Source: Brevibacterium sp. ZH18 (GTDB lineage Bacteria > Actinomycetota > Actinomycetes > Actinomycetales > Brevibacteriaceae). From it: 64,000 nt of DNA. Under the pieces are notes generated by a model. The model did not search any database, was not told where the DNA came from, and saw only the letters and a list, made by a program, of their open reading frames with translations. Where the stretch lies: the NCBI RefSeq assembly GCF_022748595.1, contig NZ_JALDSX010000003.1, positions 1 to 64,000 on the forward strand, in the 5' to 3' direction. The position numbers and the translations under genes were made by a program. How positions within the stretch are numbered: position 1 is the stretch's first letter; each line of letters begins with the position of its first letter. Positions 1 through 64,000 of this stretch are shown piece by piece.

Positions 1-38
1 GTCGTGAGGTCAGGGATCGAGAAAGTAGGCTTGGCCAC
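1..38 (-). CDS. Partial unidentified gene at the left edge (5' end only)
   Basis: The minus strand reads out of the window with GC-rich third positions and a natural-looking N-terminus (MAKPTFSIPDLT) from a GTG at 38, with GGAAG about 8 nt upstream. The same frame stays open upstream to a TAA near 100 but has no better start. The product cannot be named. Its position just downstream of the choline operon, after the hairpin at 204-240, makes a separate transcription unit likely. Only about 12 codons are visible, so existence and start are both uncertain. Confidence 0.3.
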   Translation of the reverse strand, partial: MAKPTFSIPDLT

Positions 39-203
39 GTTGAGGTCTTCCGTGTGGATTGTGTAGGAACTTCCATCATCGGAAGGCCTCGACGTTTATC
101 CGGGCAGCGACTCGCCGTGTTTGAAGATCACTGACCTACACTCTCGTTTACGAAGAGCCCCTTAAGCCTTCGCACGGCCATTTCAGCTGTGCCGAGACGA
201 CAA

Positions 204-240
204 TGGGGCCGGAGGGAACTTGATGTTCCCTCCGGCCCCA
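204..240 (-). terminator. Rho-independent-type hairpin after the choline operon
   Basis: There is a perfect 16-bp inverted repeat (204-219 with 225-240) around a 5-nt loop, very GC-rich. It lies 65 nt beyond the stop of the choline dehydrogenase gene. The T-tract on the minus strand is short (CATTGTCG), so termination may be imperfect, but no other role is apparent. Confidence 0.65.
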
Positions 241-305
241 CAGTCATATCGGACAGCTATCACTGAGCAGACCGATTTACTGACCAGACTGTGTCACTGA
301 CACGA

Positions 306-1868
306 TCACTGACCGTTCTTGATCATCTCAGCGCACTTCTCGCCCATCATCATGACGGTGATGTTCGGGTTGACCGTGGTGATCTCGGGCATCGCCGAGG
401 CGTCGACGACGCGCAGTCGATTGACGCCCTTGACCCGCAGCTGCGGATCCAGCGGCGACATGGCATCGTCGGCGGCACCCATGCGTGTCGTGCCCACCGG
501 GTGGTAGACGGTGTTGTGGGTGCGGGTGATGTAGTCCTCGATCTGCTCGTCGGTCTGCACATCCTGACCGGGGAACAGTTCCTGTCCTGCCCACTCGGAC
601 ATCGCGTCCTGAGACACGATTTCGCGAGCCTTGCGGATGCCGGCGATCATGACGCGCATGTCGTGGCCCTCAGGATCGGTGAAGTAGCGAGGATCGACCT
701 TCGGCTTGTCGCGGAAGTCCTTCGAACGCAGACGTACGGTGCCGCGCGAGCGAGCATGGGTGACGTTCGGGGTGAGGCAGAAGGTGTTCTCCGACGTCGG
801 GTAGCCCTGACGCAGAGTGTGCATGTCGAACGGCACCGAACCGTAGTGCATCATCAGGTCGGGGCGGTCCAAGCCGTCCTCGGTGGGGGAGAAGATGCCG
901 ATCTCCCACCACTGGGTGGACTCTTCGACCATCGGCTTCTTGGCCTCCCAGGAGATGACGCCCTCGGGGTGGTCCTGCAGGTGCTCACCGACACCTGGGG
1001 AGTCGACGCGAACGTCGATGCCCACTTCGGCGAGGTGGTCCTTCGGGCCGATGCCCGAGAGCATGAGCAGCTGCGGGGTGTTGATCGCACCCGAGGAGAC
1101 GACGACTTCCTTCTTCGCCTCGATGCGCTTCGTGTGGCCGAATGCATTGTTGACCACGTGCACGCCCGTGCAGTTGTCGTCGGCATCGAACTCGAGTTCG
1201 CGGGCCTGGGTGTCCGTGAGGATCGTGAGGTTCTCACGCTCGAGGATCGGGTGCAGGTACGACACCGAGGAGGACGAACGAGTTCCGTCTTCCCTGCGGT
1301 TGACCTGGAAGAAGTTCGCGCCGTTGATGACGGTTTCGCCCTCGTTGAACTGCGTGCGCGGGATTCCGGCCTGCTCACAGGCGTCGAGGAGTGCGACACC
1401 GCAGGGGTCGACAGGCGGAACATTCATCAGGTGGACTGGGCCGTCGTGGCCGTGGTGGTCACCGGGAAGCTCATTCGTCTCGAGCTTCTTGTAGAGACCG
1501 AAGGTGTCCTTCGAACCCCAACCGGTGGCGCCGAACTTCTGATCCCAATCGTCGAGGTCTTCCTTCGGTGCCCAGAACGCGATGCACGAGTTATGGGATG
1601 AGCAGCCGCCGAGGACCTTCGCACGGGCATGGCGCATGAACGAGTTGCCGTGCTCCTGCTCTTCGATCGGGTAGTCCCAGTCGAAACCGGATTCGAGCAG
1701 CTCCATCCAGCGGTTGAGGCTGAGGACCATGTCCTGGCCGACATCGGTGGGGCCGGCTTCAAGCAGTCCGACGCTGACCTTCGGATCCTCGCTCAGTCGA
1801 GCAGCGACAGCGGCACCTGCGGAACCTCCGCCGACAACGACGTAGTCAAAGCTATGAGTTGTTTCCAC
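306..1868 (-). CDS. betA: Choline dehydrogenase, GMC oxidoreductase family
   Basis: This FAD-dependent glucose-methanol-choline oxidoreductase would oxidise choline to betaine aldehyde for glycine betaine synthesis. The 520-residue protein has the N-terminal dinucleotide-binding motif GGGSAG (residues 13-18). Near the C-terminus it has HPVGTTRMG (His about 455) and NPNITVMMMG (Asn about 500), the usual GMC catalytic His/Asn pair. Length is slightly below the 530-560 typical for BetA. The start is GTG at 1868 with AGGAG nine bases upstream. It follows the aldehyde dehydrogenase gene by 31 nt and is probably co-transcribed. Another alcohol substrate is possible, but the dehydrogenase partner favours choline. 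Confidence 0.85.
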   Translation of the reverse strand: METTHSFDYVVVGGGSAGAAVAARLSEDPKVSVGLLEAGPTDVGQDMVLSLNRWMELLESGFDWDYPIEEQEHGNSFMRHARAKVLGGCSSHNSCIAFWAPKEDLDDWDQKFGATGWGSKDTFGLYKKLETNELPGDHHGHDGPVHLMNVPPVDPCGVALLDACEQAGIPRTQFNEGETVINGANFFQVNRREDGTRSSSSVSYLHPILERENLTILTDTQARELEFDADDNCTGVHVVNNAFGHTKRIEAKKEVVVSSGAINTPQLLMLSGIGPKDHLAEVGIDVRVDSPGVGEHLQDHPEGVISWEAKKPMVEESTQWWEIGIFSPTEDGLDRPDLMMHYGSVPFDMHTLRQGYPTSENTFCLTPNVTHARSRGTVRLRSKDFRDKPKVDPRYFTDPEGHDMRVMIAGIRKAREIVSQDAMSEWAGQELFPGQDVQTDEQIEDYITRTHNTVYHPVGTTRMGAADDAMSPLDPQLRVKGVNRLRVVDASAMPEITTVNPNITVMMMGEKCAEMIKNGQ

Positions 1869-1899
1869 GTTCCATCTCTCCTAATTCGCGGGGGTCAGT

Positions 1900-3378
1900 T
1901 CACTTGCTGTGATCGGGGAACCAGCCGGTGACAGCGGGCTCGAGGTTGTGGTAGATGTGCTTCTGCTCCTGGTATTCCGCCAGACCGGTCGGTCCCAGTT
2001 CGCGTCCTGAACCGGACTGCTTGTAGCCGCCCCATTCAGCCTGCGGCAGGTAGGGGTGGAAGTCATTGATCCAGATCGTCCCGTGGCGCAAACGCTGAGC
2101 CACGAGCTGCGTCTTGCCTGCATCCTGGCTCCAGACGGCGCCGGCCAAACCGTAGTACGTGTCATTGGCGATCTCGACTGCCTCGTCGACAGTGGAGAAG
2201 GTTTCGACGGTCACGACGGGGCCGAAAGCCTCATCGGAGACCACGGACATGCCGCGCTTGACCTGGTCGAGGATGGTCGGCAGGTAGTAGAAGCCCTGCT
2301 CGAGGTCTCCTTCGCCCGACTTGCCGCCGCAGCGCAGACGCGCGCCTTCGGCGATGCCTTTCTCGACATAGGCACTGACCTTGTCGCGGTGGGCGGCAGA
2401 GATGAGCGGTCCGGACTCGGCGTTCTCATCGAAGGGTCCGCCGAGACGGATCTGCTGTGCACGCTCGACGAGGCGGTCGACGAACTTCTCAGCGATCGAC
2501 TCCTCGACGATGAGTCGCGCACCGGCGGAGCAGACCTGGCCCGAATGGACGAAGGCCCCGTTGAGTGCGTTGTCCACGGCAGCCTCGAAGTCGGCATCGG
2601 CGAAGACGACGTTCGGGTTCTTGCCGCCGAGTTCGAGGGCGATCTTCTTCACGCTTGCTGCGGCGTTGGCGGCCAGCAGGCGTCCGGTGACGAGTCCGCC
2701 GGTGAAGGAGACCATGTCGACATCTTCGTGCGTCGACAGGGGAGCGCCCGCGTCTGCACCGGCACCGAGGATGAGGTTTCCGACTCCAGCCGGCAGTCCC
2801 AGTTCTTCGAGGACCTGCATCGTGAGGATCGCAGTGTGTGGTGTGAGCTCAGCAGGTTTGAGGACGAAGGTGTTGCCAGCGGCGATGGCCGGGGCGATCT
2901 TCCACGCGGCCTGCAGCAGGGGATAGTTCCATGGGGTGATGAGTGCGCAGACACCGACAGGTTCGTGGACGATGCGGCTGACGACCGTGTCCGTTCCTGC
3001 GTCGACCATGCGGCCGGCATCGTTTCCAGCCAACTTGCCGAAGTAGTCGAAACAGTTGGCGATGTCGTCCATGTCGATCTGTGATTCGATGAAGCGCTTG
3101 CCGGTGTCGAGCGATTCGGCACGTGCGAACTCGTCCTTGCGCTCACGCAGGACGGCCGCGAACTTGAGCAGCAGGTCCCCGCGTTCACTGGTGGGAACGC
3201 TCGACCACACGCCGGAGTCGAAGGCCCGACGGGCGGCGGCGATGGCCAGCTCGGTGTCGGCTGGGCTCGCTTCGTCCACCTCGGCGACGAGCTTGCCGTC
3301 GGCAGGGTTGCGGATCTCTCGGGTTCCGCCGTTCTGGGCCGAGACCCACTTGCCATCGATGAAGAGTGTGTTGGGCAC
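1900..3378 (-). CDS. betB: NAD(P)-dependent aldehyde dehydrogenase, probable betaine-aldehyde dehydrogenase
   Basis: A 492-residue aldehyde dehydrogenase superfamily member. It carries the catalytic Glu motif ELGGKNPN (about residue 248), the catalytic Cys in SGQVCSAG (about 282) and the ITPWNYPL substrate/cofactor region. It would oxidise betaine aldehyde to glycine betaine. The start is GTG at 3378, preceded by AGGAG five bases upstream; a longer reading frame to 3438 has no ribosome site. It is the first gene of the betB-betA unit, and a 20-nt palindrome lies 61 nt upstream. Substrate assignment rests on the betA partner; family members are otherwise promiscuous. Confidence 0.83.
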   Translation of the reverse strand: MPNTLFIDGKWVSAQNGGTREIRNPADGKLVAEVDEASPADTELAIAAARRAFDSGVWSSVPTSERGDLLLKFAAVLRERKDEFARAESLDTGKRFIESQIDMDDIANCFDYFGKLAGNDAGRMVDAGTDTVVSRIVHEPVGVCALITPWNYPLLQAAWKIAPAIAAGNTFVLKPAELTPHTAILTMQVLEELGLPAGVGNLILGAGADAGAPLSTHEDVDMVSFTGGLVTGRLLAANAAASVKKIALELGGKNPNVVFADADFEAAVDNALNGAFVHSGQVCSAGARLIVEESIAEKFVDRLVERAQQIRLGGPFDENAESGPLISAAHRDKVSAYVEKGIAEGARLRCGGKSGEGDLEQGFYYLPTILDQVKRGMSVVSDEAFGPVVTVETFSTVDEAVEIANDTYYGLAGAVWSQDAGKTQLVAQRLRHGTIWINDFHPYLPQAEWGGYKQSGSGRELGPTGLAEYQEQKHIYHNLEPAVTGWFPDHSK

Positions 3379-3438
3379 GATGTCTCCTATTCCTTGACGG
3401 TGAATGTCGTTGCGGGCGAACGTGGTGCGTCGGTCCAC

Positions 3439-3458
3439 GCGACAGAATCGACTGTCGC
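3439..3458. promoter_or_regulatory. Palindromic operator candidate upstream of betB-betA
   Basis: Perfect 7-bp inverted repeat GCGACAG / CTGTCGC with a 6-nt spacer (20 nt in all), ending 61 nt before the betB start. The size and position fit a TetR/BetI-type repressor site. No betI gene is visible in the window, and the sequence does not match a consensus I can recall. Confidence 0.35.
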
Positions 3459-4036
3459 AGCGATCCGGGGAGCCTCGACGTGATCGCGGCGCCTGTTCTG
3501 AGAAACACGATAGGCGAATGTGGGCCCCGAATGCTCAATCCAATGAGTCTGATCACAGTCAACGGTGGAAACAGCACGGAGGCGACTGCTCTCGTGTGAC
3601 AAGGGGCTTGGGTACGGACCTCGGTCCGGCCTGTGTTGTGATCCGCGTTTCAGGGGTGCGGCGAGAGTGCTGGGCAGCTCGTTCGCCGTCACGGATATTA
3701 CGGGAGTAGTCAATTCGGAAAGAACACTGAGAGATTCAACGGCACGCTTGTATTCAACTGCTGCAATCGATTCGTTCTCATCAGCGTTCATAAATCCCTT
3801 ACTGACCGCGATCGGGCGATTAACCGCCTTCGGAGTCATTGGCCGACAGCTCGGTTCGCCTCGATCCTAACAGAGCAGGTGAAGTGGGGAATCGGCCTTG
3901 AGTGAGTCTGACTGCGAGCAATCGCACAGTATTCTGCGCGGATTAAGGGCCGTACGTGTCCTCTCACACAGGGCGTGCGCGAGTCGAGTGCACTAGAATG
4001 GACCGGAATCATTGAAAAGACTTTATAGGGAGAATC
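3459..4036. other. Divergent intergenic region, no gene recognised
   Basis: About 580 nt between betB and the core block. It contains short open frames on both strands, the longest a 150-codon minus frame reaching into betB. None has a ribosome site, recognisable family features or consistent third-position GC. It probably holds the two divergent promoters and leader sequences. A weaker palindrome (CTCA-N6-TGAG at 3534-3547) is also present. Confidence 0.5.
3994..3999 (+). promoter_or_regulatory. Possible -10 element (TAGAAT) for the 923-residue protein gene
   Basis: TAGAAT lies 38 nt before the GTG at 4037, giving a leader of about 31 nt that holds the AGGGAGA ribosome site. No convincing -35 box is seen, which is common for actinobacterial sigma-A promoters. 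Called from the hexamer and its position only. Confidence 0.3.
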
Positions 4037-6808
4037 GTGGCCCCAGGGGATTCGCGAGACAGCCAGCAGAACCGCCGATCAGAGGGTGGTTACCGCTCCG
4101 ATCGCGACAGCAAGGACAACCGTCGACAGGGATCTCACCAGTCCCGGGACGAGCGTGGGTCACGTAACTCCGATCGCCGCGATGACCGCAGGGGCGGCAG
4201 CGACAACGACCGCCGAGGTGGCTACCAGGGCGACCGCCGCAACGACGGTGACCGCCGGGGCGGGTTCAACGGTGAACGCCGCAACGATGGTGAGCGTCGC
4301 AGCTTCGGCGGCGATCGTCGCAACGATGGTGAACGCCGTGACACCCGCAATGATGGTGAACGTCGTGACACCCGCAGTGGTGGGTACCAGGGCAATCGCA
4401 ACGACGGTGATCGTCGCGGCGGATACCAGGGGAACCGCCGTGATGATGATCGTCGCGGTGGATACCAGGGCAATCGTCGTGAAGATGGCGAGCGTCGCAG
4501 CTTCGGCGGAGATCGTCGCAACGACGGCGAGCGTCGTGACAACCGCGGCGGCTTCAACAATGACCGTCGCAACGATGGCGACCGTCGCAGTGGCGGGTAC
4601 CAGGGCAATCGCCGTGATGATGATCGTCGTGGCGGCTTCAACAGCGACCGTCGCGCTGACGGTGAGCGTCGTGACAACCGCAGTGGCGGCTACCAGGGCA
4701 ATCGCCGTGAAGATGACCGTCGTGGTGGCTTCGGCAATGACCGTCGTAGCGAGGGTGAGCGTCGCATTGGTGGTTACCAGGGCGAGCGTCGAAATGATGG
4801 CGAACGTCGTGGCGGCTACCAGGGCAACCGCAATGATGGCGAACGTCGCAGCTTCGGCGGTGACCGTCGCAATGACGGTGATCGTCGCAATGACGGTGAG
4901 CGTCGTGACACCCGCAGCGGTGGGTACCAAGGCAATCGCAATGATGGTGAACGCCGTGACAACCGTGGCGGGTACCAGGGTGATCGTCGCAATGACGGCG
5001 AGCGTCGCAGCTTCGGCGGAGATCGCCGTGACGACCGCCGAGGCGGCTCGGGCAGCGACCGTCACAACGACGGTGAGCGTCGTGACAACCGCAGTGGCGG
5101 GTACCAGGGCAATCGTCGTGATGATGATCGTCGTGGGGGCTTCAGCAGTGATCGTCGCAATGACGGCGAACGTCGCAGCTTCGGTGGTGACCGTCGCAAC
5201 GATGGTGAGCGTCGCAGCTTCGGCGGAGACCGCCGTGACGACCGCCGAGGCGGCTCGGGCAGCGACCGTCGCAACGACGGTGAACGCCGTGACAACCGCA
5301 GTGGCGGCTACCAGGGCAATCGCCGTGATGACGATCGTCGCGGTGGATACCAGGGTGATCGTCGTGACGACAGCCGCGGCGGCCGGGGCGGCAGCGATCG
5401 CGGCGGTGCAGGCCGTAACCCCAACGACCGTCGGGCGATTCGTTCGACGGACACCGGTGAATACGCCCGCGAACAGCGCGCACGTCGTCCTCGGATCCAG
5501 GAACCGGAGATCCCCGAAGAGGTCACCGGCAAGGAGCTCGACAAGGAGATCAGCAGCCAGCTGCGCACTCTCGACAAGGAGAATGCGGCAGCTGTTGCCA
5601 AGCATCTTGTTGCTGCCGGCGGATTCCTCGACGCCGACCCCGAACGCGCCTACGATCACGCAAAAGCGGCAATGGCCCGTGCCGGCCGCGTCGGACTTGT
5701 TCGCGAAGCACTCGGCATCGCCGCCTATCACGTCGAGAAGTATGACGAGGCGGTCCGCGAGCTGCGTACCCACCGTCGCATCTCGGGCTCGAACGACAAC
5801 ATGGCTCTCATCGCTGACGCAGAGCGCGGCCGCGGCAAGCCGCAGAAGGCACTCGAACTGTACGAGTCGGCCAGCGAACTTGAGCTCGACAATGACACTC
5901 GCACGGAGCTCGTCATTGTGGCTGCCGGCGCCAAGTCGGACCTCGGCGACCTCAAGGGTGCCCGCGCTCTGATTGAGGCCGAGGACTTCACTCAGAAGCC
6001 GAGCGGTGCCCTGGTCCGACTCATGGCTGCCTATGCCGGCGTTCTCCGTCTGCACGGCGAAGGTGAAATGGCCGACAAGTACGAGGAGCTCTCGCGCCGC
6101 ACGGCTAAGGCCACCGGCACTCTCTTCGGCGATGAGGAGCCCGACCCCAACTTCGGCGTCGAGATCGAAACCGTCGAAGAGATCCCGGACGAGGACGAGA
6201 CCGAATTCGAGGACTCGGACGAGGACTTGGATGAGGACGAAAACGAGCTCGAGGGCGACGAGGACGAGAGCGACGAAGAAGGCGACGACTTCGACGACGA
6301 CGAGTCGGATTCGTCTGTCTCCTTCGGCTCAGCTGCGAGTGCAGCGAGCACGGCTGCCGTCGCAGCTGACTTCGCGCAGTCTGAAGAAGCCGGGTCCGTC
6401 AACGGGTTCGCAGATGACGGCAATGTCGACGATGCAGAATCCGGTGACCTCGAAACCGGCTTCACCGAGTCCGAGAGCTCGGCCGCTGAGGACTCGAACT
6501 CCGTCGATGAGGAAGCGGAATCTGCCGACTCTGACTTCGACGACAGTACTGACTTCGATGGCAATGCCGAGTTCGATGACGAGGACTCCTCGGAGCTCGA
6601 CGGGGGAGTTGACGACGCTGCAGCCGAACAGGCACCAGCGAAGTCGAAGACCCAGGTGTCGGAGAAGGAACTGAAGAAGATCAAGATCTCCGACGATGAG
6701 ATCGAGGCTGAACTCGACGAAATCCTGGCCGAGGTCGAGGAATCGACTCCCGAGGGCTCAGCCGCCCCGGAATCGACTGAAACGGATCGTCCGAACGGCG
6801 ATCAGTGA
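4037..6808 (+). CDS. TPR protein with long Arg/Asp/Gly repeat arm and acidic tail (Rv1691-position homologue)
   Basis: A 923-residue protein in three parts. Residues about 20-455 are low complexity, built from repeats such as [24 protein letters not shown] and RRSFGGD, with evenly spaced Tyr/Phe. Residues about 480-710 form a helical, TPR-like region. Residues about 710-923 are very rich in Asp, Glu and Ser. The position before a HAD phosphatase, a small protein and tlyA matches mycobacterial Rv1691, a short TPR protein, so the arms are additions to a conserved core. The start is GTG with AGGGAGA upstream; the stop overlaps the next start. The arm resembles RGG-type RNA-binding disordered regions, but function is unknown. 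An RNA or ribosome role is inference from composition and the tlyA neighbourhood. Confidence 0.85.
4160..5420 (+). repeat. Degenerate in-frame tandem repeats encoding the RGG-like arm
   Basis: About 1.26 kb of imperfect in-frame repeats, with recurring modules such as CGTCGCAACGATGGTGAGCG and GGCGGGTACCAGGGCAATCG in variable order. The modules are shuffled rather than strictly periodic. Because the repeat lacks stop codons in other frames, long spurious frames appear on both strands here (628 codons in the +2 frame, 631 antisense). Length variation between strains is expected. Confidence 0.9.
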
Positions 6809-7908
6809 CACCAGCCGCTGACGAAGCATCAACAGTCGATCACCGCCCGCCCGTGAAAGCGGGCGCGGTGATCGACTGTGTGCTCTTCGACCTCGACGGC
6901 GTCGTCTATCACGGGCCATCACCCATCCCCGGCGCGGTGGAGGGCATCGGCTTCCTCCACGCCCGCTCCATTCCCGTCAACTACGTCACGAACAATGCCA
7001 CCCGCACCGCCGAGGCAGTCGCCGAGCACATCACCGAGCTGGGAATCAGCACGAATGCGGACGAAGTGACCACCTCGGCGCAGGTGCTCGCCGATCGGCT
7101 GGGGACGAAGTTCGGGCCCGGTGCAGTCGTCTATCTCATCGGCGCCGCCGGGTTGGCCACGGCTCTCGAGTCAGTCGGACTGACGGTCACTCGTTCGCTC
7201 GACGACCACCCTGTCGCCATTGCGCAGGGACTCGACCCGGACATCACCTATCAGCGAATCGTGAGCGCGTGCGAGGCGATCGAGTCGGGCATCGAATGGT
7301 GGGCGACGAACCCCGACTACTCGATGGTCGGTGCCCGCAGCAGAGTCCCGGGCAACGGAGCATTCATCGACATGCTCTCCCACCTCACGGGCGCGACGCC
7401 GACGATCGTCGGCAAACCAGCACCGCACATGATGGAGCACGCGGCTAACCGACTCAGCGCCAGACGACCGCTCATGGTCGGCGACCGGCTCGACACTGAC
7501 ATCGAGGGCGGCAACAGTGCTGGCTTCGAGACTGCGCTTGTGCTCACCGGCGTCCACGACATCCATGACGCCCTCTACGCCCGCCCGCAACTGCGCCCCA
7601 CCTTCATCCTGCCCAGCCTGCGCGGACTCGAACTGCTCATCACAGCAAGTGGCACGAGCACCTCGGCGAATCGCGAAGCCGGGGCAGGGAGTGCGCCCGA
7701 TGCCCAAGCCGATGCCGCTATCACCGTGGAGTCCGACTCCGAGGACGTCGCCGATGCCTGCCGCATCGTCGACGGCGAGCTCCGACTGAGTGAGTCCGCT
7801 CTGACCAGCAGCATCGGAGTGCAGGCCGCGCTGAGCACTGCATGGCACGCGATCGATCGCGGTCATCAGGTGGGCCCTGGAAATCTGCCGCGGAGGATTC
7901 ATGACTGA
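6805..7908 (+). CDS. HAD-superfamily (class IIA) sugar/glycerol phosphatase
   Basis: A 367-residue HAD hydrolase with nucleophile motif FDLDGVVYHG (Asp29, Asp31), motif II VTNNATRT, motif III GKPAPHMM and motif IV GDRLDTDIEGG. The class IIA cap lies between motifs II and III. Its place after the TPR gene and before a 60-residue protein and tlyA matches Rv1692, a glycerol-3-phosphate/phosphoglycolate-type phosphatase. The C-terminal 110 residues extend beyond the catalytic domain, as in that homologue. The start is GTG, overlapping the upstream stop as GTGA. The exact substrate is not readable from the sequence. Confidence 0.85.
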   Translation: MTPAADEASTVDHRPPVKAGAVIDCVLFDLDGVVYHGPSPIPGAVEGIGFLHARSIPVNYVTNNATRTAEAVAEHITELGISTNADEVTTSAQVLADRLGTKFGPGAVVYLIGAAGLATALESVGLTVTRSLDDHPVAIAQGLDPDITYQRIVSACEAIESGIEWWATNPDYSMVGARSRVPGNGAFIDMLSHLTGATPTIVGKPAPHMMEHAANRLSARRPLMVGDRLDTDIEGGNSAGFETALVLTGVHDIHDALYARPQLRPTFILPSLRGLELLITASGTSTSANREAGAGSAPDAQADAAITVESDSEDVADACRIVDGELRLSESALTSSIGVQAALSTAWHAIDRGHQVGPGNLPRRIHD

Positions 7909-8089
7909 CCAGACACCTGAACAGACACCTGAACAGCCGACCCCGACTCCAGCCTCGGTGCACGGTGACGTGCCGGTCGAGGCGTGGAGGAACAGCCTCG
8001 GCGAGGCGAAGGAAGCACCACTCTCCGCCCGGCACGCGCGCCTGTCAGCACTGCTCGACGATCTCGACGCGCAGGTGGGCTCGCTGTGA
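7901..8089 (+). CDS. Small conserved protein (Rv1693-position)
   Basis: A 62-residue protein with a Pro/Thr/Gln-rich N-terminus (TPEQTPEQPTPTP) and a helical C-terminus (ARHARLSALLDDLDAQVGSL). The ATG overlaps the end of the phosphatase gene by 8 nt, and the stop overlaps the tlyA start. A short protein occupies the same place in mycobacteria (Rv1693). Function unknown; the tight overlaps suggest translational coupling to tlyA. Confidence 0.7.
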   Translation: MTDQTPEQTPEQPTPTPASVHGDVPVEAWRNSLGEAKEAPLSARHARLSALLDDLDAQVGSL

Positions 8090-8889
8090 GCCGGCTCGAT
8101 CGCGCACTGGTCGATCGAGAGCTCATCGCCACTCGGTCCCGGGCGGCAAGAGAGATCGCAGCCGGGCATGTCAGCGTCAACGGCAAGACCGTGACGAAAC
8201 CATCCACCGAGGTCACCGATGCTGATGACCTGGCGGTCACCGAAGCCGACCCCTGGGTCGCCCGCAGCGCGCACAAACTCCTCGGAGCCCTCGACGCGTT
8301 CGCGATCTCAGACGTTTCCGGAGCGAGTGTCCTCGACGCCGGAGCCTCAACCGGAGGCTTCACCCAGGTCCTCCTGCATCGCGGAGCCGGCGAAGTGTGG
8401 GCCGTCGACGTCGGCCACGACCAGTTCGACGCACGCCTGCGCGCCGATCCCCGCGTCCACGTCCGCGAGGGACTCAACTTGCGCGACCTCGCAGCCTCAG
8501 ACGTGCCGGCCGTGGACCTCGTCGTCGCCGACGTCTCCTTCATCTCTCTGCGCCTGCTCATCGGCCCTCTGCTCGCGGCCACACGCCCGAGCGGAGAACT
8601 CCTTCTCATGGTCAAACCACAGTTCGAACTCGCCCGCAGCGCACTCGACAAACACGGCGTCGTATCCAGTGCCGCCAACCGGCGTCGGGCCCTCGACTCC
8701 GTGCTCTCCGGCATCGGCCAAATCGACGCCCGGGTGGTCGACATCGCCGCCTCGGTCCTGCCCGGACCCAGCGGCAACCGCGAGTACTTCCTGCGTGTTC
8801 GACCAGGGAAAACACCAGCCGAGTCCGATAGGCTCAGCGAGGCGGACATCACCGACCATCTTGAGACGATCATGAGGGGAGAGACGTGA
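8086..8889 (+). CDS. tlyA: TlyA, 16S/23S rRNA 2'-O-methyltransferase
   Basis: A 267-residue protein with an N-terminal S4-like RNA-binding segment (about residues 1-62; SRAAREIAAGHVSVNGK) and a SAM-binding methyltransferase domain beginning at VLDAGASTGGFTQ. Conserved blocks VDLVVADVSFISL and LMVKPQFE are present. In mycobacteria TlyA methylates 16S C1409 and 23S C1920 and confers capreomycin susceptibility. The start is GTG at 8086, overlapping the preceding stop as GTGA; this gives the normal family length of about 268. Confidence 0.92.
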   Translation: MSRLDRALVDRELIATRSRAAREIAAGHVSVNGKTVTKPSTEVTDADDLAVTEADPWVARSAHKLLGALDAFAISDVSGASVLDAGASTGGFTQVLLHRGAGEVWAVDVGHDQFDARLRADPRVHVREGLNLRDLAASDVPAVDLVVADVSFISLRLLIGPLLAATRPSGELLLMVKPQFELARSALDKHGVVSSAANRRRALDSVLSGIGQIDARVVDIAASVLPGPSGNREYFLRVRPGKTPAESDRLSEADITDHLETIMRGET

Positions 8890-9827
8890 CTCGACACATC
8901 ATGGTGCTCCTGCACCCGCAGCGTGAAGACTCAGCTGTGGCGGCGGTGAGCGTGTGGAAGGCACTCCTCGACGACGGGATCATCCCAGTCGTCCTCGACG
9001 AAGAGGTCCTCGACTTCGCCGCCCGCAGCTCCTACGCCGATGTCCAGCAGGAGCTGCTCAGCCGCTGCGAGGTCATCGACCCCTCCCAGCTGGCAGCCTG
9101 GAAGTCTCGGTGCGAACTCGTCATCGTCCTCGGCGGCGACGGCACGATCCTGCGCGCTGCCGAACGCTTCCACGGCTCCGGAGTTCCCCTCATGGGCGTC
9201 AACCTCGGTCACGTCGGATTCCTTGCCGAAAGCGAAAGAGAAGACCTCGCCGAGGCGGTCCACCGGGCATCCGTGCGCGACTACCTGGTGGAGGAGAGGC
9301 TCGCCCTCGACGTGACCGTATGGCATGAAGGGGAGATCATCTTCAACGCCTGGGCACTCAACGAGGCCACAGTGGAGAAGACCTCGAAATCCCGCATGAT
9401 CGACGTCGTCCTCGGCGTCGACTCCCGTCCGGTGTCGTCGTTCGGCTGCGACGGAGTCATCCTGGCCACGCCCACGGGTTCGACGGCCTATTCGTTCTCC
9501 GCCGGCGGGCCCATCGTCTGGCCCGAGGTCGAAGCACTCCTGCTCGTGCCGATCTCCGCCCACGCGCTGTTCACCGAACCGCTCGTCGTCAACCCGGACT
9601 CACGCCTCGGCGTGGAGATCTCACCGAGCAACCCTGACTTCTCCGCGGTCCTGTGGTGCGACGGCAGGCGCGCGATCGAGCTCCCAGCCGGAGCGCGCAT
9701 CGAAGCCAAGCGCTCCGAGTCACCGATCAAACTTGCCCGCCTGCACACCGGACCCTTCACCGACCGGCTGGTCGCGAAGTTCCGGCTCCCCGTCTCCGGC
9801 TGGCGGGGACCGATCGAGAGGGCGTAG
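8886..9827 (+). CDS. nadK: NAD kinase
   Basis: This 313-residue ATP/polyphosphate-dependent NAD kinase makes NADP. The GGDGT motif sits at residues 83-87, and LMGVNLGHVGFLAE and ATPTGSTAYSFSAGGP follow as expected for PpnK/NadK. The GTG start overlaps the tlyA stop, and the gene abuts recN directly (TAGATG). The tlyA-nadK-recN order is strongly conserved in actinobacteria. Confidence 0.95.
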   Translation: MTRHIMVLLHPQREDSAVAAVSVWKALLDDGIIPVVLDEEVLDFAARSSYADVQQELLSRCEVIDPSQLAAWKSRCELVIVLGGDGTILRAAERFHGSGVPLMGVNLGHVGFLAESEREDLAEAVHRASVRDYLVEERLALDVTVWHEGEIIFNAWALNEATVEKTSKSRMIDVVLGVDSRPVSSFGCDGVILATPTGSTAYSFSAGGPIVWPEVEALLLVPISAHALFTEPLVVNPDSRLGVEISPSNPDFSAVLWCDGRRAIELPAGARIEAKRSESPIKLARLHTGPFTDRLVAKFRLPVSGWRGPIERA

Positions 9828-11531
9828 ATGATCTCCGAACTCCGCATCTCCCACCTCGGCGTGATCGCTGAAGCCGAGGTCGAACTCTCCACCGGCTTCA
9901 CCGTCGTCACCGGCGAGACCGGCGCAGGCAAGACGATGTTCGTTTCCGCTTTGAGTCTGCTCATGGGGCGCAAAGTGGGTGCCGGAGTGGTCCGCAAAGG
10001 GGCGGAGAAGGCCGAGGTCGAAGGCATCTTCTCCGACATCACTGACTCCGTGCGCACCCGCATCGAAGAAGCCGGCGGCAGTGCCGATGGGGAGGCGATC
10101 ATCTCTCGGACTGTGGCGCAGAAGGGCCGCGCCCGTGCCACAGCCGGCGGCCGGACCGTTCCGATTTCGGTCCTGGCAGAGATCTCCGAAGACCTCATCA
10201 CCCTGCATGGTCAGTCCGAGCAGCTGAGCCTCAAGGGCGCCGCAGCTCAGCGACAGCTCCTCGACAGCGCCGGCGGGGCCGAGCTCGAAGCCGTGGCCGC
10301 CGACTACCGCAGAGCCTTCGACCAGTGGCGTGAGACGCAGGCCCGCGTCACTCGAATCAAGGACACGACCGCGGCCCGTCGCGAACGGATCCTGTGGCTC
10401 AAAGGCTGCCTCGAGGCCATCGACAAAGTCCGGCCTGTTCCCGGCGAAGATGAGGCACTCGCGGCTCAGTCGGCGAAGCTCGGCGCCGCCGCGGACATCA
10501 CTCGCGCCGTCGGCAGCGCACACGACCTCCTCCTCGGCAGCGAACTCGACGACTCCGGTGCCGCAGTCGACCAAGTCCACCAGGCGATTGCGGCGATCAC
10601 CCAGGTCGACGCTGCCGACCCGGAACTCGTCACGATCAAAGACGCGCTCAACGACGCCGTGCTGCGGCTGTCCGACGCAGCAGCCGAACTCAGCTCCTAT
10701 CTGACCGGGTTCGACGAGCTGGGGGAGACCTCGATCGAGGAGACCGAGGCCAGGCGTGCCGAACTCGGTTCCCTGGCCCCCTATGGCCAGAACGTGGCCG
10801 AGGTCCTCGACTTTGAGGCCCGCTCCGCGCAGGAGATGACCGAACTCGAGACCGAGGACCGCGACCTCGGCCAGCTCGACGCCGAGTTAAGCGCCGCCGA
10901 GGACGCCATGGCCACGGCGGGCCGAGCCCTGACCGAGATCCGCTCCACGACCGCCGAGTCGTTCTCGAAGGCCGTCAGCGCAGAACTGGCCGCACTGTCC
11001 ATGCCGAAGGCGCAGGTGACGTTCGAACTCACCGAACGCGAACCGGCATCCCACGGCTGTGACGATGTCCGACTCACGTTCGCCCCGCACGACTCCTCGG
11101 CAGGAGACGACATCGGCAAGATCGCCAGCGGCGGTGAGCTCTCACGTGTGATGTTGGCCATCGAGGTCGTCCGCGCGGCGGGGGAGGCCATCCCCACCTA
11201 TGTCTTCGACGAGGTCGATGCCGGCGTCGGCGGCAAGGCCGCGATCGAGATCGGTCGGCGTTTGGCGAAACTGGCCGAGAACGCCCAAGTCATCGTCGTC
11301 ACGCACCTGCCGCAGGTCGCTGCATGGGCAGACACCCACGTCACGATCGTCAAGGATGACGACGCGGAGACAGTGAAGTCCGGAGTGCGAGAACTGAGCG
11401 AGGACGAACGTGTCATCGAACTCTCACGAATGCTCGCGGGCATGGAAGAATCCGACTCCGCGAAGGCCCACGCAGCGGAACTCCTCGACTCAGCACGGCA
11501 GGTCAAGACCGGATCGCAAGCACGGACATGA
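9828..11531 (+). CDS. recN: DNA repair protein RecN
   Basis: A 567-residue SMC-like ATPase of double-strand-break repair. It has Walker A GETGAGKT (residues 29-36), a long central coiled-coil region, an ABC signature near IASGGELSRVMLAIE and Walker B YVFDEVDAGVGGKAA, followed by the conserved VTHLPQVAAWAD. The start codon touches the nadK stop, so translation is probably coupled. Length is normal for RecN. Confidence 0.95.
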   Translation: MISELRISHLGVIAEAEVELSTGFTVVTGETGAGKTMFVSALSLLMGRKVGAGVVRKGAEKAEVEGIFSDITDSVRTRIEEAGGSADGEAIISRTVAQKGRARATAGGRTVPISVLAEISEDLITLHGQSEQLSLKGAAAQRQLLDSAGGAELEAVAADYRRAFDQWRETQARVTRIKDTTAARRERILWLKGCLEAIDKVRPVPGEDEALAAQSAKLGAAADITRAVGSAHDLLLGSELDDSGAAVDQVHQAIAAITQVDAADPELVTIKDALNDAVLRLSDAAAELSSYLTGFDELGETSIEETEARRAELGSLAPYGQNVAEVLDFEARSAQEMTELETEDRDLGQLDAELSAAEDAMATAGRALTEIRSTTAESFSKAVSAELAALSMPKAQVTFELTEREPASHGCDDVRLTFAPHDSSAGDDIGKIASGGELSRVMLAIEVVRAAGEAIPTYVFDEVDAGVGGKAAIEIGRRLAKLAENAQVIVVTHLPQVAAWADTHVTIVKDDDAETVKSGVRELSEDERVIELSRMLAGMEESDSAKAHAAELLDSARQVKTGSQART

Positions 11532-11546
11532 GAGGATGAGCGAATC

Positions 11547-12785
11547 ATGAAAGTGCGTAGAACTCGGGAGAACCAGACTGTTCCGACCCGTTCCGGCCCG
11601 GCCCCTGCCCGGCTCGATCGGCGAACCAAAGACCTCACGAAACGTCTCAGCGCCGGCGACATCGCCGTCATCAAACATTCGGACATCGACCGGATTTCCG
11701 CTGAAGCACTCGTCGCGTGCAGGCCCGCCGCAGTCATCAATGCGGACAAGTCGATCTCGGGTCGCTACCCGAACCTCGGGCCGGGAATCATCATCGATGC
11801 CGGCATTCCCCTCATCGACGCTGCAGGTGCCGAGATCTTCGACCTGGTCGAGGAGAACGAGCAGATCAGCATCGACGGTGCCAGCGTCTACCTCGGTGAG
11901 AAGGAAGTCGCCACCGGCATCGTCCAGACCACCGAGTCGATCGCCGCGGACATGCATGAGGCCGAAGCCGGCATGAACTCCGTGCTCGTCGACTTCGTCG
12001 ACAACACGATCGAATACATCCGCAAGGACTCGGACCTCCTCTCCGCTGAACTCGTCGTCCCCGAAGTCGCCACGAAGTTCGAGGGCCGACACGTCCTCAT
12101 CGTCGTCCGCGGCTACCACTACAAAGAGGACCTGGCGATCCTCGGGTCCTACATCCGCGAGTACCGACCGATCCTCGTCGGAGTCGACGGCGGAGCCGAC
12201 GCCATCATCGAAGCCGGTTACAAGCCTGACATGATCGTCGGCGACATGGACTCGGTCTCCGACACCGCACTCACGTCCGGAGCCGAGATCGTCGTCCACG
12301 CCTACCGTGACGGCAATGCTCCAGGAACCGAGCGGGTCCATTCCCTCGGCGTCGACTGTGTGGCCTTCGCGGCCTCCGGCACGAGCGAGGACATCGCCAT
12401 GCTGTTGGCTGACGACAAGGGTGCGAGCCTGATCGTGGCCGTCGGCACCCACGACACCGTCATGGAGTTCCTCGACAAAGGGCGCAAGGGCATGGCCTCG
12501 ACGTTCATCACGCGTCTGCGGGTGGGGTCGAAGCTCATCGACGCGAAGGGGGTGTCTCTGCTCTACCGGCAGAGGATCTCCAGTCTGCAGCTGAGCGTGC
12601 TCATCATCGCCGGACTCATCGCTCTCGGAGTGGCTCTGTTCGCGACTTCGGCAGGACAGACGTTCCTCGGTCTCATCGGCGCGCAGCTCGACGGCGTGTT
12701 CGGATGGATCGGTTCGCTCTTCGGGGGCGACCCTGCCGCCACTTCACAATCCGCCAGCATTTTCCAAGGACTGACCAGTGATTGA
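11547..12785 (+). CDS. steA: SteA-like cytokinetic/cell-separation protein
   Basis: A 412-residue protein with a thiamin-pyrophosphokinase-like catalytic fold (VRGYHYKEDLAIL, GVDGGADAIIEAGYKPD, GDMDSVS) and one C-terminal transmembrane segment (about 345-368) before a short tail. In Corynebacterium the homologue SteA acts with SteB in cell separation (recalled literature). The gene sits directly before the steB/mctB homologue and overlaps it by 8 nt, which supports a complex. The TPPK-like site suggests a nucleotide-type ligand, but no activity can be assigned. Confidence 0.82.
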   Translation: MKVRRTRENQTVPTRSGPAPARLDRRTKDLTKRLSAGDIAVIKHSDIDRISAEALVACRPAAVINADKSISGRYPNLGPGIIIDAGIPLIDAAGAEIFDLVEENEQISIDGASVYLGEKEVATGIVQTTESIAADMHEAEAGMNSVLVDFVDNTIEYIRKDSDLLSAELVVPEVATKFEGRHVLIVVRGYHYKEDLAILGSYIREYRPILVGVDGGADAIIEAGYKPDMIVGDMDSVSDTALTSGAEIVVHAYRDGNAPGTERVHSLGVDCVAFAASGTSEDIAMLLADDKGASLIVAVGTHDTVMEFLDKGRKGMASTFITRLRVGSKLIDAKGVSLLYRQRISSLQLSVLIIAGLIALGVALFATSAGQTFLGLIGAQLDGVFGWIGSLFGGDPAATSQSASIFQGLTSD

Positions 12786-13728
12786 TTTCCGCTACCACCT
12801 CGTCTCTCTCGTCTCGGTGTTCCTGGCCTTGGCGGTCGGAATCGTCCTGGGCGCCGGTCCGCTCAAGGAGCCCATCGGCGAGTCGCTGCAGAGCCAAGTC
12901 GATTCGCTGCGCACCGACCGTGACGGTCTGCGCGCTGATCTCGATGCCGCCAAAGGCAACATCGACAAGCAGAACGACTTCATCACCTCGGCGGCGCCTG
13001 AGCTGATCGGCAAGACGCTCAAGGACAAGGACGTCAGCATTATCTCAGCCCCGCAGGCGGACCCTGAGCAGGTCGAAGAGGTCAGCAACCGGGTCAAGGA
13101 AGCCGGCGGCTCGATCGCCGGCGACGTCTCATTCGTGGCGAACACGCTCTCGCTCGACAAATCGGCCGACTTCCTCAAGACCGTGCGTGATCTGGTCCCG
13201 AGCCTGCCGGAGGACGACTCAACCGCGATCAAATCCGCTCTGGTCATCGCTCTGACCGGCAAGGCCTCGATGCTTGCTGAGGGCAAGGATCGCGACCAGG
13301 CCGAGAAGAAGTCCTCTGCGCTCTTCGACGCGTTTGTCGATGCCGGGCGCCTGCGCACCGACACCGACCACAAGAAGACGCAGCTGTTCATCGTCGTCGA
13401 CGATGAGAACTCGAACCTCGCCGATGAGACGAAGCCGAGCCCCGAGGCGACCGACGACAAAGCAACCCGCACTCTGGTCACCGACTTCATCAACGCCCTG
13501 ACCTCCGACGCGAAGTCCGTGGTCGTGGCCGGAGACGCCAGGTCGGCTCAGAACGGACTCGTCGACGTCCTGCGCACCGAGAAGTCACGCGCCAGCACCG
13601 CCGACGGACTCGGCCTGGGTGCCGGTTCCGTCATCGCCGTTCGAGCGTTGGCCGCCGGAGAGGCCGGTAAGCACGGCCACTTCGGGTTCGCCGATGACGC
13701 CGAAGAGATTATGCCCGGGAAGGAATGA
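12778..13728 (+). CDS. steB: SteB/MctB-like membrane protein
   Basis: A 316-residue protein beginning MIDFRYHLVSLVSVFLALAV, a conserved N-terminal transmembrane segment, followed by a coiled coil (about residues 35-65) and an extracytoplasmic domain. It corresponds in position and N-terminus to Rv1698, described both as copper-related MctB and, in corynebacteria, as SteB. The start is GTG inside the steA gene, so translation is coupled. Copper transport and a division role cannot be distinguished here; the steA partner favours cell separation. Confidence 0.8.
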   Translation: MIDFRYHLVSLVSVFLALAVGIVLGAGPLKEPIGESLQSQVDSLRTDRDGLRADLDAAKGNIDKQNDFITSAAPELIGKTLKDKDVSIISAPQADPEQVEEVSNRVKEAGGSIAGDVSFVANTLSLDKSADFLKTVRDLVPSLPEDDSTAIKSALVIALTGKASMLAEGKDRDQAEKKSSALFDAFVDAGRLRTDTDHKKTQLFIVVDDENSNLADETKPSPEATDDKATRTLVTDFINALTSDAKSVVVAGDARSAQNGLVDVLRTEKSRASTADGLGLGAGSVIAVRALAAGEAGKHGHFGFADDAEEIMPGKE

Positions 13729-13729
13729 G

Positions 13730-14599
13730 ATGATCCGCTCACTCGTCAGCTCCGCCGTCGCCGGCCTCGCAGGCTATGCGGCGACGAAAGCCGTCCTCAG
13801 CTCGAAGCTGCGCACCCACAAGAAGGTCGTGCGCACGAATCACGCCGACAGGGACGTCTCCCTCATCGAAGGGCCCGCCCTGACCACTGGACTCCTCACG
13901 GGCAGCTTCCTCATCGAAGATCCTCGCCAGCGTGCGGCGACGCTGTTGGCGACGAGTGTCTCCGGCGGGTTGGGGGCAGTCGACGACTTCCTCGAATCAG
14001 GCAGCTCGAAGGGTCTGCGCGGCCACCTCAGCGCCCTCGCCCACGGCGAGATCACGACCGGCGCGATCAAGGTCACCGGCATTCCGCTGGCGTCGATCGC
14101 GGCAGCTGCGATCCTGCGCAGCGGAAGCGACCGTCATGGCCTCTTCGCCGCACTGCGTTCCGCCGACGAACGGTCCTGGTTCGCTTCGGCTGCCGACGTC
14201 GTCGTCAGCGGCGGTGTCATCGCCGGATCGGCGAACCTGTTCAACTTACTTGACCTGCGCCCCGGTCGGGCGCTCAAAGCGGGCCTGCTCACTGTGCTGT
14301 TCATGCCCCACAGCCACGGCACGACCTGGACCTCAAGCGCCGTCGTGGCCGGTGGGACCGTTGCCGCCTGGCCAGACGACCTGAGCGGCGCGGCGATGCT
14401 CGGCGACACCGGAGCCAACGCTCTCGGTGCAGTGCTGGGCACGACACTGGCCGCGAATTCGACGGCCAAACAGCGAGTCGCGATGCTCATCGTACTCGCC
14501 GGGCTGACCCTGCTCAGTGAGAAGGTCTCCTTCACTCAGATCATCGAATCCACCCCTGGACTGCGGGAGATCGACGCCTTCGGTCGCGAGGGCGTGTGA
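13730..14599 (+). CDS. MraY/WecA-like (PNPT superfamily) membrane protein
   Basis: A 289-residue hydrophobic protein distantly like polyprenyl-phosphate N-acetylhexosamine-1-phosphate transferases. VDDFLES resembles the first Asp-Asp motif, and LLGDTGANALGAVLG is a clear PNPT block (residues about 223-236). The usual NxxDGxDG motif is altered to NLFNLLDLRPGRALK. The start is ATG at 13730, one base after the upstream stop. It lies between steB and murJ, so a role in loading undecaprenyl phosphate with a sugar is plausible. The altered active site leaves catalysis uncertain. Confidence 0.65.
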   Translation: MIRSLVSSAVAGLAGYAATKAVLSSKLRTHKKVVRTNHADRDVSLIEGPALTTGLLTGSFLIEDPRQRAATLLATSVSGGLGAVDDFLESGSSKGLRGHLSALAHGEITTGAIKVTGIPLASIAAAAILRSGSDRHGLFAALRSADERSWFASAADVVVSGGVIAGSANLFNLLDLRPGRALKAGLLTVLFMPHSHGTTWTSSAVVAGGTVAAWPDDLSGAAMLGDTGANALGAVLGTTLAANSTAKQRVAMLIVLAGLTLLSEKVSFTQIIESTPGLREIDAFGREGV

Positions 14600-16344
14600 A
14601 TAAGCTGGTTCGGGTCTTCGCCTCTGCGGCGTTGCTCGTCTCGGTCATCACCCTCTTCACCCGACTTGTCGGGTTCCTGCGGTGGCTGGTCTTCTCGCCC
14701 ACTGTGGGCGCAGGCACGGTCGGGTCGGCCTATCAGTCGGCGAACCTCGTTCCCAACATCCTCTTCGAGGTCGTGGCCGGTGGGGCGCTGGCCGGAGCAG
14801 TCATTCCGCTCCTGGCCATTCCGTTGGCCCGGTCCGACAGACAGACCGCCGGTCGGATCGCCTCGGCGCTTCTGACCTGGGCAGTGTCGGTGACGTTGCC
14901 GCTGAGCATCATTCTCGCGGTTTTCGCGCATCCCATCGCCACCGTGCTGACTGGGTCCGCGCCAGGTAAGGCACCTCAGGTCGAGGCGACCGTCGTCTTC
15001 CTGCTCATGTTCTCCCCGCAGCTCGTCCTCTATGGCATCGGTGCTGTACTCACCGGGGTGCTGCAGGCCCACCGGAAATTCGTCTGGCCAGCCTTCGCTC
15101 CGCTGCTGTCCAGCCTCGTCGTCATCGGAAGCTACGTCGTCTATTCGGTGGTCGGCGGCACGGATGACACTTGGAGGACCCACATCGGCTGGCTCGGCTG
15201 GGGCACCACGATCGGTGTCGCGGCCTTGGCTCTGCCGTTGGCGCTGCCGATGCGCTCGACTGGGCTGCGGATCCGGCCCACGTGGTCATTCCCTCCTGGT
15301 GTCGCCCACCGGGCTCTGCGCTTGGCCGGTGCCGGAATGGCTGCACTGCTGGCCCAGCAAGGTGCCATGCTGGCAACCATCCTCGTATCGAATCGCGTCG
15401 GCGGTGAGGGCACATTCGTCCTCTTCAGCTACATCAACGCCGTCTACCTCCTGCCGTACGGAGTGCTCGCGGTGACCGTAGCCACCATCACCTTTCCGTC
15501 GCTGTCAGCCTGGGTTGGCAGGTCAAAGGACGCCGAGGCGAGTCAAGGTGAACGTGATGCCGCTGAGGTGAGCATGAGGCAGCTGACCTCGACGACCACG
15601 GCTCTCATCATCACCATCGGGTTCCTCGGAGCCCTCATCCTGATCTCTGCCGCGGGCCCCCTGCAGGCGTTCTTCACCGCCATCGATACTGCCGGTCAAG
15701 GCCAGAAGGGTGCGCCGTTCGGCGCCATGAGCCAGTCGATCATGGTCATGGCCCTGGCCGTGCCGGGATGGTCTTTCGTGGCCTGGGGAACTCGCGTCTT
15801 CTACGCCATGGAACGTTCCCGACATTCGGCTGTCGCGACGACAACCGGTTGGATCTTCGTCATCGTCGGCATGCTGCTGGCCATCGTGTTCACGAATGCC
15901 TTCGGTGATGCGGGCCTGACCCTGATCTCCATTTGCCTCGGTTATGCGCTCGGCATGAGCGTGGCCGGTGCCTTCCTGCTCTTCTCCATGAGCCGCGTGC
16001 TCGGACCTGCAGGTCTGGCACGAGTCGGTCGTCGGAGTCTGTTGTCGCTGGTGGCCGCCATCGTGGCCTCGACGGTGGGTGTGCTGATCTCACACTGGTT
16101 GGCGGGCCTCTTGGGGACCGGAGCTGCCCCCTCGGTGATCAACGGTGTTGTCTCTGCGCTCATCGGCTGCGCGATATTCGTTGGATTCCTCCTCATCGAC
16201 CGCGGCTACCTGGGCGAGGTGCGCGGACTCCTCGCAGGCCGCCGAGGCGGCGGTCACCAACCCGGCCCGACCACAGGGTCGAACCCGACTGATAGTTCGC
16301 ACCAGAACGCTGATAGTTCCCAACAGAATCAGGATGAGACATGA
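14596..16344 (+). CDS. murJ: MurJ/MviN-family lipid II flippase
   Basis: A 582-residue polytopic protein of the MOP exporter superfamily with about 14 hydrophobic segments. The typical MviN N-terminus is present (SVITLFTRLVGFLRWLVFSP, then NLVPNILFEVVAGGALAGAVIP). It would flip lipid-linked peptidoglycan precursor or a related glycolipid. The hydrophilic tail (about residues 548-582) contains an imperfect NADSSQQNQ-type repeat and lacks the cytoplasmic pseudokinase of mycobacterial MviN. The GTG start overlaps the upstream stop. Grouping with a PNPT-like protein and two glycosyltransferases suggests that a second glycolipid could also be a substrate. Confidence 0.88.
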   Translation: MNKLVRVFASAALLVSVITLFTRLVGFLRWLVFSPTVGAGTVGSAYQSANLVPNILFEVVAGGALAGAVIPLLAIPLARSDRQTAGRIASALLTWAVSVTLPLSIILAVFAHPIATVLTGSAPGKAPQVEATVVFLLMFSPQLVLYGIGAVLTGVLQAHRKFVWPAFAPLLSSLVVIGSYVVYSVVGGTDDTWRTHIGWLGWGTTIGVAALALPLALPMRSTGLRIRPTWSFPPGVAHRALRLAGAGMAALLAQQGAMLATILVSNRVGGEGTFVLFSYINAVYLLPYGVLAVTVATITFPSLSAWVGRSKDAEASQGERDAAEVSMRQLTSTTTALIITIGFLGALILISAAGPLQAFFTAIDTAGQGQKGAPFGAMSQSIMVMALAVPGWSFVAWGTRVFYAMERSRHSAVATTTGWIFVIVGMLLAIVFTNAFGDAGLTLISICLGYALGMSVAGAFLLFSMSRVLGPAGLARVGRRSLLSLVAAIVASTVGVLISHWLAGLLGTGAAPSVINGVVSALIGCAIFVGFLLIDRGYLGEVRGLLAGRRGGGHQPGPTTGSNPTDSSHQNADSSQQNQDET

Positions 16345-17594
16345 AGATCGTCTTTGTGATCGGAACATCCACCGGGGGAGTCGGCACGCATGTGCGAGCC
16401 CTGGCCAGAGATGTGGCTGCCGCCGGACACGAGATCGGCGTCATCGGACCCGCCTCCACGGATGAGCACTTCGGCTTCTCCGATCTGCCGGGCGTCCGCT
16501 TCGCAGCCCTCGACATGGGCACCGGCATCGGTCCTGGCGACGCCGCGCTGGTGACGAAGCTGCGACGGACCATCCGCAGCTTCGGAGCCGAGATCGTCCA
16601 CGCCCACGGTTTCCGTGCTGGTCTTGTCGGGCTCTTGGCCTCACGGACGCTGCGGCCCCGCCCCTGCTTCATCATCAGCCTGCACAACCAGGCCAGCGGT
16701 CAGGGCCTGCGCGGCCGAGTCGAGACCGGCATCGAGACGCTGCTGGCCAAAGGCGCGGACCTGACGCTGGGGGCGAGCACCGACCTCGTTGTCCGTGCGC
16801 ACGACCTCGGTGCCCGGGACGCCAGGTTCCTGCCTGCTGCCGCACCCGAGGTGCGAACTGTCACCGCCGAGGCGGCCCAGGCCACCCGTGCGCAGCTGGC
16901 CGAAGAGTACGGCTTCGACCGTTCCGCTGTCATCGTCCTGGCCGTCGGCCGGGTGGCCCCGCAGAAGAACTACCCGATGCTCGTGCGGGCTCTGGCCCAC
17001 CTCGGTGAGGATGTGTCCACCGGGGCGAAGACCGACACGAGCGCGACGACGGGTGCCCCAGCGGCCACCCCAGTGTCGGACCTCGTTGTCCTCGTGGCGG
17101 GTGCCGCGGACGAGAACGTCCTCGCCGATGTCCGTGCACAGTATGAAAGCGCGCAGCACGAGAACGCAGCGCAGCATGAGAACGCAGCACGGCACGAGAA
17201 CCAGGGAGCCGCCTCGGCGGTGCCTGAACTGCACTTCCTGGGCCCCCGGGACGACGTCGCCGAGCTCAACGCGGCAGCCGACATCTATGTCCTCACCAGC
17301 GTGTGGGAGGCCCGCGCACTGGTCCTCCAGGAGGCGCTCATCGCCGGCCGGGCGATCATCGCCACGAGCACCGGCGGCACGACGGAACTGGTCGGCGATG
17401 CGGGCATCCTGATCGAGTCCGACGATGATCGGGGACTCGCCGACGCCATCAGCGAACTTGTGTCAGATCCTGCTCGGCGGGTGGAACTGGGCGAGCGTGC
17501 ACGCGCTCGCGGCGCCCAACTTCCCGGAGAGAGGGAAGTGGCGGAAGAACTGATGGGCATATACACAGAACTCCTGCCGCCCCAGGTAGGGTAG
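16341..17594 (+). CDS. Glycosyltransferase, GT4-like
   Basis: A 417-residue GT-B fold enzyme. It has an N-terminal acceptor domain with GTSTGGVGTHVRALA, HAHGFRAGLVG at the interdomain region and the donor-site EX7E motif (EARALVLQE) near residue 335, followed by GGTTELVGDAG. The ATG overlaps the murJ stop. Between beta-strands of the C-terminal domain there is a small insertion with the peptide QHENAA repeated (residues about 272-289). Sugar and acceptor are unknown; the neighbours point to cell-envelope glycolipids. Confidence 0.8.
   Translation: MKIVFVIGTSTGGVGTHVRALARDVAAAGHEIGVIGPASTDEHFGFSDLPGVRFAALDMGTGIGPGDAALVTKLRRTIRSFGAEIVHAHGFRAGLVGLLASRTLRPRPCFIISLHNQASGQGLRGRVETGIETLLAKGADLTLGASTDLVVRAHDLGARDARFLPAAAPEVRTVTAEAAQATRAQLAEEYGFDRSAVIVLAVGRVAPQKNYPMLVRALAHLGEDVSTGAKTDTSATTGAPAATPVSDLVVLVAGAADENVLADVRAQYESAQHENAAQHENAARHENQGAASAVPELHFLGPRDDVAELNAAADIYVLTSVWEARALVLQEALIAGRAIIATSTGGTTELVGDAGILIESDDDRGLADAISELVSDPARRVELGERARARGAQLPGEREVAEELMGIYTELLPPQVG
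17154..17207 (+). repeat. 18-bp in-frame tandem repeat inside the glycosyltransferase gene
   Basis: Three imperfect 18-bp units begin at 17154, 17172 and 17190, encoding QHENAA-like hexapeptides. They add a hydrophilic loop to an otherwise normal GT-B domain. Confidence 0.8.
17587..17592 (+). promoter_or_regulatory. Possible -10 element (TAGGGT)
   Basis: TAGGGT lies 35 nt before the ATG at 17628, overlapping the end of the first glycosyltransferase gene. It is a common actinobacterial -10 variant. No clear -35 is seen. It could drive the second glycosyltransferase-like gene and pyrG separately from the upstream operon. Confidence 0.33.
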
Positions 17595-17627
17595 AAGCAG
17601 CGTCGATCTAATGAAAAGGATGAGGAA

Positions 17628-18764
17628 ATGAGCGAATCCGGCGAGGTCCACCCACTCAGCGCAGATACGCGAATTCTGCATGTACTCGCCGAGACCACGG
17701 GCCCAGTCGTAGAAGTGGCCAAACTCGCCGTGCTCGGTCATCTGCGGGCAGGTTTCAAAGTGGCTGTGGCAGCCCACCGTTCTCTACTCGGCACGTTCGG
17801 CGTTCCTCCGGAGCTGGCGGACAACTTCCGTGAGATCGAACTCGCAGCCAGGCGCCGCTTCACGATCGCCGATCCGAACACCGCTTTCACGCTGCACAAG
17901 TACTACCAGCACGTGGACATCGTCCACGCCCACGGCCTCCACGCGGCGACGCTGGCGGGACTCGCCTTCACCGGCCTGCCCGCCCGGTTCCATCCGAAGG
18001 TCGTCGCCACGATCGAATCCTTCGACTCCGCGAACGTGATCGAGAAGACCGGCGCTGAGATCGTCGGTCGCACGGCAACCGCGATCTTGGGCACCACCGA
18101 ACCGGTCGTTGACTACTTCGGCGAGAAGGTTCCCCTCGTCGAACGCGCTGAACTCGTCCACCCAGACATCGACGTCGACCTCACGGTCAGGACCCCTCGC
18201 GCCGGGGTGCGCAGCGAACTCGGCGTCAAGGCGGGTACCTGGATGGTCGCGAGCCCCATCGCCCTGCGCGACCACACGGCCCTGGCGACGGTCCTCGACG
18301 CGGCCAGTCAGATCAACTCACGCCGCCCAGATCGTCACGTCGTCACCGTGCTCACCGGCACGGGCAAGGACCGGAGCACGATCGCCTCGGCGTTTGCCGA
18401 CCGTGACATCATCGTCGCTCCCGCCGGCGACCTCGTCGACGTGGTCGCAGCGGCCGATGTCGTCATCGCCAGCGAGACCATGACGGGTCTGAGCCACGAA
18501 GACCTCATGCAGCTGTCGAAGCCCGCAGTCTTCATCGGCAGCTCCCGCCGGGCAGGCATCTGGGGAGCCGCAGCCAAGAGCGTCGATGCCGACGACACGG
18601 ATGCTCTGCTGCGTGAGATCAATCATCTTCTCGACGATCCGGCCGGGCGTGGTTCGCAGGCCGTAGCCGCGAAGAAGCGCGTCATCGACGTGAATAACGG
18701 TGCAGCGATCTCTTCGACTCTGCTCGATCTGTACGCCGAAGTCACTGAATCGGGGGATTCGTGA
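17628..18764 (+). CDS. Degenerate GT4-like glycosyltransferase-family protein
   Basis: A 378-residue protein with a GT-B-like N-terminal half ([43 protein letters not shown]). The C-terminal half is diverged and shows no EX7E donor motif ([20 protein letters not shown] in its place). It starts 33 nt after the preceding glycosyltransferase with a good ribosome site (AAAGGATGAGG). The loss of the motif suggests a non-catalytic partner or a different donor mode. Its end overlaps pyrG by GTGA. Confidence 0.65.
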
Positions 18765-20455
18765 ACCCGAGTTTGATAGAATCAAATCCCGTGGTGAATC
18801 GAACTGGCCCTGGTGGCACAAATACGGCAAAGCACATCTTCGTAACGGGGGGCGTCGCCTCCTCGTTGGGCAAGGGTCTCACGGCCTCGAGCCTCGGGCA
18901 TCTGCTCACTCAACGCGGACTCTCCGTGGCGATGCAGAAACTGGATCCCTACCTCAATGTGGATCCCGGCACGATGAATCCCTTCCAGCACGGCGAGGTC
19001 TTCGTCACCGAAGACGGCGCTGAGACCGACCTCGACATCGGCCATTATGAGCGATTCCTCGACATCAATCTCGACGGCGCGGCCAACGTCACGACCGGAC
19101 AGGTCTACTCCTCGGTCATCGCCAAGGAACGCCGCGGCGCCTACCTGGGCGACACCGTCCAGGTCATCCCGCACATCACCGATGAGATTAAGTCGCGGAT
19201 GCGGGCACAGGCGGAGCGTCCCGTGGCAGAGCGCCCCGATGTCATCATCACCGAGATCGGTGGCACCGTCGGCGACATCGAATCGCAGCCCTTCCTCGAA
19301 GCGGCCCGTCAGGTCCGTCACGACATCGGCCGCGACAACGTGTTCTTCATCCACGTCTCGCTGGTGCCCTACCTCGGGCCCTCGGGCGAGCTGAAGACGA
19401 AGCCGACCCAGCACTCGGTCGCCGCTCTGCGCTCGATCGGCATCCAGCCGGATGCGATCGTCCTGCGCTCCGACCGGGAACTGCCGGATTCGATCCGTCA
19501 GAAGATCGCCTCCTCCTGCGACGTCGACGCCGAGGCTGTCGTGTCCTGTGTGGACGCACCGAGCATCTACGACATCCCGAAGGTCCTCCACGACGGCGGG
19601 CTCGACGTCTACGTCATCCGCCGCCTCAACCTTCCCTTCCGCGACGTCGACTGGACGAAGTGGGACTGGGTCCTCGAGCGGGTCCACAATCCCGAGCACG
19701 AAGTCGCCATCGGCATCGTCGGCAAGTACATCGACCTTCCCGACGCCTACCTGTCCGTCACCGAGGCGCTGCGCCATGGCGGATTCGCCAACAACGCCAG
19801 GGTCAAGGTCAAGTGGATCCAGTCCGATGACTGCGAAACCGAGGAAGGCGCGGCCAAGAGCCTGGCCGGTCTCGACGCGATCTGCGTGCCCGGCGGCTTC
19901 GGCATCCGCGGCATCGAAGGCAAGCTCGGAGCACTCGAGTACACCCGCACACACAAGATTCCGACACTGGGTCTGTGCCTCGGTCTGCAGTGCATGGTCG
20001 TCGAATACGCACGCAACGTTGCAGGCATCGCCGATGCCTCGTCGTCGGAGTTCGACCCTGAGTCGGCTGTCCCCGTCATCGCGACGATGGCCGAGCAGCT
20101 CTCGATCGTCGAGGGCGAAGGCGACCTGGGCGGCACGATGCGTCTGGGCACCTACGAAGCGAAGCTCGACGAAGGCAGCGTCGTTGCTGGCGTCTACGGT
20201 TCGACGGTCATCAACGAACGTCACCGTCACCGCTACGAGGTCAACAATTCGTACCGCGATCAGCTCACCGAAGCCGGGCTCGTGGTCTCAGGTACCTCGC
20301 CCAACGGTGAGCTCGTGGAGTTCGTCGAGCTGCCGGAATCCGAGCACCCGTACTACGTCTCGACCCAGGCTCATCCCGAGCTGAAGTCACGTCCGACGAA
20401 GCCGCATCCGCTCTTCGCCGGACTGGTCGCCGCGGCACTGGGCGCCCGGAAGTAA
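18761..20455 (+). CDS. pyrG: CTP synthase
   Basis: A 564-residue enzyme that makes CTP from UTP, ATP and glutamine. The synthase domain begins [23 protein letters not shown] and contains the [25 protein letters not shown] block. The glutamine amidotransferase domain has the nucleophile Cys in GLCLGLQC (about residue 406) and a C-terminal His/Glu region (AHPELKSRP). The GTG at 18761 overlaps the upstream stop, but an internal TAGAAT and the in-frame GTG at 18791 suggest a second, leaderless start that would remove only 10 non-conserved residues. Confidence 0.96.
18777..18782 (+). promoter_or_regulatory. Internal -10 (TAGAAT) at the start of pyrG
   Basis: TAGAAT ends 8 nt before in-frame tandem GTG codons at 18791 and 18794, spacing expected for a leaderless actinobacterial transcript. 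The -35 region lies in the upstream gene and is weak. This would let pyrG be expressed apart from the upstream envelope operon. Confidence 0.4.
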
Positions 20456-20465
20456 GACATCGCGT

Positions 20466-20507
20466 GGCACCCGGCCGGATCTGTTCGACACAGGCCGGCC
20501 GGGTGCC
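20466..20507 (+). terminator. Strong hairpin after pyrG
   Basis: A perfect 13-bp GC-rich stem (20466-20478 with 20495-20507); the 16-nt loop can add a further CTGT/ACAG pairing. It begins 11 nt after the pyrG stop. The T-tract is weak (GCGTTGCAATACT), as is usual for high-GC terminators. It divides the core block into two transcription units. Confidence 0.72.
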
Positions 20508-20581
20508 GCGTTGCAATACTGGATTCGGCACCACCAACGAATTCGATGACACCACCGAATTCGATGAGCGGGAGGGCTCGC

Positions 20582-21259
20582 ATGAGCGATCTGCACGACG
20601 AGGTCTATGACCCGAACATCACAGCCTCTGACGTGGTCTACCACGGCGCGGTATGGAACATTCGGCGCGAGACCTTCGACCTTCCGGAGGCCAAGGGGAT
20701 CGTCCGCGACATGATGGACCACACCGGGGCAGTGGCAGTGGCCTGTGTGGACGAGCAGGACAGAATCCTGCTCCTCCAGCAGTACCGGCACCCGGTCCGG
20801 GCCAGGCTGTGGGAAGTTCCGGCCGGTCTGCTCGACATTCCGGGCGAAGATCCCTTCGACGCCGTCAAGCGTGAGTTGGCCGAAGAGGCCGACCTGCGTG
20901 CTTCGCGGTGGGAAGTGCTGTCGGACTCCAGCCAGTCCCCGGGCGGCAGCAGCGAGACCATTCGTCTCTACCTTGCTCGCGATCTCGAACTCATCGCCGA
21001 AGCCGAGCGCCACGAACGCAGCGAAGAGGAAGCCGGATTCGCCTACCGGTGGGCCACGCTCGATGAGGCACTTGATGCTCTCGGCGCGGGCGAGATCACG
21101 AACGCCATCGCTCAGCTGGCGATTCTGCAGGTGGCTCGGGTTCTGCGGGCGGAAGCCGCCGGTGAGCCCACACGGACACGCAGCGTGGACGCGCCTCGGC
21201 GCTTGGTCGACGGACGCGAACGCAAAGCTTCGTCCGCATCAGACTCCTCGCAGGCCTGA
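20582..21259 (+). CDS. NUDIX hydrolase, ADP-ribose pyrophosphatase type
   Basis: A 225-residue NUDIX protein with the box PAGLLDIPGEDPFDAVKREL-AEEADL (about residues 78-103) and a downstream SSQSPGGSSET region, as in actinobacterial ADP-ribose pyrophosphatases at this locus (Rv1700 position, between pyrG and xerD). The start is ATG at 20582 with GGAGGG upstream; an in-frame ATG 36 nt earlier lacks a ribosome site. The C-terminal 40 residues are basic and variable. Confidence 0.88.
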   Translation: MSDLHDEVYDPNITASDVVYHGAVWNIRRETFDLPEAKGIVRDMMDHTGAVAVACVDEQDRILLLQQYRHPVRARLWEVPAGLLDIPGEDPFDAVKRELAEEADLRASRWEVLSDSSQSPGGSSETIRLYLARDLELIAEAERHERSEEEAGFAYRWATLDEALDALGAGEITNAIAQLAILQVARVLRAEAAGEPTRTRSVDAPRRLVDGRERKASSASDSSQA

Positions 21260-21269
21260 GGCGGCGACG

Positions 21270-22217
21270 ATGGCTCGGCACGGTGCCGAACTTCTTCCGG
21301 ACCTCCCCGCTCAGCTCACCCGTGCCCTCGAGTCGTACCTGACGTCGCTGAGGTTCGAACGCGGTCTCTCACGCAATTCGATCGACGCGTATGCCCGTGA
21401 CCTCTCCCGATACGGAACCTGGCTGACCGAGTCCGGGATCAGCAGCCTCGGCGAGGTCGATCGTTCCCATATCGAAGCCTTCGCGCTGCACCTCCTCGAT
21501 GCGAATCTGGCACCGCGCACGCGAGCCCGTGCGCTCGTCGCCGTCCGCCGATTCCACGGATTCGCCCTCGCAGAGGGACTGGCCAGCACGGATCCGGCCT
21601 CGGACGTCAGCCCGCCGCAGGAGGGGCTGCGACTGCCGAAGGCACTGTCCCTCGACGACATCGAGGCGATGCTCGCGACGACGGCGGGGGAGGAGCCGAC
21701 TCAGATCCGGGCGGCGGCCCTGCTTGAGCTGCTCTATGCCACCGGCGCACGGATCTCGGAAGCCGTGGGCGTCGACCTCGACGATCTCGACCTAGAAACC
21801 TCCCTGGTCCGCCTCTACGGCAAGGGCGGGAAGGAACGGATCGTTCCGTTCGGCTCCCACGCCTCGAACGCCTTGGGATCCTGGGTCTCACGCGTGCGGC
21901 CGAGCATGGCGGCGAAGGCGAAGACGAGTGCCCCGGCAGGAGCACTGTTTCTCAATGCGCGGGGGACCCGGCTGTCGCGTCAGACCGCGTGGCAGATCGT
22001 CAAGGACGCCGGTGAGCTTGCCGGGCTGACCGCCGATGTCTCTCCGCACACCTTCCGGCACTCGTTCGCGACGCATCTGCTTGAGGGTGGGGCGGACATT
22101 CGGGTGGTCCAGGAGCTGCTCGGACATGCCTCGGTGACGACGACGCAGATCTACACGAAAGTCTCCGAGGAAACATTGCGCGAGGTGTACGCGACCTCGC
22201 ACCCCAGGGCACGGTAG
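21270..22217 (+). CDS. xerD: Site-specific tyrosine recombinase XerD
   Basis: A 315-residue tyrosine recombinase with an N-terminal SAM-like core-binding domain (residues about 10-100) and a C-terminal catalytic domain. Catalytic residues are visible: Arg in GARISEA (about 160), Lys in GKGGKER, HTFRHSF (about 260-266), the GH of LLGHASV and Tyr in QIYTKV (about 295). It resolves chromosome dimers at dif. The start is ATG 10 nt after the NUDIX stop. Length and context match XerD, not a phage integrase. Confidence 0.92.
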   Translation: MARHGAELLPDLPAQLTRALESYLTSLRFERGLSRNSIDAYARDLSRYGTWLTESGISSLGEVDRSHIEAFALHLLDANLAPRTRARALVAVRRFHGFALAEGLASTDPASDVSPPQEGLRLPKALSLDDIEAMLATTAGEEPTQIRAAALLELLYATGARISEAVGVDLDDLDLETSLVRLYGKGGKERIVPFGSHASNALGSWVSRVRPSMAAKAKTSAPAGALFLNARGTRLSRQTAWQIVKDAGELAGLTADVSPHTFRHSFATHLLEGGADIRVVQELLGHASVTTTQIYTKVSEETLREVYATSHPRAR

Positions 22218-22220
22218 GGT
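22215..22220 (+). promoter_or_regulatory. Possible -10 element (TAGGGT) before parA-scpAB
   Basis: TAGGGT overlaps the xerD stop and lies 36 nt before the ATG at 22257. This gives a leader of about 30 nt containing AAAGGTGG. No clear -35 is seen. Confidence 0.35.
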
Positions 22221-22256
22221 TGGATCGAAGAGCAACGAAAGGTGGCCATCCGAGTG

Positions 22257-23126
22257 ATGAATACGCAACAGGCGTTGGATATCCCCAATGCGAAATCAGC
22301 TGAAGCCGAGCAGCAGGATTTCGCCGAACCGGCACCGCTGGATTCTCATGGGCCCGCCCGCATCATCGCAATGGTCAACCAGAAGGGCGGCGTCGGCAAG
22401 ACGACGTCGTCGATCAACCTCGGTGCGTCGCTGGCCGCCTACGGACGCAAGATGCTGCTGGTCGATTTCGACCCGCAGGGCGCGCTGTCGGTGGGCCTGG
22501 GTGTCAACCCCTACGATCTCGAGATCAGCATCTACAACCTGCTGATGAGCCCCCGTATGGACCCGCACGAGGTCATCGTCAGCACCGACTTCGAGAACAT
22601 CGACATCCTCCCGGCCAACATCGACCTGTCCGCCGCTGAGGTCCAGCTCGTCGGCGAGGTCGCCCGCGAACAGATCCTCTCGCGGGTGCTGTCCAAGGTC
22701 GCCGACGAATACGACGTCATCCTCATCGACTGCCAGCCGTCCCTTGGCCTGCTCACCGTCAATGCGCTGACCGCCGCGCACGGCGTGATCATCCCGCTCG
22801 AAACCGAATTCTTCGCGCTGCGCGGTGTGGCACTGCTCGTCGAAACCATCGAGAAGATCCAGGACCGGCTCAACCCGTCACTGGTGATCGACGGAATCCT
22901 CGCCACGATGTTCGACTCGCGGACCCTGCACTCGAAGGAAGTCATGTCACGCGTGACCGAAGCCTTCGACGACAAGGTCTTCGACACGGTCATCAACCGC
23001 ACTGTGAAGTTCCCCGATGCCTCGGTCGCGGCCGAGCCGATCACGAGCTTCGCGCCCAAACATGCAGGATCGGCCGCGTATCGGCGTCTGGCCAGGGAGC
23101 TCATCGCCCGCGGAGGCGCACCCTGA
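22257..23126 (+). CDS. ParA/Soj-family ATPase
   Basis: A 289-residue deviant Walker ATPase with KGGVGKTT (residues 43-50), VDFDPQGALSVGLG, and DVILIDCQPSLG. It sits between xerD and scpAB, as in Mycobacterium (Rv1708), with no parB beside it, so it is likely a chromosome-organisation ATPase working with SMC-ScpAB. The ATG at 22257 follows AAAGGTGG by 11 nt; a GTG at 22242 is an alternative start that adds five residues but lacks a properly spaced ribosome site. Confidence 0.9.
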   Translation: MNTQQALDIPNAKSAEAEQQDFAEPAPLDSHGPARIIAMVNQKGGVGKTTSSINLGASLAAYGRKMLLVDFDPQGALSVGLGVNPYDLEISIYNLLMSPRMDPHEVIVSTDFENIDILPANIDLSAAEVQLVGEVAREQILSRVLSKVADEYDVILIDCQPSLGLLTVNALTAAHGVIIPLETEFFALRGVALLVETIEKIQDRLNPSLVIDGILATMFDSRTLHSKEVMSRVTEAFDDKVFDTVINRTVKFPDASVAAEPITSFAPKHAGSAAYRRLARELIARGGAP

Positions 23127-23134
23127 GCGAGACC

Positions 23135-24052
23135 GTGCACGAGGGGTTCCAGGTCGAACTGGAGAACTTCTCCGGTCCGTTCGACCTGCTCCTCGGGCTG
23201 ATCTCGAAGCGTCGTCTCGACGTCACGGAGATCGCCCTCGCCGAGGTGACAGATGAGTTCATCTCCTACACGACCGAGCTCAAGGACAAGGCGAGTCTCG
23301 CCGAGATCTCCCAGTTCCTCCTCGTCGCGGCCACCCTGCTCGACATCAAGACCGCACGTCTGCTGCCGCACGAAGAGGGCGAGGACGAGCTTGATCTTGA
23401 GCTCCTCGAGGCCCGTGATCTCCTCTTCGCCCGGCTTCTGCAATACCGCGCCTACAAATCGGTGAGCAGATTCTTCGCCGACGCGATGGCTGCCGGATCG
23501 GTCAGAGCACCCCGCAGCGTCGGGCTCGAGGAAGAGTTCCAAGACGTGCTCCCACCACTCGAGCTGCACATCGGTCCCGGGGAGCTTGCGGGAGTGTATG
23601 CAACCGTCCTCCAACGTGATCACACGCCGCCTAGCGTCGCAGTCGACCACATCCACCTGCCGCTGGTCAGCGTCTCCGAGCAGCGCGGACACATCCTCGG
23701 TCTGCTGCGGACCGGCGATCTCGACTTCCAGCAGCTGCTCGACACTGCGGACAACACCTTGGTCGTCGTCGCCCGATTCCTGGCACTGCTCGAACTGTTC
23801 AAGGTCGGGCTCTGCGACTTCGCTCAGGACGAACCGCTCGGGCCTCTCCTCATCTCCCGCACCGAATCCACCATCGACGGAGTGGACCTGCGGACCGAGG
23901 GGGAGTGGAGCGCCGAGGATGATGAGAGCGACGACCCAAGCGCAGGACCATCAGAGGCCGACGCTGGGCCAGACGCCGCAGACGCTGGGCCAGACGCCGG
24001 ACCACCAGCCGCAGACGCCGGACCTGACGCACGAGAAGAGGAACCGCGATGA
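23135..24052 (+). CDS. scpA: Segregation and condensation protein A
   Basis: The kleisin subunit that bridges SMC. It begins with the diagnostic VELENFSGPFDLLLGLISKR, followed by ITEIALAEVTDEFI-like and LLDIKTARLLP segments, with a winged-helix C-terminus near residue 235. A 40-residue tail (about 265-305) is a low-complexity DAGPDA repeat absent from typical ScpA. The start is GTG at 23135, 8 nt after the parA stop; the end overlaps scpB as ATGA. Confidence 0.93.
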   Translation: MHEGFQVELENFSGPFDLLLGLISKRRLDVTEIALAEVTDEFISYTTELKDKASLAEISQFLLVAATLLDIKTARLLPHEEGEDELDLELLEARDLLFARLLQYRAYKSVSRFFADAMAAGSVRAPRSVGLEEEFQDVLPPLELHIGPGELAGVYATVLQRDHTPPSVAVDHIHLPLVSVSEQRGHILGLLRTGDLDFQQLLDTADNTLVVVARFLALLELFKVGLCDFAQDEPLGPLLISRTESTIDGVDLRTEGEWSAEDDESDDPSAGPSEADAGPDAADAGPDAGPPAADAGPDAREEEPR

Positions 24053-24681
24053 TCGACGACGAAATTCTGGCCGGGATCGAAGCGGTGCTCATGATCAGCG
24101 ATGCCGCGGTCTCCGCGGCCGAGCTGGCCAGCGCCCTCGGCCTCGACGAGGACACCGTCGATGAGGCGATTGCGACGCTCAAGGCCGACTACGACGGAGA
24201 CGAGGATCACCGGCAGCGCGGATTCGAGATCCGGCTGGTCGCGGGCGGCTTCCGCATCTTCTCCCGCGGTGACTACCACGAGATCGTCAAAGACTTCCTG
24301 ACCTCGGGCCAGAGTGCGAAGCTGTCCCAGGCAGCACTCGAGACGCTTGCCGTCATCGCCTACCGCCAGCCGATCTCACGACCACGCATCGCAGCCATCC
24401 GCGGCGTCAGCGTCGACGGCGTGATTCGGACCCTGCTGCTGCGCGGACTCATCGTCGAGGCGGGGAAGGAAGCGACCACCTCGGCGCTGCTCTACACGAC
24501 CACGCACCAGTTCCTCGATGCGCTGGGAATGAACAGCATCGACGATCTCCCGGAGATCGCCCCGTACCTGCCCGAGGATGCCGATGTGGCGGAATTGGGT
24601 GCCGACAACACCGAAGTATTGGCCGCGGTCGACGCCGAGATGTCCGATCACGACGATGAGATGTCACGAGATGGCGATTGA
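24049..24681 (+). CDS. scpB: Segregation and condensation protein B
   Basis: A 210-residue protein with tandem winged-helix domains; conserved QAALETLAVIAYRQPISRP and IRGVSVDGVIRTLLLRGLI are present. It dimerises and binds ScpA within the SMC complex. The ATG overlaps the scpA stop by 4 nt. The acidic C-terminus (EMSDHDDEMSRDGD) is variable in the family. Confidence 0.94.
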   Translation: MIDDEILAGIEAVLMISDAAVSAAELASALGLDEDTVDEAIATLKADYDGDEDHRQRGFEIRLVAGGFRIFSRGDYHEIVKDFLTSGQSAKLSQAALETLAVIAYRQPISRPRIAAIRGVSVDGVIRTLLLRGLIVEAGKEATTSALLYTTTHQFLDALGMNSIDDLPEIAPYLPEDADVAELGADNTEVLAAVDAEMSDHDDEMSRDGD

Positions 24682-24690
24682 TTTGAGAGA

Positions 24691-25560
24691 ATGGACTACA
24701 TGAGTCCATATCGTGATCCCCGAGCGCCTGGCGGGCGCCAGAACCGACCGACCCGAAAACAGCGGGCCAGCACCGGTTCCAAGAGCACCACACGTGCCAA
24801 GTCCAGTCAGGGCGCGGCCTCTGACGCCCATGTCAGCGACGGTGTGAGGCTGCAGAAGATCCTCGCCGAGGCGGGTCTGGGCTCGCGTCGTGCGTGTGAG
24901 CAGCTCATCCTCGACGGTCGCGTTGAGGTCGATGGTTCCCTGGTTACGGAGCTGGGCACCCGAATCGACCCGGAAACGCAGTCCGTGTACGTGGATGCGA
25001 TGAGAATTTCGACACAGACCGCGAAGGTCTACCTCGTGCTCAACAAGCCGGCCGGCGTCGTCTCGACGATGGACGATCCCGACGGCCGCCCGTGCCTGGC
25101 CCACTACGTGAACAACCGCACCGAGCGGCTCTTCCACGTCGGACGCCTCGACACGGAGACCGAGGGTCTCATCCTGCTCACCAACGACGGGGAGCTGAGT
25201 AATCGACTGGCCCACCCGCGCTATGAGATTCCGAAGACCTACCTGGCTCAGGTCAAGGGCCAGCTGGCCAAGGACGTGGGCTCACGCCTCAAAGCTGGCA
25301 TCGATCTCGATGACGGGTTCGTCAAGGTCGACCAGTTCAAACTCGTCGACTCGACTCCCGGCAAATCGGTCGTCGAACTGACGCTGCACTCGGGCCGCAA
25401 CCGAGTCGTGCGCCGCCTGCTCAAAGAGGTCGGTCACCCGGTCGAACGCCTCGTGCGGACCAAGTTCGGTCCCATCACCCTGGACGAGCAGAGGCAGGGC
25501 AAGATCCGCCCGCTGCGTTCTGACGAGATCGGCGAGCTCTTCGAGGCCGTCGGCTTGTGA
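24691..25560 (+). CDS. rluB: 23S rRNA pseudouridine synthase, RluB/RsuA family
   Basis: A 289-residue enzyme. A basic, low-complexity N-terminus (about 45 residues) precedes an S4 domain (RLQKILAEAGLGSRRACEQLI) and the catalytic motif GRLDTETEGLILLTNDGEL containing the active Asp. A family-typical NRVVRRLLKEVGHPV block follows. An ATG at 24700 with GAGAGA upstream is an equally likely start, three codons later. It follows scpB by 9 nt, in the usual actinobacterial order. Confidence 0.92.
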   Translation: MDYMSPYRDPRAPGGRQNRPTRKQRASTGSKSTTRAKSSQGAASDAHVSDGVRLQKILAEAGLGSRRACEQLILDGRVEVDGSLVTELGTRIDPETQSVYVDAMRISTQTAKVYLVLNKPAGVVSTMDDPDGRPCLAHYVNNRTERLFHVGRLDTETEGLILLTNDGELSNRLAHPRYEIPKTYLAQVKGQLAKDVGSRLKAGIDLDDGFVKVDQFKLVDSTPGKSVVELTLHSGRNRVVRRLLKEVGHPVERLVRTKFGPITLDEQRQGKIRPLRSDEIGELFEAVGL

Positions 25561-26735
25561 GAGTCCACATCATCGGCACCGGTCTTCTGGGCGCGAGCCT
25601 GGGGCTGGCGCTGAGTGCACAGAATCACTACGTCACCCTCGAGGACACGTCGCCGACTGCACAGCAGCTGGCCGCCGACCTCGGGGCTGGCGAGCTGGTC
25701 GCGGACACAGCACAGCTGTTCACAGCGCCGGCGAACACAGGGTTGGACAGCACCGCGCCGGACAGCGCCACGCCATCTGCCGCTGCCCATGTGAACGACG
25801 ATCCCGATGTCGTCGTGGTCGCCACGCCTCCGGACGTGGCCGCTGAAGTCATCGCGGCAGCACTGGCTACGTATCCGAACGCCACGGTCACTGACGTCGC
25901 AAGCGTCAAGACTCGACTCCTCGAGTCGGTGCGCGAGCTCGTCTCGGCCTCTGACCTCGCCCGCTACATCGGATGTCATCCGATGGCCGGTCGGGAGAAG
26001 TCCGGGGCGATCGCGGCTCGGTCGGATCTGTTCACCGCCCGACCATGGGTGATCTGCTCGGATGAGGACACACCGTCGGACCGCCTCGGCGAGGTCATCG
26101 CCCTGGCGGAGGCCACCGGTGCCTCGGTCATCCATCTCGACCCGCGCATCCACGATGCCGCGGTCGCGAAGGTCTCCCACGTGCCGCAGGTCGTCGCATC
26201 GCTGGTCGCCTCGCAGCTGCGCCATGCGCCGCTCGAGGAGGTCGCACTGGCCGGTCAGGGACTGAGAGACGTCACTCGGATCGCTGCCTCGGACCCGCGT
26301 CTGTGGACGCAGATCCTGGTGGGCAACGCCGAGGAGGTCCGTTCGGTCCTCGTGGATCTGCGCACGGAACTCGATGATGTCATCACGGCACTCGAGCTCG
26401 GCCCCGGGTCGACCGGGGAGCTCGCGAAGGCGATCGCGCTGGGCAATGAGGGACATGATCGGATCCCGGGCAAGCACGGGCAGGCGCCGACCAAATATGC
26501 TGTTGTCACGATCCTGGTTCCGGATACGCCCGGGACCCTCGCGCGGCTGTTCAAGGACATCGGTGATCTGGACATCAACGTCGAGGACTTCCGGATGGAT
26601 CACTCACCGGGTCGCAAGCTCGGAATCGTCGATGTCTCCGTGGTGCCGGCCACCCAGCAGGAGCTCGAAATCGGTTTGTTGTCGAAGGGATGGCAGATTC
26701 CCGAATCAGCCATCGAGAAAGAAGGAATTGCATGA
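25557..26735 (+). CDS. tyrA: Prephenate dehydrogenase with C-terminal ACT-like domain
   Basis: A 392-residue NAD(P)-dependent enzyme of tyrosine synthesis. The Rossmann motif is IIGTGLLGASLGLAL at the N-terminus, followed by the substrate-site GCHPMAGREKSGAIAARSDLF. The last 75 residues (YAVVTILVPDTPGTLARLFKDIG) form an ACT-like regulatory domain, probably sensing an aromatic amino acid. The GTG start overlaps the rluB stop. A spacer (residues about 58-80) rich in Thr/Ala/Pro interrupts the Rossmann domain after an early strand. Confidence 0.92.
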   Translation: MRVHIIGTGLLGASLGLALSAQNHYVTLEDTSPTAQQLAADLGAGELVADTAQLFTAPANTGLDSTAPDSATPSAAAHVNDDPDVVVVATPPDVAAEVIAAALATYPNATVTDVASVKTRLLESVRELVSASDLARYIGCHPMAGREKSGAIAARSDLFTARPWVICSDEDTPSDRLGEVIALAEATGASVIHLDPRIHDAAVAKVSHVPQVVASLVASQLRHAPLEEVALAGQGLRDVTRIAASDPRLWTQILVGNAEEVRSVLVDLRTELDDVITALELGPGSTGELAKAIALGNEGHDRIPGKHGQAPTKYAVVTILVPDTPGTLARLFKDIGDLDINVEDFRMDHSPGRKLGIVDVSVVPATQQELEIGLLSKGWQIPESAIEKEGIA

Positions 26736-27391
26736 GCGTCGTCGCCATTGACGGACCCAGCGGAGTGGGCAAGTCCAGCACCGCCAAAGAAGTCGCCCGC
26801 CGGCTGGGATACCACTACCTCGACACGGGTGCCATGTACCGGGCAATGGCCTGGCTGTGCCTCAACCGGGGCGTGACCGACCCGGTTGATGTCCTCGAAC
26901 AGGTGCGGGGCGTCGATCTGGAGATCTCGACCGACCCGGACGAGTTCTTCGTCTCCGTCGACGGAATCGACGTCAGCGAGGAGATCCGGGAAGCCGAAGT
27001 CTCCGAGAACGTTCAGACGGTCTCCGGCGTCATCGATGCTCGCGAAGAGCTCATCGACATGCAGCGAACCATCATCGCCGCGGCGCCCGAGGGCATCGTC
27101 GTCGAAGGACGTGACATCACGACGGTCGTCGCTCCCGACGCCGAGGTCCGCATCCTGATGACCGCCCGTGATGACGTGCGCGTGGCCCGCCGGGCCAAGG
27201 AAATGCACGGAAATGCCGACGCCGAGGCGATCGCCGCCACACAGTCACTGGTCACCGGCCGTGACGCCAAGGACTCCGCGACGACGAGCTTCCTCGAAGC
27301 CTCTGAAGGTGTCTACACACTCGATACCAGCGACATCGACTTCGACCAGGTGGTCGAGACGGTGCTGACGCTGGTGAAGGACTCACAATGA
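26732..27391 (+). CDS. cmk: Cytidylate kinase
   Basis: A 219-residue (d)CMP kinase with P-loop [19 protein letters not shown] and the conserved [29 protein letters not shown] and LID region RVARRAKEM. The ATG overlaps the tyrA stop (ATGA) and follows GAAGGA. It is adjacent to der, as in almost all actinobacteria. Confidence 0.95.
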
Positions 27392-28899
27392 CAGAACCAG
27401 AATTCCACGAAGCACCCGACGATCACCTGGTCGAGCGTCTTTCGAGCATCAGCGATGAAGAGGCGGAGAAGAGGGCGACCGCCCTCGAGGCCGGACTTGA
27501 GAGCTATGACCTCGAAGACGAGGACCGGGCGCTGCTCGATGCCTACGGGTTCGAGGCCGAAGAAGAGGAGACGAGGGGAGCCGACCCCGTGCTGGCCGTC
27601 GTCGGTCGGCCGAACGTCGGCAAGTCGACCCTTGTCAACAGGATCCTCGGCCGGCGCGAAGCTGTTGTCGAAGACGTTCCCGGTGTCACCCGCGACCGCG
27701 TGAGCTATCGCGCGGAGTGGAACACGAAGGAGTTCAGCCTCGTCGACACCGGCGGTTGGGATTCCGACTCGAAGGGCATGGCGTCGCGAATCGCGATCCA
27801 GTCCGAGGTCGCCGTCGACATGGCTGATGCCGTCCTGCTTGTCGTCGATGCGACGACCGGGCCGACTGCGACCGACGAGATGGTCGTGCGGATGCTGCGG
27901 CGCAAGAAGAAGCCTGTCATCCTCGCTGCGAACAAGGTCGATGACGAACGCGGTGAGCTCATGGCCGCCGAGCTGTGGGGCCTGGGCCTGGGGCAGCCGT
28001 GGACTGTGTCCGCGCTGCACGGTCGGGGAGTCGCAGACCTTCTCGACGAGGTGCTCAATATCCTGCCCGAGGTATCGGGCGTTGAGACTCGGATCGAAGA
28101 GGGCGGACCGCGCCGGGTGGCGTTGGTCGGTCGACCGAACGTCGGCAAGTCCTCGCTGCTCAACCAGCTGATCGGCTCCGACCGCGTGCTCGTCGACAAT
28201 GTCGCCGGAACCACTCGTGACCCGGTCGACGAGCTCATCGAGCTCGGCGGGAAGCAGTGGCGTTTCGTCGACACCGCAGGCATCCGCCGTCGTGCCCACC
28301 AGGCCAGCGGCGCCGACTTCTATGCTGCACTGCGGACGCAGACGGCGTTGGAACGAGCCGAGGTGGCTCTGGTCCTTCTCGAGGTCCAGGAACCGCTGAG
28401 CGAGCAGGACGTTCGGATCGTGACGACGGCTGCCGAGGCCGGTCGTGCGATCGTGTTGGCGTTCAACAAGTGGGACCTCCTCGACGACGAGCGCCGTTAC
28501 TACCTCGAACGCGAGATCGAGCGCGACCTCGCTCACGTGGCGTGGGCACCCCGGGTCAACATCTCGGCGAAGACCGGACGGCATGCCGAGAAGCTCGTGC
28601 CTGCTATGGAAGCTGCCCTTGAGGGTTGGGACATGCGCATTCCGACAGGACGGCTCAACGCGTTCCTCGGCGAGCTGGTTGCGGCGAACCCGCACCCGGT
28701 GCGTGGTGGCAAGCAGCCGCGAATCCTGTTCGGGACGCAGGCTCAGTCCAGGCCGCCGAAGTTCGTGCTCTTCACCTCTGGATTCCTCGATCCGGGCTAC
28801 CGTCGGTTCATCGTCAGGCGACTGCGCGAGACCTTCGGCTTCACCGGAACTCCGATCGAAGTATCGATGCGCATTCGCGAGAAGCGCAAGCGTCGCTGA
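27388..28899 (+). CDS. der: Ribosome-assembly GTPase Der (EngA)
   Basis: A 503-residue protein with tandem G domains: first P-loop [13 protein letters not shown] (about residue 72) and second [13 protein letters not shown] (about 246), each with DTAG/DTGG and NKxD motifs (NKVD, NKWD), then a C-terminal KH-like domain ending in basic residues KRKRR. It acts in 50S maturation. An acidic N-terminal extension of about 65 residues is typical of actinobacterial homologues. It closes the conserved block. Confidence 0.95.
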
Positions 28900-28964
28900 G
28901 TGAATGTGGGGTTGTCATCGGTTCGGCCAGGGTGCTGAGCCGGTGACAAGTGCGTTGGTGAGCT

Positions 28965-29089
28965 GGCGGCAGCCGGGCTGGTGAATCGGCGATTGTGCTG
29001 AATCTGGTGCGGCGAGCTGGCGGCAACCGGGATGGTGAACCGGCGGCAACCGGGCTGGTGAGCTGGCGATTGTGCTGAATCTGGTGCGG
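28965..29089. repeat. Intergenic repeat, 48-bp unit in two copies with partial copies between
   Basis: A 48-bp unit at 28965-29012 recurs at 29042-29089 with 44 of 48 matches by eye; partial copies of GGCGGCAACCGGG lie between them. The repeat occupies the 259-nt gap between der and the next gene. There is no coding potential or ribosome site beyond the downstream start. Confidence 0.85.
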
Positions 29090-29158
29090 TGAGTCTGGGT
29101 GTGCGGCGGAGACGCTGCGTATCTGGTGGAGTCGCTGAGTGAACGACAAGGACGTTGA

Positions 29159-30532
<1,374 letters not shown>

Positions 30533-30649
30533 GGCTCTGCTCAAGATCAGCATCCGTTTGAGGCCCTGATTCAGAGCTGGCGACTCGCCCCGGCGGGATT
30601 GCGATGGAAGATGTCGCGCGATTCGCTCGCCACCGGCACCGTGTGTGGT

Positions 30650-30655
30650 TAGCAT
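30650..30655 (+). promoter_or_regulatory. -10 element (TAGCAT) for a leaderless yciO transcript
   Basis: TAGCAT ends 5 nt before the ATG at 30661, so the expected transcription start falls on or next to the start codon. No ribosome site lies between, consistent with leaderless translation. No clear -35 box. Confidence 0.42.
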
Positions 30656-30660
30656 GAAGT

Positions 30661-31281
30661 ATGGCGACACTACTGAATATTCATCCTGAGAATCCGCAGA
30701 CCCGTTTGATCGATAAGGCCGTGCAGACCCTGCGCGATGGGGGACTGATCGCCTATCCCACGGACTCGTGCTACGCATTGGGCTGTGCTTTGGATAACAA
30801 GGCGGGGATCGAGCGCATCACTCGAATCCGACAGCTCGATTCGAAGCACCACTTCACACTCATGTGTCATGACTTCGCCCAGTTGGGACAGTTCGTCATC
30901 GTCGACAACTCGGACTTCAGAGCAATCAAGTCGATGACTCCCGGGCCCTACACCTTCATCATGAAGGCCACCAAAGAGGTGCCGCGACGGATGATGCATG
31001 CGAAGAAGCATTCGGTCGGTGCCCGCATCCCGCAGAACGTGACCGCTCTGGCGCTGGTCGAGGCGATGGGGGAGCCCATCCTGTCGTCGACCCTGCTGTT
31101 GCCCGGAGCAGAGGATCCGTTGACTCTTGCTGATGACGTGATGGAACAGCTCGGCAACGACGTCGATGTGGTCATCGAGTCCGGTGTTCCTGGCGTCGTA
31201 CCGACCTCTGTCATCGATTTCACCGGTCGATTCCCAGAAGTTGCCCGAGTCGGTTCCGGAGACGTGTCCCGCTTCGAATGA
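30661..31281 (+). CDS. yciO: YciO/Sua5/YrdC family protein
   Basis: A 206-residue protein with the YrdC RNA-binding/threonylcarbamoyl-AMP synthase fold (YPTDSCYALGCALDNKAGIERI, RIRQLDSKHHFTLMC, MTPGPYTFIMKATKEVPRR). From memory it resembles E. coli YciO in length and along its whole sequence more than the TsaC/Sua5 enzymes that make t6A, so it may be a paralogue of uncertain activity. It has a possible leaderless start. It is convergent with the liv operon. Confidence 0.8.
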   Translation: MATLLNIHPENPQTRLIDKAVQTLRDGGLIAYPTDSCYALGCALDNKAGIERITRIRQLDSKHHFTLMCHDFAQLGQFVIVDNSDFRAIKSMTPGPYTFIMKATKEVPRRMMHAKKHSVGARIPQNVTALALVEAMGEPILSSTLLLPGAEDPLTLADDVMEQLGNDVDVVIESGVPGVVPTSVIDFTGRFPEVARVGSGDVSRFE

Positions 31282-31382
31282 TCTGCAGTACCCGGCTCAG
31301 GCCCGGGCAGACATACGCGCGGGCATTTCCACGCTCTAATTTCTAGTCGCGAATTTCTGCTCGTGGACGCTGTGAAGCGGCA

Positions 31383-31436
31383 CGAGGGGTGGGGCAAGCC
31401 TCGGCTCAATCGCCTCGGCAATGCCGCCACCCCTCG
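31383..31436. terminator. Inverted repeat between convergent yciO and livF
   Basis: CGAGGGGTGG (31383-31392) pairs perfectly with CCACCCCTCG (31427-31436) across a 34-nt loop that has weak internal pairing. It could terminate in either direction. The loop is long and T-tracts are absent, so confidence is moderate. Confidence 0.45.
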
Positions 31437-31452
31437 CTATAACCTCGGCGTG

Positions 31453-31542
31453 CTCAACGATCACCTCGGTGCTTCATGCGTACTCAACGATCACCTCCGC
31501 GTTCCATGAGCACTCAACGATCACCTCGGCGCTTCGTCTGCC
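31453..31542. repeat. 30-bp tandem repeat, three units
   Basis: The block CTCAACGATCACCTC recurs at 31453, 31483 and 31513, an exact 30-bp period; the rest of each unit is less conserved. It lies in the 321-nt gap between yciO and livF. A 65-codon frame runs through it (repeated STITSA peptides), but it lacks a ribosome site and is probably not a gene. Confidence 0.85.
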
Positions 31543-31602
31543 TCTCGCAATCGCACGGCAGCGCCGCCAGGTTGGGAACGCAGGCTTAGGAGGCCAGTGC
31601 GT

Positions 31603-32307
31603 TCACAGACCGAGGTAGGCGGCCTGCACATCGGGGTTGTGCAGCAGCTGATCGGCATCGCCTTCCAGTACCACGCGGCCTTCAGCCAGAACGTATCCTC
31701 GATGTGCGATCGCGAGGGAGGCTTTGGCGTTCTGCTCACTGAGGAGGACCCCGATCCCATTTCTGTTGATCTGGGCGACTGATTCGAGTACCTGATCGAC
31801 GACAATCGGAGCCAGACCCATGGACGGCTCATCCAGGATCAGGAGGCTGGGATCGGACATCAGAGCCCGCCCGATCGCGACCATCTGCTGCTGCCCGCCC
31901 GAGAGCGAACCGGCAGGGTCGGATGCCTTCTCCCTTAGGATCGGAAACAGATCTAGCACCTCGGCGAGGATTTCTTCCGTACGGGCCCGATTCCGGTGCG
32001 GATAAGTGCCCAACCGCAGATTCTTCTCCACCGACATCTTGCCGAACAGATGCCGACCTTCGGGGCAATGCGCGATTCCCCGCTTGACGATGGAATTCGC
32101 CCGAGCCCGCTGGATAGCCTGATCGTTGTACTCGATCGTTCCAGTTCGAGCGCGCAGAAGACCGCTGATGGTCTTGAACAGCGTCGTCTTTCCTGAGCCG
32201 TTGGCCCCCAGTATCACTGTCAGCTCACCGGGCTTGGCCGTGATGCTGACACCGTGGAGGACATCGATGGCGTCATAGCCGACGCTGACATTGTTCAGAG
32301 TGAGCAT
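31603..32307 (-). CDS. livF: Branched-chain amino-acid-type ABC transporter ATP-binding protein LivF
   Basis: A 234-residue ABC ATPase with Walker A LGANGSGKTTLFK, signature SLSGGQQQMV, Walker B LLILDEPSMGLAP and switch His region LLSEQNA, as in LivF-type HAAT subunits. It is the last gene of livKHMGF and its start overlaps the livG stop by 1 nt. It drives import with LivG. The ligand may be a hydrophobic amino acid, amide or aromatic acid; the family is broad. Confidence 0.9.
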   Translation of the reverse strand: MLTLNNVSVGYDAIDVLHGVSITAKPGELTVILGANGSGKTTLFKTISGLLRARTGTIEYNDQAIQRARANSIVKRGIAHCPEGRHLFGKMSVEKNLRLGTYPHRNRARTEEILAEVLDLFPILREKASDPAGSLSGGQQQMVAIGRALMSDPSLLILDEPSMGLAPIVVDQVLESVAQINRNGIGVLLSEQNAKASLAIAHRGYVLAEGRVVLEGDADQLLHNPDVQAAYLGL

Positions 32308-33080
32308 CAGTTCTCCTCATCCTTGGCGGATCCCAGGTAGGCCCGGATCACGTCTGGATTGCTTTGGATCTCCTCAGGTGTGCCGATGGCCAGTTTCTGA
32401 CCGTGGTCGAGCACGAGTATCTTGTCGGCCAGGTCCATGATCATCGACATCTTGTGCTCCACCAGCAGCACGGATACCCCGCGTTTGGGCAGAGACCGGA
32501 TGAGGTTGCCGAAGTCGGTGGTCTCCTCTTCAGGGATTCCACCGGCAGGCTCGTCGAGCAGAATCAGCTCCGGCTCGGTCGCCAGTGCCATGGCGACAGC
32601 CGTTCGCTTCTGCACTTCCTGCGGCACGTTGGAAGCCAAGTCATTCCGGTACTCTGAGACACCGCAGAATTCGAGTGCCTCGAGCGCAGTGTCGTGATTG
32701 ATCTTGGTCTCGCGACGATGCCGAGGGGTATGGAATATCGCGTCGAAGACGTTGGACTTCGAGCGGACGATGCGGCCGGCCAGGACGTTCTCCAGCAGAG
32801 TCGTGTCATCGAAGAGGTGAGTCGTCTGGAAGGTGCGTGCGATTCCATCAGCAACGGTCGAGTGCGGAGACGACTGGGTGATGTTGCGACCGTTGAATGT
32901 CACCGTCCCCGAGGTGGGGCGGTAGAAGCCATGGACGAGGTTGAAAAGCGTTGACTTGCCGGCGCCGTTGGGGCCGATCACTGCCGTGATCTGGCCGGCC
33001 TCGACGTCGAGATCGACATCTTTGACGGCGTCGAGACCGCCGAAGCGCTTTCCCAAACCGTGGATTTCGAGCAGCATCAT
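32307..33080 (-). CDS. livG: ABC transporter ATP-binding protein LivG with unusual signature motif
   Basis: A 257-residue ABC ATPase with Walker A IGPNGAGKSTLFN, Walker B LILLDEPAGG and switch region VLLVEHKMSMIM. At the ABC signature position, where LivG proteins carry a YGxQ/GGQ-like element, it reads NVPQEVQKRTAV without the usual Gly. The start ATG at 33080 overlaps the livM stop; a second ATG follows at once (33077). The changed signature may make one of the two composite ATP sites weak, as in asymmetric ABC pairs. Confidence 0.87.
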   Translation of the reverse strand: MMLLEIHGLGKRFGGLDAVKDVDLDVEAGQITAVIGPNGAGKSTLFNLVHGFYRPTSGTVTFNGRNITQSSPHSTVADGIARTFQTTHLFDDTTLLENVLAGRIVRSKSNVFDAIFHTPRHRRETKINHDTALEALEFCGVSEYRNDLASNVPQEVQKRTAVAMALATEPELILLDEPAGGIPEEETTDFGNLIRSLPKRGVSVLLVEHKMSMIMDLADKILVLDHGQKLAIGTPEEIQSNPDVIRAYLGSAKDEEN

Positions 33081-34132
33081 TTGGTCCTCTCGGCATGGGT
33101 GGACGCCGAGGCGTCCGTGGTGTCATGAGGCGCAGACGACTTCGAGTTCGCTTCGCTGCGGGCCGCTTCGACTCTCTTCTTCCGATTGCGCTTGTCGACG
33201 AAACCGCCGAGGTATCCGACGATGCCGCGGGGAGCGAAGATCACAAGAGCGATGATGATCGGTCCGAGAACGATGAAGCGGTAGGCCTGGAAGTCCTGGA
33301 AGAACTCGAACAGATACGTCACGATCATGCTTCCGACCAGTGGCCCGGCCACGGTTCCCATTCCACCGACGAGGATGAACATCAGGAACTCGAAGGTCTT
33401 GTCCACTGATGCCGCATCGGGTCCGATGAAGCCGACGACGGTGGCATAGAAGGCGCCGCCGACACCTCCCAACACCGCTGAGGCTGCGAACGCCAGCTGT
33501 TTGCTCATTCCGACGCTGACTCCGATGGCATCTGCCAGGTCTTCGCTGGTTCGGATCGTCAGCAGTGTGCGGCCGACGCTCGAACGACGAATCGCGAAGG
33601 TGATGTACACGGTGACGAGGAGGACGACGAAAACGAGATAGAACATTGCCGTCGGGGTGCTGAAGTCGAGGATCCCGCCGCCTTCGGGGAATTTCACATT
33701 GTTGACTCCCGAATGCGCGTGCGTCACCGACTCCCAGCGACTGATCGTCAGGTAGATGATGAAGCCGATGGCCATGGTGAAGATGGCGAAGTATTCGTCC
33801 TTCGTGCGCAGCGCGATCAGTCCGGACAAGTAGCCGATGACGGCTGTGCCAACGACCGCAGCAGCGAACGCAGACCAGAACGACCAGTCATAGTCGGTGG
33901 TGAGCAGGCCTACTGCGTACGCTCCGATGCCGAAGAAGCCGCCCTGGGCAAGAGAAAGCTGTCCAGTGAAGCCGAGGATGATGTTCATGCCGTATACGGC
34001 GATAGCCGAACACAGCCCGACGGTGACCACTCGCATGATGTAGTTCTCGTTGCCGAAGACCACAGGGGTCAGGGCGAGCAGAAGCAGGACAACGAGGGTG
34101 CCGATGACGCGTGGATTCTTCAGTCCGTTCAT
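33077..34132 (-). CDS. livM: ABC transporter permease LivM
   Basis: A 351-residue permease with eight to nine hydrophobic segments and the family patterns GFTGQLSLAQGGFFGIGAYA and AASAVLGGVGGAFYA, ending in a basic/Ala/Ser tail. It pairs with LivH to form the pore of a HAAT-family importer. Start and stop overlap the neighbouring genes by 4 nt each, indicating one operon. Confidence 0.9.
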   Translation of the reverse strand: MNGLKNPRVIGTLVVLLLLALTPVVFGNENYIMRVVTVGLCSAIAVYGMNIILGFTGQLSLAQGGFFGIGAYAVGLLTTDYDWSFWSAFAAAVVGTAVIGYLSGLIALRTKDEYFAIFTMAIGFIIYLTISRWESVTHAHSGVNNVKFPEGGGILDFSTPTAMFYLVFVVLLVTVYITFAIRRSSVGRTLLTIRTSEDLADAIGVSVGMSKQLAFAASAVLGGVGGAFYATVVGFIGPDAASVDKTFEFLMFILVGGMGTVAGPLVGSMIVTYLFEFFQDFQAYRFIVLGPIIIALVIFAPRGIVGYLGGFVDKRNRKKRVEAARSEANSKSSAPHDTTDASASTHAERTK

Positions 34133-34995
34133 CGTTGCACCGCCTTTGAGAACAAGCCTGTTGGTTTGATCGCCAGCACCGCCACCAGAACGACGAAGGC
34201 GATGACTTCGCCGACCGCGGACGAGATATAGGTCGAGGTCATCGTCTCGGCGATAGCGAGGACGAAGCTGCCGACGATGGCGCCGGGCAGGGAGCCCAGA
34301 CCGCCGAGGATGATGATTGCGAACACCTTGAGGTTGAGCGAGTCACCCATCGTGGGTGAAAGCAGGTTGATCGGTGCCACCAGGCCGGCGGCGATGGTGA
34401 CCAACAGTGCAGACAGGCCCAACGTGAGCATGGCCACCATGCTGGGGTTGATGCCGACGAGGGCGGCGCCGGTGCGGTCCTGCTCAGTCGCCTCGATGGT
34501 CTGTCCGTGGATCGAGCGTTTGATGAACCAGGTGAGCAGCGCGAGCACGACGACCGCAGTCACGATGATCACGATGCGCTGGGCTGAGATCTCTGCGCCC
34601 AGGATGTGCAGACTTCCGGAGATCGGAGTCTCCATGCGACGGAAGTCAGCACCCCAGATAGCCTGTGCCACCGCCTGGAAGAAGAACATCGCGCCGATCG
34701 CTGCGATCATGTGGTGCGTGTGAGGTGAGTTCTGCAGCGGGCGGAAGACCAGCCGTTCGAGAAGGATTCCGAGACAGAACAGGACGAGGGCGGCTATTCC
34801 GATGGCCGCCACATACGGCACTCCGACTGTGGTGAGGAAGAAGTATGTGACATAGGCGCCCAGCATATAGAGCGAACCATGCGCCAGGTTGGGGATGCGG
34901 AGTACGCCGAAGACCAGCGTCAGTCCGATGGCGGCCAGGCAGTACACGCCGCCCAACGCAAACCCGTTGAAGAGCTGTTGGATGAAAAGTGTCAT
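34129..34995 (-). CDS. livH: ABC transporter permease LivH
   Basis: A 288-residue permease with about eight hydrophobic segments; it begins LFIQQLFNGFALGGVYCLAA and contains FGVLRIPNLAHGSLYMLGAY and ILGGLGSLPGAIVGS, characteristic of LivH. The end overlaps livM. It lies 206 nt downstream of livK, separated from it by a strong hairpin. Confidence 0.9.
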   Translation of the reverse strand: MTLFIQQLFNGFALGGVYCLAAIGLTLVFGVLRIPNLAHGSLYMLGAYVTYFFLTTVGVPYVAAIGIAALVLFCLGILLERLVFRPLQNSPHTHHMIAAIGAMFFFQAVAQAIWGADFRRMETPISGSLHILGAEISAQRIVIIVTAVVVLALLTWFIKRSIHGQTIEATEQDRTGAALVGINPSMVAMLTLGLSALLVTIAAGLVAPINLLSPTMGDSLNLKVFAIIILGGLGSLPGAIVGSFVLAIAETMTSTYISSAVGEVIAFVVLVAVLAIKPTGLFSKAVQR

Positions 34996-35030
34996 TTGTG
35001 TGAGTCCTCATAAGGCGTCAAGGCGAGAGC

Positions 35031-35059
35031 GGGTGGGGTATGACGTTCATACCCCACCC
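35031..35059 (-). terminator. Intercistronic hairpin between livK and livH
   Basis: A perfect 13-bp stem (35031-35043 with 35047-35059) with a 3-nt loop lies downstream of livK and 36 nt before livH. Such hairpins after a binding-protein gene commonly stabilise or partly terminate the message, so the binding protein is made in excess over the membrane subunits. Confidence 0.6.
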
Positions 35060-35114
35060 GGAGAGATGCCGGTTTCAGCCGGGGAAGGCCGGGAGAGCCG
35101 GTTGCCACCGAAGG

Positions 35115-35201
35115 CGGTGCCAGCTGTAGCGGCGCTGCCAGATGTAGCGGCGATGCCGGCGGTGCCGGCGGAGACGCTGCCGGCGGTGCCGGTTGTAGCG
35201 G
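35115..35201. repeat. GCCGGCGGT/TGTAGCGGC short repeats between livK and livH
   Basis: Interspersed copies of TGTAGCGGC and GGTGCCGGC with a spacing of roughly 12-21 nt occupy most of the gap after the livK stop. It is not coding in any frame with a ribosome site. Confidence 0.7.
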
Positions 35202-36422
35202 CTACTTGGAGTCGGATACCTGTTCGACCGGGAACTTCTCGAACTTCTCGTCGTCGTTGAGGTAGGTCGCTTCCAGCTCGGGGTTCTTCAGATGCCCCTG
35301 GTCAGAGATCTCGGTCGGGAAGCCGTTGACTTTGTACTTGTCATCGACCTTGCTGAGCGCATCCGGTATAGCCGCCCGGATCTTCTCCGGATCGCTGGTG
35401 GTGCCCGCAAGTTCAATGGCCTTGGCGATGATGGCCATGCTCTGGTAGTTCAGCGCCGTTTCGCTGGTGGCGACCTTGTCCTTGCTGGTCTTCTCAGCGA
35501 ACTTCTTGAGGAAGTCCTGCGTGCCGGGATCTTCGTATTCCTTGACCGGGAGCACGCCGACCGCGTTCGTCAGGTTCTTGAGTTTGGTCACCGTCCCCAT
35601 TTCGTCGAGCTTGGCCTGGTCCATGACGAGGAAGCTGCCCTTGAAGCCCTGCTTTCTGGCCTCTTCCATGATCAGTGCCGTCGGCTGTGAGGGGCCGCCG
35701 ACGAAGATCGAGTCCGGTTTCTCAGCGAGTGCCTTGGAGACTGGTCCAGCGAAGTCTGACACGGTGGCGTAGTCGATGCTGTTGTCGCTGCCGATCTCAC
35801 CGTCGGCCTTCTTCCAGGCATCAGTGATGGACTTCGTCCATTGCTGGCCGTATTCGCTTTGGGTGCCCATCAGGGCGAGTTTCTTGCCGCCGTGCTTCAT
35901 AGCCTGCTCGGTGAAGGGCTTGGCATACGACTCGAAGTTGGGCGGGATCATCATCGTCAGCGGGTTGTCGGACTGCACGATTGCCGGATCCGAGGTGTAC
36001 GCGGAGATCATGAACTTGGATCGACCGTTGTTGATCTGCTGGATTGCTTTGATAGCTCCGGCGTTAGGGGACACGACGACCGGTGCTTTGTCCTGATCTG
36101 CCAGGCGCTGCGCGTTGCTGGCCGCTGTCGACGGCGCGTACTTGTCATCCAGTGACTTGAGTTCGATGGTCACCTTCTTCCCATCGACTTCCAGTCCGTC
36201 CTTGTTGAGATCGTCAACGGCCATTTCGAGACCGACCTTGACGTTCTCGCCATACGCGGCGCCTCCGCCGCTCAATGGGCCTGTGTAACCGATGACGACG
36301 CTTTCGGCGTCGCCGGAGTCGGAGCCACCGCTTGATCCACAGGCAGTGGCGGTCAACGCAAGTACTCCCATGACGGCAGTCGCCAGAATGGGACGGCCTA
36401 CCCTACGCGGAACTGAGTTCAT
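35202..36422 (-). CDS. livK: Branched-chain amino-acid-type substrate-binding lipoprotein LivK
   Basis: A 406-residue periplasmic-binding-protein type I. Residues 1-27 form a lipoprotein signal (basic start, hydrophobic core, Cys in TATACGSS), followed by a Gly/Ser/Asp linker and the mature domain starting VVIGYTGPLSGGGAAYGEN. It is anchored outside the cytoplasmic membrane and feeds LivHM. It is transcribed divergently from a ketoreductase-thiolase pair, so the ligand may be an acid or amino acid degraded through acyl-CoA; this is inference. The ATG follows AAAGGAG. Confidence 0.9.
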   Translation of the reverse strand: MNSVPRRVGRPILATAVMGVLALTATACGSSGGSDSGDAESVVIGYTGPLSGGGAAYGENVKVGLEMAVDDLNKDGLEVDGKKVTIELKSLDDKYAPSTAASNAQRLADQDKAPVVVSPNAGAIKAIQQINNGRSKFMISAYTSDPAIVQSDNPLTMMIPPNFESYAKPFTEQAMKHGGKKLALMGTQSEYGQQWTKSITDAWKKADGEIGSDNSIDYATVSDFAGPVSKALAEKPDSIFVGGPSQPTALIMEEARKQGFKGSFLVMDQAKLDEMGTVTKLKNLTNAVGVLPVKEYEDPGTQDFLKKFAEKTSKDKVATSETALNYQSMAIIAKAIELAGTTSDPEKIRAAIPDALSKVDDKYKVNGFPTEISDQGHLKNPELEATYLNDDEKFEKFPVEQVSDSK

Positions 36423-36534
36423 CTTTTCTCCTTTGAAAAGTGGGGCGGAGCAACGGTGCTCCTAAAGGTCGGCAGGACGCCGGAACAGGAACCCGAACAC
36501 GATCTGATCGAGTGATCGATAGCGGGCTATAAGG

Positions 36535-36564
36535 AACCTATCCAATCTTCGAATGTGATGTCAA
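36535..36564 (-). promoter_or_regulatory. Promoter of the liv operon
   Basis: On the minus strand, a perfect -35 TTGACA (36564-36559) and a -10 TAGGTT (36540-36535) are separated by 18 nt. The predicted start lies about 105 nt before livK. A GAACGTTC palindrome (36585-36592) lies about 20 nt upstream of the -35. Confidence 0.6.
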
Positions 36565-36731
36565 TCATATCCGATGCATTATCTGAACGTTCGTGAATTT
36601 GGTTCGACGACCGGTCTGACATGGTGGGCTGGATGAGAAACTCATTCCCGGTTCAGCGGTGGATGAAAGCTTGTCGTGCTTAGGGGAGCGTGTTGTGGCC
36701 CCGGCTGTCATTCCTGTCCGTGATCCATTTT

Positions 36732-36751
36732 CTGAGCAATCAATCGTTCAG
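36732..36751. promoter_or_regulatory. Imperfect 20-bp palindrome upstream of the ketoreductase gene
   Basis: CTGAGCAATCAATCGTTCAG shows 14 of 20 symmetric positions and sits just upstream of the -10 candidate at 36766, a position typical for a TetR- or GntR-type repressor. No regulator gene is adjacent. Confidence 0.35.
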
Positions 36752-36765
36752 TGGGATTTGTGGTC

Positions 36766-36771
36766 TAGAGT
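36766..36771 (+). promoter_or_regulatory. Possible -10 element (TAGAGT) of the ketoreductase-thiolase unit
   Basis: TAGAGT lies 73 nt before the ATG at 36845, directly downstream of the palindrome at 36732-36751. No good -35 is visible. The long open frame upstream of 36845 has no ribosome site and is probably leader. Confidence 0.38.
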
Positions 36772-36844
36772 GGGAGCAACGGCGGGTGAGGTGCATCACT
36801 CTCGCTGCAAACCAATCACGAACCATCGTTTCGGAGGATTTTCT

Positions 36845-37588
36845 ATGACTCGGACAGCAATCGTCACCGGCGGCGGCCGCGGAATCGGAGCAGCCATTGC
36901 CCAGCGGCTGGCTTCAGATGGAATGAACGTCGCAGTTCTCGATATGGGCCCCACGGAAGAATCGGTCAAAGCCATCGAGGCCGCTGGAGTCCAGGGGCTC
37001 GGGCTTGAGGCGGATGTCTCCGACGAGGCGTCGGTCCAGGCCGCGGTGGAGAAGGTGGCGCAGACTCTGGGCGCGCCGACCGTTCTGGTCAACAACGCGG
37101 GCATCCTGCGGGACAACCTGCTGTTCAAGATGACCCACGAGGAGTTCCAGAAGGTCCTCTCCGTTCACCTCGGCGGATCGTTCCTGATGACCAAGGCTGT
37201 GCAGTCGTACATGGTCGAAGCGAAGTTCGGTCGCATTGTCTCCATGTCCTCGACTTCGGCCCTGGGCAATCGCGGACAGACAAACTACTCGGCGGCCAAG
37301 GCCGGTATTCAGGGCATGACGAAGACCTGGTCGATCGAGCTCGGAAAGTTCGGAGTCACTGCAAACGCAATTGCGCCCGGATTGATCGAAACCGACATGA
37401 CGAAGTCAACTGCCGAACGCATGGGAGTCGACTACGAGGACTTCACCAAAGCCGCGGTTCAGCAGATTCCTGTCGCGCGAACGGGCCAGCCTGCGGATAT
37501 CGCACACACCGCATCGTTCTTGGCGTCAGAAGGAGCCGGGTTCGTGTCCGGACAGGTCATCTACGTTGCCGGCGGTCCTCGAGGCTGA
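36845..37588 (+). CDS. fabG: 3-oxoacyl-ACP/CoA reductase-like short-chain dehydrogenase
   Basis: A 247-residue SDR enzyme with cofactor motif TGGGRGIG (residues about 8-15), NNAG near 87 and the catalytic Ser-Tyr-Lys set (SMSSTSALG, YSAAK). NADPH-dependent reduction of 3-oxoacyl thioesters, or the reverse, is the family reaction. The start ATG at 36845 follows CGGAGGATTTTCT, a good ribosome site; the frame upstream is leader. It lies 48 nt before a thiolase gene, so a role in acyl-CoA degradation or polyhydroxyalkanoate-type metabolism is more likely than core fatty-acid synthesis. Confidence 0.85.
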   Translation: MTRTAIVTGGGRGIGAAIAQRLASDGMNVAVLDMGPTEESVKAIEAAGVQGLGLEADVSDEASVQAAVEKVAQTLGAPTVLVNNAGILRDNLLFKMTHEEFQKVLSVHLGGSFLMTKAVQSYMVEAKFGRIVSMSSTSALGNRGQTNYSAAKAGIQGMTKTWSIELGKFGVTANAIAPGLIETDMTKSTAERMGVDYEDFTKAAVQQIPVARTGQPADIAHTASFLASEGAGFVSGQVIYVAGGPRG

Positions 37589-37636
37589 TCCGTGCTCGAT
37601 CGTCGTCAGAACATTTGAGAAGAAGGAAGAATCATC

Positions 37637-38836
37637 ATGCGTGAAGCGGTCATCGTATCGACAGCCAGAACCCCCATCGGCAAGGCCTACAAGGGGGCCT
37701 TCAACGATACCCAGGCTCAGGAACTGGCGGGGCATGCAATTTCTCATGCGGTCAAGCGCGCCGGTCTTGAGGGTGGCGAAGTCGAGGACGTCATCCTCGG
37801 CGCCGCTCTCCAGCAGGGGAGCCAGGGTACGAACATCGGACGCCAGGGTGCACTTCGTGCCGGGCTTCCCGCCACGGTCCCCGGCATGACCATCGATCGT
37901 CAGTGCTCCTCCGGGCTGATGGCGATCGCCACTGCCGCCAAGCAGATCCTCGTCGATGGTCAGGAGATTGCGGTCGGCGGCGGTGTCGAGTCTGTGTCCC
38001 TGGTGCAGAACGACAAGATGAACATGTACCGTGCGCAGGACCCATGGTTGGTTGAAAACGTTCCGGGCGTCTACTATCCGATGCTCGCCACCGCCGAGGT
38101 TGTTGCGGAGCGATACGGCATCAGCCGTGAGGCTCAGGACGAGTATTCCCTCAGCTCGCAGCAGCGGACAGCAGCAGCTCAGGAAGCCGGTCGGTTCAAC
38201 GACGAGATCGTGGCGCTGCCGACGACGAAGATCGTCGTCGATAAGGAGACCAAAGAGACCTCGAAGCAGCAGGTCACCCTTGAACAAGATGAGGGCAACC
38301 GCCCGTCGACGACTCTGGAGAGCCTGGCGGGATTGAACCCCGTGCTTCAGCCTGGTGCAGCATCGAAGGTCCCGAGCGTCACGGCAGGAAATGCCTCACA
38401 GCTGTCTGACGGAGCTTCTGCATCTGTGCTGATGTCGGGCGAGGAAGCGAGCCGCCGCGGGCTGGAGCCTTTGGGCATCTACCGCGGTATGGCTGTTGCG
38501 GGCTGCGAACCTGACGAGATGGGTATCGGCCCGGTGTTCGCAATTCCGAAGCTGCTCAAGACCCAGGGGTTGTCGATCGACGACATCGGGCTGTGGGAGC
38601 TCAACGAGGCGTTCGCTGTCCAGGCGCTGTATTGCCGAGACCGCCTGGGCATCGACCCTGAGAAGTACAACGTCGACGGCGGTGGCATTTCAGTGGGTCA
38701 CCCCTACGGAATGACCGGTGCTCGCCTGGTCGGCCATGCGCTGATCGAGGGGCGCCGTCGTGGTGTCAAGTACGTTGTGGTGACGATGTGCATCGGCGGC
38801 GGACAGGGCGCTGCCGGCTTGTTCGAGGTCTGCTGA
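37637..38836 (+). CDS. Acetyl-CoA acyltransferase (thiolase)
   Basis: A 399-residue thiolase with the first catalytic Cys in [10 protein letters not shown] (about residue 90), the His motif [15 protein letters not shown] (about 352-366) and the second Cys in CIGGGQGAA (about 384). It cleaves 3-oxoacyl-CoA or condenses acetyl-CoA. It is co-directional with the SDR gene and has AGAAGGAAG before the ATG. Degradative thiolase is favoured by the neighbouring importer and reductase; biosynthetic acetoacetyl-CoA thiolase is an alternative. Confidence 0.9.
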
Positions 38837-38863
38837 CCGCAGGACCCTCACTTCGGCTAAGGA

Positions 38864-38934
38864 CAGCCCCCGCTGGCTTACTGATGTTCGGCCCACATAT
38901 TGATGTGGGTCCGATCATCAGAAGGGCGGGGGCT
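38864..38934. terminator. Extended bidirectional hairpin between thiolase and HNH genes
   Basis: Nested inverted repeats: AGCCCCCGC (38864-38872) with GCGGGGGCT (38926-38934), CTGAT with ATCAG, and CCCACAT with ATGTGGG around a 4-nt loop. The HNH gene's stop codon (38918-38920) lies inside the structure. It serves convergent genes. Confidence 0.65.
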
Positions 38935-41845
38935 CTCCTGTGTCCCAGAACCATTCCTTAGGGATCGAAGTGCGGGTGTTAGAACCTGAGGTGTTAGAAC
39001 TTGAGGTGTTGGAACTTGAGTCTTTCGAACCCGCGGGGCCAGTAGCTGAAGCATTTGAGTCCGGACTGTCTGAGCCGGAATCATCAGGCGCGAAATTGCC
39101 TGTACTCACATTGCCCGGTTGGATATTTTCTGAACCAGGGGCGTCTGAACCTGGGGCGTCTGAACTTGGGGCGTCTGGATCGGTGTGATCAGGTTCAGTG
39201 CTGTCGGCGAACGGGTCAACGTATTCGCACCATCCGGGGCGGCCATCTTCGGCAGCGGGCTCGGGACATGAGCGCGCTCGCTTCCTCTGTCCGCTGAAGC
39301 TTTCGTTTCCTGGTTGGGGTGGTGAGTCGGGTGGCGCTGTTGGGACTGTCGGTGAATCGGCCCGCTGTGCGTCGGGGGATGGAGACTCACTTGAGGATGT
39401 TTTCTGCGATGCTGCAGCTGGCATTGTTGCAGCTTCAGCAAAGTATTTGAGGAAGAGTCGTGCGTGCTCGACGTTGATCGGGTTGTCGGGAGCGAGTACC
39501 TCAGCGGTGATGCCGTGTCGAAAGACGTACTCAAGTCGCCCCGGATCCGTCATTGTCACTGAAAATCGGTTGTCTGTCTTCGCCTGGTGGTGGAGTTTGC
39601 ACAGGCTGTGAAGATTGCCGAAGCGGGTAAGTCCGCCATGGTCAGGCTCGTCGTGGTTGAACGGTTCGATGTGATCGACTTCAGAAGTCTCTGCACGCCT
39701 GGTGCAACCGGGCACAGTGCAGGTGAGCCACTGGGCGGTGAGTGTCTGACGGACAGATCGTGGAATCGTATAGCTGGTTGCCTTCGCATCGAGTGGCGTT
39801 CCAGTTGCAGGATCGGTGAGGATCCTGGTCCACGTTGACGAATATCCCGCGAGTCTGCGTGCCATGTCGGCGGGGAGTGGGGAGCCGTCCGGCAGCATTC
39901 CGGCGAGGTCGCATACATTTGCCGATGAACCTTCGCCGGCTGAGCGTGGCTGCCGAGATTGTGTCTTCGCTTGAGACGCACCGGTGCCCTGGGTCGTGGC
40001 GTCTTCACTGCTGTGAGCGTCTTCGCTCGGTTGCCGATCCGGGGCGACTCCCTCCACGTCGCAAGCAGGATTGCTGATGCCGCCGGCACCTGGTTGTCCG
40101 AGATATTGGTTCAACATGGTCAGCATCGGAACGGTAATGGTCGTCCGGGCCTGCTCGGCCAGCCAGTATTCGCCAGTGGGCATCTCAAGGAGCATTTCGT
40201 AGGTGACTGAACTCGGTGAATTGCCGTCCCGATCCGCCGGCTCGGACTTGAAGTCGTTGCCGAATGCGCCGCTGGGTCTGGTGCTGCTGTTCAAGAGTGC
40301 GTTAGTCAGGCGCGCATTGTGGGGCCAGGCGAATTTGGTATCGGACTGTTCCTTATCTGGCTGGTCCTCTGACGGCTGGGCCGGAAGCGGTTGGTCTTCG
40401 TGCGGCTGGGCCGGAGGCGACTGGTCTTCGGGCGGCTGGTCCTCTGACGGCTGGGCCTGATTTGAGGGTTCCGTAGTACAGGTGCCTGCGTTCTTCGCCG
40501 ACTGCTCTTCGAAATTCTGCGCTTTGGAATTCTGCTCCTCAGGCATCTTTCCGAAGGTGCGGTCGATGAAGTCGAGTAGAGAATCCGCATCTGACGTTGG
40601 TACCCCGTCGGGGCGCACGAAGAACTCGTCGATGGGGAAGTCTGTGGTCGACGTGCCACCGGTCGATGTGTTGTGGCTGGTGACTCGAAGCTTCAACTGT
40701 GGGCGAGTTCGGGTGAGGATGTCGAACATCAGGGCATCGATGCCACGAGTATCTTCGAAATCGTCGCCAGGGTTGAGCTGGTCGCCGAAGGCCGCGGTGT
40801 TGCCTTTGTATACAGCGCGAGCGAAGGCTTCAATTCTTCTGTAGCAGGCATGGAGCTCGGGAGCGGGACCTGTCAGGGTCAGATACGAGGTGCCGTCGTC
40901 GCCGGTGCTGATATCCACTCGGCGGCGAACCGACACCTTTTCGAGCGTCTCAACAGCTGGCTGGGTTGCCGCGATCTTGAGTGCGAGCGACCGTTTGAAG
41001 GTGTCGATCGTAATGTCGGCGCGTCGGTTGGCTAGGTAGTCGTCGATTGTCGGCAGGTATTTGAATTCGACATCGCGGCAACGTCGGGTCACGAATATGA
41101 CGTGTTCGATGGTGAAGTCGCCGTCGATGCAGCGTTGGTGGAACTGGGGAAGTCCGTGGACGAGTGTCATCGCGGAGGTGATGTGCTTGTACGTACCGGC
41201 AGTCGTGGCGCCGAGGAGAGTTGAGTATTCACTGATGTCGTCCGGCATCGCGAATTGATGCGTCCACCCGTTGAAGGTGGAGTTGAGGGCGAAGCCGGGA
41301 AAGTCCGGGAGGGGATCAGGGTTTTCGCGTGACCGTTTCTGCTCGCGACGGAATCGGCGACCTGCGCTGCGATCCTTCTTCCGACCGGATCGGCCCACAT
41401 GCGGTGCGGTGGAGGAAGATCCAGGTGCTTCGTCACCAGCCGTGGACGTCGAATAGTCGACGCTTCCTGTCCATGCGTCTCCAGGTGATTCTCTGTCGGA
41501 GGCTGGTTTCGAATCGCATGTACTAGTCGGCGACTTCTTTCGTCCGGGTTCGCGAGTGCTATGACGTTGAACGGTCTCTGCGAGCGAAGCGAAGTCGTAG
41601 GCTTCGTCCAAATCAGGGCTGGCGAGGCCGAGATAATGGACGACTTCCCTGGCGAAGATTCCGCTTGTCGCGGCAAGAGCGGCAATCTGTGCTCGGTCGC
41701 TGTGCGTGTAGATGGATAGAAGGTCGGCAAGCGGAGAATCATCGGCGAGTTCAAGTCCGCGTCCACTGGACGAAGATGGGTTGGTGGAATCGGCATGCGG
41801 TTGGGACCAGCTGTTTCCGACGGTGCTGTCGTCGATGAGTTTCAT
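38918..41845 (-). CDS. DUF222 / HNH endonuclease-family protein, very long
   Basis: A 975-residue protein with a DUF222-like N-terminal half and an HNH motif (CTVPGCTRRAETSEVDHIEPF, then NLHSLCKLHHQAKT) around residues 740-785. This is the '13E12 repeat' family, multicopy in many actinobacteria and of unknown role. Most members are 400-600 residues; here length comes from low-complexity inserts: a Pro/Gln/Glu/Asp repeat (EDQPPEDQSPP type, about 500-545) and a C-terminal Ser/Asp/Asn repeat region. The start is ATG at 41845 with AAGGAGG upstream. A TATAAT promoter and an AT-rich patch precede it, which may mark mobile ancestry. Confidence 0.82.
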   Translation of the reverse strand: MKLIDDSTVGNSWSQPHADSTNPSSSSGRGLELADDSPLADLLSIYTHSDRAQIAALAATSGIFAREVVHYLGLASPDLDEAYDFASLAETVQRHSTREPGRKKSPTSTCDSKPASDRESPGDAWTGSVDYSTSTAGDEAPGSSSTAPHVGRSGRKKDRSAGRRFRREQKRSRENPDPLPDFPGFALNSTFNGWTHQFAMPDDISEYSTLLGATTAGTYKHITSAMTLVHGLPQFHQRCIDGDFTIEHVIFVTRRCRDVEFKYLPTIDDYLANRRADITIDTFKRSLALKIAATQPAVETLEKVSVRRRVDISTGDDGTSYLTLTGPAPELHACYRRIEAFARAVYKGNTAAFGDQLNPGDDFEDTRGIDALMFDILTRTRPQLKLRVTSHNTSTGGTSTTDFPIDEFFVRPDGVPTSDADSLLDFIDRTFGKMPEEQNSKAQNFEEQSAKNAGTCTTEPSNQAQPSEDQPPEDQSPPAQPHEDQPLPAQPSEDQPDKEQSDTKFAWPHNARLTNALLNSSTRPSGAFGNDFKSEPADRDGNSPSSVTYEMLLEMPTGEYWLAEQARTTITVPMLTMLNQYLGQPGAGGISNPACDVEGVAPDRQPSEDAHSSEDATTQGTGASQAKTQSRQPRSAGEGSSANVCDLAGMLPDGSPLPADMARRLAGYSSTWTRILTDPATGTPLDAKATSYTIPRSVRQTLTAQWLTCTVPGCTRRAETSEVDHIEPFNHDEPDHGGLTRFGNLHSLCKLHHQAKTDNRFSVTMTDPGRLEYVFRHGITAEVLAPDNPINVEHARLFLKYFAEAATMPAAASQKTSSSESPSPDAQRADSPTVPTAPPDSPPQPGNESFSGQRKRARSCPEPAAEDGRPGWCEYVDPFADSTEPDHTDPDAPSSDAPGSDAPGSENIQPGNVSTGNFAPDDSGSDSPDSNASATGPAGSKDSSSNTSSSNTSGSNTRTSIPKEWFWDTGEPPPF

Positions 41846-41895
41846 GGTGCCGCCTCCTTTCCACTGGACTGCGGGATCACTTCGGTGTGATGGTG

Positions 41896-42120
41896 TCTCT
41901 CTCAATTATACTGCTGAGAGGGACGGAAAGATATAGAAATATGATTAAATATAGAACAGAACTAGGTCAAGCGATCAAATAATAAAAGCCATATTCTGCG
42001 GATGGATGAAGAATGATGGTAGTGGACCATCGTAGATACGAAATCTATTCGTTTACGGTGTTATCGTCTCATTCGCCACTGACACGAGACGTGTTTTTTG
42101 TGGTGCCTGTTTTTGAGATG
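41896..42120. other. AT-rich intergenic patch
   Basis: About 225 nt of visibly AT-rich sequence (runs such as AAGATATAGAAATATGATTA and CAAATAATAAAAG), in strong contrast to the GC-rich surroundings. No gene, tRNA or clear insertion-element end is seen. It separates the HNH gene from the minisatellite before the MATE gene. Confidence 0.7.
41905..41910 (-). promoter_or_regulatory. -10 element (TATAAT) of the HNH gene
   Basis: A perfect TATAAT on the minus strand gives a start near 41898 and a leader of about 53 nt containing AAGGAGG. The -35 region (TATCTT or nearby) is weak. Confidence 0.45.
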
Positions 42121-42221
42121 GTCGGAAAGTCACTCGCAAGTACCAACCCACCGACCCGCGTCCGGTGCCTTTCGTTTGCCGGACCGGAAGGTGGCCGACT
42201 GACCGACCGCAGGTACGTTGC

Positions 42222-42548
42222 GAGCCGACAGTCCTGACCGGCCGCCCAGACAGGCCGTGCGAGCCGACTGACCTGACCTGCCGCCTAGACGGGCCATGCC
42301 AGCCGACTGTCCTGACCAAGCTCCCGGACTGACCATCCAGACCATCGCAACCGACCAGCGCACCTGACCGCCGCACCAGACCTCCTGACCTGACCATCCA
42401 GACCGCGGCACCAGACCGCGGCACCAGACCGCCGCACCTGACCAGGACAACAGGTCAGCGCACCTGACCAGGGCAACAGGTCAGCGCACCAGACCGCCGT
42501 ATCTGAGCAGCGCACCCGACCAGGGCAAGAGGTCAGTGCACCAGGTCA
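42222..42548. repeat. Degenerate minisatellite with CAGACCGC / CACCTGACCAGGGCAACAGG units
   Basis: More than 300 nt of shuffled short motifs. The clearest are three 24-nt copies starting GCACCTGACCAG at 42434, 42460 and 42512 (first spacing 26). Many CAGACCGC and GACCATCCAGACC copies precede them. No coding signal. It runs up to the promoter of the MATE gene. Confidence 0.8.
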
Positions 42549-42555
42549 GGACAAC

Positions 42556-42561
42556 TAGACT
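42556..42561 (+). promoter_or_regulatory. -10 element (TAGACT) for a leaderless MATE transcript
   Basis: TAGACT ends 6 nt before the GTG at 42568, so the expected start site (+7) falls exactly on the G of the start codon. No Shine-Dalgarno sequence is present. The -35 region lies in the minisatellite and is weak. Confidence 0.5.
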
Positions 42562-42567
42562 CGGGTC

Positions 42568-43884
42568 GTGGCATCGATCAATAAGGACATTCTCCGACTG
42601 GCGCTCCCGGCTCTCGGAGCCCTGATTGCCGAACCCATTTTCCTCCTGTCTGACACGGCCATGGTCGGCCACCTCGGTGCTGGTGCCCTTGGTTCGCTCG
42701 CCATCGCATCGACGATCCTGCAGACCGTGCTGGGGTTGATGATCTTCCTCGCCTATGCGACGACTCCGCGGGTGGCCAAGCACATGGGTGCCGGGGACCG
42801 CCCGGGTGCGATCAATGCCGGGTTCGACGGGATCTGGCTGGCGCTCTGCACGTCTGTGGTTCTGCTTGTGGTGGGACTGCCGCTCCTCAGACCGCTCATC
42901 GCTGCCTTCGACCCCAGCGCCGAGATCGCGGCTGGAGCCCATTCCTATCTGGCGATATCGTGGTGGGGGCTACCCTTCATGCTGGTCGTCATCGCCGCCA
43001 CAGGCCTGCTGCGTGGACTTCAGGACACGCGCACGCCTCTGATCGTCGCGGCCGCCGGCTGCATCGCCAACATCGGCCTCAACGCGTTCTTCATCTACGG
43101 CCTCGACATGGGAGTCGCGGGCTCGGCAATCGGTACAGTCATCGCGCAAGCGGGCATGTGCTCTGTGTACGTAGTGATCTCGATCCGCGCGGCGAAGAGA
43201 TTCCACGCCACGTTCCGTCCCGACTGGTCAGGGGTTCTCGCCTCCGCGAAGACGTCGGGTTGGCTCCTCGTCCGCAACGCCTCGCTGCGCGCCGCGCTCA
43301 TCATCCTCGTCTTCCTCGCCACAGCAATGGGCACGACCGAGCTTGCCGCGATCCAAGTTGCCCAGAGCATCTTCTTCGCGCTGGCGCTCGCCCTGGATTC
43401 GCTGGCCATCGCGGGTCAGGCCATGATCGGCTTGCAGCTGGGAGCGAAGAACGCGGACTCGGTCTCCGCGATCAATCGACGCCTGTGCATTTGGGGCATC
43501 GGCTTCGGGGTCGTCGTGGGACTGATGCTCTTCGCGGGCGCCGGAATCATCCCGCGCGCGTTCTCATCGGACCCCGCCGTCGTCGCAATGCTGGCCGGTC
43601 TCCTGCCGGTGCTCGCGCTGAGCATGCCGCTGGCAGGTTATGTATTCGTCCTCGACGGAGTCCTCATGGGAGCCGAGGACGCGCGGTACCTCGCTCTGGC
43701 ACAATTGTTTGCTGTAGGCGGGTATGCGATCCTGCTGGTTCCGATCATCGCCTTCTGGCCGGGTGCCTTGGGGCTCTGGGCGGCGTTCTGCATCGGGTTC
43801 GTCGGGCTCCGGGCCCTGACTCTGGGATGGCGGGTTCGCAACCGAGGCTGGATCGATCGCGCGGTCGAGAAAGGAATCTCATGA
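42568..43884 (+). CDS. MATE-family efflux transporter (DinF-like)
   Basis: A 438-residue polytopic protein with about 12 hydrophobic segments and family patterns (LALPALGALIAEPIFLLSDTAMVGHLG; QDTRTPLIVAAAGCIANIGLNAFFIYGL). It exports cationic drugs or metabolites using Na+ or H+. The GTG start appears leaderless. The stop overlaps the GNAT gene's ATG, so the two are co-translated. Substrate unknown. Confidence 0.88.
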   Translation: MASINKDILRLALPALGALIAEPIFLLSDTAMVGHLGAGALGSLAIASTILQTVLGLMIFLAYATTPRVAKHMGAGDRPGAINAGFDGIWLALCTSVVLLVVGLPLLRPLIAAFDPSAEIAAGAHSYLAISWWGLPFMLVVIAATGLLRGLQDTRTPLIVAAAGCIANIGLNAFFIYGLDMGVAGSAIGTVIAQAGMCSVYVVISIRAAKRFHATFRPDWSGVLASAKTSGWLLVRNASLRAALIILVFLATAMGTTELAAIQVAQSIFFALALALDSLAIAGQAMIGLQLGAKNADSVSAINRRLCIWGIGFGVVVGLMLFAGAGIIPRAFSSDPAVVAMLAGLLPVLALSMPLAGYVFVLDGVLMGAEDARYLALAQLFAVGGYAILLVPIIAFWPGALGLWAAFCIGFVGLRALTLGWRVRNRGWIDRAVEKGIS

Positions 43885-44699
43885 ACGTCATACGGAACAC
43901 GGACCAGAACGACGATCCGAACCTCGCCGAGGCTGGGGCGCAGTCAGGTGGGGACGGCTCCGCCGAGGCTGGGGCGCAGTCCACCACCGAGGCGGAGGAG
44001 AAGTCCGCCACCTCCGTGGCTGGGGCGCGGTTCGAGCGCGGGACCGGGCTGAGCGCACGTATTCGTCCACTGCGGAACGACGCTTCCGAGGATGTGTTCC
44101 TGCCTTTCCTCGACCTGTGCTTCAACTGGTCGATGGACAAACCCCGTGTTGAAGTCGCCGAACTGCTCGAGCGGGAAGACGCTGGGTTCTACTTCAAGGG
44201 GTGGGGGCGGAACGGGGACATCGCCGTGGCGGCGTATGCTCAAGCTCCCGAACCCCGCAGCGCCGACGAGGGCGACTCCTCAACCGGCATCGTGGGCCTG
44301 GCGTGGCTGAGATTGGCTGAGATCGAGTCTGTGATCGGGAGGTCGTCGAGAGCCAACGAAGGCGCAGGTGCCGACGTACAGGCAGTCCCCAGCGGCCACT
44401 CGGGCACAGACCTCGACAGCAGCACAGGCCAGACCGATGCCGCTCCCTTCACCGGCTACGGATGGGTGGCCGCTGACATTCCGGAGCTCTCGATTGCCGT
44501 GCTTCCCGATCATCAGGGGCAGGGGATCGGCGGCATGCTCCTCGACGTTGTGTGCACCTTGGCGAAGATGAGCGGTTTCCAAGCCGTGAGTCTCTCAGTC
44601 GAAGACGGAAACGGTGCCGCTCGTCTGTATCACGACCACGGATTCGTCTCGGTCGGTCGCAATGCGGACTCGGATATCCTCGTCCGCCGCCTCAGCTGA
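43881..44699 (+). CDS. GNAT-family N-acetyltransferase
   Basis: A 272-residue protein. The first 55 residues are low complexity with AEAGAQS repeated. The acetyltransferase domain follows, with the acetyl-CoA motif LSIAVLPDHQGQGIGGMLLD (about 202-222) and a C-terminal ENGNGAARLYHDHGF-like block. A hydrophilic insertion (about 145-190) lies before the core motif. The ATG overlaps the MATE stop and follows AAAGGA. The substrate is unknown; an exporter-acetyltransferase pair suggests detoxification. Confidence 0.78.
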   Translation: MNVIRNTDQNDDPNLAEAGAQSGGDGSAEAGAQSTTEAEEKSATSVAGARFERGTGLSARIRPLRNDASEDVFLPFLDLCFNWSMDKPRVEVAELLEREDAGFYFKGWGRNGDIAVAAYAQAPEPRSADEGDSSTGIVGLAWLRLAEIESVIGRSSRANEGAGADVQAVPSGHSGTDLDSSTGQTDAAPFTGYGWVAADIPELSIAVLPDHQGQGIGGMLLDVVCTLAKMSGFQAVSLSVEDGNGAARLYHDHGFVSVGRNADSDILVRRLS

Positions 44700-44746
44700 A
44701 CATCCGCCAGGTCGCACGTCCAACCAGCCCAGCCCAGCCCAGCTAG

Positions 44747-46048
44747 TCAGTCAGCGAGCTCAGGAAGCTCGAGCTCGAAGAGCCAGGGACGGACCACCTC
44801 GGCGATATCGCGGTCCGCAACGCGGGACACGCATTCGACAAAGTCCGCCGTGTCCACGGAGGAGTGGCGATGCGTGGCGGTCCATTCGCCGATCGCAGCG
44901 AAGAACGCTTCGTCCCCGATCTCCTGCCGGAGCGCGTGCAGGCACAGGGCACCGCGCTTGTAGACCCGGTCGTCGAACATATCGGGCCCGCCCGGATCGC
45001 CCAACAGGATGTCCTGCGGCTCGCCGGCCAGAGCCTCCCGCCAATTCAGAGCGCACTCGTGGGCGCTGATCCGCCCGGAAGCCTCGGACCACAGCCACTC
45101 TGCGTAGCAGGCGAAGCCCTCGTTGAGCCAGATGTCCGACCAGCGCCGAGGTGTCAGCGAGTTCCCGAACCACTGATGGGCCATCTCGTGGGCGACGAGG
45201 CGCTCAGCCTCCCATTCCGTGCCCAAATGGTTGGGCCCGAGAACTGACAGCGGCTGCGACTCGAGCGGGATCTCAAGCTCGTCGTCGGTGACAACCACGT
45301 CGTAGACCTCGAAGGGATACGGTCCGAAACGTTCGATAAACAGGTTCATCATGGCGTGCTGAACCCGCAACCGGGTCGAGGCCGCACGCCAATGCTCGCC
45401 TGCATACAGACCAAGGGGAACGGGCGATTTCGGGACCCCCGCCTCGGCGGCGATCTGCCCCTGCCGGTAACGGCCGATCTGCACGGTGGCCAGGTACGTG
45501 GCCAGCGGCGTCGTCGATTCGAAGGTCCACGCCGTCCGACCGGCCTTGCGCGTCTTGTCGACGAGCGCCCCGTTGGACACGACGGTGTACTCGGACTCGA
45601 CGAGGACCCGGATGCGGTACTTCGATTTGTCGGAGGGGTGATCATTGCACGGGAACCAAGTCGAGGCCCCGACCGGCTGACCGGCCACGAGCACACCGTC
45701 CTCAAGCTCTTCCCAGCCGACATCGCCCCACGTCCCGATCGCAGGCTGCGGGTTGCCGACGTAGGAGACGTCGATGCGCACCGGCTGGTTCGTCGGCAGG
45801 GTCTCCGTCGTCAGCCGCAGCTTCTTGCCGTGGGTGGAGAACCGGACCTTGCGGCCGTTGACGCTGGCCTTCGTGACCCGCAGGCCGGTCAGATCGAGGA
45901 CGATCGACGTCGTCTCGGCAAGGACGCGACCGGTGAGGACAGCGCGGGCCGAGAGTCGGTTGGGGCCGATGCGGTAGTCGAGATTCAGGTCGTAGTGGTC
46001 GATCGTGAGATCCGGGCTGCCGACACCGGGCGTGTACGGATCAAGCAT
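44747..46048 (-). CDS. M1-family metallopeptidase, coupled to the Pls-like synthetase
   Basis: A 433-residue zinc peptidase with HEMAHQWFGN followed 18 residues later by the Glu of NEGFACYAE, the M1 zinc site. The N-terminal half is the beta-sandwich of M1 enzymes, but the usual GAMEN exopeptidase motif reads differently (LEIPLESQP), so substrate recognition may be unusual. It lacks the long C-terminal domain of classical aminopeptidase N. The ATG at 46048 overlaps the synthetase stop by 8 nt and has GGAG seven bases upstream; an in-frame ATG at 46081 is an alternative start. As I recall, epsilon-poly-lysine-degrading enzymes are Zn aminopeptidases with this signature, so a polymer-cleaving role is likely. 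Confidence 0.85.
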   Translation of the reverse strand: MLDPYTPGVGSPDLTIDHYDLNLDYRIGPNRLSARAVLTGRVLAETTSIVLDLTGLRVTKASVNGRKVRFSTHGKKLRLTTETLPTNQPVRIDVSYVGNPQPAIGTWGDVGWEELEDGVLVAGQPVGASTWFPCNDHPSDKSKYRIRVLVESEYTVVSNGALVDKTRKAGRTAWTFESTTPLATYLATVQIGRYRQGQIAAEAGVPKSPVPLGLYAGEHWRAASTRLRVQHAMMNLFIERFGPYPFEVYDVVVTDDELEIPLESQPLSVLGPNHLGTEWEAERLVAHEMAHQWFGNSLTPRRWSDIWLNEGFACYAEWLWSEASGRISAHECALNWREALAGEPQDILLGDPGGPDMFDDRVYKRGALCLHALRQEIGDEAFFAAIGEWTATHRHSSVDTADFVECVSRVADRDIAEVVRPWLFELELPELAD

Positions 46049-49000
46049 GTCCGCGCTCCGTCGGTGCAGCTTCGACTTCATGTGCCCCGTGGACGGCAGA
46101 AAATTCTGGTGCATCCACCCAGGGTATGACAGGATTGCCGCTGAAATAGGCATGAGCCGGCACGAACTCTCCGCGCATCACCAGCGACGTCGCCCCAACC
46201 GTGGCGTTCGTGCCCAATGTGGACGCCGGCAGGATGACGCTGTTGGGCCCGAGCGTCGAGCCCGACTCCAGCACCACCGTGTCGAGACTCATCACCCGGT
46301 CGTGGAACAGGTGGGTCTGAATCACACAGCCGCGGTTGATCGTCGCATTGTCACCGAGCTCGACGAGGTCGGTCTCCGGCAGCCAGTAGCTCTCACACCA
46401 CACACCGTGGCCGATCTTCGCGCCCATCGCCCGCAGGTACCAGACGATGGCCGGAGTGCCCACAGCATTGCGCGTGAACCACGGGGCCGCGACGAGCTCG
46501 ACGAAGCAGTCGGCCACCTCGTTGCGCCAGATGAACGACGACCACAGAGGATGCTCGCCCGCGCTGATCCGTCCGACGCACACCCACTTCGCGAGCACCG
46601 CGAGGCCTGCGGCCACAGCTCCCGCCGCCATCATCACAATGCCGGAGCTCAGCAGGGCGAGAGCGACGGAGGCGAAGAAGGACGTACCGCCGGCTTCGGC
46701 TCCTCCCGGCAGTCCGAGCAGGAACAGAATCGTGAGTATGACTGCGCCCACGAGTCCACCGCCGACCATCACCGAGGTGATGCGCAGGGTCTCGAAGAAC
46801 GCACGGGCCCCACGCACCCGCAGCGACGGTGCGTAGGTCAGAGCCTCGTCGGCAGCGACGGCGGACCGACGCAGCTGGACCGGGGGAGACCCGAGCCACG
46901 ACGAACCCTTCTTCGCCTTCGCCGGGGCGGTCGAGAGCACAGCGACCAGAGCATTCTTCGGCACCCGCCGCCCGGGAGAGGCGATGCCCGAGTTGCCGAG
47001 GAAGGCTCGCTTGCCGACCTTGGCTCGGCCGGCGCGCATCCACCCGTGTCCGAGCTCGTAGCTGGCGACCATCGTGTCGTCGGCGAGGAACGCCCCTGCC
47101 GCGATGGTGGTCATCTTCGGCACGAACACGACCGTCGAGATCTCGGTTCCTGGCCCCACTTTGGCTCCGAGCAGCCGCAGCCACCAAGGGGTGAGCATCG
47201 ACGCGTAGAGGGGGAACAACAGATCGCGGGCAAGATCGAGCAGTCGCTCGGTGGCCCAGACCCGATAGCCGTTGGCCGACCGGACCGGGAACTCACCCTC
47301 CCTCATTCCGAGCGAGAGGATCCGCACCGAGGCCAGGATGAGCAGTGCGGTGACGAAGAACCAGATGCACGCGATGAGCGGCGACCACGCAAGGACGAGC
47401 CACGGAGACTCGAGAACACCCACACCCGAGACCGCGAGCATGAGCAGAAGGCCGGGAAGCGCGGCGAGGTAGGGCAGCGAGGCATTGATCTGAGAGCCGA
47501 GGGCGTAGAACAGGAACGGCAAGCGACGCCGCGGTGGTGGGGCGGGCCAACTCTTCTTCGCTTTGCCGATCCGCACCGCCGGCGACCCTGAATAGATCTG
47601 GTTGCGGCGCACCTTGCCGGTGACAGCCGAGCCGGCCTCGACGAGCGCACCGGAGCCGATGCGTGCGCCGGGCATGAGCGTTGACCGAGCGCCGACAGTG
47701 GCACCGGCCCCGATCTCGATCGTGCCGATGCGCAGCAGGTCTCCGTCGACCCACCAGCCCTTGAGGTCGACCTCAGGCTCGATGGCCGCACCATCGTCGA
47801 GGGTCAGGAAGCCGGTCACCGGAGGGGCGGAGTGGAGGTCGGCGTCGGGGCCGATCCTGTTTCCGAGCAGTTTCGCGTACCAGGTCACCCAGGGTGCGCT
47901 CGCCACCGATACGGCGGCGGCGAGATCGGCGATGTGCTCGGCCAGCCACAGCCGCTTGTGCACCCATCCCGACCGCGGATAGTCGCCCGGGGTGACCCCG
48001 AGCATGAGCAGACGGGCAGCGAGGGCAGAGATGAGCATCCGGCCCCAGGCCGAGACGAAGACGAGGAACAGCGTGATGATCACGGGCCACGGTGTCGTCG
48101 GCAGGTCCGCACCGAGCCCGGCGCCGAGGTTCGCGAGCACCATGGCGATGACGACCCACCTGACCCCGCCGAGGATGTGGACGGGAATCGCGAGCAGCGT
48201 CTGGAAGATCTGCATCCCCCGAGAGGTCCGCCCGATCGTCCGCCGTGGAGAGGCGGTCGCCGCTGCCCCGTCCTCACGAAGGCACAGTGAGGCCAAAGCG
48301 CCGAAGCGTGGGTGGGCGTAGAGGTCGCCGACGGTGACGCTGGGGTGCTGTGTGCGCAGTCGCGAGACGAGCTGCGCGGCCGCGAGAGATCCGCCGCCGG
48401 CGGTGAAGAAGTCGGTGTTGGATCGGGGTGCTGTGCCGAGGATCGACGCCCATTGCTCGGCGATCCACGAGGTGGCCGGATCGAAGCTCTCGGCAGATTT
48501 TCCTCCGGCAGCGGCTGCAGCGTCATCATCAGCGGCCGCGTCGGACGTCGGCCAGGGCAGAGCATTGCGGTCGACCTTGCCGGAGGTCTTCGTCGGCAGC
48601 TCGTCGATGAGCGTCAGCCGCGGCACAAGGGCCGCGGGAAGTTCGGCGCGCAGCGACTTCTCCCAGCCCGCGATCCGATCTTGAGCGTCACCAATGCTCG
48701 TGGAGATGTAGCCGATGAGCAGGTCCATGCCGCCCGGGGTCGTCTTGACTGCGGCGGCGGCCCCTTCGACGCCGGGCAGCGCCTGGAGTGCGGCGTCGAT
48801 CTCGCCGAGTTCGATCCGTCGCCCACCGAGCTTGATCTGCTCATCGGCACGTCCGACGAAGATGAGCCCGGCCGGATCGGAGATGACGAGGTCGCCGGAC
48901 CGGTAGGCACGATCCCAGCCGAGGGTCGGCATCGGCGCGTACTTCTCGGCGTCCTTAGCCGGGTCGAGGTAGCGGGCCAGGCCGATGCCCCCGATGATGA

Positions 49001-50024
49001 GCTCTCCGGTCTCACCGTCGGCGACCGGGATGCCCTCGCCGTCGACGACGGCCAGTGACCAGCCGGCCAACGGCAGGCCGATCCGAACCGGCTCCGATCC
49101 GTCCAAGCGTGCACCGCAGGCCACAACGGTCGCCTCGGTGGGGCCGTAGGTGTTCCAGACCTCGCGTCCTTCGTCGCTGAGCCGGCGGCCAAGCTCAGGA
49201 GGGCAGGCTTCGCCGCCGAAGATGAGGAGGCGAACGGCGTCGAGGCTCTCCGCCGGCCACAGGGCCGCCAGCGTCGGGACCGTCGAGACCACGGTGATGC
49301 CTCGCGAAGACAGCCACGGGCCGAGGTCCATGCCCGACTTCACGAGCGCACGCGGGGCCGGGACGAGGCACGCGCCATGACGCCAGGCCAGCCACATCTC
49401 CTCGCAGCTCGCGTCGAAGGCTACGGACAGGCCTGCGAGGACGCGGTCCCCGGGACCCAGCGGCTCCTCCTGACAGAACAGGACCGCCTCGGCGTCGACG
49501 AAGGCCGCAGCGGAACGATGGGAGACGGCCACACCCTTGGGTGTGCCGGTCGATCCGGAAGTGAAGATCACCCAGGCGTCGTCGTCGGGGGCAGGTCGGC
49601 GCAGTGCGGAACGATCGAGCGGGCCCCTGTGGTTGCGAGCTTCGATCGCACGGTCGGCGGTGACGATTCCGGCCACAGCCGCCTCGGTGAAGACCGTCGC
49701 AGCTCGCTCCTCGGGATCGTCGACGTCGACGGGGACGTAGGCGGCCCCGACCATCATGGTCGCCAGGATCGACACGTAGAGGTCGACCGAGCCCGAGGGC
49801 ACCCTGATGCCCACCTTGTCACCGGGGCCGATGCCCGCCTCGGCCAGCTGCAGGGCCATGCTGCGGATCTCTGTGATGAGTTCCGAATAGCTGAGGACCG
49901 TGCGTCCGTCATCGAGCGCGGGCTGATCGCCGTGGGCTCCGGTCGTCTCCAGGAGGAGGTCGATGAGAGTGCGGTCCTCGCGGGGACGGGCGACGGGTGG
50001 GTACTGCGCAGAGTATTCGGTCAC
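46041..50024 (-). CDS. Pls/PosA-type membrane NRPS, predicted cationic homopoly(amino acid) synthetase
   Basis: A 1327-residue single-module NRPS without a classical condensation domain. The adenylation domain (about 1-500) has VIFTSGSTGTPKGVAVSH near 155, YGPTEAT near 293 and TKTSGKVDRNALP with Lys483. The carrier domain has FFTAGGGSLAAAQL with Ser546. From about 605 to the end, three homologous units each pair membrane helices with a W-x5-G-x-[RK]-[IV]-G element and a left-handed-helix-like repeat. This A-T-(TM-C)x3 plan and length match epsilon-poly-L-lysine synthetase (about 1319 residues) and PosA. Hand-read specificity residues D204 A205 E208 S247 I268 G270 T292 V300 V301 K483 resemble lysine codes. 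The start is GTG with GGAAAG upstream; translation is coupled to the M1 peptidase. Product unproven. Confidence 0.88.
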   Translation of the reverse strand: MTEYSAQYPPVARPREDRTLIDLLLETTGAHGDQPALDDGRTVLSYSELITEIRSMALQLAEAGIGPGDKVGIRVPSGSVDLYVSILATMMVGAAYVPVDVDDPEERAATVFTEAAVAGIVTADRAIEARNHRGPLDRSALRRPAPDDDAWVIFTSGSTGTPKGVAVSHRSAAAFVDAEAVLFCQEEPLGPGDRVLAGLSVAFDASCEEMWLAWRHGACLVPAPRALVKSGMDLGPWLSSRGITVVSTVPTLAALWPAESLDAVRLLIFGGEACPPELGRRLSDEGREVWNTYGPTEATVVACGARLDGSEPVRIGLPLAGWSLAVVDGEGIPVADGETGELIIGGIGLARYLDPAKDAEKYAPMPTLGWDRAYRSGDLVISDPAGLIFVGRADEQIKLGGRRIELGEIDAALQALPGVEGAAAAVKTTPGGMDLLIGYISTSIGDAQDRIAGWEKSLRAELPAALVPRLTLIDELPTKTSGKVDRNALPWPTSDAAADDDAAAAAGGKSAESFDPATSWIAEQWASILGTAPRSNTDFFTAGGGSLAAAQLVSRLRTQHPSVTVGDLYAHPRFGALASLCLREDGAAATASPRRTIGRTSRGMQIFQTLLAIPVHILGGVRWVVIAMVLANLGAGLGADLPTTPWPVIITLFLVFVSAWGRMLISALAARLLMLGVTPGDYPRSGWVHKRLWLAEHIADLAAAVSVASAPWVTWYAKLLGNRIGPDADLHSAPPVTGFLTLDDGAAIEPEVDLKGWWVDGDLLRIGTIEIGAGATVGARSTLMPGARIGSGALVEAGSAVTGKVRRNQIYSGSPAVRIGKAKKSWPAPPPRRRLPFLFYALGSQINASLPYLAALPGLLLMLAVSGVGVLESPWLVLAWSPLIACIWFFVTALLILASVRILSLGMREGEFPVRSANGYRVWATERLLDLARDLLFPLYASMLTPWWLRLLGAKVGPGTEISTVVFVPKMTTIAAGAFLADDTMVASYELGHGWMRAGRAKVGKRAFLGNSGIASPGRRVPKNALVAVLSTAPAKAKKGSSWLGSPPVQLRRSAVAADEALTYAPSLRVRGARAFFETLRITSVMVGGGLVGAVILTILFLLGLPGGAEAGGTSFFASVALALLSSGIVMMAAGAVAAGLAVLAKWVCVGRISAGEHPLWSSFIWRNEVADCFVELVAAPWFTRNAVGTPAIVWYLRAMGAKIGHGVWCESYWLPETDLVELGDNATINRGCVIQTHLFHDRVMSLDTVVLESGSTLGPNSVILPASTLGTNATVGATSLVMRGEFVPAHAYFSGNPVIPWVDAPEFSAVHGAHEVEAAPTERGHA

Positions 50025-50049
50025 TGGACTTTCCGGGTAGAGCGAAGGA

Positions 50050-50148
50050 GCTGAGTCGGACAGGTGCTGCTGAGTCGGGCAGACCTGCTGAGCCAGTGGT
50101 CGCTGCCGAGTCGAGCAGGTGCTGCCGAGCAGGACAGGTGTCTGCCGC
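50050..50148. repeat. Short shuffled repeats (GCTGAGTCGG / GAGCAGGTGCTGCC) in the synthetase leader
   Basis: Alternating GAGTCG-, CAGGTGCTGC- and GCTGAG-type motifs repeat four to five times directly upstream of the synthetase start, inside its presumed leader. There is no strict period. No coding signal. Confidence 0.65.
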
Positions 50149-50240
50149 TGGACGACGTCGGAGACGATACGGACTCAAGGTGTCGTGAAGGTGAACAGTT
50201 TCCCGTCGATCTGCCGTTTCGACTTCTGGACATCTTCACT

Positions 50241-50246
50241 ATTCTA
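50241..50246 (-). promoter_or_regulatory. Possible -10 (TAGAAT) for the Pls-like gene
   Basis: TAGAAT on the minus strand within a short AT-richer patch, about 217 nt before the GTG at 50024. The -35 is weak. A leader of about 210 nt would include the repeats at 50050-50148. Confidence 0.33.
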
Positions 50247-50334
50247 TGGAGTTTTCATTATCGTCGTGATCGGGCATGACGTGGCCCCGGTGTCCGTGAT
50301 AGATGTACAACGAGGGCCGGGCATACGTCGCCCA

Positions 50335-50442
50335 GTCGAGTATCACCGACGAGTCGAGTATCACCGATAAGTCGAGTTCCACCGATAAGTCGAGTTCCGC
50401 CCACGAGTCGACTGCCGATGACGGGTCGATTTCCCGATGACA
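50335..50442. repeat. 18-bp tandem repeat, six units
   Basis: GTCGA recurs at 50335, 50353, 50371, 50389, 50407 and 50425, an exact 18-bp period. The first four units are most alike (GTCGAGTATCACCGATAA type) and the last two diverged. It lies between the divergent synthetase and amidohydrolase genes, ending 47 nt before the latter. It could be regulatory iterons, but other gaps in the window hold similar minisatellites. Confidence 0.88.
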
Positions 50443-50488
50443 GACCGGTTCTCAATGACGAGCCGGTCATCACAGATGAGGAGTGCAC

Positions 50489-51703
50489 ATGGTCACAGTG
50501 TTTCAGAATGCGAAAGTCTTCGACGGGGTCCGCTTCCTGCCCGGGCGCCGCGACGTCGTCGTCGACGGGGGAGCGATCGTGGGGGTGACCGAGAGTGGTC
50601 AGGGTTCCCACGATGCCGGCGACACCTATGTCGACTGTACGACGAAGACCCTGATCCCAGGCGTCATCGACTGCCACGTGCACCTGACGAGCGCGGGAGC
50701 GGGCAACACATCGGCTTTCCACGATCCGTTCTCCCTGCAGTTCTACAACTCGGTCGATCACATGGAGCGCACGCTCAAGGGCGGTGTGACCACAGTCCGC
50801 GACGCCGGCGGGACCGACCTCGGCGCAAAGGTCGCAGTCGAGACCGGAGTGATCCGCGGCCCCCGACTGTCCATCGCCGTCAACATCATGTCCCAGACCG
50901 GTGGACACGGTGACTTCCACCTGGTCTCCGGCGCTGAGTCCCCGTTCATGGCTCCCCACCCCGGACGCCCTTCCGGTGTCGCCGACGGGCTCGAAGGAGT
51001 GCAGCGCAAGGTGCGCGAACTCCTCCGTGCAGGAGCAGACCACATCAAGATCTGCTCGACCGGTGGCGTGCTCTCCCCGCGGGACGACCCCAAGCACTCC
51101 CAGTTCACCGAGGCAGAGATCGCCGTCATCGTGTCGGAAGCCTCCTCGCAGGGCGCACACGTGATGTCGCACGCCCAGGGTGCTCCCGGCATCAAGAATG
51201 CCGTCCGTGCCGGTGTCCGCTCGATCGAGCACGGCATCTACCTCGATGACGAAGCCATCGACCTCATGCTCGAACACAAGACGTTCCTGGTCCCGACCCT
51301 GCAGGCTCCGCAAGCCGTGATCAAGGCCGCCGAGGCGGGTGCCTCCCTGCCGCAGTCCGTGGTCGACAAGGCGCACTCGGTGATCGAAGCGCACTATTCG
51401 TCGATCTCGAAGGCTCACGAGGCCGGCGTCAAGATCGCGATGGGCACCGATGCCGGAGTCGGCCCGCACGGCGAGAATCTTGAGGAGATCAGCCTGCTGG
51501 CCGGGGTCGGCCTGTCGACGACCGAAGCGCTCGCCGCCGGCACCTCGGTCGCGGCCGAGTTGCTGGGCCACGACAGTGTCGGCCGCATCGCCGAGGGCGC
51601 GCTCGCCGACCTCGTCCTCATCGACGGCGACCTCAGCACCGAGGATGTCAGAGGAATCGAGAACAAGGTGAGCTCCGTCTACCTCAACGGCGCACTCGTC
51701 TGA
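50489..51703 (+). CDS. Metal-dependent amidohydrolase (imidazolonepropionase/dipeptidase-like)
   Basis: A 404-residue amidohydrolase-superfamily protein. It has the metal-ligand motif DCHVHL, the Lys in HIKICSTGGV that would be carboxylated, HAQG and SIEHGIYLDDE His motifs, and the catalytic Asp in GTDAG. It resembles the group that includes Xaa-Pro and Xaa-Arg/Lys dipeptidases. The ATG at 50489 has GAGGAG five bases upstream. It is divergent from the Pls-like synthetase, so cleavage of short basic peptides is attractive but unproven; other N-acyl or cyclic amide substrates are possible. Confidence 0.82.
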   Translation: MVTVFQNAKVFDGVRFLPGRRDVVVDGGAIVGVTESGQGSHDAGDTYVDCTTKTLIPGVIDCHVHLTSAGAGNTSAFHDPFSLQFYNSVDHMERTLKGGVTTVRDAGGTDLGAKVAVETGVIRGPRLSIAVNIMSQTGGHGDFHLVSGAESPFMAPHPGRPSGVADGLEGVQRKVRELLRAGADHIKICSTGGVLSPRDDPKHSQFTEAEIAVIVSEASSQGAHVMSHAQGAPGIKNAVRAGVRSIEHGIYLDDEAIDLMLEHKTFLVPTLQAPQAVIKAAEAGASLPQSVVDKAHSVIEAHYSSISKAHEAGVKIAMGTDAGVGPHGENLEEISLLAGVGLSTTEALAAGTSVAAELLGHDSVGRIAEGALADLVLIDGDLSTEDVRGIENKVSSVYLNGALV

Positions 51704-51717
51704 GCGAGACCAGCCCG

Positions 51718-51870
51718 GCTGACTGGGTGGCTGGGTGGCTGGCTGACTGGGTGGCTGGCTGGCTGACTGGCTGACTGGCTGACTGGCGGGTTGACTGGCT
51801 GACTGGCTGACTGGCGGGTTGACTGGCTGACTGGCGGGGCAAATGCCTGGTTGCCTGGTTGCCTGGTTGC
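51718..51870. repeat. Octamer-type minisatellite (GGCTGACT) and TGCCTGGT units
   Basis: More than a dozen GGCTGACT/GGTGGCTG units, interrupted by GGCGGGTT, are followed by three TGCCTGGT units. It directly follows the amidohydrolase stop. Non-coding by all signs. Confidence 0.88.
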
Positions 51871-52018
51871 GAGCTTCAGAACCGCAGCGCTAGGAGCCGC
51901 TGACTCACCGGATCGACGGTCGAGTCGGCGGCTCCTCTGCGCCGCCTGGCTGCAAGCGTGTGCTCCCGCTGAACGCGTGAGGGGAAGCGCCGTCATGGGC
52001 GAGTACTCATCCCCTAAG

Positions 52019-52037
52019 TGAGGACAGTCTTACCTCA
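52019..52037. promoter_or_regulatory. DtxR/IdeR-type iron box
   Basis: TGAGGACAGTCTTACCTCA matches every fixed position of the pattern TNAGGNNAGNCTNACCTNA (my recollection of the DtxR/IdeR consensus) and is extended to an 8-bp inverted repeat AAGTGAGG/CCTCACTT (52016-52040). It covers the -35 region of the promoter whose -10 is at 52045, the usual place for repression by iron-loaded DtxR. Confidence 0.65.
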
Positions 52038-52044
52038 CTTGGAG

Positions 52045-52050
52045 TAGACT
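52045..52050 (+). promoter_or_regulatory. -10 element (TAGACT) downstream of the iron box
   Basis: TAGACT lies 18 nt after AGGACA (52021-52026), a partial -35 inside the iron box. The predicted start (+7) is 52057, the G of a GTG codon that opens a 14-codon frame. Confidence 0.5.
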
Positions 52051-52056
52051 TCCGGT

Positions 52057-52101
52057 GTGAGCAACAGAGGAGACCATCGCGAGAGCTGCGAACGACCATG
52101 A
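52057..52101 (+). CDS. Putative leaderless 14-codon leader peptide
   Basis: A GTG exactly at the predicted transcription start opens a frame MSNRGDHRESCERP whose TGA overlaps the ATG of the next gene (ATGA). The arrangement is typical of leaderless translation coupled to a downstream gene. The peptide itself has no recognisable function. It could equally be ordinary leader sequence, since AGAGGAGA (52066-52073) lies within it, although that is 24 nt from the ATG. Confidence 0.4.
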   Translation: MSNRGDHRESCERP

Positions 52102-52625
52102 ACCCATTGGACTGGTCATTTCCGCTCGCTGTCACCTGGCTCATCATGTTCGGCATCATTCTTGTCCGCGCCGGCGGAACCTATCTGCTCGGCCGCTTGG
52201 CCCGCCGCGGCATCCGCAGAGTCGACCGCATCGATGCGATCATGTCCGGTCCGAAGTATCGGAAGGCCGAGGCGATGATCGACCGCTACGGGGCACCTGT
52301 GATCGCCGTGAGCTTCCTGATGATCGGGGTCCAGACCGTCCTCAATCTGGCTGCCGGAACGAGCGCCATGAGCTATCGCCGCTATGTCCCCGCGCTTGTC
52401 GTCGGCGGATCGGTGTGGGCGCTCATCTACTCGACCGTCGGCTTCATCGGATTCAAGACGCTGGCCATGGCCTACGCCTCAGCGCCGGGCCTGACGATCG
52501 GAGTCAGCGTATGCTTCCTCCTCGCGGTCGGCGGCCTCATCATCGGGTTGAAGAAGAGCCCTGAGCAGGAGGAGACAGGCTCGGAATCCGCCCCATCCAA
52601 GCGCGCCGGATCTGAATCAGCCTGA
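52098..52625 (+). CDS. Small DedA/VTT-like membrane protein, probably iron-regulated
   Basis: A 175-residue protein with about four hydrophobic segments (residues about 9-30, 72-90, 100-125, 132-155) and a GAPVIAVSFLMIGVQTVLNLAAG block like the core of DedA/VTT proteins. The tail is hydrophilic. DedA-type proteins handle undecaprenyl phosphate, phospholipid or proton-coupled functions. The iron box upstream suggests expression under iron limitation. The family call is moderate. Confidence 0.6.
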   Translation: MNPLDWSFPLAVTWLIMFGIILVRAGGTYLLGRLARRGIRRVDRIDAIMSGPKYRKAEAMIDRYGAPVIAVSFLMIGVQTVLNLAAGTSAMSYRRYVPALVVGGSVWALIYSTVGFIGFKTLAMAYASAPGLTIGVSVCFLLAVGGLIIGLKKSPEQEETGSESAPSKRAGSESA

Positions 52626-52701
52626 TCTGAATCCGTCTGACCTCATTCTGCTGAGCCAGGGCCCGCCTCGGCGCTGGTCGTCCGGTCCGCACCCGTGCGG
52701 G

Positions 52702-54177
52702 TCAGCCCTTCGGGGATGTCGACGGGGAGGTTGAGAAGTCCTCGGTCATGTCCTCGAGCTCGATGCCTTTAGTCTCGGGCACCTTCCACCAGACGAAGAA
52801 GAACGAGAGGATCGCGAAGAACGCGTAGAAGCCGTACGCGAAGGTCAGGCTGATGTCGGCGAAGATCGGGAACGTCGTCGAGATGGCGAAGTTCGCGATC
52901 CATTGGGCGGCAGCCGCGACAGCGAGTGCGCCGGCGCGGATCCGATTGGGGAACATCTCACCCAAGAGCACCCAGACCAGTGGCCCCCAGGTGGCTCCGA
53001 AGCCGACGACGAAGACGTTCGCGGACACCAGGGCGACAATCGACCAGGGCGCTCCCAGCTGAGCGCTCGTCGTGCCGTCCGCGGCCGTGACGAGTTCGGC
53101 GAACGAGAATGACACGGCCATCATCGCCAACGAGATCCCCATCAGGCACGAACCCGCCAGCAGCATCTTCCGGCGCCCGACCCTGTCGACGAGGAGGATC
53201 GCGACGATCGTGACGATGATGTTCGTGACCGAGGTGATGACCGACGTCAGCAGTGCACTGGACTCGTCGAATCCGACGGACTTCCACAAGGTCGTCGAGT
53301 AGTAGAAGATGACGTTGATGCCGACGAACTGCTGGAAGACAGAGAGCAGGATGCCGATCCACACGATCGGTTTGAGTCCGAAGCGGTTTCCGATGAGGTC
53401 CTTGAAGGACTCTCTGTCTTCGCGTTTGAGCGACTCGCGGATCCGGCCGATGAGCGAGTCCGCGTCGGTGACGCCGGTGAAGTCGCGCAGCACCCGAGCG
53501 GCTTCGTCCTCTCGGCCGCGGGCGACGAGGAAGCGGGGAGACTCGGGCAGGCCCAAAGCCATGAGACCGTAGACGACGGCGGGAATGGCTTCGACCATAA
53601 ACATCCAGCGCCAGGTCGCGATGCCCAGCCACCAGGTGTCGGCAGCCCCGCCGGAGAGCGAAGCGAGGAGGGCGTTCGACAGGAGAGCGGCGAAGATGCC
53701 GGTCACGATCGCCAGCTGCTGCAGCGAGCCGAGACGTCCGCGCACCCGGGCGGGCGACACCTCGGCGATATAAGCAGGAGCGATCACCGAGGCGGCTCCG
53801 ACGCCCAGCCCGCCGACCATTCGCCAGATGATGAGGTCGGTGACCCCGAAGGCCAGCCCCGACCCGATGGCCGAGACGAGGAACAGGATCGCTGCGACGA
53901 CCATGACCGGGAGACGGCCGAACCGGTTGGCGAGACTGCCCGCGAACCATGCGCCCAAGGCGCAGGCCAGGAGTGCGGACGAGACCGCGAATCCCTTGAG
54001 CCCGGCATTGAGCGCGAACTCCTCGGCCAGTGCATCCACGGCCCCATTGATGACGGCGGTGTCGAATCCGAACAGGAAGCCGCCCAGTGCGGCCGCCAGT
54101 GAGATTCCGACGATGCGGGAGTTCACTCGCTCTGTGCCGTGGAGCCTGCCATCAGACGTCGGTTCGGGCTGGGACAC
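52702..54177 (-). CDS. Sugar porter (MFS) family transporter
   Basis: A 491-residue, 12-segment MFS protein with sugar-porter hallmarks: GGFLFGFDTAVINGA in TM1, the R-F-G-R-x-P motif NRFGRLP, the PESPRFL motif after TM6 and DRVGRRKML between TM8 and TM9, with a PETKGIELEDM motif near the C-terminus. It probably imports a sugar or polyol by H+ symport. It is convergent with the VTT gene and divergent from the antiporter gene across a minisatellite. Confidence 0.9.
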   Translation of the reverse strand: MSQPEPTSDGRLHGTERVNSRIVGISLAAALGGFLFGFDTAVINGAVDALAEEFALNAGLKGFAVSSALLACALGAWFAGSLANRFGRLPVMVVAAILFLVSAIGSGLAFGVTDLIIWRMVGGLGVGAASVIAPAYIAEVSPARVRGRLGSLQQLAIVTGIFAALLSNALLASLSGGAADTWWLGIATWRWMFMVEAIPAVVYGLMALGLPESPRFLVARGREDEAARVLRDFTGVTDADSLIGRIRESLKREDRESFKDLIGNRFGLKPIVWIGILLSVFQQFVGINVIFYYSTTLWKSVGFDESSALLTSVITSVTNIIVTIVAILLVDRVGRRKMLLAGSCLMGISLAMMAVSFSFAELVTAADGTTSAQLGAPWSIVALVSANVFVVGFGATWGPLVWVLLGEMFPNRIRAGALAVAAAAQWIANFAISTTFPIFADISLTFAYGFYAFFAILSFFFVWWKVPETKGIELEDMTEDFSTSPSTSPKG

Positions 54178-54345
54178 GTCGGCCTCCTGGAGTTGGTGCG
54201 CCTTTGCGGACGGCGCGAAGGCAGAATCGTCGGTTCGCGGTCAGCGAATCCAGACCAGCGTAATCCACGTGCTGCTGTGGGGCACGCACACCGCATCCAC
54301 AGGCAATGTGGGGCCTGTCACATCGTGGGCCTGGTGTCCCACCAC

Positions 54346-54471
54346 GGGAGTCTGCTGTCGCGTTACGGGAGACTGCTGTCGCGCCACCGGAGTTTGCTGT
54401 CGCGTTGCGGGAGACTGCTGTCGCGCCACCGGAGTTTGCTGTCTCGCCAACGGAGCTAGCTGTCCCGCCGC
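54346..54471. repeat. 21-bp tandem repeat, six units
   Basis: Units begin at 54346, 54367, 54388, 54409, 54430 and 54451 with an exact 21-bp period (GGGAGACTGCTGTCGCGCCAC type); units 2 and 4 are identical. It lies in the divergent 420-nt gap. On the minus strand it reads as a heptapeptide repeat (RQQSPVT), but without a ribosome site. Confidence 0.92.
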
Positions 54472-54524
54472 GAGGTCGATGTCCGAAAGGTGAGCTCATG
54501 GCGGGAGCTCGACCGTGCATTCAG

Positions 54525-54530
54525 TAGAGT
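54525..54530 (+). promoter_or_regulatory. Possible -10 (TAGAGT) of the antiporter gene
   Basis: TAGAGT lies 73 nt before the ATG at 54598 and 54 nt after the minisatellite; the leader contains AAAGGGA before the start codon. No clear -35. Confidence 0.35.
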
Positions 54531-54597
54531 GGGAGTTCGTCATCGACGACGGGCTCGGTGGAACTCGTCAACACCATCGTGAGAAAGGGACCGCTGC

Positions 54598-55998
54598 ATG
54601 GCTGTCGCCTGGTGGAGCATCCTGCCGTTCGTCCTTCTGCTGGGCTGCATAGCGGTGTTGCCGCTCATTCCTGCCACAGAGAAGACCTGGGACCGCAACC
54701 TCGTCAAGCTCATCGTTGCGCTGGTGCTCGGTGTGCCCATCGCCGTGTGGTTCGTCATCGGCGGAGCCGGACCCACTGTGGCCCACGCACTGCTCGAATA
54801 CTTCCAGTTCATCGTGCTCGTCGGCAGCCTGTTCGTCGCTTCGGGAGGCATCTTCCTCGTCGGCGACATCAAAGCCACGCCGAAGAACAACACGATCTTC
54901 CTGCTCGTCGGCGGTGTCCTGGCTTCCTTCATCGGCACCACGGGAGCGGCGATGCTCCTCATCCGGCCGATCCTCAACACCAATCAGGACCGCAAGCACC
55001 GCACCCATACGGTGATCTACACGATCTTCATCGTCGCGAACTGCGGCGGTCTGCTCACGCCCCTGGGCGATCCGCCGCTGTTCCTCGGCATGCTGCGCGG
55101 AGTCCCGTTCGAGTGGACCTTCGGCCTGTGGCCGTACTGGCTGTTCGTCAACGCGATGCTCCTGATCAGCTTCTACGCTCTCGACCGGAGAATGTACGCG
55201 AAGGAACCCGCCGAGGCGCTTGCCAAGGATGCCGAATACGTGACGAAACTAGGACTGCGGGGAGCCAGCGGACTGCTGTTCCTCGCCGTCATCATCGTCG
55301 CCGTCGCGTTCCTGCCCTCAGTCGACCTCCATGCGATCGAGTCCGGCCACGCGGGAATCGCCGCCTACGTTCCGTGGCGCGAGGTCGTGATGCTCCTGGC
55401 GGCGCTGGCCTCCTTTGTCTTCGGGGATAGGGGAGCCCGATTCGACCTCAACAAGTTCACCTGGGGCCCGATCCTCGAGGTCGGCGCCCTGTTCATCGGC
55501 ATCTTCCTCACCATGATGCCGGCCTTGGAGTACCTCGGTCAGGTGGCCCACAAGATTCCTCTCAATGAGATCTCGCTGTTCGTCTTCACCGGAGGCCTCT
55601 CGTCCGTGCTCGACAATGCGCCGACGTATGTGACGTTCTTCGAAATGGCCGCCCAGGTGCCTGGCGAGCCGAGGGTCGCCGGCGTCGCAGAGACGCTGCT
55701 CATCGCAGTGTCGCTGGGCGCGGTGATGGGTGGGGCGATCACCTACATCGGCAACGGACCGAACTTCATGGTCAAATCCGTTGCAGACTCGGCAAATGTC
55801 GCGATGCCCAGCTTTGGCGGCTACGTCGGATGGTCAATGACGCGTCTGGCTCCGATCCTCGCATCGATGGTGCTGATCTTCATGACCGAGGGCCTGTGGT
55901 GGAAGCTGCTCGGAGTCCTCGTCGCCCTGGTCATCCTCGGCCGAGCAGGCCTCGACATCCGAGCGAGTCGAATCGAAGAACGGGACAGACCCGCGTGA
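54598..55998 (+). CDS. Putative sodium:proton antiporter (NhaD/ion-transporter superfamily)
   Basis: A 466-residue polytopic protein with about 12 hydrophobic segments. Conserved polar motifs of the ion-transporter superfamily are present: IGTTGAAMLLIRPIL and NCGGLLTPLGDPPLF in the first half, LSSVLDNAPTYVTFFEMA and GAITYIGNGPNFMVKSVA in the second. These paired re-entrant-loop motifs are typical of NhaD-like Na+/H+ antiporters; a dicarboxylate substrate is an alternative. The ATG follows AAAGGGA. Confidence 0.82.
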   Translation: MAVAWWSILPFVLLLGCIAVLPLIPATEKTWDRNLVKLIVALVLGVPIAVWFVIGGAGPTVAHALLEYFQFIVLVGSLFVASGGIFLVGDIKATPKNNTIFLLVGGVLASFIGTTGAAMLLIRPILNTNQDRKHRTHTVIYTIFIVANCGGLLTPLGDPPLFLGMLRGVPFEWTFGLWPYWLFVNAMLLISFYALDRRMYAKEPAEALAKDAEYVTKLGLRGASGLLFLAVIIVAVAFLPSVDLHAIESGHAGIAAYVPWREVVMLLAALASFVFGDRGARFDLNKFTWGPILEVGALFIGIFLTMMPALEYLGQVAHKIPLNEISLFVFTGGLSSVLDNAPTYVTFFEMAAQVPGEPRVAGVAETLLIAVSLGAVMGGAITYIGNGPNFMVKSVADSANVAMPSFGGYVGWSMTRLAPILASMVLIFMTEGLWWKLLGVLVALVILGRAGLDIRASRIEERDRPA

Positions 55999-56020
55999 CA
56001 CGGTGGAGTGAGTCCGCCGC

Positions 56021-57298
56021 ATGAGCGCCCGGCGCAGGTCTGCCATCGGACCCGTATCCGGTGTCGGCATCTACTTCTCCAGCAATGGTCTCGTGTTCGC
56101 GGCCCTGTTGCCGTGGTATCCGCTGCTCGTTGAGAGGTTGGGGCTGAGCTCCTGGGAGTTCGGTCTCGTCGTCGCATCGTTCGCCGTCGGCGCGATAGCC
56201 TCCTCGGTGCTGCCCGCTCGGCTCATCGCCCGTTTCGGCGCCAACGCCGTTGTCGTCGGCGGGACGGTTCTGCTCGGACTCTCTGCTGCCGCCACCGCCT
56301 GGTCGACGAGCGGATGGATGATGGCCCTCGGTCTCTTCCTCGTCGGCTTCTTCGATGCGATCGTCGACGTTGCGCAGAATGTCGTGGGAATCGCCGTTCA
56401 GGACAGCCTCGGGCGGGTGATTCTGTCATCGATGCATGCGCTGTGGAGTCTGGGCGGTCTGCTCAGCGGCGCAGCTGCCACGTTTGCGGCCTCGAGCGGC
56501 ATGGACATGCGCCCTTATCTTGGAATTGTTGCGCTCGTCGCGGTCGGGCTCGTCGTCATAGCCCGGGTGCTGGTCGGGGAGGCTGCTGCACCTCGAGCGG
56601 CTCCTGACCCCGACGGCAGGGGCGCCGCAGATGGGGGATCCGCTCCCGAGTCCGTCTCCGGCGAGAGCTCGATCGGCGAAGGCCGCGCAGACTCCGAATC
56701 GGCAGAGGGAAGCCGGGCGCCGAGGCGGTCCAAACGGGCAGTCCTGCTTACGGTATTGCCTCTGGCCGTGCTCGCCGTGTGCGGCACAGCAGTGGAGGAC
56801 ATTGCGAACAATTGGTCGGCGATCGCGGCAGTCCAGTTCAGCGGGATTCCCATTGCTGCGGCCGGAATCGCCTTCAGCGTCGTCATCGGCAGCCAGTGCC
56901 TCGGCCGATTCAGCGGGGATCTCTTCGTCCAGCGCTTCGGGCCTGGTGCGGTCGCTCGCCTCGGCGGTGGTCTGATCGCACTCGGCGGCCTGGCTCTGGT
57001 GACCGCGGTGGAGCCGATTCAGCTGCTGGTCGGCCTTGCGCTGATGGGATACGGATCAGCGACTCTCGTGCCGGGCGCACTCAGTGCAGCCGCACACATT
57101 CCCGGTGCTGGACGGGCCGGGGGAGTAACGCTGGTCAACTGGATCATGCGGATCGGGTTCTTGGGAACCAGCCCGCTCGTCGGTGTCATTGCGACTGCTG
57201 GAAGTCTGCGGTGGGGTCTGGCGCTGCTCATCGTCATCGGCGTCCTGACGATGGTGTTCGCCGGGCGACTCGGAGCCGCATTCACGAAAGGTCGTTGA
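56021..57298 (+). CDS. Major facilitator superfamily transporter
   Basis: A 425-residue MFS protein with about 12 hydrophobic segments, a DxxxR-like loop after TM2 (ARLIARFGANAV) and an acidic Ser/Asp/Glu-rich cytoplasmic loop (residues about 190-235) between the two halves. It resembles FucP-like or uncharacterised MFS exporters more than sugar porters. It starts 22 nt after the antiporter stop and may be co-transcribed. Substrate unknown. Confidence 0.8.
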   Translation: MSARRRSAIGPVSGVGIYFSSNGLVFAALLPWYPLLVERLGLSSWEFGLVVASFAVGAIASSVLPARLIARFGANAVVVGGTVLLGLSAAATAWSTSGWMMALGLFLVGFFDAIVDVAQNVVGIAVQDSLGRVILSSMHALWSLGGLLSGAAATFAASSGMDMRPYLGIVALVAVGLVVIARVLVGEAAAPRAAPDPDGRGAADGGSAPESVSGESSIGEGRADSESAEGSRAPRRSKRAVLLTVLPLAVLAVCGTAVEDIANNWSAIAAVQFSGIPIAAAGIAFSVVIGSQCLGRFSGDLFVQRFGPGAVARLGGGLIALGGLALVTAVEPIQLLVGLALMGYGSATLVPGALSAAAHIPGAGRAGGVTLVNWIMRIGFLGTSPLVGVIATAGSLRWGLALLIVIGVLTMVFAGRLGAAFTKGR

Positions 57299-57349
57299 CG
57301 GTGAGGGCTTCAGCGTGCGAGCTTGGTGGGCATGTCGCTGTGCGGCTGA

Positions 57350-57441
57350 CCGGAACGATGGTTGCGACAGACACGTGAAGGCCGGAACGATGGTTGCGAG
57401 AGACGCGTGAAGGCCGGAACGGTGGCTGCGAGAGACGCGTG
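57350..57441. repeat. 32-bp tandem repeat, three units
   Basis: CCGGAACGATGGTTGCGA-type units start at 57350, 57382 and 57414, an exact 32-bp period; the third is slightly shorter. It lies between the MFS stop and the tRNA-Pro terminator. Confidence 0.88.
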
Positions 57442-57456
57442 TCAGAAATGAGAAAT

Positions 57457-57490
57457 GTGCCGCGACATCGAGTGAACGATATCGCGACAC
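57457..57490 (-). terminator. Terminator of tRNA-Pro
   Basis: A 14-bp stem (57457-57470 with 57477-57490) and 6-nt loop. The two imperfect positions are G-U pairs only when read on the minus strand, and a pyrimidine-rich tail (ATTTCTCATTTCT) follows on that strand. It ends 7 nt beyond the tRNA 3' end. Confidence 0.75.
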
Positions 57491-57496
57491 ATCATA

Positions 57497-57573
57497 TGGT
57501 CGGGCTAGCGGGATTTGAACCCACGACCTCTTCACCCCCAGTGAAGCGCGCTACCAAGCTGCGCCATAGCCCG
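57497..57573 (-). tRNA. tRNA-Pro (anticodon GGG)
   Basis: A full cloverleaf on the minus strand: acceptor CGGGCTA/TAGCCCG, D-arm GCGC...GCGC with AGCTTGGTA loop, anticodon stem CTTCA/TGAAG around loop CTGGGGG giving anticodon GGG, five-base variable loop, T-arm with TTCAAAT, discriminator A and an encoded CCA end. Length is 77 nt including CCA. Confidence 0.95.
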
Positions 57574-57607
57574 TTCCCGAACAACCTCGTAAGGCAACGA
57601 GACCAAG

Positions 57608-57635
57608 CCTATAACGATCATCGGCCAAGTGCCAA
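57608..57635 (-). promoter_or_regulatory. Promoter of tRNA-Pro
   Basis: On the minus strand, TTGGCA (57635-57630) and TATAGG (57613-57608) are 16 nt apart; the predicted start is about 28 nt before the mature tRNA. Confidence 0.5.
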
Positions 57636-57744
57636 AAATGCATTTCGTGACCTTGAGAAAACGGGTATCATCCCAGGTAGTCATATGAGAGACGGGTATG
57701 ATTCCAGGGACGATTCAACGGCCGGTAACATTTCCGTTTCGTGA

Positions 57745-57775
57745 TTGTTATGAAAGCATCCCAGGCGGCTATGCT
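57745..57775 (+). promoter_or_regulatory. Possible promoter of gcvH
   Basis: TTGTTA (57745-57750) and TATGCT (57770-57775) with a 19-nt spacer; the leader of about 24 nt contains AGAGGAG. The spacer is long, so the -35 call is weak. Upstream (57663-57712) a GACGGGTATNAT-like segment occurs twice. Confidence 0.35.
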
Positions 57776-57805
57776 TGGAGGACCAACAAGCTAAGAGGAG
57801 TCGAC

Positions 57806-58210
57806 ATGGCAAATCTGGATTATCCAGAGTCTTTGCGATACTCAACCGACCACGAATGGGTCGGGACTACGGAGAACAGCGCTGTTGTCCGTGTGGGTAT
57901 CACGGATTTTGCCCAAGAGCAGCTGGGTGACGTCGTCTACGTCGACCTTCCTGCTGTCGGCGATTCGATCACTGCTGGAGAATCCTGCGGCGAGGTGGAG
58001 AGCACGAAGAGCGTGTCCGATCTCATTGCGCCCGTGTCAGGTTCCATCACAGAAATCAACGAGGATCTCGACGATTCTCCTGAGACGGTGAACTCCGCTC
58101 CGTTCGAAGGCGGATGGATGTACCTCGTCGAACTCAGTGCCCCAGAGCAGGTTGAAACGCTGTTGAACAACGAGCAGTACCAAGAGCTCATTCAGAGCGA
58201 GGAGGCGTAA
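57806..58210 (+). CDS. gcvH: Glycine cleavage system H protein
   Basis: A 134-residue lipoyl carrier protein with the lipoylation site in GEVESTKSVSDL (Lys about 68) and the family patterns HEWVG and LGDVVYVDLP. It shuttles the aminomethyl group between the P and T proteins, which are not in this window. The ATG follows AGAGGAG. Standing alone upstream of an FHA gene reproduces the gcvH-garA order of mycobacteria. Confidence 0.95.
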   Translation: MANLDYPESLRYSTDHEWVGTTENSAVVRVGITDFAQEQLGDVVYVDLPAVGDSITAGESCGEVESTKSVSDLIAPVSGSITEINEDLDDSPETVNSAPFEGGWMYLVELSAPEQVETLLNNEQYQELIQSEEA

Positions 58211-59373
58211 TGTCGCAGAATAACGACCAAGGTCGACCCAACCCCTCGCAGACCTGGTACGACAACGGCCAGGTGCCGCAGTCGAAGAAGTTTCCATTCG
58301 GCGCCAGCAACGGTGAAGAGGCCACAGGAGCCGAGAACTCCGGCGCCGACCAGCGTGGTGTTGAGCAGGGGAGCACCCCTCCCTACGGCCAGACGCCAGT
58401 CGGCGGAAACGGTGCCCAGGCTCCGCAGTCACCGCAGGCTCCGCAGTCACCCCAGGCACCCCAGGCACCCCAATACGGCGATCCAGCCCAGCCCAACGGA
58501 CCTCACACTGGCAACCAGCAGTACGGGGACCAGCGATACGGCAACCCCGGACAGGGCCAGCAGAATCAGGGTCAGCAGAATCAGGGCCAGCGGCCTCAGG
58601 GGCAGAGCCAGGGCGGTCAGTATCAGGAGAATCAGTTCCAGCCTCCTCAGCCGACACACCAGCAGCCTCGACAGGGCAGTCAGCCAAATGGCGGTCAGTC
58701 ATACGACGGCCAGCAGTACGGCAGTCAGCCGAACGGTGCCCAGCAGTACGGCAGTCAGCCAAACGGCGGCCAGTCATACGGCAACCAGCCGAACGCAGGC
58801 CAGCAGCACGGCAACCAGCCCTACGGCAATCCGTCACAGGGTGCAGACTTCGGCCCGGGCTCTTCGTATTCCGGCAATCAGCCACAGGGCAACAATCAGC
58901 CACAGGGCAACAGTCAGGGTCAGGGACCGTACGACGTGAATAACCAGGACCAGCAGCGCCAGAACAACGGTGAAGCGGTTTCCAGCGACTCCGGCAGTCA
59001 GCAGTTCCAGGGAATCCTGGACCCGCACACCGGGGAGATCCACCCTGTCCCAGACATGGAGGGCCTGCAGGACACCGATGCGCTCCTCGTCGTCGTCTCC
59101 GGACCCGACTCCGGCTCGCAGATCCTGCTCGACACCGACGTAGTGACCGTGGGGCGCAGCCCGAACGCGGACATCTTCCTGGACGACGTCACTGTCTCCC
59201 GCAAGCATGCCGAGTTCATCCGCACGCCGAGTGGATTCACCCTGCGAGACACCGGATCGCTCAACGGAACATACGTCGGTCGCCAGCTGATCGACTCCAT
59301 CGAACTTCAGAATGGCGCCGATGTGCAGATCGGCAAGTTCCGTATGATCTTCCAGCAGCGTCCGCGCTCCTGA
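58210..59373 (+). CDS. garA: GarA/OdhI-like FHA protein with Gln/Asn/Gly-rich N-terminal arm
   Basis: A 387-residue protein. Residues about 288-387 form an FHA domain (GRSPNADIFLDDVTVSRKHAEF, then GSLNGTYVGR and QIGKFRMIF) that closely resembles OdhI/GarA, regulators of 2-oxoglutarate metabolism. The N-terminal 285 residues are low complexity, rich in Gln, Asn, Gly and Pro, with repeats such as QYGSQPNGAQ and PQSPQAPQ. The ETTS-type phospho-switch of GarA/OdhI is not found anywhere in the arm. The ATG overlaps the gcvH stop (TAATG). A PASTA kinase gene lies nearby. The FHA should bind phosphothreonine partners; self-inhibition by the classical switch appears lost. Confidence 0.85.
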   Translation: MSQNNDQGRPNPSQTWYDNGQVPQSKKFPFGASNGEEATGAENSGADQRGVEQGSTPPYGQTPVGGNGAQAPQSPQAPQSPQAPQAPQYGDPAQPNGPHTGNQQYGDQRYGNPGQGQQNQGQQNQGQRPQGQSQGGQYQENQFQPPQPTHQQPRQGSQPNGGQSYDGQQYGSQPNGAQQYGSQPNGGQSYGNQPNAGQQHGNQPYGNPSQGADFGPGSSYSGNQPQGNNQPQGNSQGQGPYDVNNQDQQRQNNGEAVSSDSGSQQFQGILDPHTGEIHPVPDMEGLQDTDALLVVVSGPDSGSQILLDTDVVTVGRSPNADIFLDDVTVSRKHAEFIRTPSGFTLRDTGSLNGTYVGRQLIDSIELQNGADVQIGKFRMIFQQRPRS

Positions 59374-59383
59374 CCGGGGGATA

Positions 59384-59869
59384 ATGTCAAACGTCGAAGT
59401 TGAGGTTGTCGGTGTGCGCATCGAAATGCCCGCCAACCAGCCGATCCTTTTGCTCAAGGCCACCGAGCCTGCCTACTACCTGCCGATCTGGGTGGGAGCC
59501 ATCGAAGCGAACGCACTGTCGATCGCTCAGCGGGGACTGACTCCTCCTCGCCCGATGTCGCATGCGCTTCTGCTTGATGTCCTCGGGTCCTATGAGGCGG
59601 AGCTGGCCGATGTCACCATCACTGGCCGCGACGGGCAGATCTTCTTGGCCGAGCTCCACACGAGCGACGGGAAGTCGATCTCCGCGCGTCCCTCGGATGC
59701 TGTGACCCTGGCGCTGACTGCATCCTGCCCGGTGTACGTCGATTCAGAACTGCTCGAAGAAGCCGGCATCGAGGCTCCCGCCGCTGATGAGGAAGAGGTG
59801 GCCCAGTTCAGGGACTTCCTCGACAACGTCTCAGCCGAGGACTTCGAAACCGGCACCGACACACCATGA
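59384..59869 (+). CDS. Bifunctional nuclease family (DUF151) protein
   Basis: A 161-residue protein with the DUF151 core (VEVVGVRIEMPANQPILLLK, PIWVGAIEANALSIAQRG, SARPSDAVTLALTA) and an acidic tail. Plant and mycobacterial relatives show DNase/RNase activity in vitro. In mycobacteria a DUF151 gene (Rv1829) lies two genes after garA with a MerR gene between; here it follows the FHA gene by 10 nt and that MerR gene is absent. Confidence 0.87.
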   Translation: MSNVEVEVVGVRIEMPANQPILLLKATEPAYYLPIWVGAIEANALSIAQRGLTPPRPMSHALLLDVLGSYEAELADVTITGRDGQIFLAELHTSDGKSISARPSDAVTLALTASCPVYVDSELLEEAGIEAPAADEEEVAQFRDFLDNVSAEDFETGTDTP

Positions 59870-59879
59870 AAGAACCACA

Positions 59880-61274
59880 GTGAGCCTTCATACTGATCCT
59901 GCCTTCGCCGACCGCGGTATCGCCGCCGCAGATTCCGACAATCTCAGCGGTCTCGACGACTGGCGAGAGATGGACCCGAAACAGCAGCCGACCTATCTTG
60001 ACGCCAAAGCGCTCGACGAGGCGATGACGAAGCTGCGCAGTTCGCCCCCATTGGTCTTCGCAGGTGAGGCCGATGTGCTCAAGCAGCGCATCGGAGCCGC
60101 CGCCCGCGGTGAGGCATTCGTCCTTGCCGGTGGTGACTGCGCCGAGTCCTTCACTGGAGCTCAGGCTGACAACATCCGCGCTCGTGTCCAGACGGTGCTG
60201 CAGATGGCAGCAGTGCTCACATACGGCGGATCGATGCCGGTCGTCAAGATCGGCCGCATGGCCGGCCAGTTCGCCAAGCCTCGTTCCCAGGACACCGAGA
60301 CCCGCGACGGCGTGACCCTTCCGTCGTTCCGCGGCGACATCGTCAACGGCTACGAATTCACCGAGGAGTCTCGTCGCCACGATCCCGCGCGTCTGCTCGA
60401 GGCCTACCAGGTCTCGGCTTCGACGCTCAACCTCATCCGCGCCTTCACCCAGGGCGGCTTTGCTGACCTCCGCTTGGTCCATGAATGGAACCGCGGTTTC
60501 CTCACATCAAATCCCGGGTACCAGCGCTACGAGCAGACCGCGAAGGAGATCGACCGTGCCATCCGCTTCATGGATGCCTGCGGTGCAGACTTCGAGGCAC
60601 TGAAGACCACAGAGTTCTACGCTGCCCATGAGGCACTGCTGCTGGAATACGAACGCGCACTGACCCGCATCGATTCGCGGACGGGTCGGGCCTACGACGT
60701 GTCAGGCCACTTCCTGTGGATCGGTGAGCGCACGCGTCAGATCGACGGTGCACACGTCGATTTCCTGTCCAAGGTCCGCAACCCCATCGGTGTCAAGCTC
60801 GGCCCGACTGCCACCGCCGATGATGCGTTGGCGCTGGCTGAGAAGCTCGACCCCGATGCCGAACCGGGACGACTGACCTTCGTGACCCGCATGGGCGCTG
60901 GCAATATCCGAGAGGCTCTGCCGAAGCTCCTCGCAGGAATCGGCGACCGACTGCCTCACGTGACCTGGGTCTGCGACCCGATGCACGGAAACACCATCAC
61001 ATCGAACACCGGCTACAAGACCCGCCGGTTCGAGGACGTCATGGCTGAGGTGGAAGGCTTCTTCAATGCGCATCAGGACGCCGGCACCATTCCTGGTGGC
61101 CTGCACATCGAACTCACCGGTGATGACGTCACCGAGATCATGGGCGGAGCGACAGAGATCGACGACGAGGGTCTGCGTCGCCGCTACGAGACGCTTGTCG
61201 ATCCGCGTCTCAACCACGATCAGTCACTCGAGATGGCCTTCCAAGTGGCAGAGTACCTGACCCGTCGCAACTGA
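59880..61274 (+). CDS. aroG: Class II 3-deoxy-7-phosphoheptulonate (DAHP) synthase
   Basis: A 464-residue first enzyme of the shikimate pathway, joining PEP and erythrose-4-phosphate. Class II motifs are clear: GGDCAESF, KIGRMAGQFAKPRS, GDIVNGYEF, DPMHGNT and HIELTGDDVTE. Length matches mycobacterial AroG (Rv2178c, 462). The start is GTG at 59880, 10 nt after the DUF151 stop, with only a weak ribosome site (GAAAGAA). Together with tyrA at 25.6 kb it shows aromatic amino acid synthesis. Confidence 0.94.
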   Translation: MSLHTDPAFADRGIAAADSDNLSGLDDWREMDPKQQPTYLDAKALDEAMTKLRSSPPLVFAGEADVLKQRIGAAARGEAFVLAGGDCAESFTGAQADNIRARVQTVLQMAAVLTYGGSMPVVKIGRMAGQFAKPRSQDTETRDGVTLPSFRGDIVNGYEFTEESRRHDPARLLEAYQVSASTLNLIRAFTQGGFADLRLVHEWNRGFLTSNPGYQRYEQTAKEIDRAIRFMDACGADFEALKTTEFYAAHEALLLEYERALTRIDSRTGRAYDVSGHFLWIGERTRQIDGAHVDFLSKVRNPIGVKLGPTATADDALALAEKLDPDAEPGRLTFVTRMGAGNIREALPKLLAGIGDRLPHVTWVCDPMHGNTITSNTGYKTRRFEDVMAEVEGFFNAHQDAGTIPGGLHIELTGDDVTEIMGGATEIDDEGLRRRYETLVDPRLNHDQSLEMAFQVAEYLTRRN

Positions 61275-61302
61275 ACGACGGGCTCGAGTCTGACCCGAAG
61301 TC

Positions 61303-61344
61303 AGCTAGCGAGCGAGCAACCTGTGAGCTGCTTACTCGCTAGCT
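61303..61344. terminator. Bidirectional terminator between DAHP synthase and the kinase gene
   Basis: A perfect 10-bp stem AGCTAGCGAG/CTCGCTAGCT (61303-61312 with 61335-61344), followed on the plus strand by GTCCTTCTTTTTG, a good T-tract. The kinase stop codon lies in the right arm. It serves both converging genes. Confidence 0.75.
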
Positions 61345-63387
61345 GTCCTTCTTTTTGTCGTCCTTCTTCTTCTCGTCTTTCTTGTCCTTGGACTTATCGT
61401 CTTTGGACTTGTCGTCCTTCTTCTCCTTGCCCTTGGAGACCTTGACGATGATCAGCGAGTTCGCGGGCTTGGATTCCGTACTCTTCGGATACTGCGAGAT
61501 GACCTTGCCCTTGGGGACATCATCAGAGAACACCTCGTCCTTGCCCACGCGGAAGCCGCGTTTCGCCAAGGTCGCATAGGCAGCGTCGAAGGTCAGCCCT
61601 TCCACCTTGGGTACCGGGATCGGGGCAACGCCCTTCGACACCACCAGATCCACCTTGGTGCCCTTGGACAGCTTTTCGCCAGGCTTCTTCGAGGCCGAGA
61701 TGACCTGCTTGTTCTTGATCGAGTCGCTGTACTTCTCGTCGATCTTTCCGACAGAGAGATCAGACTTCTTCAACGCGTCCTTCGCCTCGTCGGCACTGAG
61801 GCCTTCGAGCTTGGGCACGGCGAACATCTCCTCGCCCTTGGACACGACCACGGTCACGGTCGAGTCCGGGGAGAGTTCCGCACCGCCGACGGGGTCCGTG
61901 CCGATGACCGTACCGGCCGGCACCTTGTCGTCGAAGACCTTCTTCGGCTTCGGATCCAACCCGCTCTCTTCGAGCTGCGAGGTCACCTCTTCCAGCTGCT
62001 TACCCGCGAGCTGAGCGGGCACGATGGCAGTCGGAGCAGGTTGGTTGGCGATGACCAGCCAGGCCACGAGGGCAAGGGCGACCAATGCTGCTGCGACCGT
62101 CGTCGCCAGACGTCGTCTGCGTTTTCGACGCGGTGATCCCGCCGAGGCGGCTGCTGCAGCCGCTGTCCCCGTCGAGTTCCCGTGGTCATCGTCTCCGTGA
62201 CCGTCGTTGTCATCGCCTTCATGCTCGTCGAGTTCGTCACTGTCGGATCTGCTCAGGGTCGAATCGGCTGACGCTGGGCCAGCTCCACCGATGGCGCCTG
62301 CGCCCGCTCCGGCCGCAACTGCACCGGCGACGGCACCGGCGGCACCCGCACCCGCACCCGCACCGGCGACGGCGCCCGCGGATTCTTCGGAACCGTCATC
62401 GGATTCCTCCCCTTCGCCGAGGTAGGGGATCTCATCCGTGCGCGATCGCTTCTCCTTCGGCGAGTCCGAGCCGAGGTCGATGCTCGCAGTGAGCATGGGG
62501 GAGTGCTCACCTGGGGTGACGTCCGGGTCACCGAGGTCGAGTTCGCTCTCGTTCATCTCAGCACGCGCCTCGGCGAGGGCATTGCGGAACTCGGCAGCAT
62601 CAGCTGGGCGATCTTCGGGGTCCTTCGAGGTCGCCCACAGCACCAGGGCATCGAGCCTCGGGCTGAGACCGGCGATCTTCTCTGAGGGTGCCGGCACCGA
62701 ATCGTGAACATGCCGGTAGGCAACCTGAATCGGCACATCGTCCGTGTAGGGCTGAGTGCCGGTGAGCATTTCGTAGAACATGATGCCGACGGTGTAGAGG
62801 TCGGTCCTGGCATCGGCTCCGGCGCGGGTGACGAGTTCCGGTGCCACATAGCCGACAGTGCCGATCAGAGTCTTCGTCGTCGTCGCAGAGGTCACGGCTC
62901 GAGCCAGCCCGAAGTCTGCGAGCTTGACCTGCCCGTCGGTGCCGAGCAGCACGTTGTCGGGTTTGAGGTCGCGATGGATGATTCCGGTGGAGTGGACAGC
63001 CTCGAGCGCGGCGAGGATCGCGTCGAGCACGACAATAGCCTGGCGGGGAGTGAACGTTCCCCGATGCTTGAGCTCACGGCGCAGCGTCACCGAGGGCAGG
63101 TACTCCATGACCAAGTAGACGATGTCGCCGTCGCGAGCCTGATCGTGGATCGCAACGAGGTTGGGGTGTGTCAGGCGGCCGGCGTTGATCGCCTCACGCC
63201 GGAAGCGTTCGACGAAGGTGTCATCGGAGATGAGATGCTCGTGCATGACCTTGATGGCGATCTCACGGTCGAGGCGGAGGTCGGTGCCGCGGTAGACCAT
63301 GGCCATCCCGCCTCGTGCCACCTTGGCGTCGATGCGGTAGCGGTCGTTGAGTGTGACCCCGATGAGTGGATCTGGGCGTGCGCTCAC
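61339..63387 (-). CDS. Membrane Ser/Thr protein kinase with three PASTA domains
   Basis: A 682-residue Hanks-type kinase. The kinase domain (about 12-275) has VARGGMAMVYRG, HRDLKPDN and DFGLARA with GTVGYVAPE. The juxtamembrane region contains an Ala/Gly low-complexity run. One transmembrane segment (about 428-447) is followed by three PASTA repeats (about 455-655), each with a VPKLEGL-like strand and PAGTVI/PKGKVI-like turn, and a Lys/Asp-rich extracellular tail. PASTA domains sense muropeptides or lipid II. The start is GTG at 63387, overlapping the SLT gene stop. Placement beside an SLT gene, after class II DAHP synthase, matches the mycobacterial pknL neighbourhood, although PknL has no PASTA repeats. 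Confidence 0.92.
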   Translation of the reverse strand: MSARPDPLIGVTLNDRYRIDAKVARGGMAMVYRGTDLRLDREIAIKVMHEHLISDDTFVERFRREAINAGRLTHPNLVAIHDQARDGDIVYLVMEYLPSVTLRRELKHRGTFTPRQAIVVLDAILAALEAVHSTGIIHRDLKPDNVLLGTDGQVKLADFGLARAVTSATTTKTLIGTVGYVAPELVTRAGADARTDLYTVGIMFYEMLTGTQPYTDDVPIQVAYRHVHDSVPAPSEKIAGLSPRLDALVLWATSKDPEDRPADAAEFRNALAEARAEMNESELDLGDPDVTPGEHSPMLTASIDLGSDSPKEKRSRTDEIPYLGEGEESDDGSEESAGAVAGAGAGAGAAGAVAGAVAAGAGAGAIGGAGPASADSTLSRSDSDELDEHEGDDNDGHGDDDHGNSTGTAAAAAASAGSPRRKRRRRLATTVAAALVALALVAWLVIANQPAPTAIVPAQLAGKQLEEVTSQLEESGLDPKPKKVFDDKVPAGTVIGTDPVGGAELSPDSTVTVVVSKGEEMFAVPKLEGLSADEAKDALKKSDLSVGKIDEKYSDSIKNKQVISASKKPGEKLSKGTKVDLVVSKGVAPIPVPKVEGLTFDAAYATLAKRGFRVGKDEVFSDDVPKGKVISQYPKSTESKPANSLIIVKVSKGKEKKDDKSKDDKSKDKKDEKKKDDKKKDS

Positions 63388-64000
63388 AGCGCCACCTGCA
63401 TTCTCGGGCGCTGCATCTGCACAGCTCTGACGAAGGCCTTCGTCTCCGGCAGGAGTCCCTCTGACCGGACTGAGCGCAGATCCTGGTAGTAACCGGCCAA
63501 TGCTTCGTTCTCCGATTCTGCGGTTTCGATCAGCCATCCGAGGATGACGGTTCCTGCGACGACGTTGTCGGCGATGTCGAGCAAGTCGAGGGCGCGGCCG
63601 ACGATGTCGCTGGCCCACCGTCCCGAACGGGGAGTGACCTGCATGATGCCGATCGCGTTCCCCGCTGAGACTGTAGTGTGCTGGAATCCCGATTCCTGGG
63701 CGGCGACCGCCTGCATGAGCGCCGGCTCGGCGCCGAGCTCTTCAGCTATCGAGGCTACGAGCAGTCGGGCCTGGGCGGGTGCGGGGTGGGTGCGCTGAAG
63801 CAGAGTGAACTTGTTCAGCCGAGCCGCCCTGAGCACGTCGGGTCGAATCCCCTCGACCTGAGCACTGGTGGCGACGCGGGGAACGTCGGCAGGTGGTTCG
63901 GGAGCGATTCTGTGACGCTTGGCCGTCGAGTCCCTGAGGAGCAGCAGTTCGCCGACCTTGAGGAACGAATCGTCTCCCATCGAGTTCGCCCTGCGCAGAG
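63384..64000 (-). CDS. LysM/SLT-type transglycosylase-like protein, partial (5' end outside window)
   Basis: The visible 205 codons run off the right edge. The outermost part (RRANSMGDDSFLKVGELLLL) looks like the end of a LysM peptidoglycan-binding module, so the internal ATG at 63980 is not the true start. A lytic-transglycosylase-like domain follows, with the catalytic Glu in AAQESGFQ and GIMQVTP. The stop overlaps the kinase GTG, so the two genes are translationally coupled, linking a muropeptide-sensing kinase to a peptidoglycan-cleaving enzyme. Confidence 0.8.
   Translation of the reverse strand, partial: LRRANSMGDDSFLKVGELLLLRDSTAKRHRIAPEPPADVPRVATSAQVEGIRPDVLRAARLNKFTLLQRTHPAPAQARLLVASIAEELGAEPALMQAVAAQESGFQHTTVSAGNAIGIMQVTPRSGRWASDIVGRALDLLDIADNVVAGTVILGWLIETAESENEALAGYYQDLRSVRSEGLLPETKAFVRAVQMQRPRMQVAL

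Follow-up and report, generated by a model that had tools for sequence, protein, structure and literature searches.

The window analysed, a stretch of 64,000 nucleotides from Brevibacterium sp. ZH18, carries among its open reading frames a GTG-started frame at 4037-6808 on the forward strand that encodes a protein of 923 residues. The protein divides into an arm, a core and a tail, and its gene lies between a betA/betB-like pair on the other strand and a run of genes on its own strand (Table 1). The order of the core, HAD, TlyA and NAD kinase genes was kept in relatives wherever the flank allowed it to be read with tblastn. In L202-L205 the betA/betB-like pair separates the rRNA operon from the TPR gene; as no such pair was found in L198-L201, it may be an insertion that arose while the genus evolved.

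Table 1. The TPR gene, the parts of its product and the neighbouring genes, in window positions
Feature	Position	Strand	Basis
betA-like GMC oxidoreductase gene, upstream neighbour	306-1868	-	sequence match
betB-like aldehyde dehydrogenase gene, upstream neighbour, divergent	1900-3438	-	sequence match
AGGGAG, likely ribosome-binding site	4027-4032	+	read directly from the sequence
R/G/D/N-rich arm with 13-residue repeat, residues 1-469	4037-5443	+	composition, repeat analysis
Conserved helical TPR-like core, residues 470-696	5444-6124	+	homology, predicted model
Acidic tail, residues 697-923, plus stop codon	6125-6808	+	composition, charge, model
Conserved short motif in the tail (33 residues)	6644-6742	+	predicted helix
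HAD-IIA family hydrolase gene, sharing four nucleotides (GTGA, 6805-6808) with the end of the TPR gene	6805-7908	+	sequence match
tlyA-like gene (S4 + FtsJ methyltransferase)	7984-8889	+	sequence match
NAD kinase gene	8886-9827	+	sequence match
RecN-like gene	9828-11531	+	sequence match

Homologues of the core were free of internal stops in 57 of 57 Brevibacterium genomes, and in the relatives read, in the genus and in the class, the arm was in frame with the core. When 18 repeat units of the arm were compared, they differed 443, 413 and 1076 times at codon positions 1, 2 and 3, respectively, and on this third-position excess the idea of an untranslated arm was rejected. Based on the stop-free core homology, the in-frame arm and the third-position excess, the arm is judged from sequence to be translated as protein. 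Two further long open frames overlap the arm, one of 628 residues in another forward frame (4086-5972) and one of 631 residues on the reverse strand (4160-6055). Their presence speaks for a reading in which the repeat is not protein and the relevant element is a different frame or a repeat without coding function; however, with similar arms in frame with a conserved core across genus and class, and the differences between repeat units concentrated at third codon positions, we consider this extremely improbable. The two frames are probably by-products of the repeat and of codon make-up.

The arm consists largely of Arg (28%), Gly (22%), Asp (17%), Asn (9%) and Ser (7%), and a composition count found residues 1-470 to be devoid of Leu, Val, Cys and Trp. 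It contains 17 RGG motifs and 25 Tyr or Phe residues, whose commonest spacing is exactly 13 residues (11 of 24 spacings), and self-identity over the whole arm is maximal at a lag of 13 (0.34, against a maximum of 0.23 over 40 shuffles). Canonical RGG boxes are poor in Asp and Glu; here these two residues make up 22%. The arm is a polyampholyte, with 50% charged residues and a net charge of +32 that amounts to only 0.07 per residue. A charge-hydropathy plot classes the core as folded and both arm and tail as disordered; as in RGG/RG RNA-binding proteins, several RGG motifs thus lie within a predicted disordered segment. Used as a query against its own genome, the arm returned nothing beyond itself at E ≤ 0.001. 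A codon-position shuffle test discriminated poorly, with net charge at 27.3 observed against 24.3 expected; RG dipeptides were above such shuffles (p ≤ 0.05) in 25 of the 57 arms of the genus.

The TPR label of the core is weak by sequence and is used here as a putative one. All Pfam TPR matches were below their cut-offs, the best being TPR_15 at 21 bits (cut-off 26.2), NCBIfam gave no usable name, and a search of solved structures with the core returned weak matches only (designer PPR, SRP72). A structure model of core plus tail, built from 26 Brevibacterium sequences, predicts an all-helical repeat for the core, with confidence only in its second half; its likeness is to designed TPR proteins, although no hit reached E ≤ 0.001. 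The tail has a net charge of -82 and 39% Asp+Glu, and was modelled mostly at pLDDT < 50; model residues 417-433, which form a short helix that is conserved, are the exception. The tail motif is kept while the remaining tail varies, a loose pattern for the core of the motif being matched by 49 of 57 genus tails, and it is possibly a docking site for a partner. These results agree with the preliminary description in its RGG-like make-up with spaced aromatics and in its blocks of opposite charge. The disorder check that it had proposed gives a predicted disordered arm and tail, which for the tail also appears as low confidence in the model.

Within the order, 285 of 297 genomes had a core homologue, and within the class 269 of 296. 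In the phylum sample the core was found in 60 of 149 genomes, 48 of these 60 being among the 137 outside the class, where matches were weaker and mostly in short frames. The 25 named relatives in the genus set are all Brevibacterium. Two genomes gave two TPR-core matches each (L128 and L139; L129 and L140).

Within Brevibacterium the arm spans 17 to 472 residues and reaches at least 80 residues in 55 of 57 genomes, with R+G+D+N averaging 77% (sd 6%) over these 55 arms. Arms outside the genus were surveyed in 79 rows from 39 families and 78 genomes, one genome appearing twice. They were at least 50 residues long in 68 rows, at least 100 in 60 and at least 300 in 34, where arms at contig ends are lower bounds and taking the start of the longest frame may add some tens of residues. 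At least one arm of 100 residues or more occurred in 30 of the 39 families, and 67 of the 68 rows with arms of at least 50 residues had an R/G-rich arm with net positive charge. Two of the arms hold masked bases; leaving them out gives 58 of 77 rows with at least 100 residues and 65 of 66 positive. The survey excluded second copies of the gene, matches that were weak or partial, one fragment at the end of a contig and one row whose start was doubtful. The preliminary description had the arm as a gain made here on an otherwise short protein, and named a lack of homologues with an arm among the points that would speak against its reading. Such homologues do exist. The gain made here is not supported, and an arm unique to this genome is contradicted by arms across the genus, the order and the class.

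The repeats that make up the arms differ between lineages, for example DNRGG at lag 11 (L070), GGYQG at lag 10 (L191), SYGDR at lag 18 (L173) and GGFRG at lag 10 (L107), and the pattern looks like independent, repeated expansion of one kind of segment. Arm length can also change quickly: rows L029, L057, L158 and L159, which have zero branch length in the core tree, carry arms of 267, 266, 213 and 282 residues. Some lineages have a short arm or none (part of family f22, and f44, among others), which implies that the arm is dispensable to the role of the core.

The acidic tail lengthens with the arm within the genus, although this relation vanishes under plain Brownian contrasts. Arm and tail length were correlated at r = 0.72 over 56 of the 57 genus proteins, the one running off its contig being left out of all these tests, and at r = 0.85 in the close clade (n = 38). 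Phylogenetic least squares on the core tree, with a fitted lambda of 0.91, gave p = 9e-8 for a slope of 0.34 (standard error 0.056). With a purely Brownian model, independent contrasts gave r = 0.13 (p = 0.35), while the rank correlation of the contrasts was 0.35 (p = 0.009). Setting lambda to 1 fitted the data far worse than the fitted value, in our opinion because near-identical cores carry very different arms. Outside the genus, the uncorrected correlation was 0.54 over those rows (57 of 79) in which neither end was cut off, and several lineages of the wider class combine long arms with tiny tails. As a control for a genome-wide trend in the length of disordered segments, Rho frame length was set against TPR frame length, and no significant correlation was found (r = 0.18, p = 0.20; 56 of 57 genomes, after removal of one with a short Rho frame). 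Rho frames in the genus reach 948 residues and contain another length-variable disordered segment.

The window itself contains no rRNA; its first position is the beginning of the contig, so that any rRNA further upstream would be out of view. In many draft assemblies the contig stops a short way upstream of the TPR gene, which leads us to suspect a repeated element there. Loci for rRNA were picked among contigs that reach upstream, so that the following counts are not from a random sample. Among 25 genomes from other genera of the class, represented by contigs that were finished or long, 24 (all but L192) had 23S, 5S and all or part of 16S upstream on the same strand. The first in-frame start, which may differ from the true one, lay 12-471 nt past 5S in 22 of these 24; the distance was larger in L195 (1.6 kb) and L188 (4.9 kb). 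Among ten loci from other classes, 5S with 23S was upstream on the same strand in eight, 16S alone was seen in one, and one locus, with under 2 kb of upstream sequence, had no rRNA. A group I intron match lies inside the 23S rRNA match of one genome from another class of the phylum (L236:7520-7821). In all eight other Brevibacterium loci a same-strand 5S preceded the gene at a distance of 1.1-9.1 kb, and 23S was also seen in the six whose stretch extended far enough; in this genus the rRNA operon is thus not directly adjacent to the TPR gene. The link to rRNA or ribosomes, at which the preliminary description had hinted from neighbouring genes, is therefore stronger than first thought. Gene order by itself is no proof of co-expression with rRNA. 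The literature searched yielded no study of the function of the TPR protein or of its rRNA linkage.

By gene order, the Brevibacterium protein belongs with the Rv1691/MSMEG_3754 proteins of mycobacteria, since the locus order given for Rv1691 in PMC3072309 lists HAD, tlyA, ppnK and recN after it. In the f22 genomes of our sample the core is likewise followed by HAD and TlyA, but in two of them (L102 and L114) the arm is short (22 and 41 residues) and the acidic tail is absent, unlike the Brevibacterium protein. One study reported that the orthologue MSMEG_3754 came down with cross-linked RNA polymerase but showed no association with DNA, and its authors suggest that the protein may simply be RNA associated (PMC7092591). 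MSMEG_3754 is also entered in a ClpC1 interactome table (PMC10433963).

A likeness to the arm was found in the N-terminal insertion domain of actinobacterial Rho, which is also disordered and rich in R, D, N and G. Rho of the same genome is a separate gene (L142, on contig C38), and the best stretch of its insert has 92 of 100 residues R/G/D/N, with a composition cosine of 0.92 to the arm. However, the Rho domain sits in a helicase and its best stretch has no Tyr or Phe, whereas the arm is not part of a Rho helicase, and the likeness is one of composition only. For M. luteus and M. tuberculosis, such inserts are described as increasing the affinity of Rho for RNA (PMC8828861). Similar arms were also sought on the DEAD-box helicases of this genome (21 matches, of which 15 loci were read and the two longest frames of each scored) and rejected, the best having 51 of 100 R/G/D/N residues, in a secondary frame, against 92 in Rho. 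With eukaryotic RGG/RG-motif proteins, whose RGG/RG regions are tied to RNA binding in the account of PMC6821194, the arm shares the RGG motifs and the spaced aromatics, but the acidic residues within the arm, the acidic tail and a TPR core in place of an RNA-recognition domain set it apart. Bacteroides Rho offers a further parallel, as a bacterial protein that is conserved but has a disordered region of variable length; it differs in being another protein with an E/K- and Q/N-rich region reported to phase separate, where here the evidence is compositional (PMC10284900). The mode of action may resemble that of an RGG protein or of a Rho insertion domain, yet the protein is neither.

We tentatively propose, with a probability of roughly 0.45, that the Brevibacterium form of this conserved actinobacterial TPR protein is an RNA-associated scaffold made beside, and perhaps in step with, rRNA. 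The gene position, the arm composition and the arm-tail covariation were obtained directly by computation; RNA binding, co-transcription, competition and condensation are properties that we infer for the protein. The arm would make weak multivalent contacts with RNA, be it nascent rRNA or mRNA in the vicinity of RNA polymerase. The acidic tail would compete with RNA for the arm and so tune its stickiness, and the core and the conserved tail helix would recruit partners, for example RNA polymerase or ribosome-maturation factors. We favour this reading because similar Rho inserts raise RNA affinity and MSMEG_3754 appeared in an RNA polymerase pull-down; the rRNA position, the kept operon, the positive R/G arms built from different repeats and the arm-tail covariation also count for it. 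Counted against it are the acidic residues in the arm, with its low net charge density, the armless lineages, the null result of the Brownian contrasts, the long arms with tiny tails, the non-adjacency of rRNA in Brevibacterium and the lack of a visible rRNA operon in the window.

That the core is the working part, with arm and tail as tolerated, soluble, slippage-prone low-complexity expansions in GC-rich DNA that have no RNA role, is in our view unlikely, though it is the foremost of the alternatives. It would account for the fast turnover of arm length on cores at zero branch length and for repeat units that differ between lineages, and most of the net charge was reproduced by codon-position shuffles; but the make-up kept across the genus, the positive charge of nearly all arms elsewhere, the mostly third-position differences between repeat units and the RG excess over shuffles in 25 of 57 arms count against it. 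Somewhat less likely still, arm and tail could bind each other or proteins by charge, giving a protein-protein scaffold or a chaperone-like protein in which RNA is uninvolved. The opposite charges and the arm-tail covariation fit this as well, and TPR folds usually bind peptides. The place of MSMEG_3754 in the ClpC1 table (PMC10433963) points the same way, whereas the gene position after the rRNA operon, the RNA polymerase pull-down (PMC7092591) and the RNA-affinity role of the compositionally similar Rho inserts (PMC8828861) favour the RNA-associated scaffold.

A bolder form of the RNA-associated scaffold, to which we give little credence at present, would be a dedicated actinomycetotal rRNA-coupled protein, encoded immediately behind an rRNA operon and made with the rRNA transcript. 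Its R/G arm, restrained by the tail, would build a nucleolus-like body at the rrn locus by collecting RNA polymerase, nascent rRNA and maturation factors, TlyA for example, and such arms would have evolved repeatedly from different repeats. The gene that directly follows the rRNA genes in most of the sampled lineages encodes a near-universal, uncharacterised actinobacterial protein, and arms like those it carries have in other proteins been tied to RNA binding and clustering. Cores at least 84% identical to this one occur in 38 Brevibacterium genomes, and the natural arms of 17 to 472 residues within one genus provide a ready series for the effects of arm and tail length on RNA binding and clustering.

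Follow-up and report, generated by a model that had tools for sequence, protein, structure and literature searches.

The closest described counterpart of the locus analysed here is the ε-poly-L-lysine synthetase Pls of Streptomyces albulus, together with the translationally coupled PldII, which is the main ε-poly-lysine-degrading enzyme of that organism and whose repression alters chain length and tolerance (PMC9223678). For coryneform bacteria, Brevibacterium included, Jiang et al. 2021 noted a pls operon with a peptidase gene; pls was found in 14 of 15 Brevibacterium isolates, and the coryneform Pls proteins had substrate pockets that matched those of confirmed Pls enzymes fully or very closely (PMC8117764). 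The Pls of C. variabile was confirmed through expression in S. coelicolor, where ε-poly-lysine was made; in C. variabile itself no polymer was detectable under the tested conditions (PMC8117764). The δ-poly-L-ornithine synthetase PosA of Acinetobacter baumannii belongs to the same NCBIfam family and shares its architecture (PMC10522769). The second pocket position has been assigned to the substrate, with Ala standing for lysine, Met for ornithine, and Phe for diaminopropionate or diaminobutyrate (PMC10522769).

The window, a stretch of 64,000 nucleotides from Brevibacterium sp. ZH18, carries what we consider, with a probability of about 0.93, to be the ordinary pls-pldII operon of Brevibacterium, predicted to serve the synthesis of antimicrobial ε-poly-L-lysine and equipped with the accompanying peptidase. 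An initial annotation had correctly placed three open reading frames, namely a synthetase (46041–50024, minus strand), a peptidase (44747–46153, minus strand) and an amidohydrolase (50483–51703, plus strand), and had considered the predicted polymer possibly new for the genus. This last suggestion does not hold in view of the isolates cited above and of our own survey, in which a synthetase gene scoring above the TIGR02353 family cut-off was present in 44 of 57 Brevibacterium species (one genome each). The two-gene unit of pls and peptidase is already known from the literature and is common in Brevibacterium and in many other actinobacteria; the pair in the window shows no notable difference from that of C. 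variabile and the Brevibacterium homologues described by Jiang et al. 2021 (PMC8117764). The locus leaves knowledge of ε-poly-lysine and of Brevibacterium unchanged, and illustrates how an NRPS-like protein was correctly read from raw sequence.

The pls gene starts with GTG and encodes a protein of 1327 aa that matches TIGR02353 ('Pls/PosA family non-ribosomal peptide synthetase', NCBIfam) with 642.9 bits, compared with a curated cut-off of 423.1 bits; the match, which lies in the C-terminal region, covers profile positions 2–695 of 695. In agreement with the initial annotation, Pfam identified one AMP-binding domain and one PP-binding (carrier) domain in A-T order as well as hexapeptide matches, and found neither a condensation nor a thioesterase domain in the synthetase. 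The A domain extends over about residues 8–494 and the T domain over about residues 520–580, the latter with an intact serine motif (DFFTAGGGS at residue 538). The C-terminal membrane/acyltransferase-like region (residues 607–1299) consists of three acyltransferase-like units in tandem, which are separated by helix pairs. Hydropathy predicts six membrane helices arranged as three pairs (611–629/648–666, 853–871/882–900 and 1085–1103/1120–1138), and the element W-x5-G-x-[RK]-[IV]-G, noted in the initial annotation, occurs three times (residues 715, 947 and 1195). An AlphaFold model of residues 590–1310 (pLDDT 80, pTM 0.85) likewise has membrane-type helices alternating with three β-rich units, which appear weakly similar to hexapeptide acyltransferases. 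When the C-terminal model was compared with the PDB by Foldseek, no match with E < 0.001 was obtained; the weak matches (best E 0.026) came for the most part from hexapeptide acyltransferases, among them acetyltransferases acting on serine, maltose and galactosides. The model thus adds a fold class for this region but no closer relative, and the fold class agrees with the description of the C1–C3 domains of Pls as acetyltransferase-related (PMC8117764).

The best PDB sequence match of the synthetase (phmmer) is 7wew, the A domain of S. albulus Pls, with 643 bits and 67% identity across 468 aligned residues. By contrast, the PDB chains 8g95–8g98 ('Dimodular nonribosomal peptide synthase'), which we take to be the PosA A domain, reached 200–202 bits. 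The 10-residue substrate pocket of the window synthetase, DAESIGTVVK, equals that of S. albulus Pls at all ten positions, whereas PosA has DMEHNGTVSK; at the second position the window synthetase has Ala and not the Met characteristic of the PosA type. Because the pocket is identical and the A domains are closely similar, the substrate can be named, beyond 'basic', as L-lysine and the predicted product as ε-poly-L-lysine. The isopeptide-linked basic homopolymer foreseen in the initial annotation is thereby supported and, as judged from the pocket, probably narrowed to this one polymer. Ornithine and diaminobutyrate are rejected as substrates on the basis of the pocket with its Ala at the second position. 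DAESIGTVVK was also read in 108 of 109 related synthetases (in the remaining one the pattern could not place one position), a set chosen by similarity to the window protein or as best score in the genus and hence not a sample of the whole family.

Polymerisation by a Pls-family enzyme of a basic amino acid other than L-lysine, be it ornithine, diaminobutyrate, diaminopropionate or β-lysine, has precedents in that such polymers are known from this family (PMC10522769) and that another Brevibacterium species possesses a family member with the deviating pocket DFECLSVVTK. We nevertheless regard it as highly improbable for the window, because all ten pocket residues, including the Ala assigned to lysine, are as in S. 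albulus Pls and because the peptidase partner is of the ε-poly-lysine type, the gene context of the other synthetases having been reported to be different (PMC8117764).

The partner of the synthetase, an M1 peptidase, overlaps pls as initially annotated, yet its start had to be refined. The reading frame is open to 46153, but translation probably begins at an ATG at 46048, which lies behind GGAG and yields a protein of 433 aa (44747–46048, minus strand) whose gene runs into the pls stop codon with an 8-nt overlap (ATGCTTGA). With this likely start, the overlap couples the peptidase translationally to pls. Pfam assigned the domains Peptidase_M1 and Peptidase_M1_N. The zinc site HEMAH-x18-E is present, and residues H322, E323, H326 and E345 are conserved across 80 sequences. 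At the place where the usual M1 motif GxMEN is expected, the pls-linked peptidases (that of the window and 79 aligned ones) mostly show EIP[LIV]E[AS]Q, and it is possibly to isopeptide substrates that this substitution is tied. No obvious signal peptide was seen by eye in the window peptidase; PldII itself is reported to be located outside the membrane.

Each of the 80 related loci has the peptidase gene beside pls on the same strand; in 75 of them the open frame of the peptidase touches the end of pls or starts at most 60 nt from it (this spacing is the open-frame distance, and the DPYxPG motif is absent from most sequences). The nearest loci (81–84% identity) all belong to Brevibacterium. 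Within the genus, 43 of the 44 species that carry a pls-type gene also have the peptidase (counted as present at E < 1e-60), and all 13 species lacking pls lack the peptidase too, although the species are related and the counts hence do not represent independent events. The exception, G054, has as its only synthetase a divergent one, 46% identical to that of the window. S. albulus PldII is likewise a downstream, translationally coupled metallopeptidase, and on the strength of gene context and description we equate the M1 peptidase, by analogy, with a PldII-type polymer-degrading partner of Pls, as had been anticipated.

Taking the characterised Streptomyces and Corynebacterium homologues as a guide, we propose that the A domain of Pls would activate L-lysine as adenylate and load it onto the carrier domain. 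The three tandem membrane-linked acyltransferase-like units would then link the lysines by isopeptide bonds between α-carboxyl and ε-amino groups, a joining that would involve neither a classical C domain nor a TE domain. The resulting ε-poly-L-lysine would be released outward, and the co-translated M1 peptidase would degrade or trim it and might in this way protect the producer. Family, domain order, lysine pocket and translational coupling, which the window strain shares with S. albulus, a member of another genus, are shown by the sequences, as is the co-occurrence of the two genes.

Since no polymer could be detected in C. variabile itself under the conditions tested, pls in the window may be silent. 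An intact pls whose product works at the cell surface instead of being exported as an antimicrobial, or is not made, would fit the C. variabile findings, where the Pls protein also went undetected (PMC8117764). This seems unlikely to us because the open frame and motifs are retained in more than 100 pls loci and a degrading partner is present in 43 Brevibacterium species. Even less probable is that the enzyme makes ε-poly-lysine chains of atypical length, or that the polymer has a surface or ecological function different from the one in Streptomyces, the peptidase determining how long the chains become; nothing points in this direction. An exported ε-poly-L-lysine accompanied by its peptidase remains the preferred reading.

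Several other Brevibacterium genomes harbor further members of the family. G053, G044 and G054 (loci L114, L115 and L116, respectively) each have a divergent Pls-like synthetase that shares about 46% identity with that of the window. Their pockets read DAESIGSVIK or DAESIGTVIK, the copy in L115 is broken by TGA, and no M1 peptidase was found near them in the 10–12 kb fetched. Another species, G008, carries besides its ordinary pls a second synthetase of the Pls family (1523 aa; L113, 904–5475 in G008:C1:14000-23000) with about 220 extra N-terminal residues. Its pocket, DFECLSVVTK, shows the second-position Phe of diaminopropionate and diaminobutyrate synthetases. Downstream, its gene overlaps that of an HGSNAT-type acyltransferase, and a gene for an M28 peptidase comes next. 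The product of this second synthetase may be a different basic polymer.

On the other side of pls, and divergent from it, lies the gene for a Xaa-Pro-dipeptidase-like amidohydrolase (NF051886, 291.7 bits, below the cut-off of 500). The two genes are separated by a gap of 458 bp (50025–50482) with a G+C content of 58% compared to 64% for the window, which is the probable site of the pls promoter. The initial annotation had counted the amidohydrolase as part of the locus. A three-gene system in which this enzyme also processes the polymer could be conceived from its divergent position beside pls in close Brevibacterium relatives; we give it next to no credence, because only six of the 78 loci whose upstream sequence reached far enough have it next to pls, every one of them in Brevibacterium, and because it occurs in 11 of the 13 pls-less Brevibacterium genomes. 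Four of these genomes were fetched (G016, G017, G021 and G041); in each, the amidohydrolase gene directly adjoins the GNAT and MATE genes, and neither pls nor the peptidase was found at that site. The three-gene arrangement is contradicted by this empty-site comparison; the unit consists of pls and peptidase, and the amidohydrolase is a neighbor by local synteny, outside the pls system. Genus-wide, pls and peptidase form a two-gene unit that is gained or lost as a whole and lies between the amidohydrolase on one side and the GNAT/MATE genes on the other.

In the window, the genes for the MATE transporter and the GNAT acetyltransferase (42568–44699) lie next to the peptidase on the other flank of the locus. 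As they are kept in pls-less genomes, they are probably unconnected with the polymer. Farther along, at 38918–41905, there is an open reading frame of 995 aa that resembles DUF222 weakly, scoring under the Pfam cut-off; its position is conserved in the genus while its sequence is variable, with identities of 43–65%.
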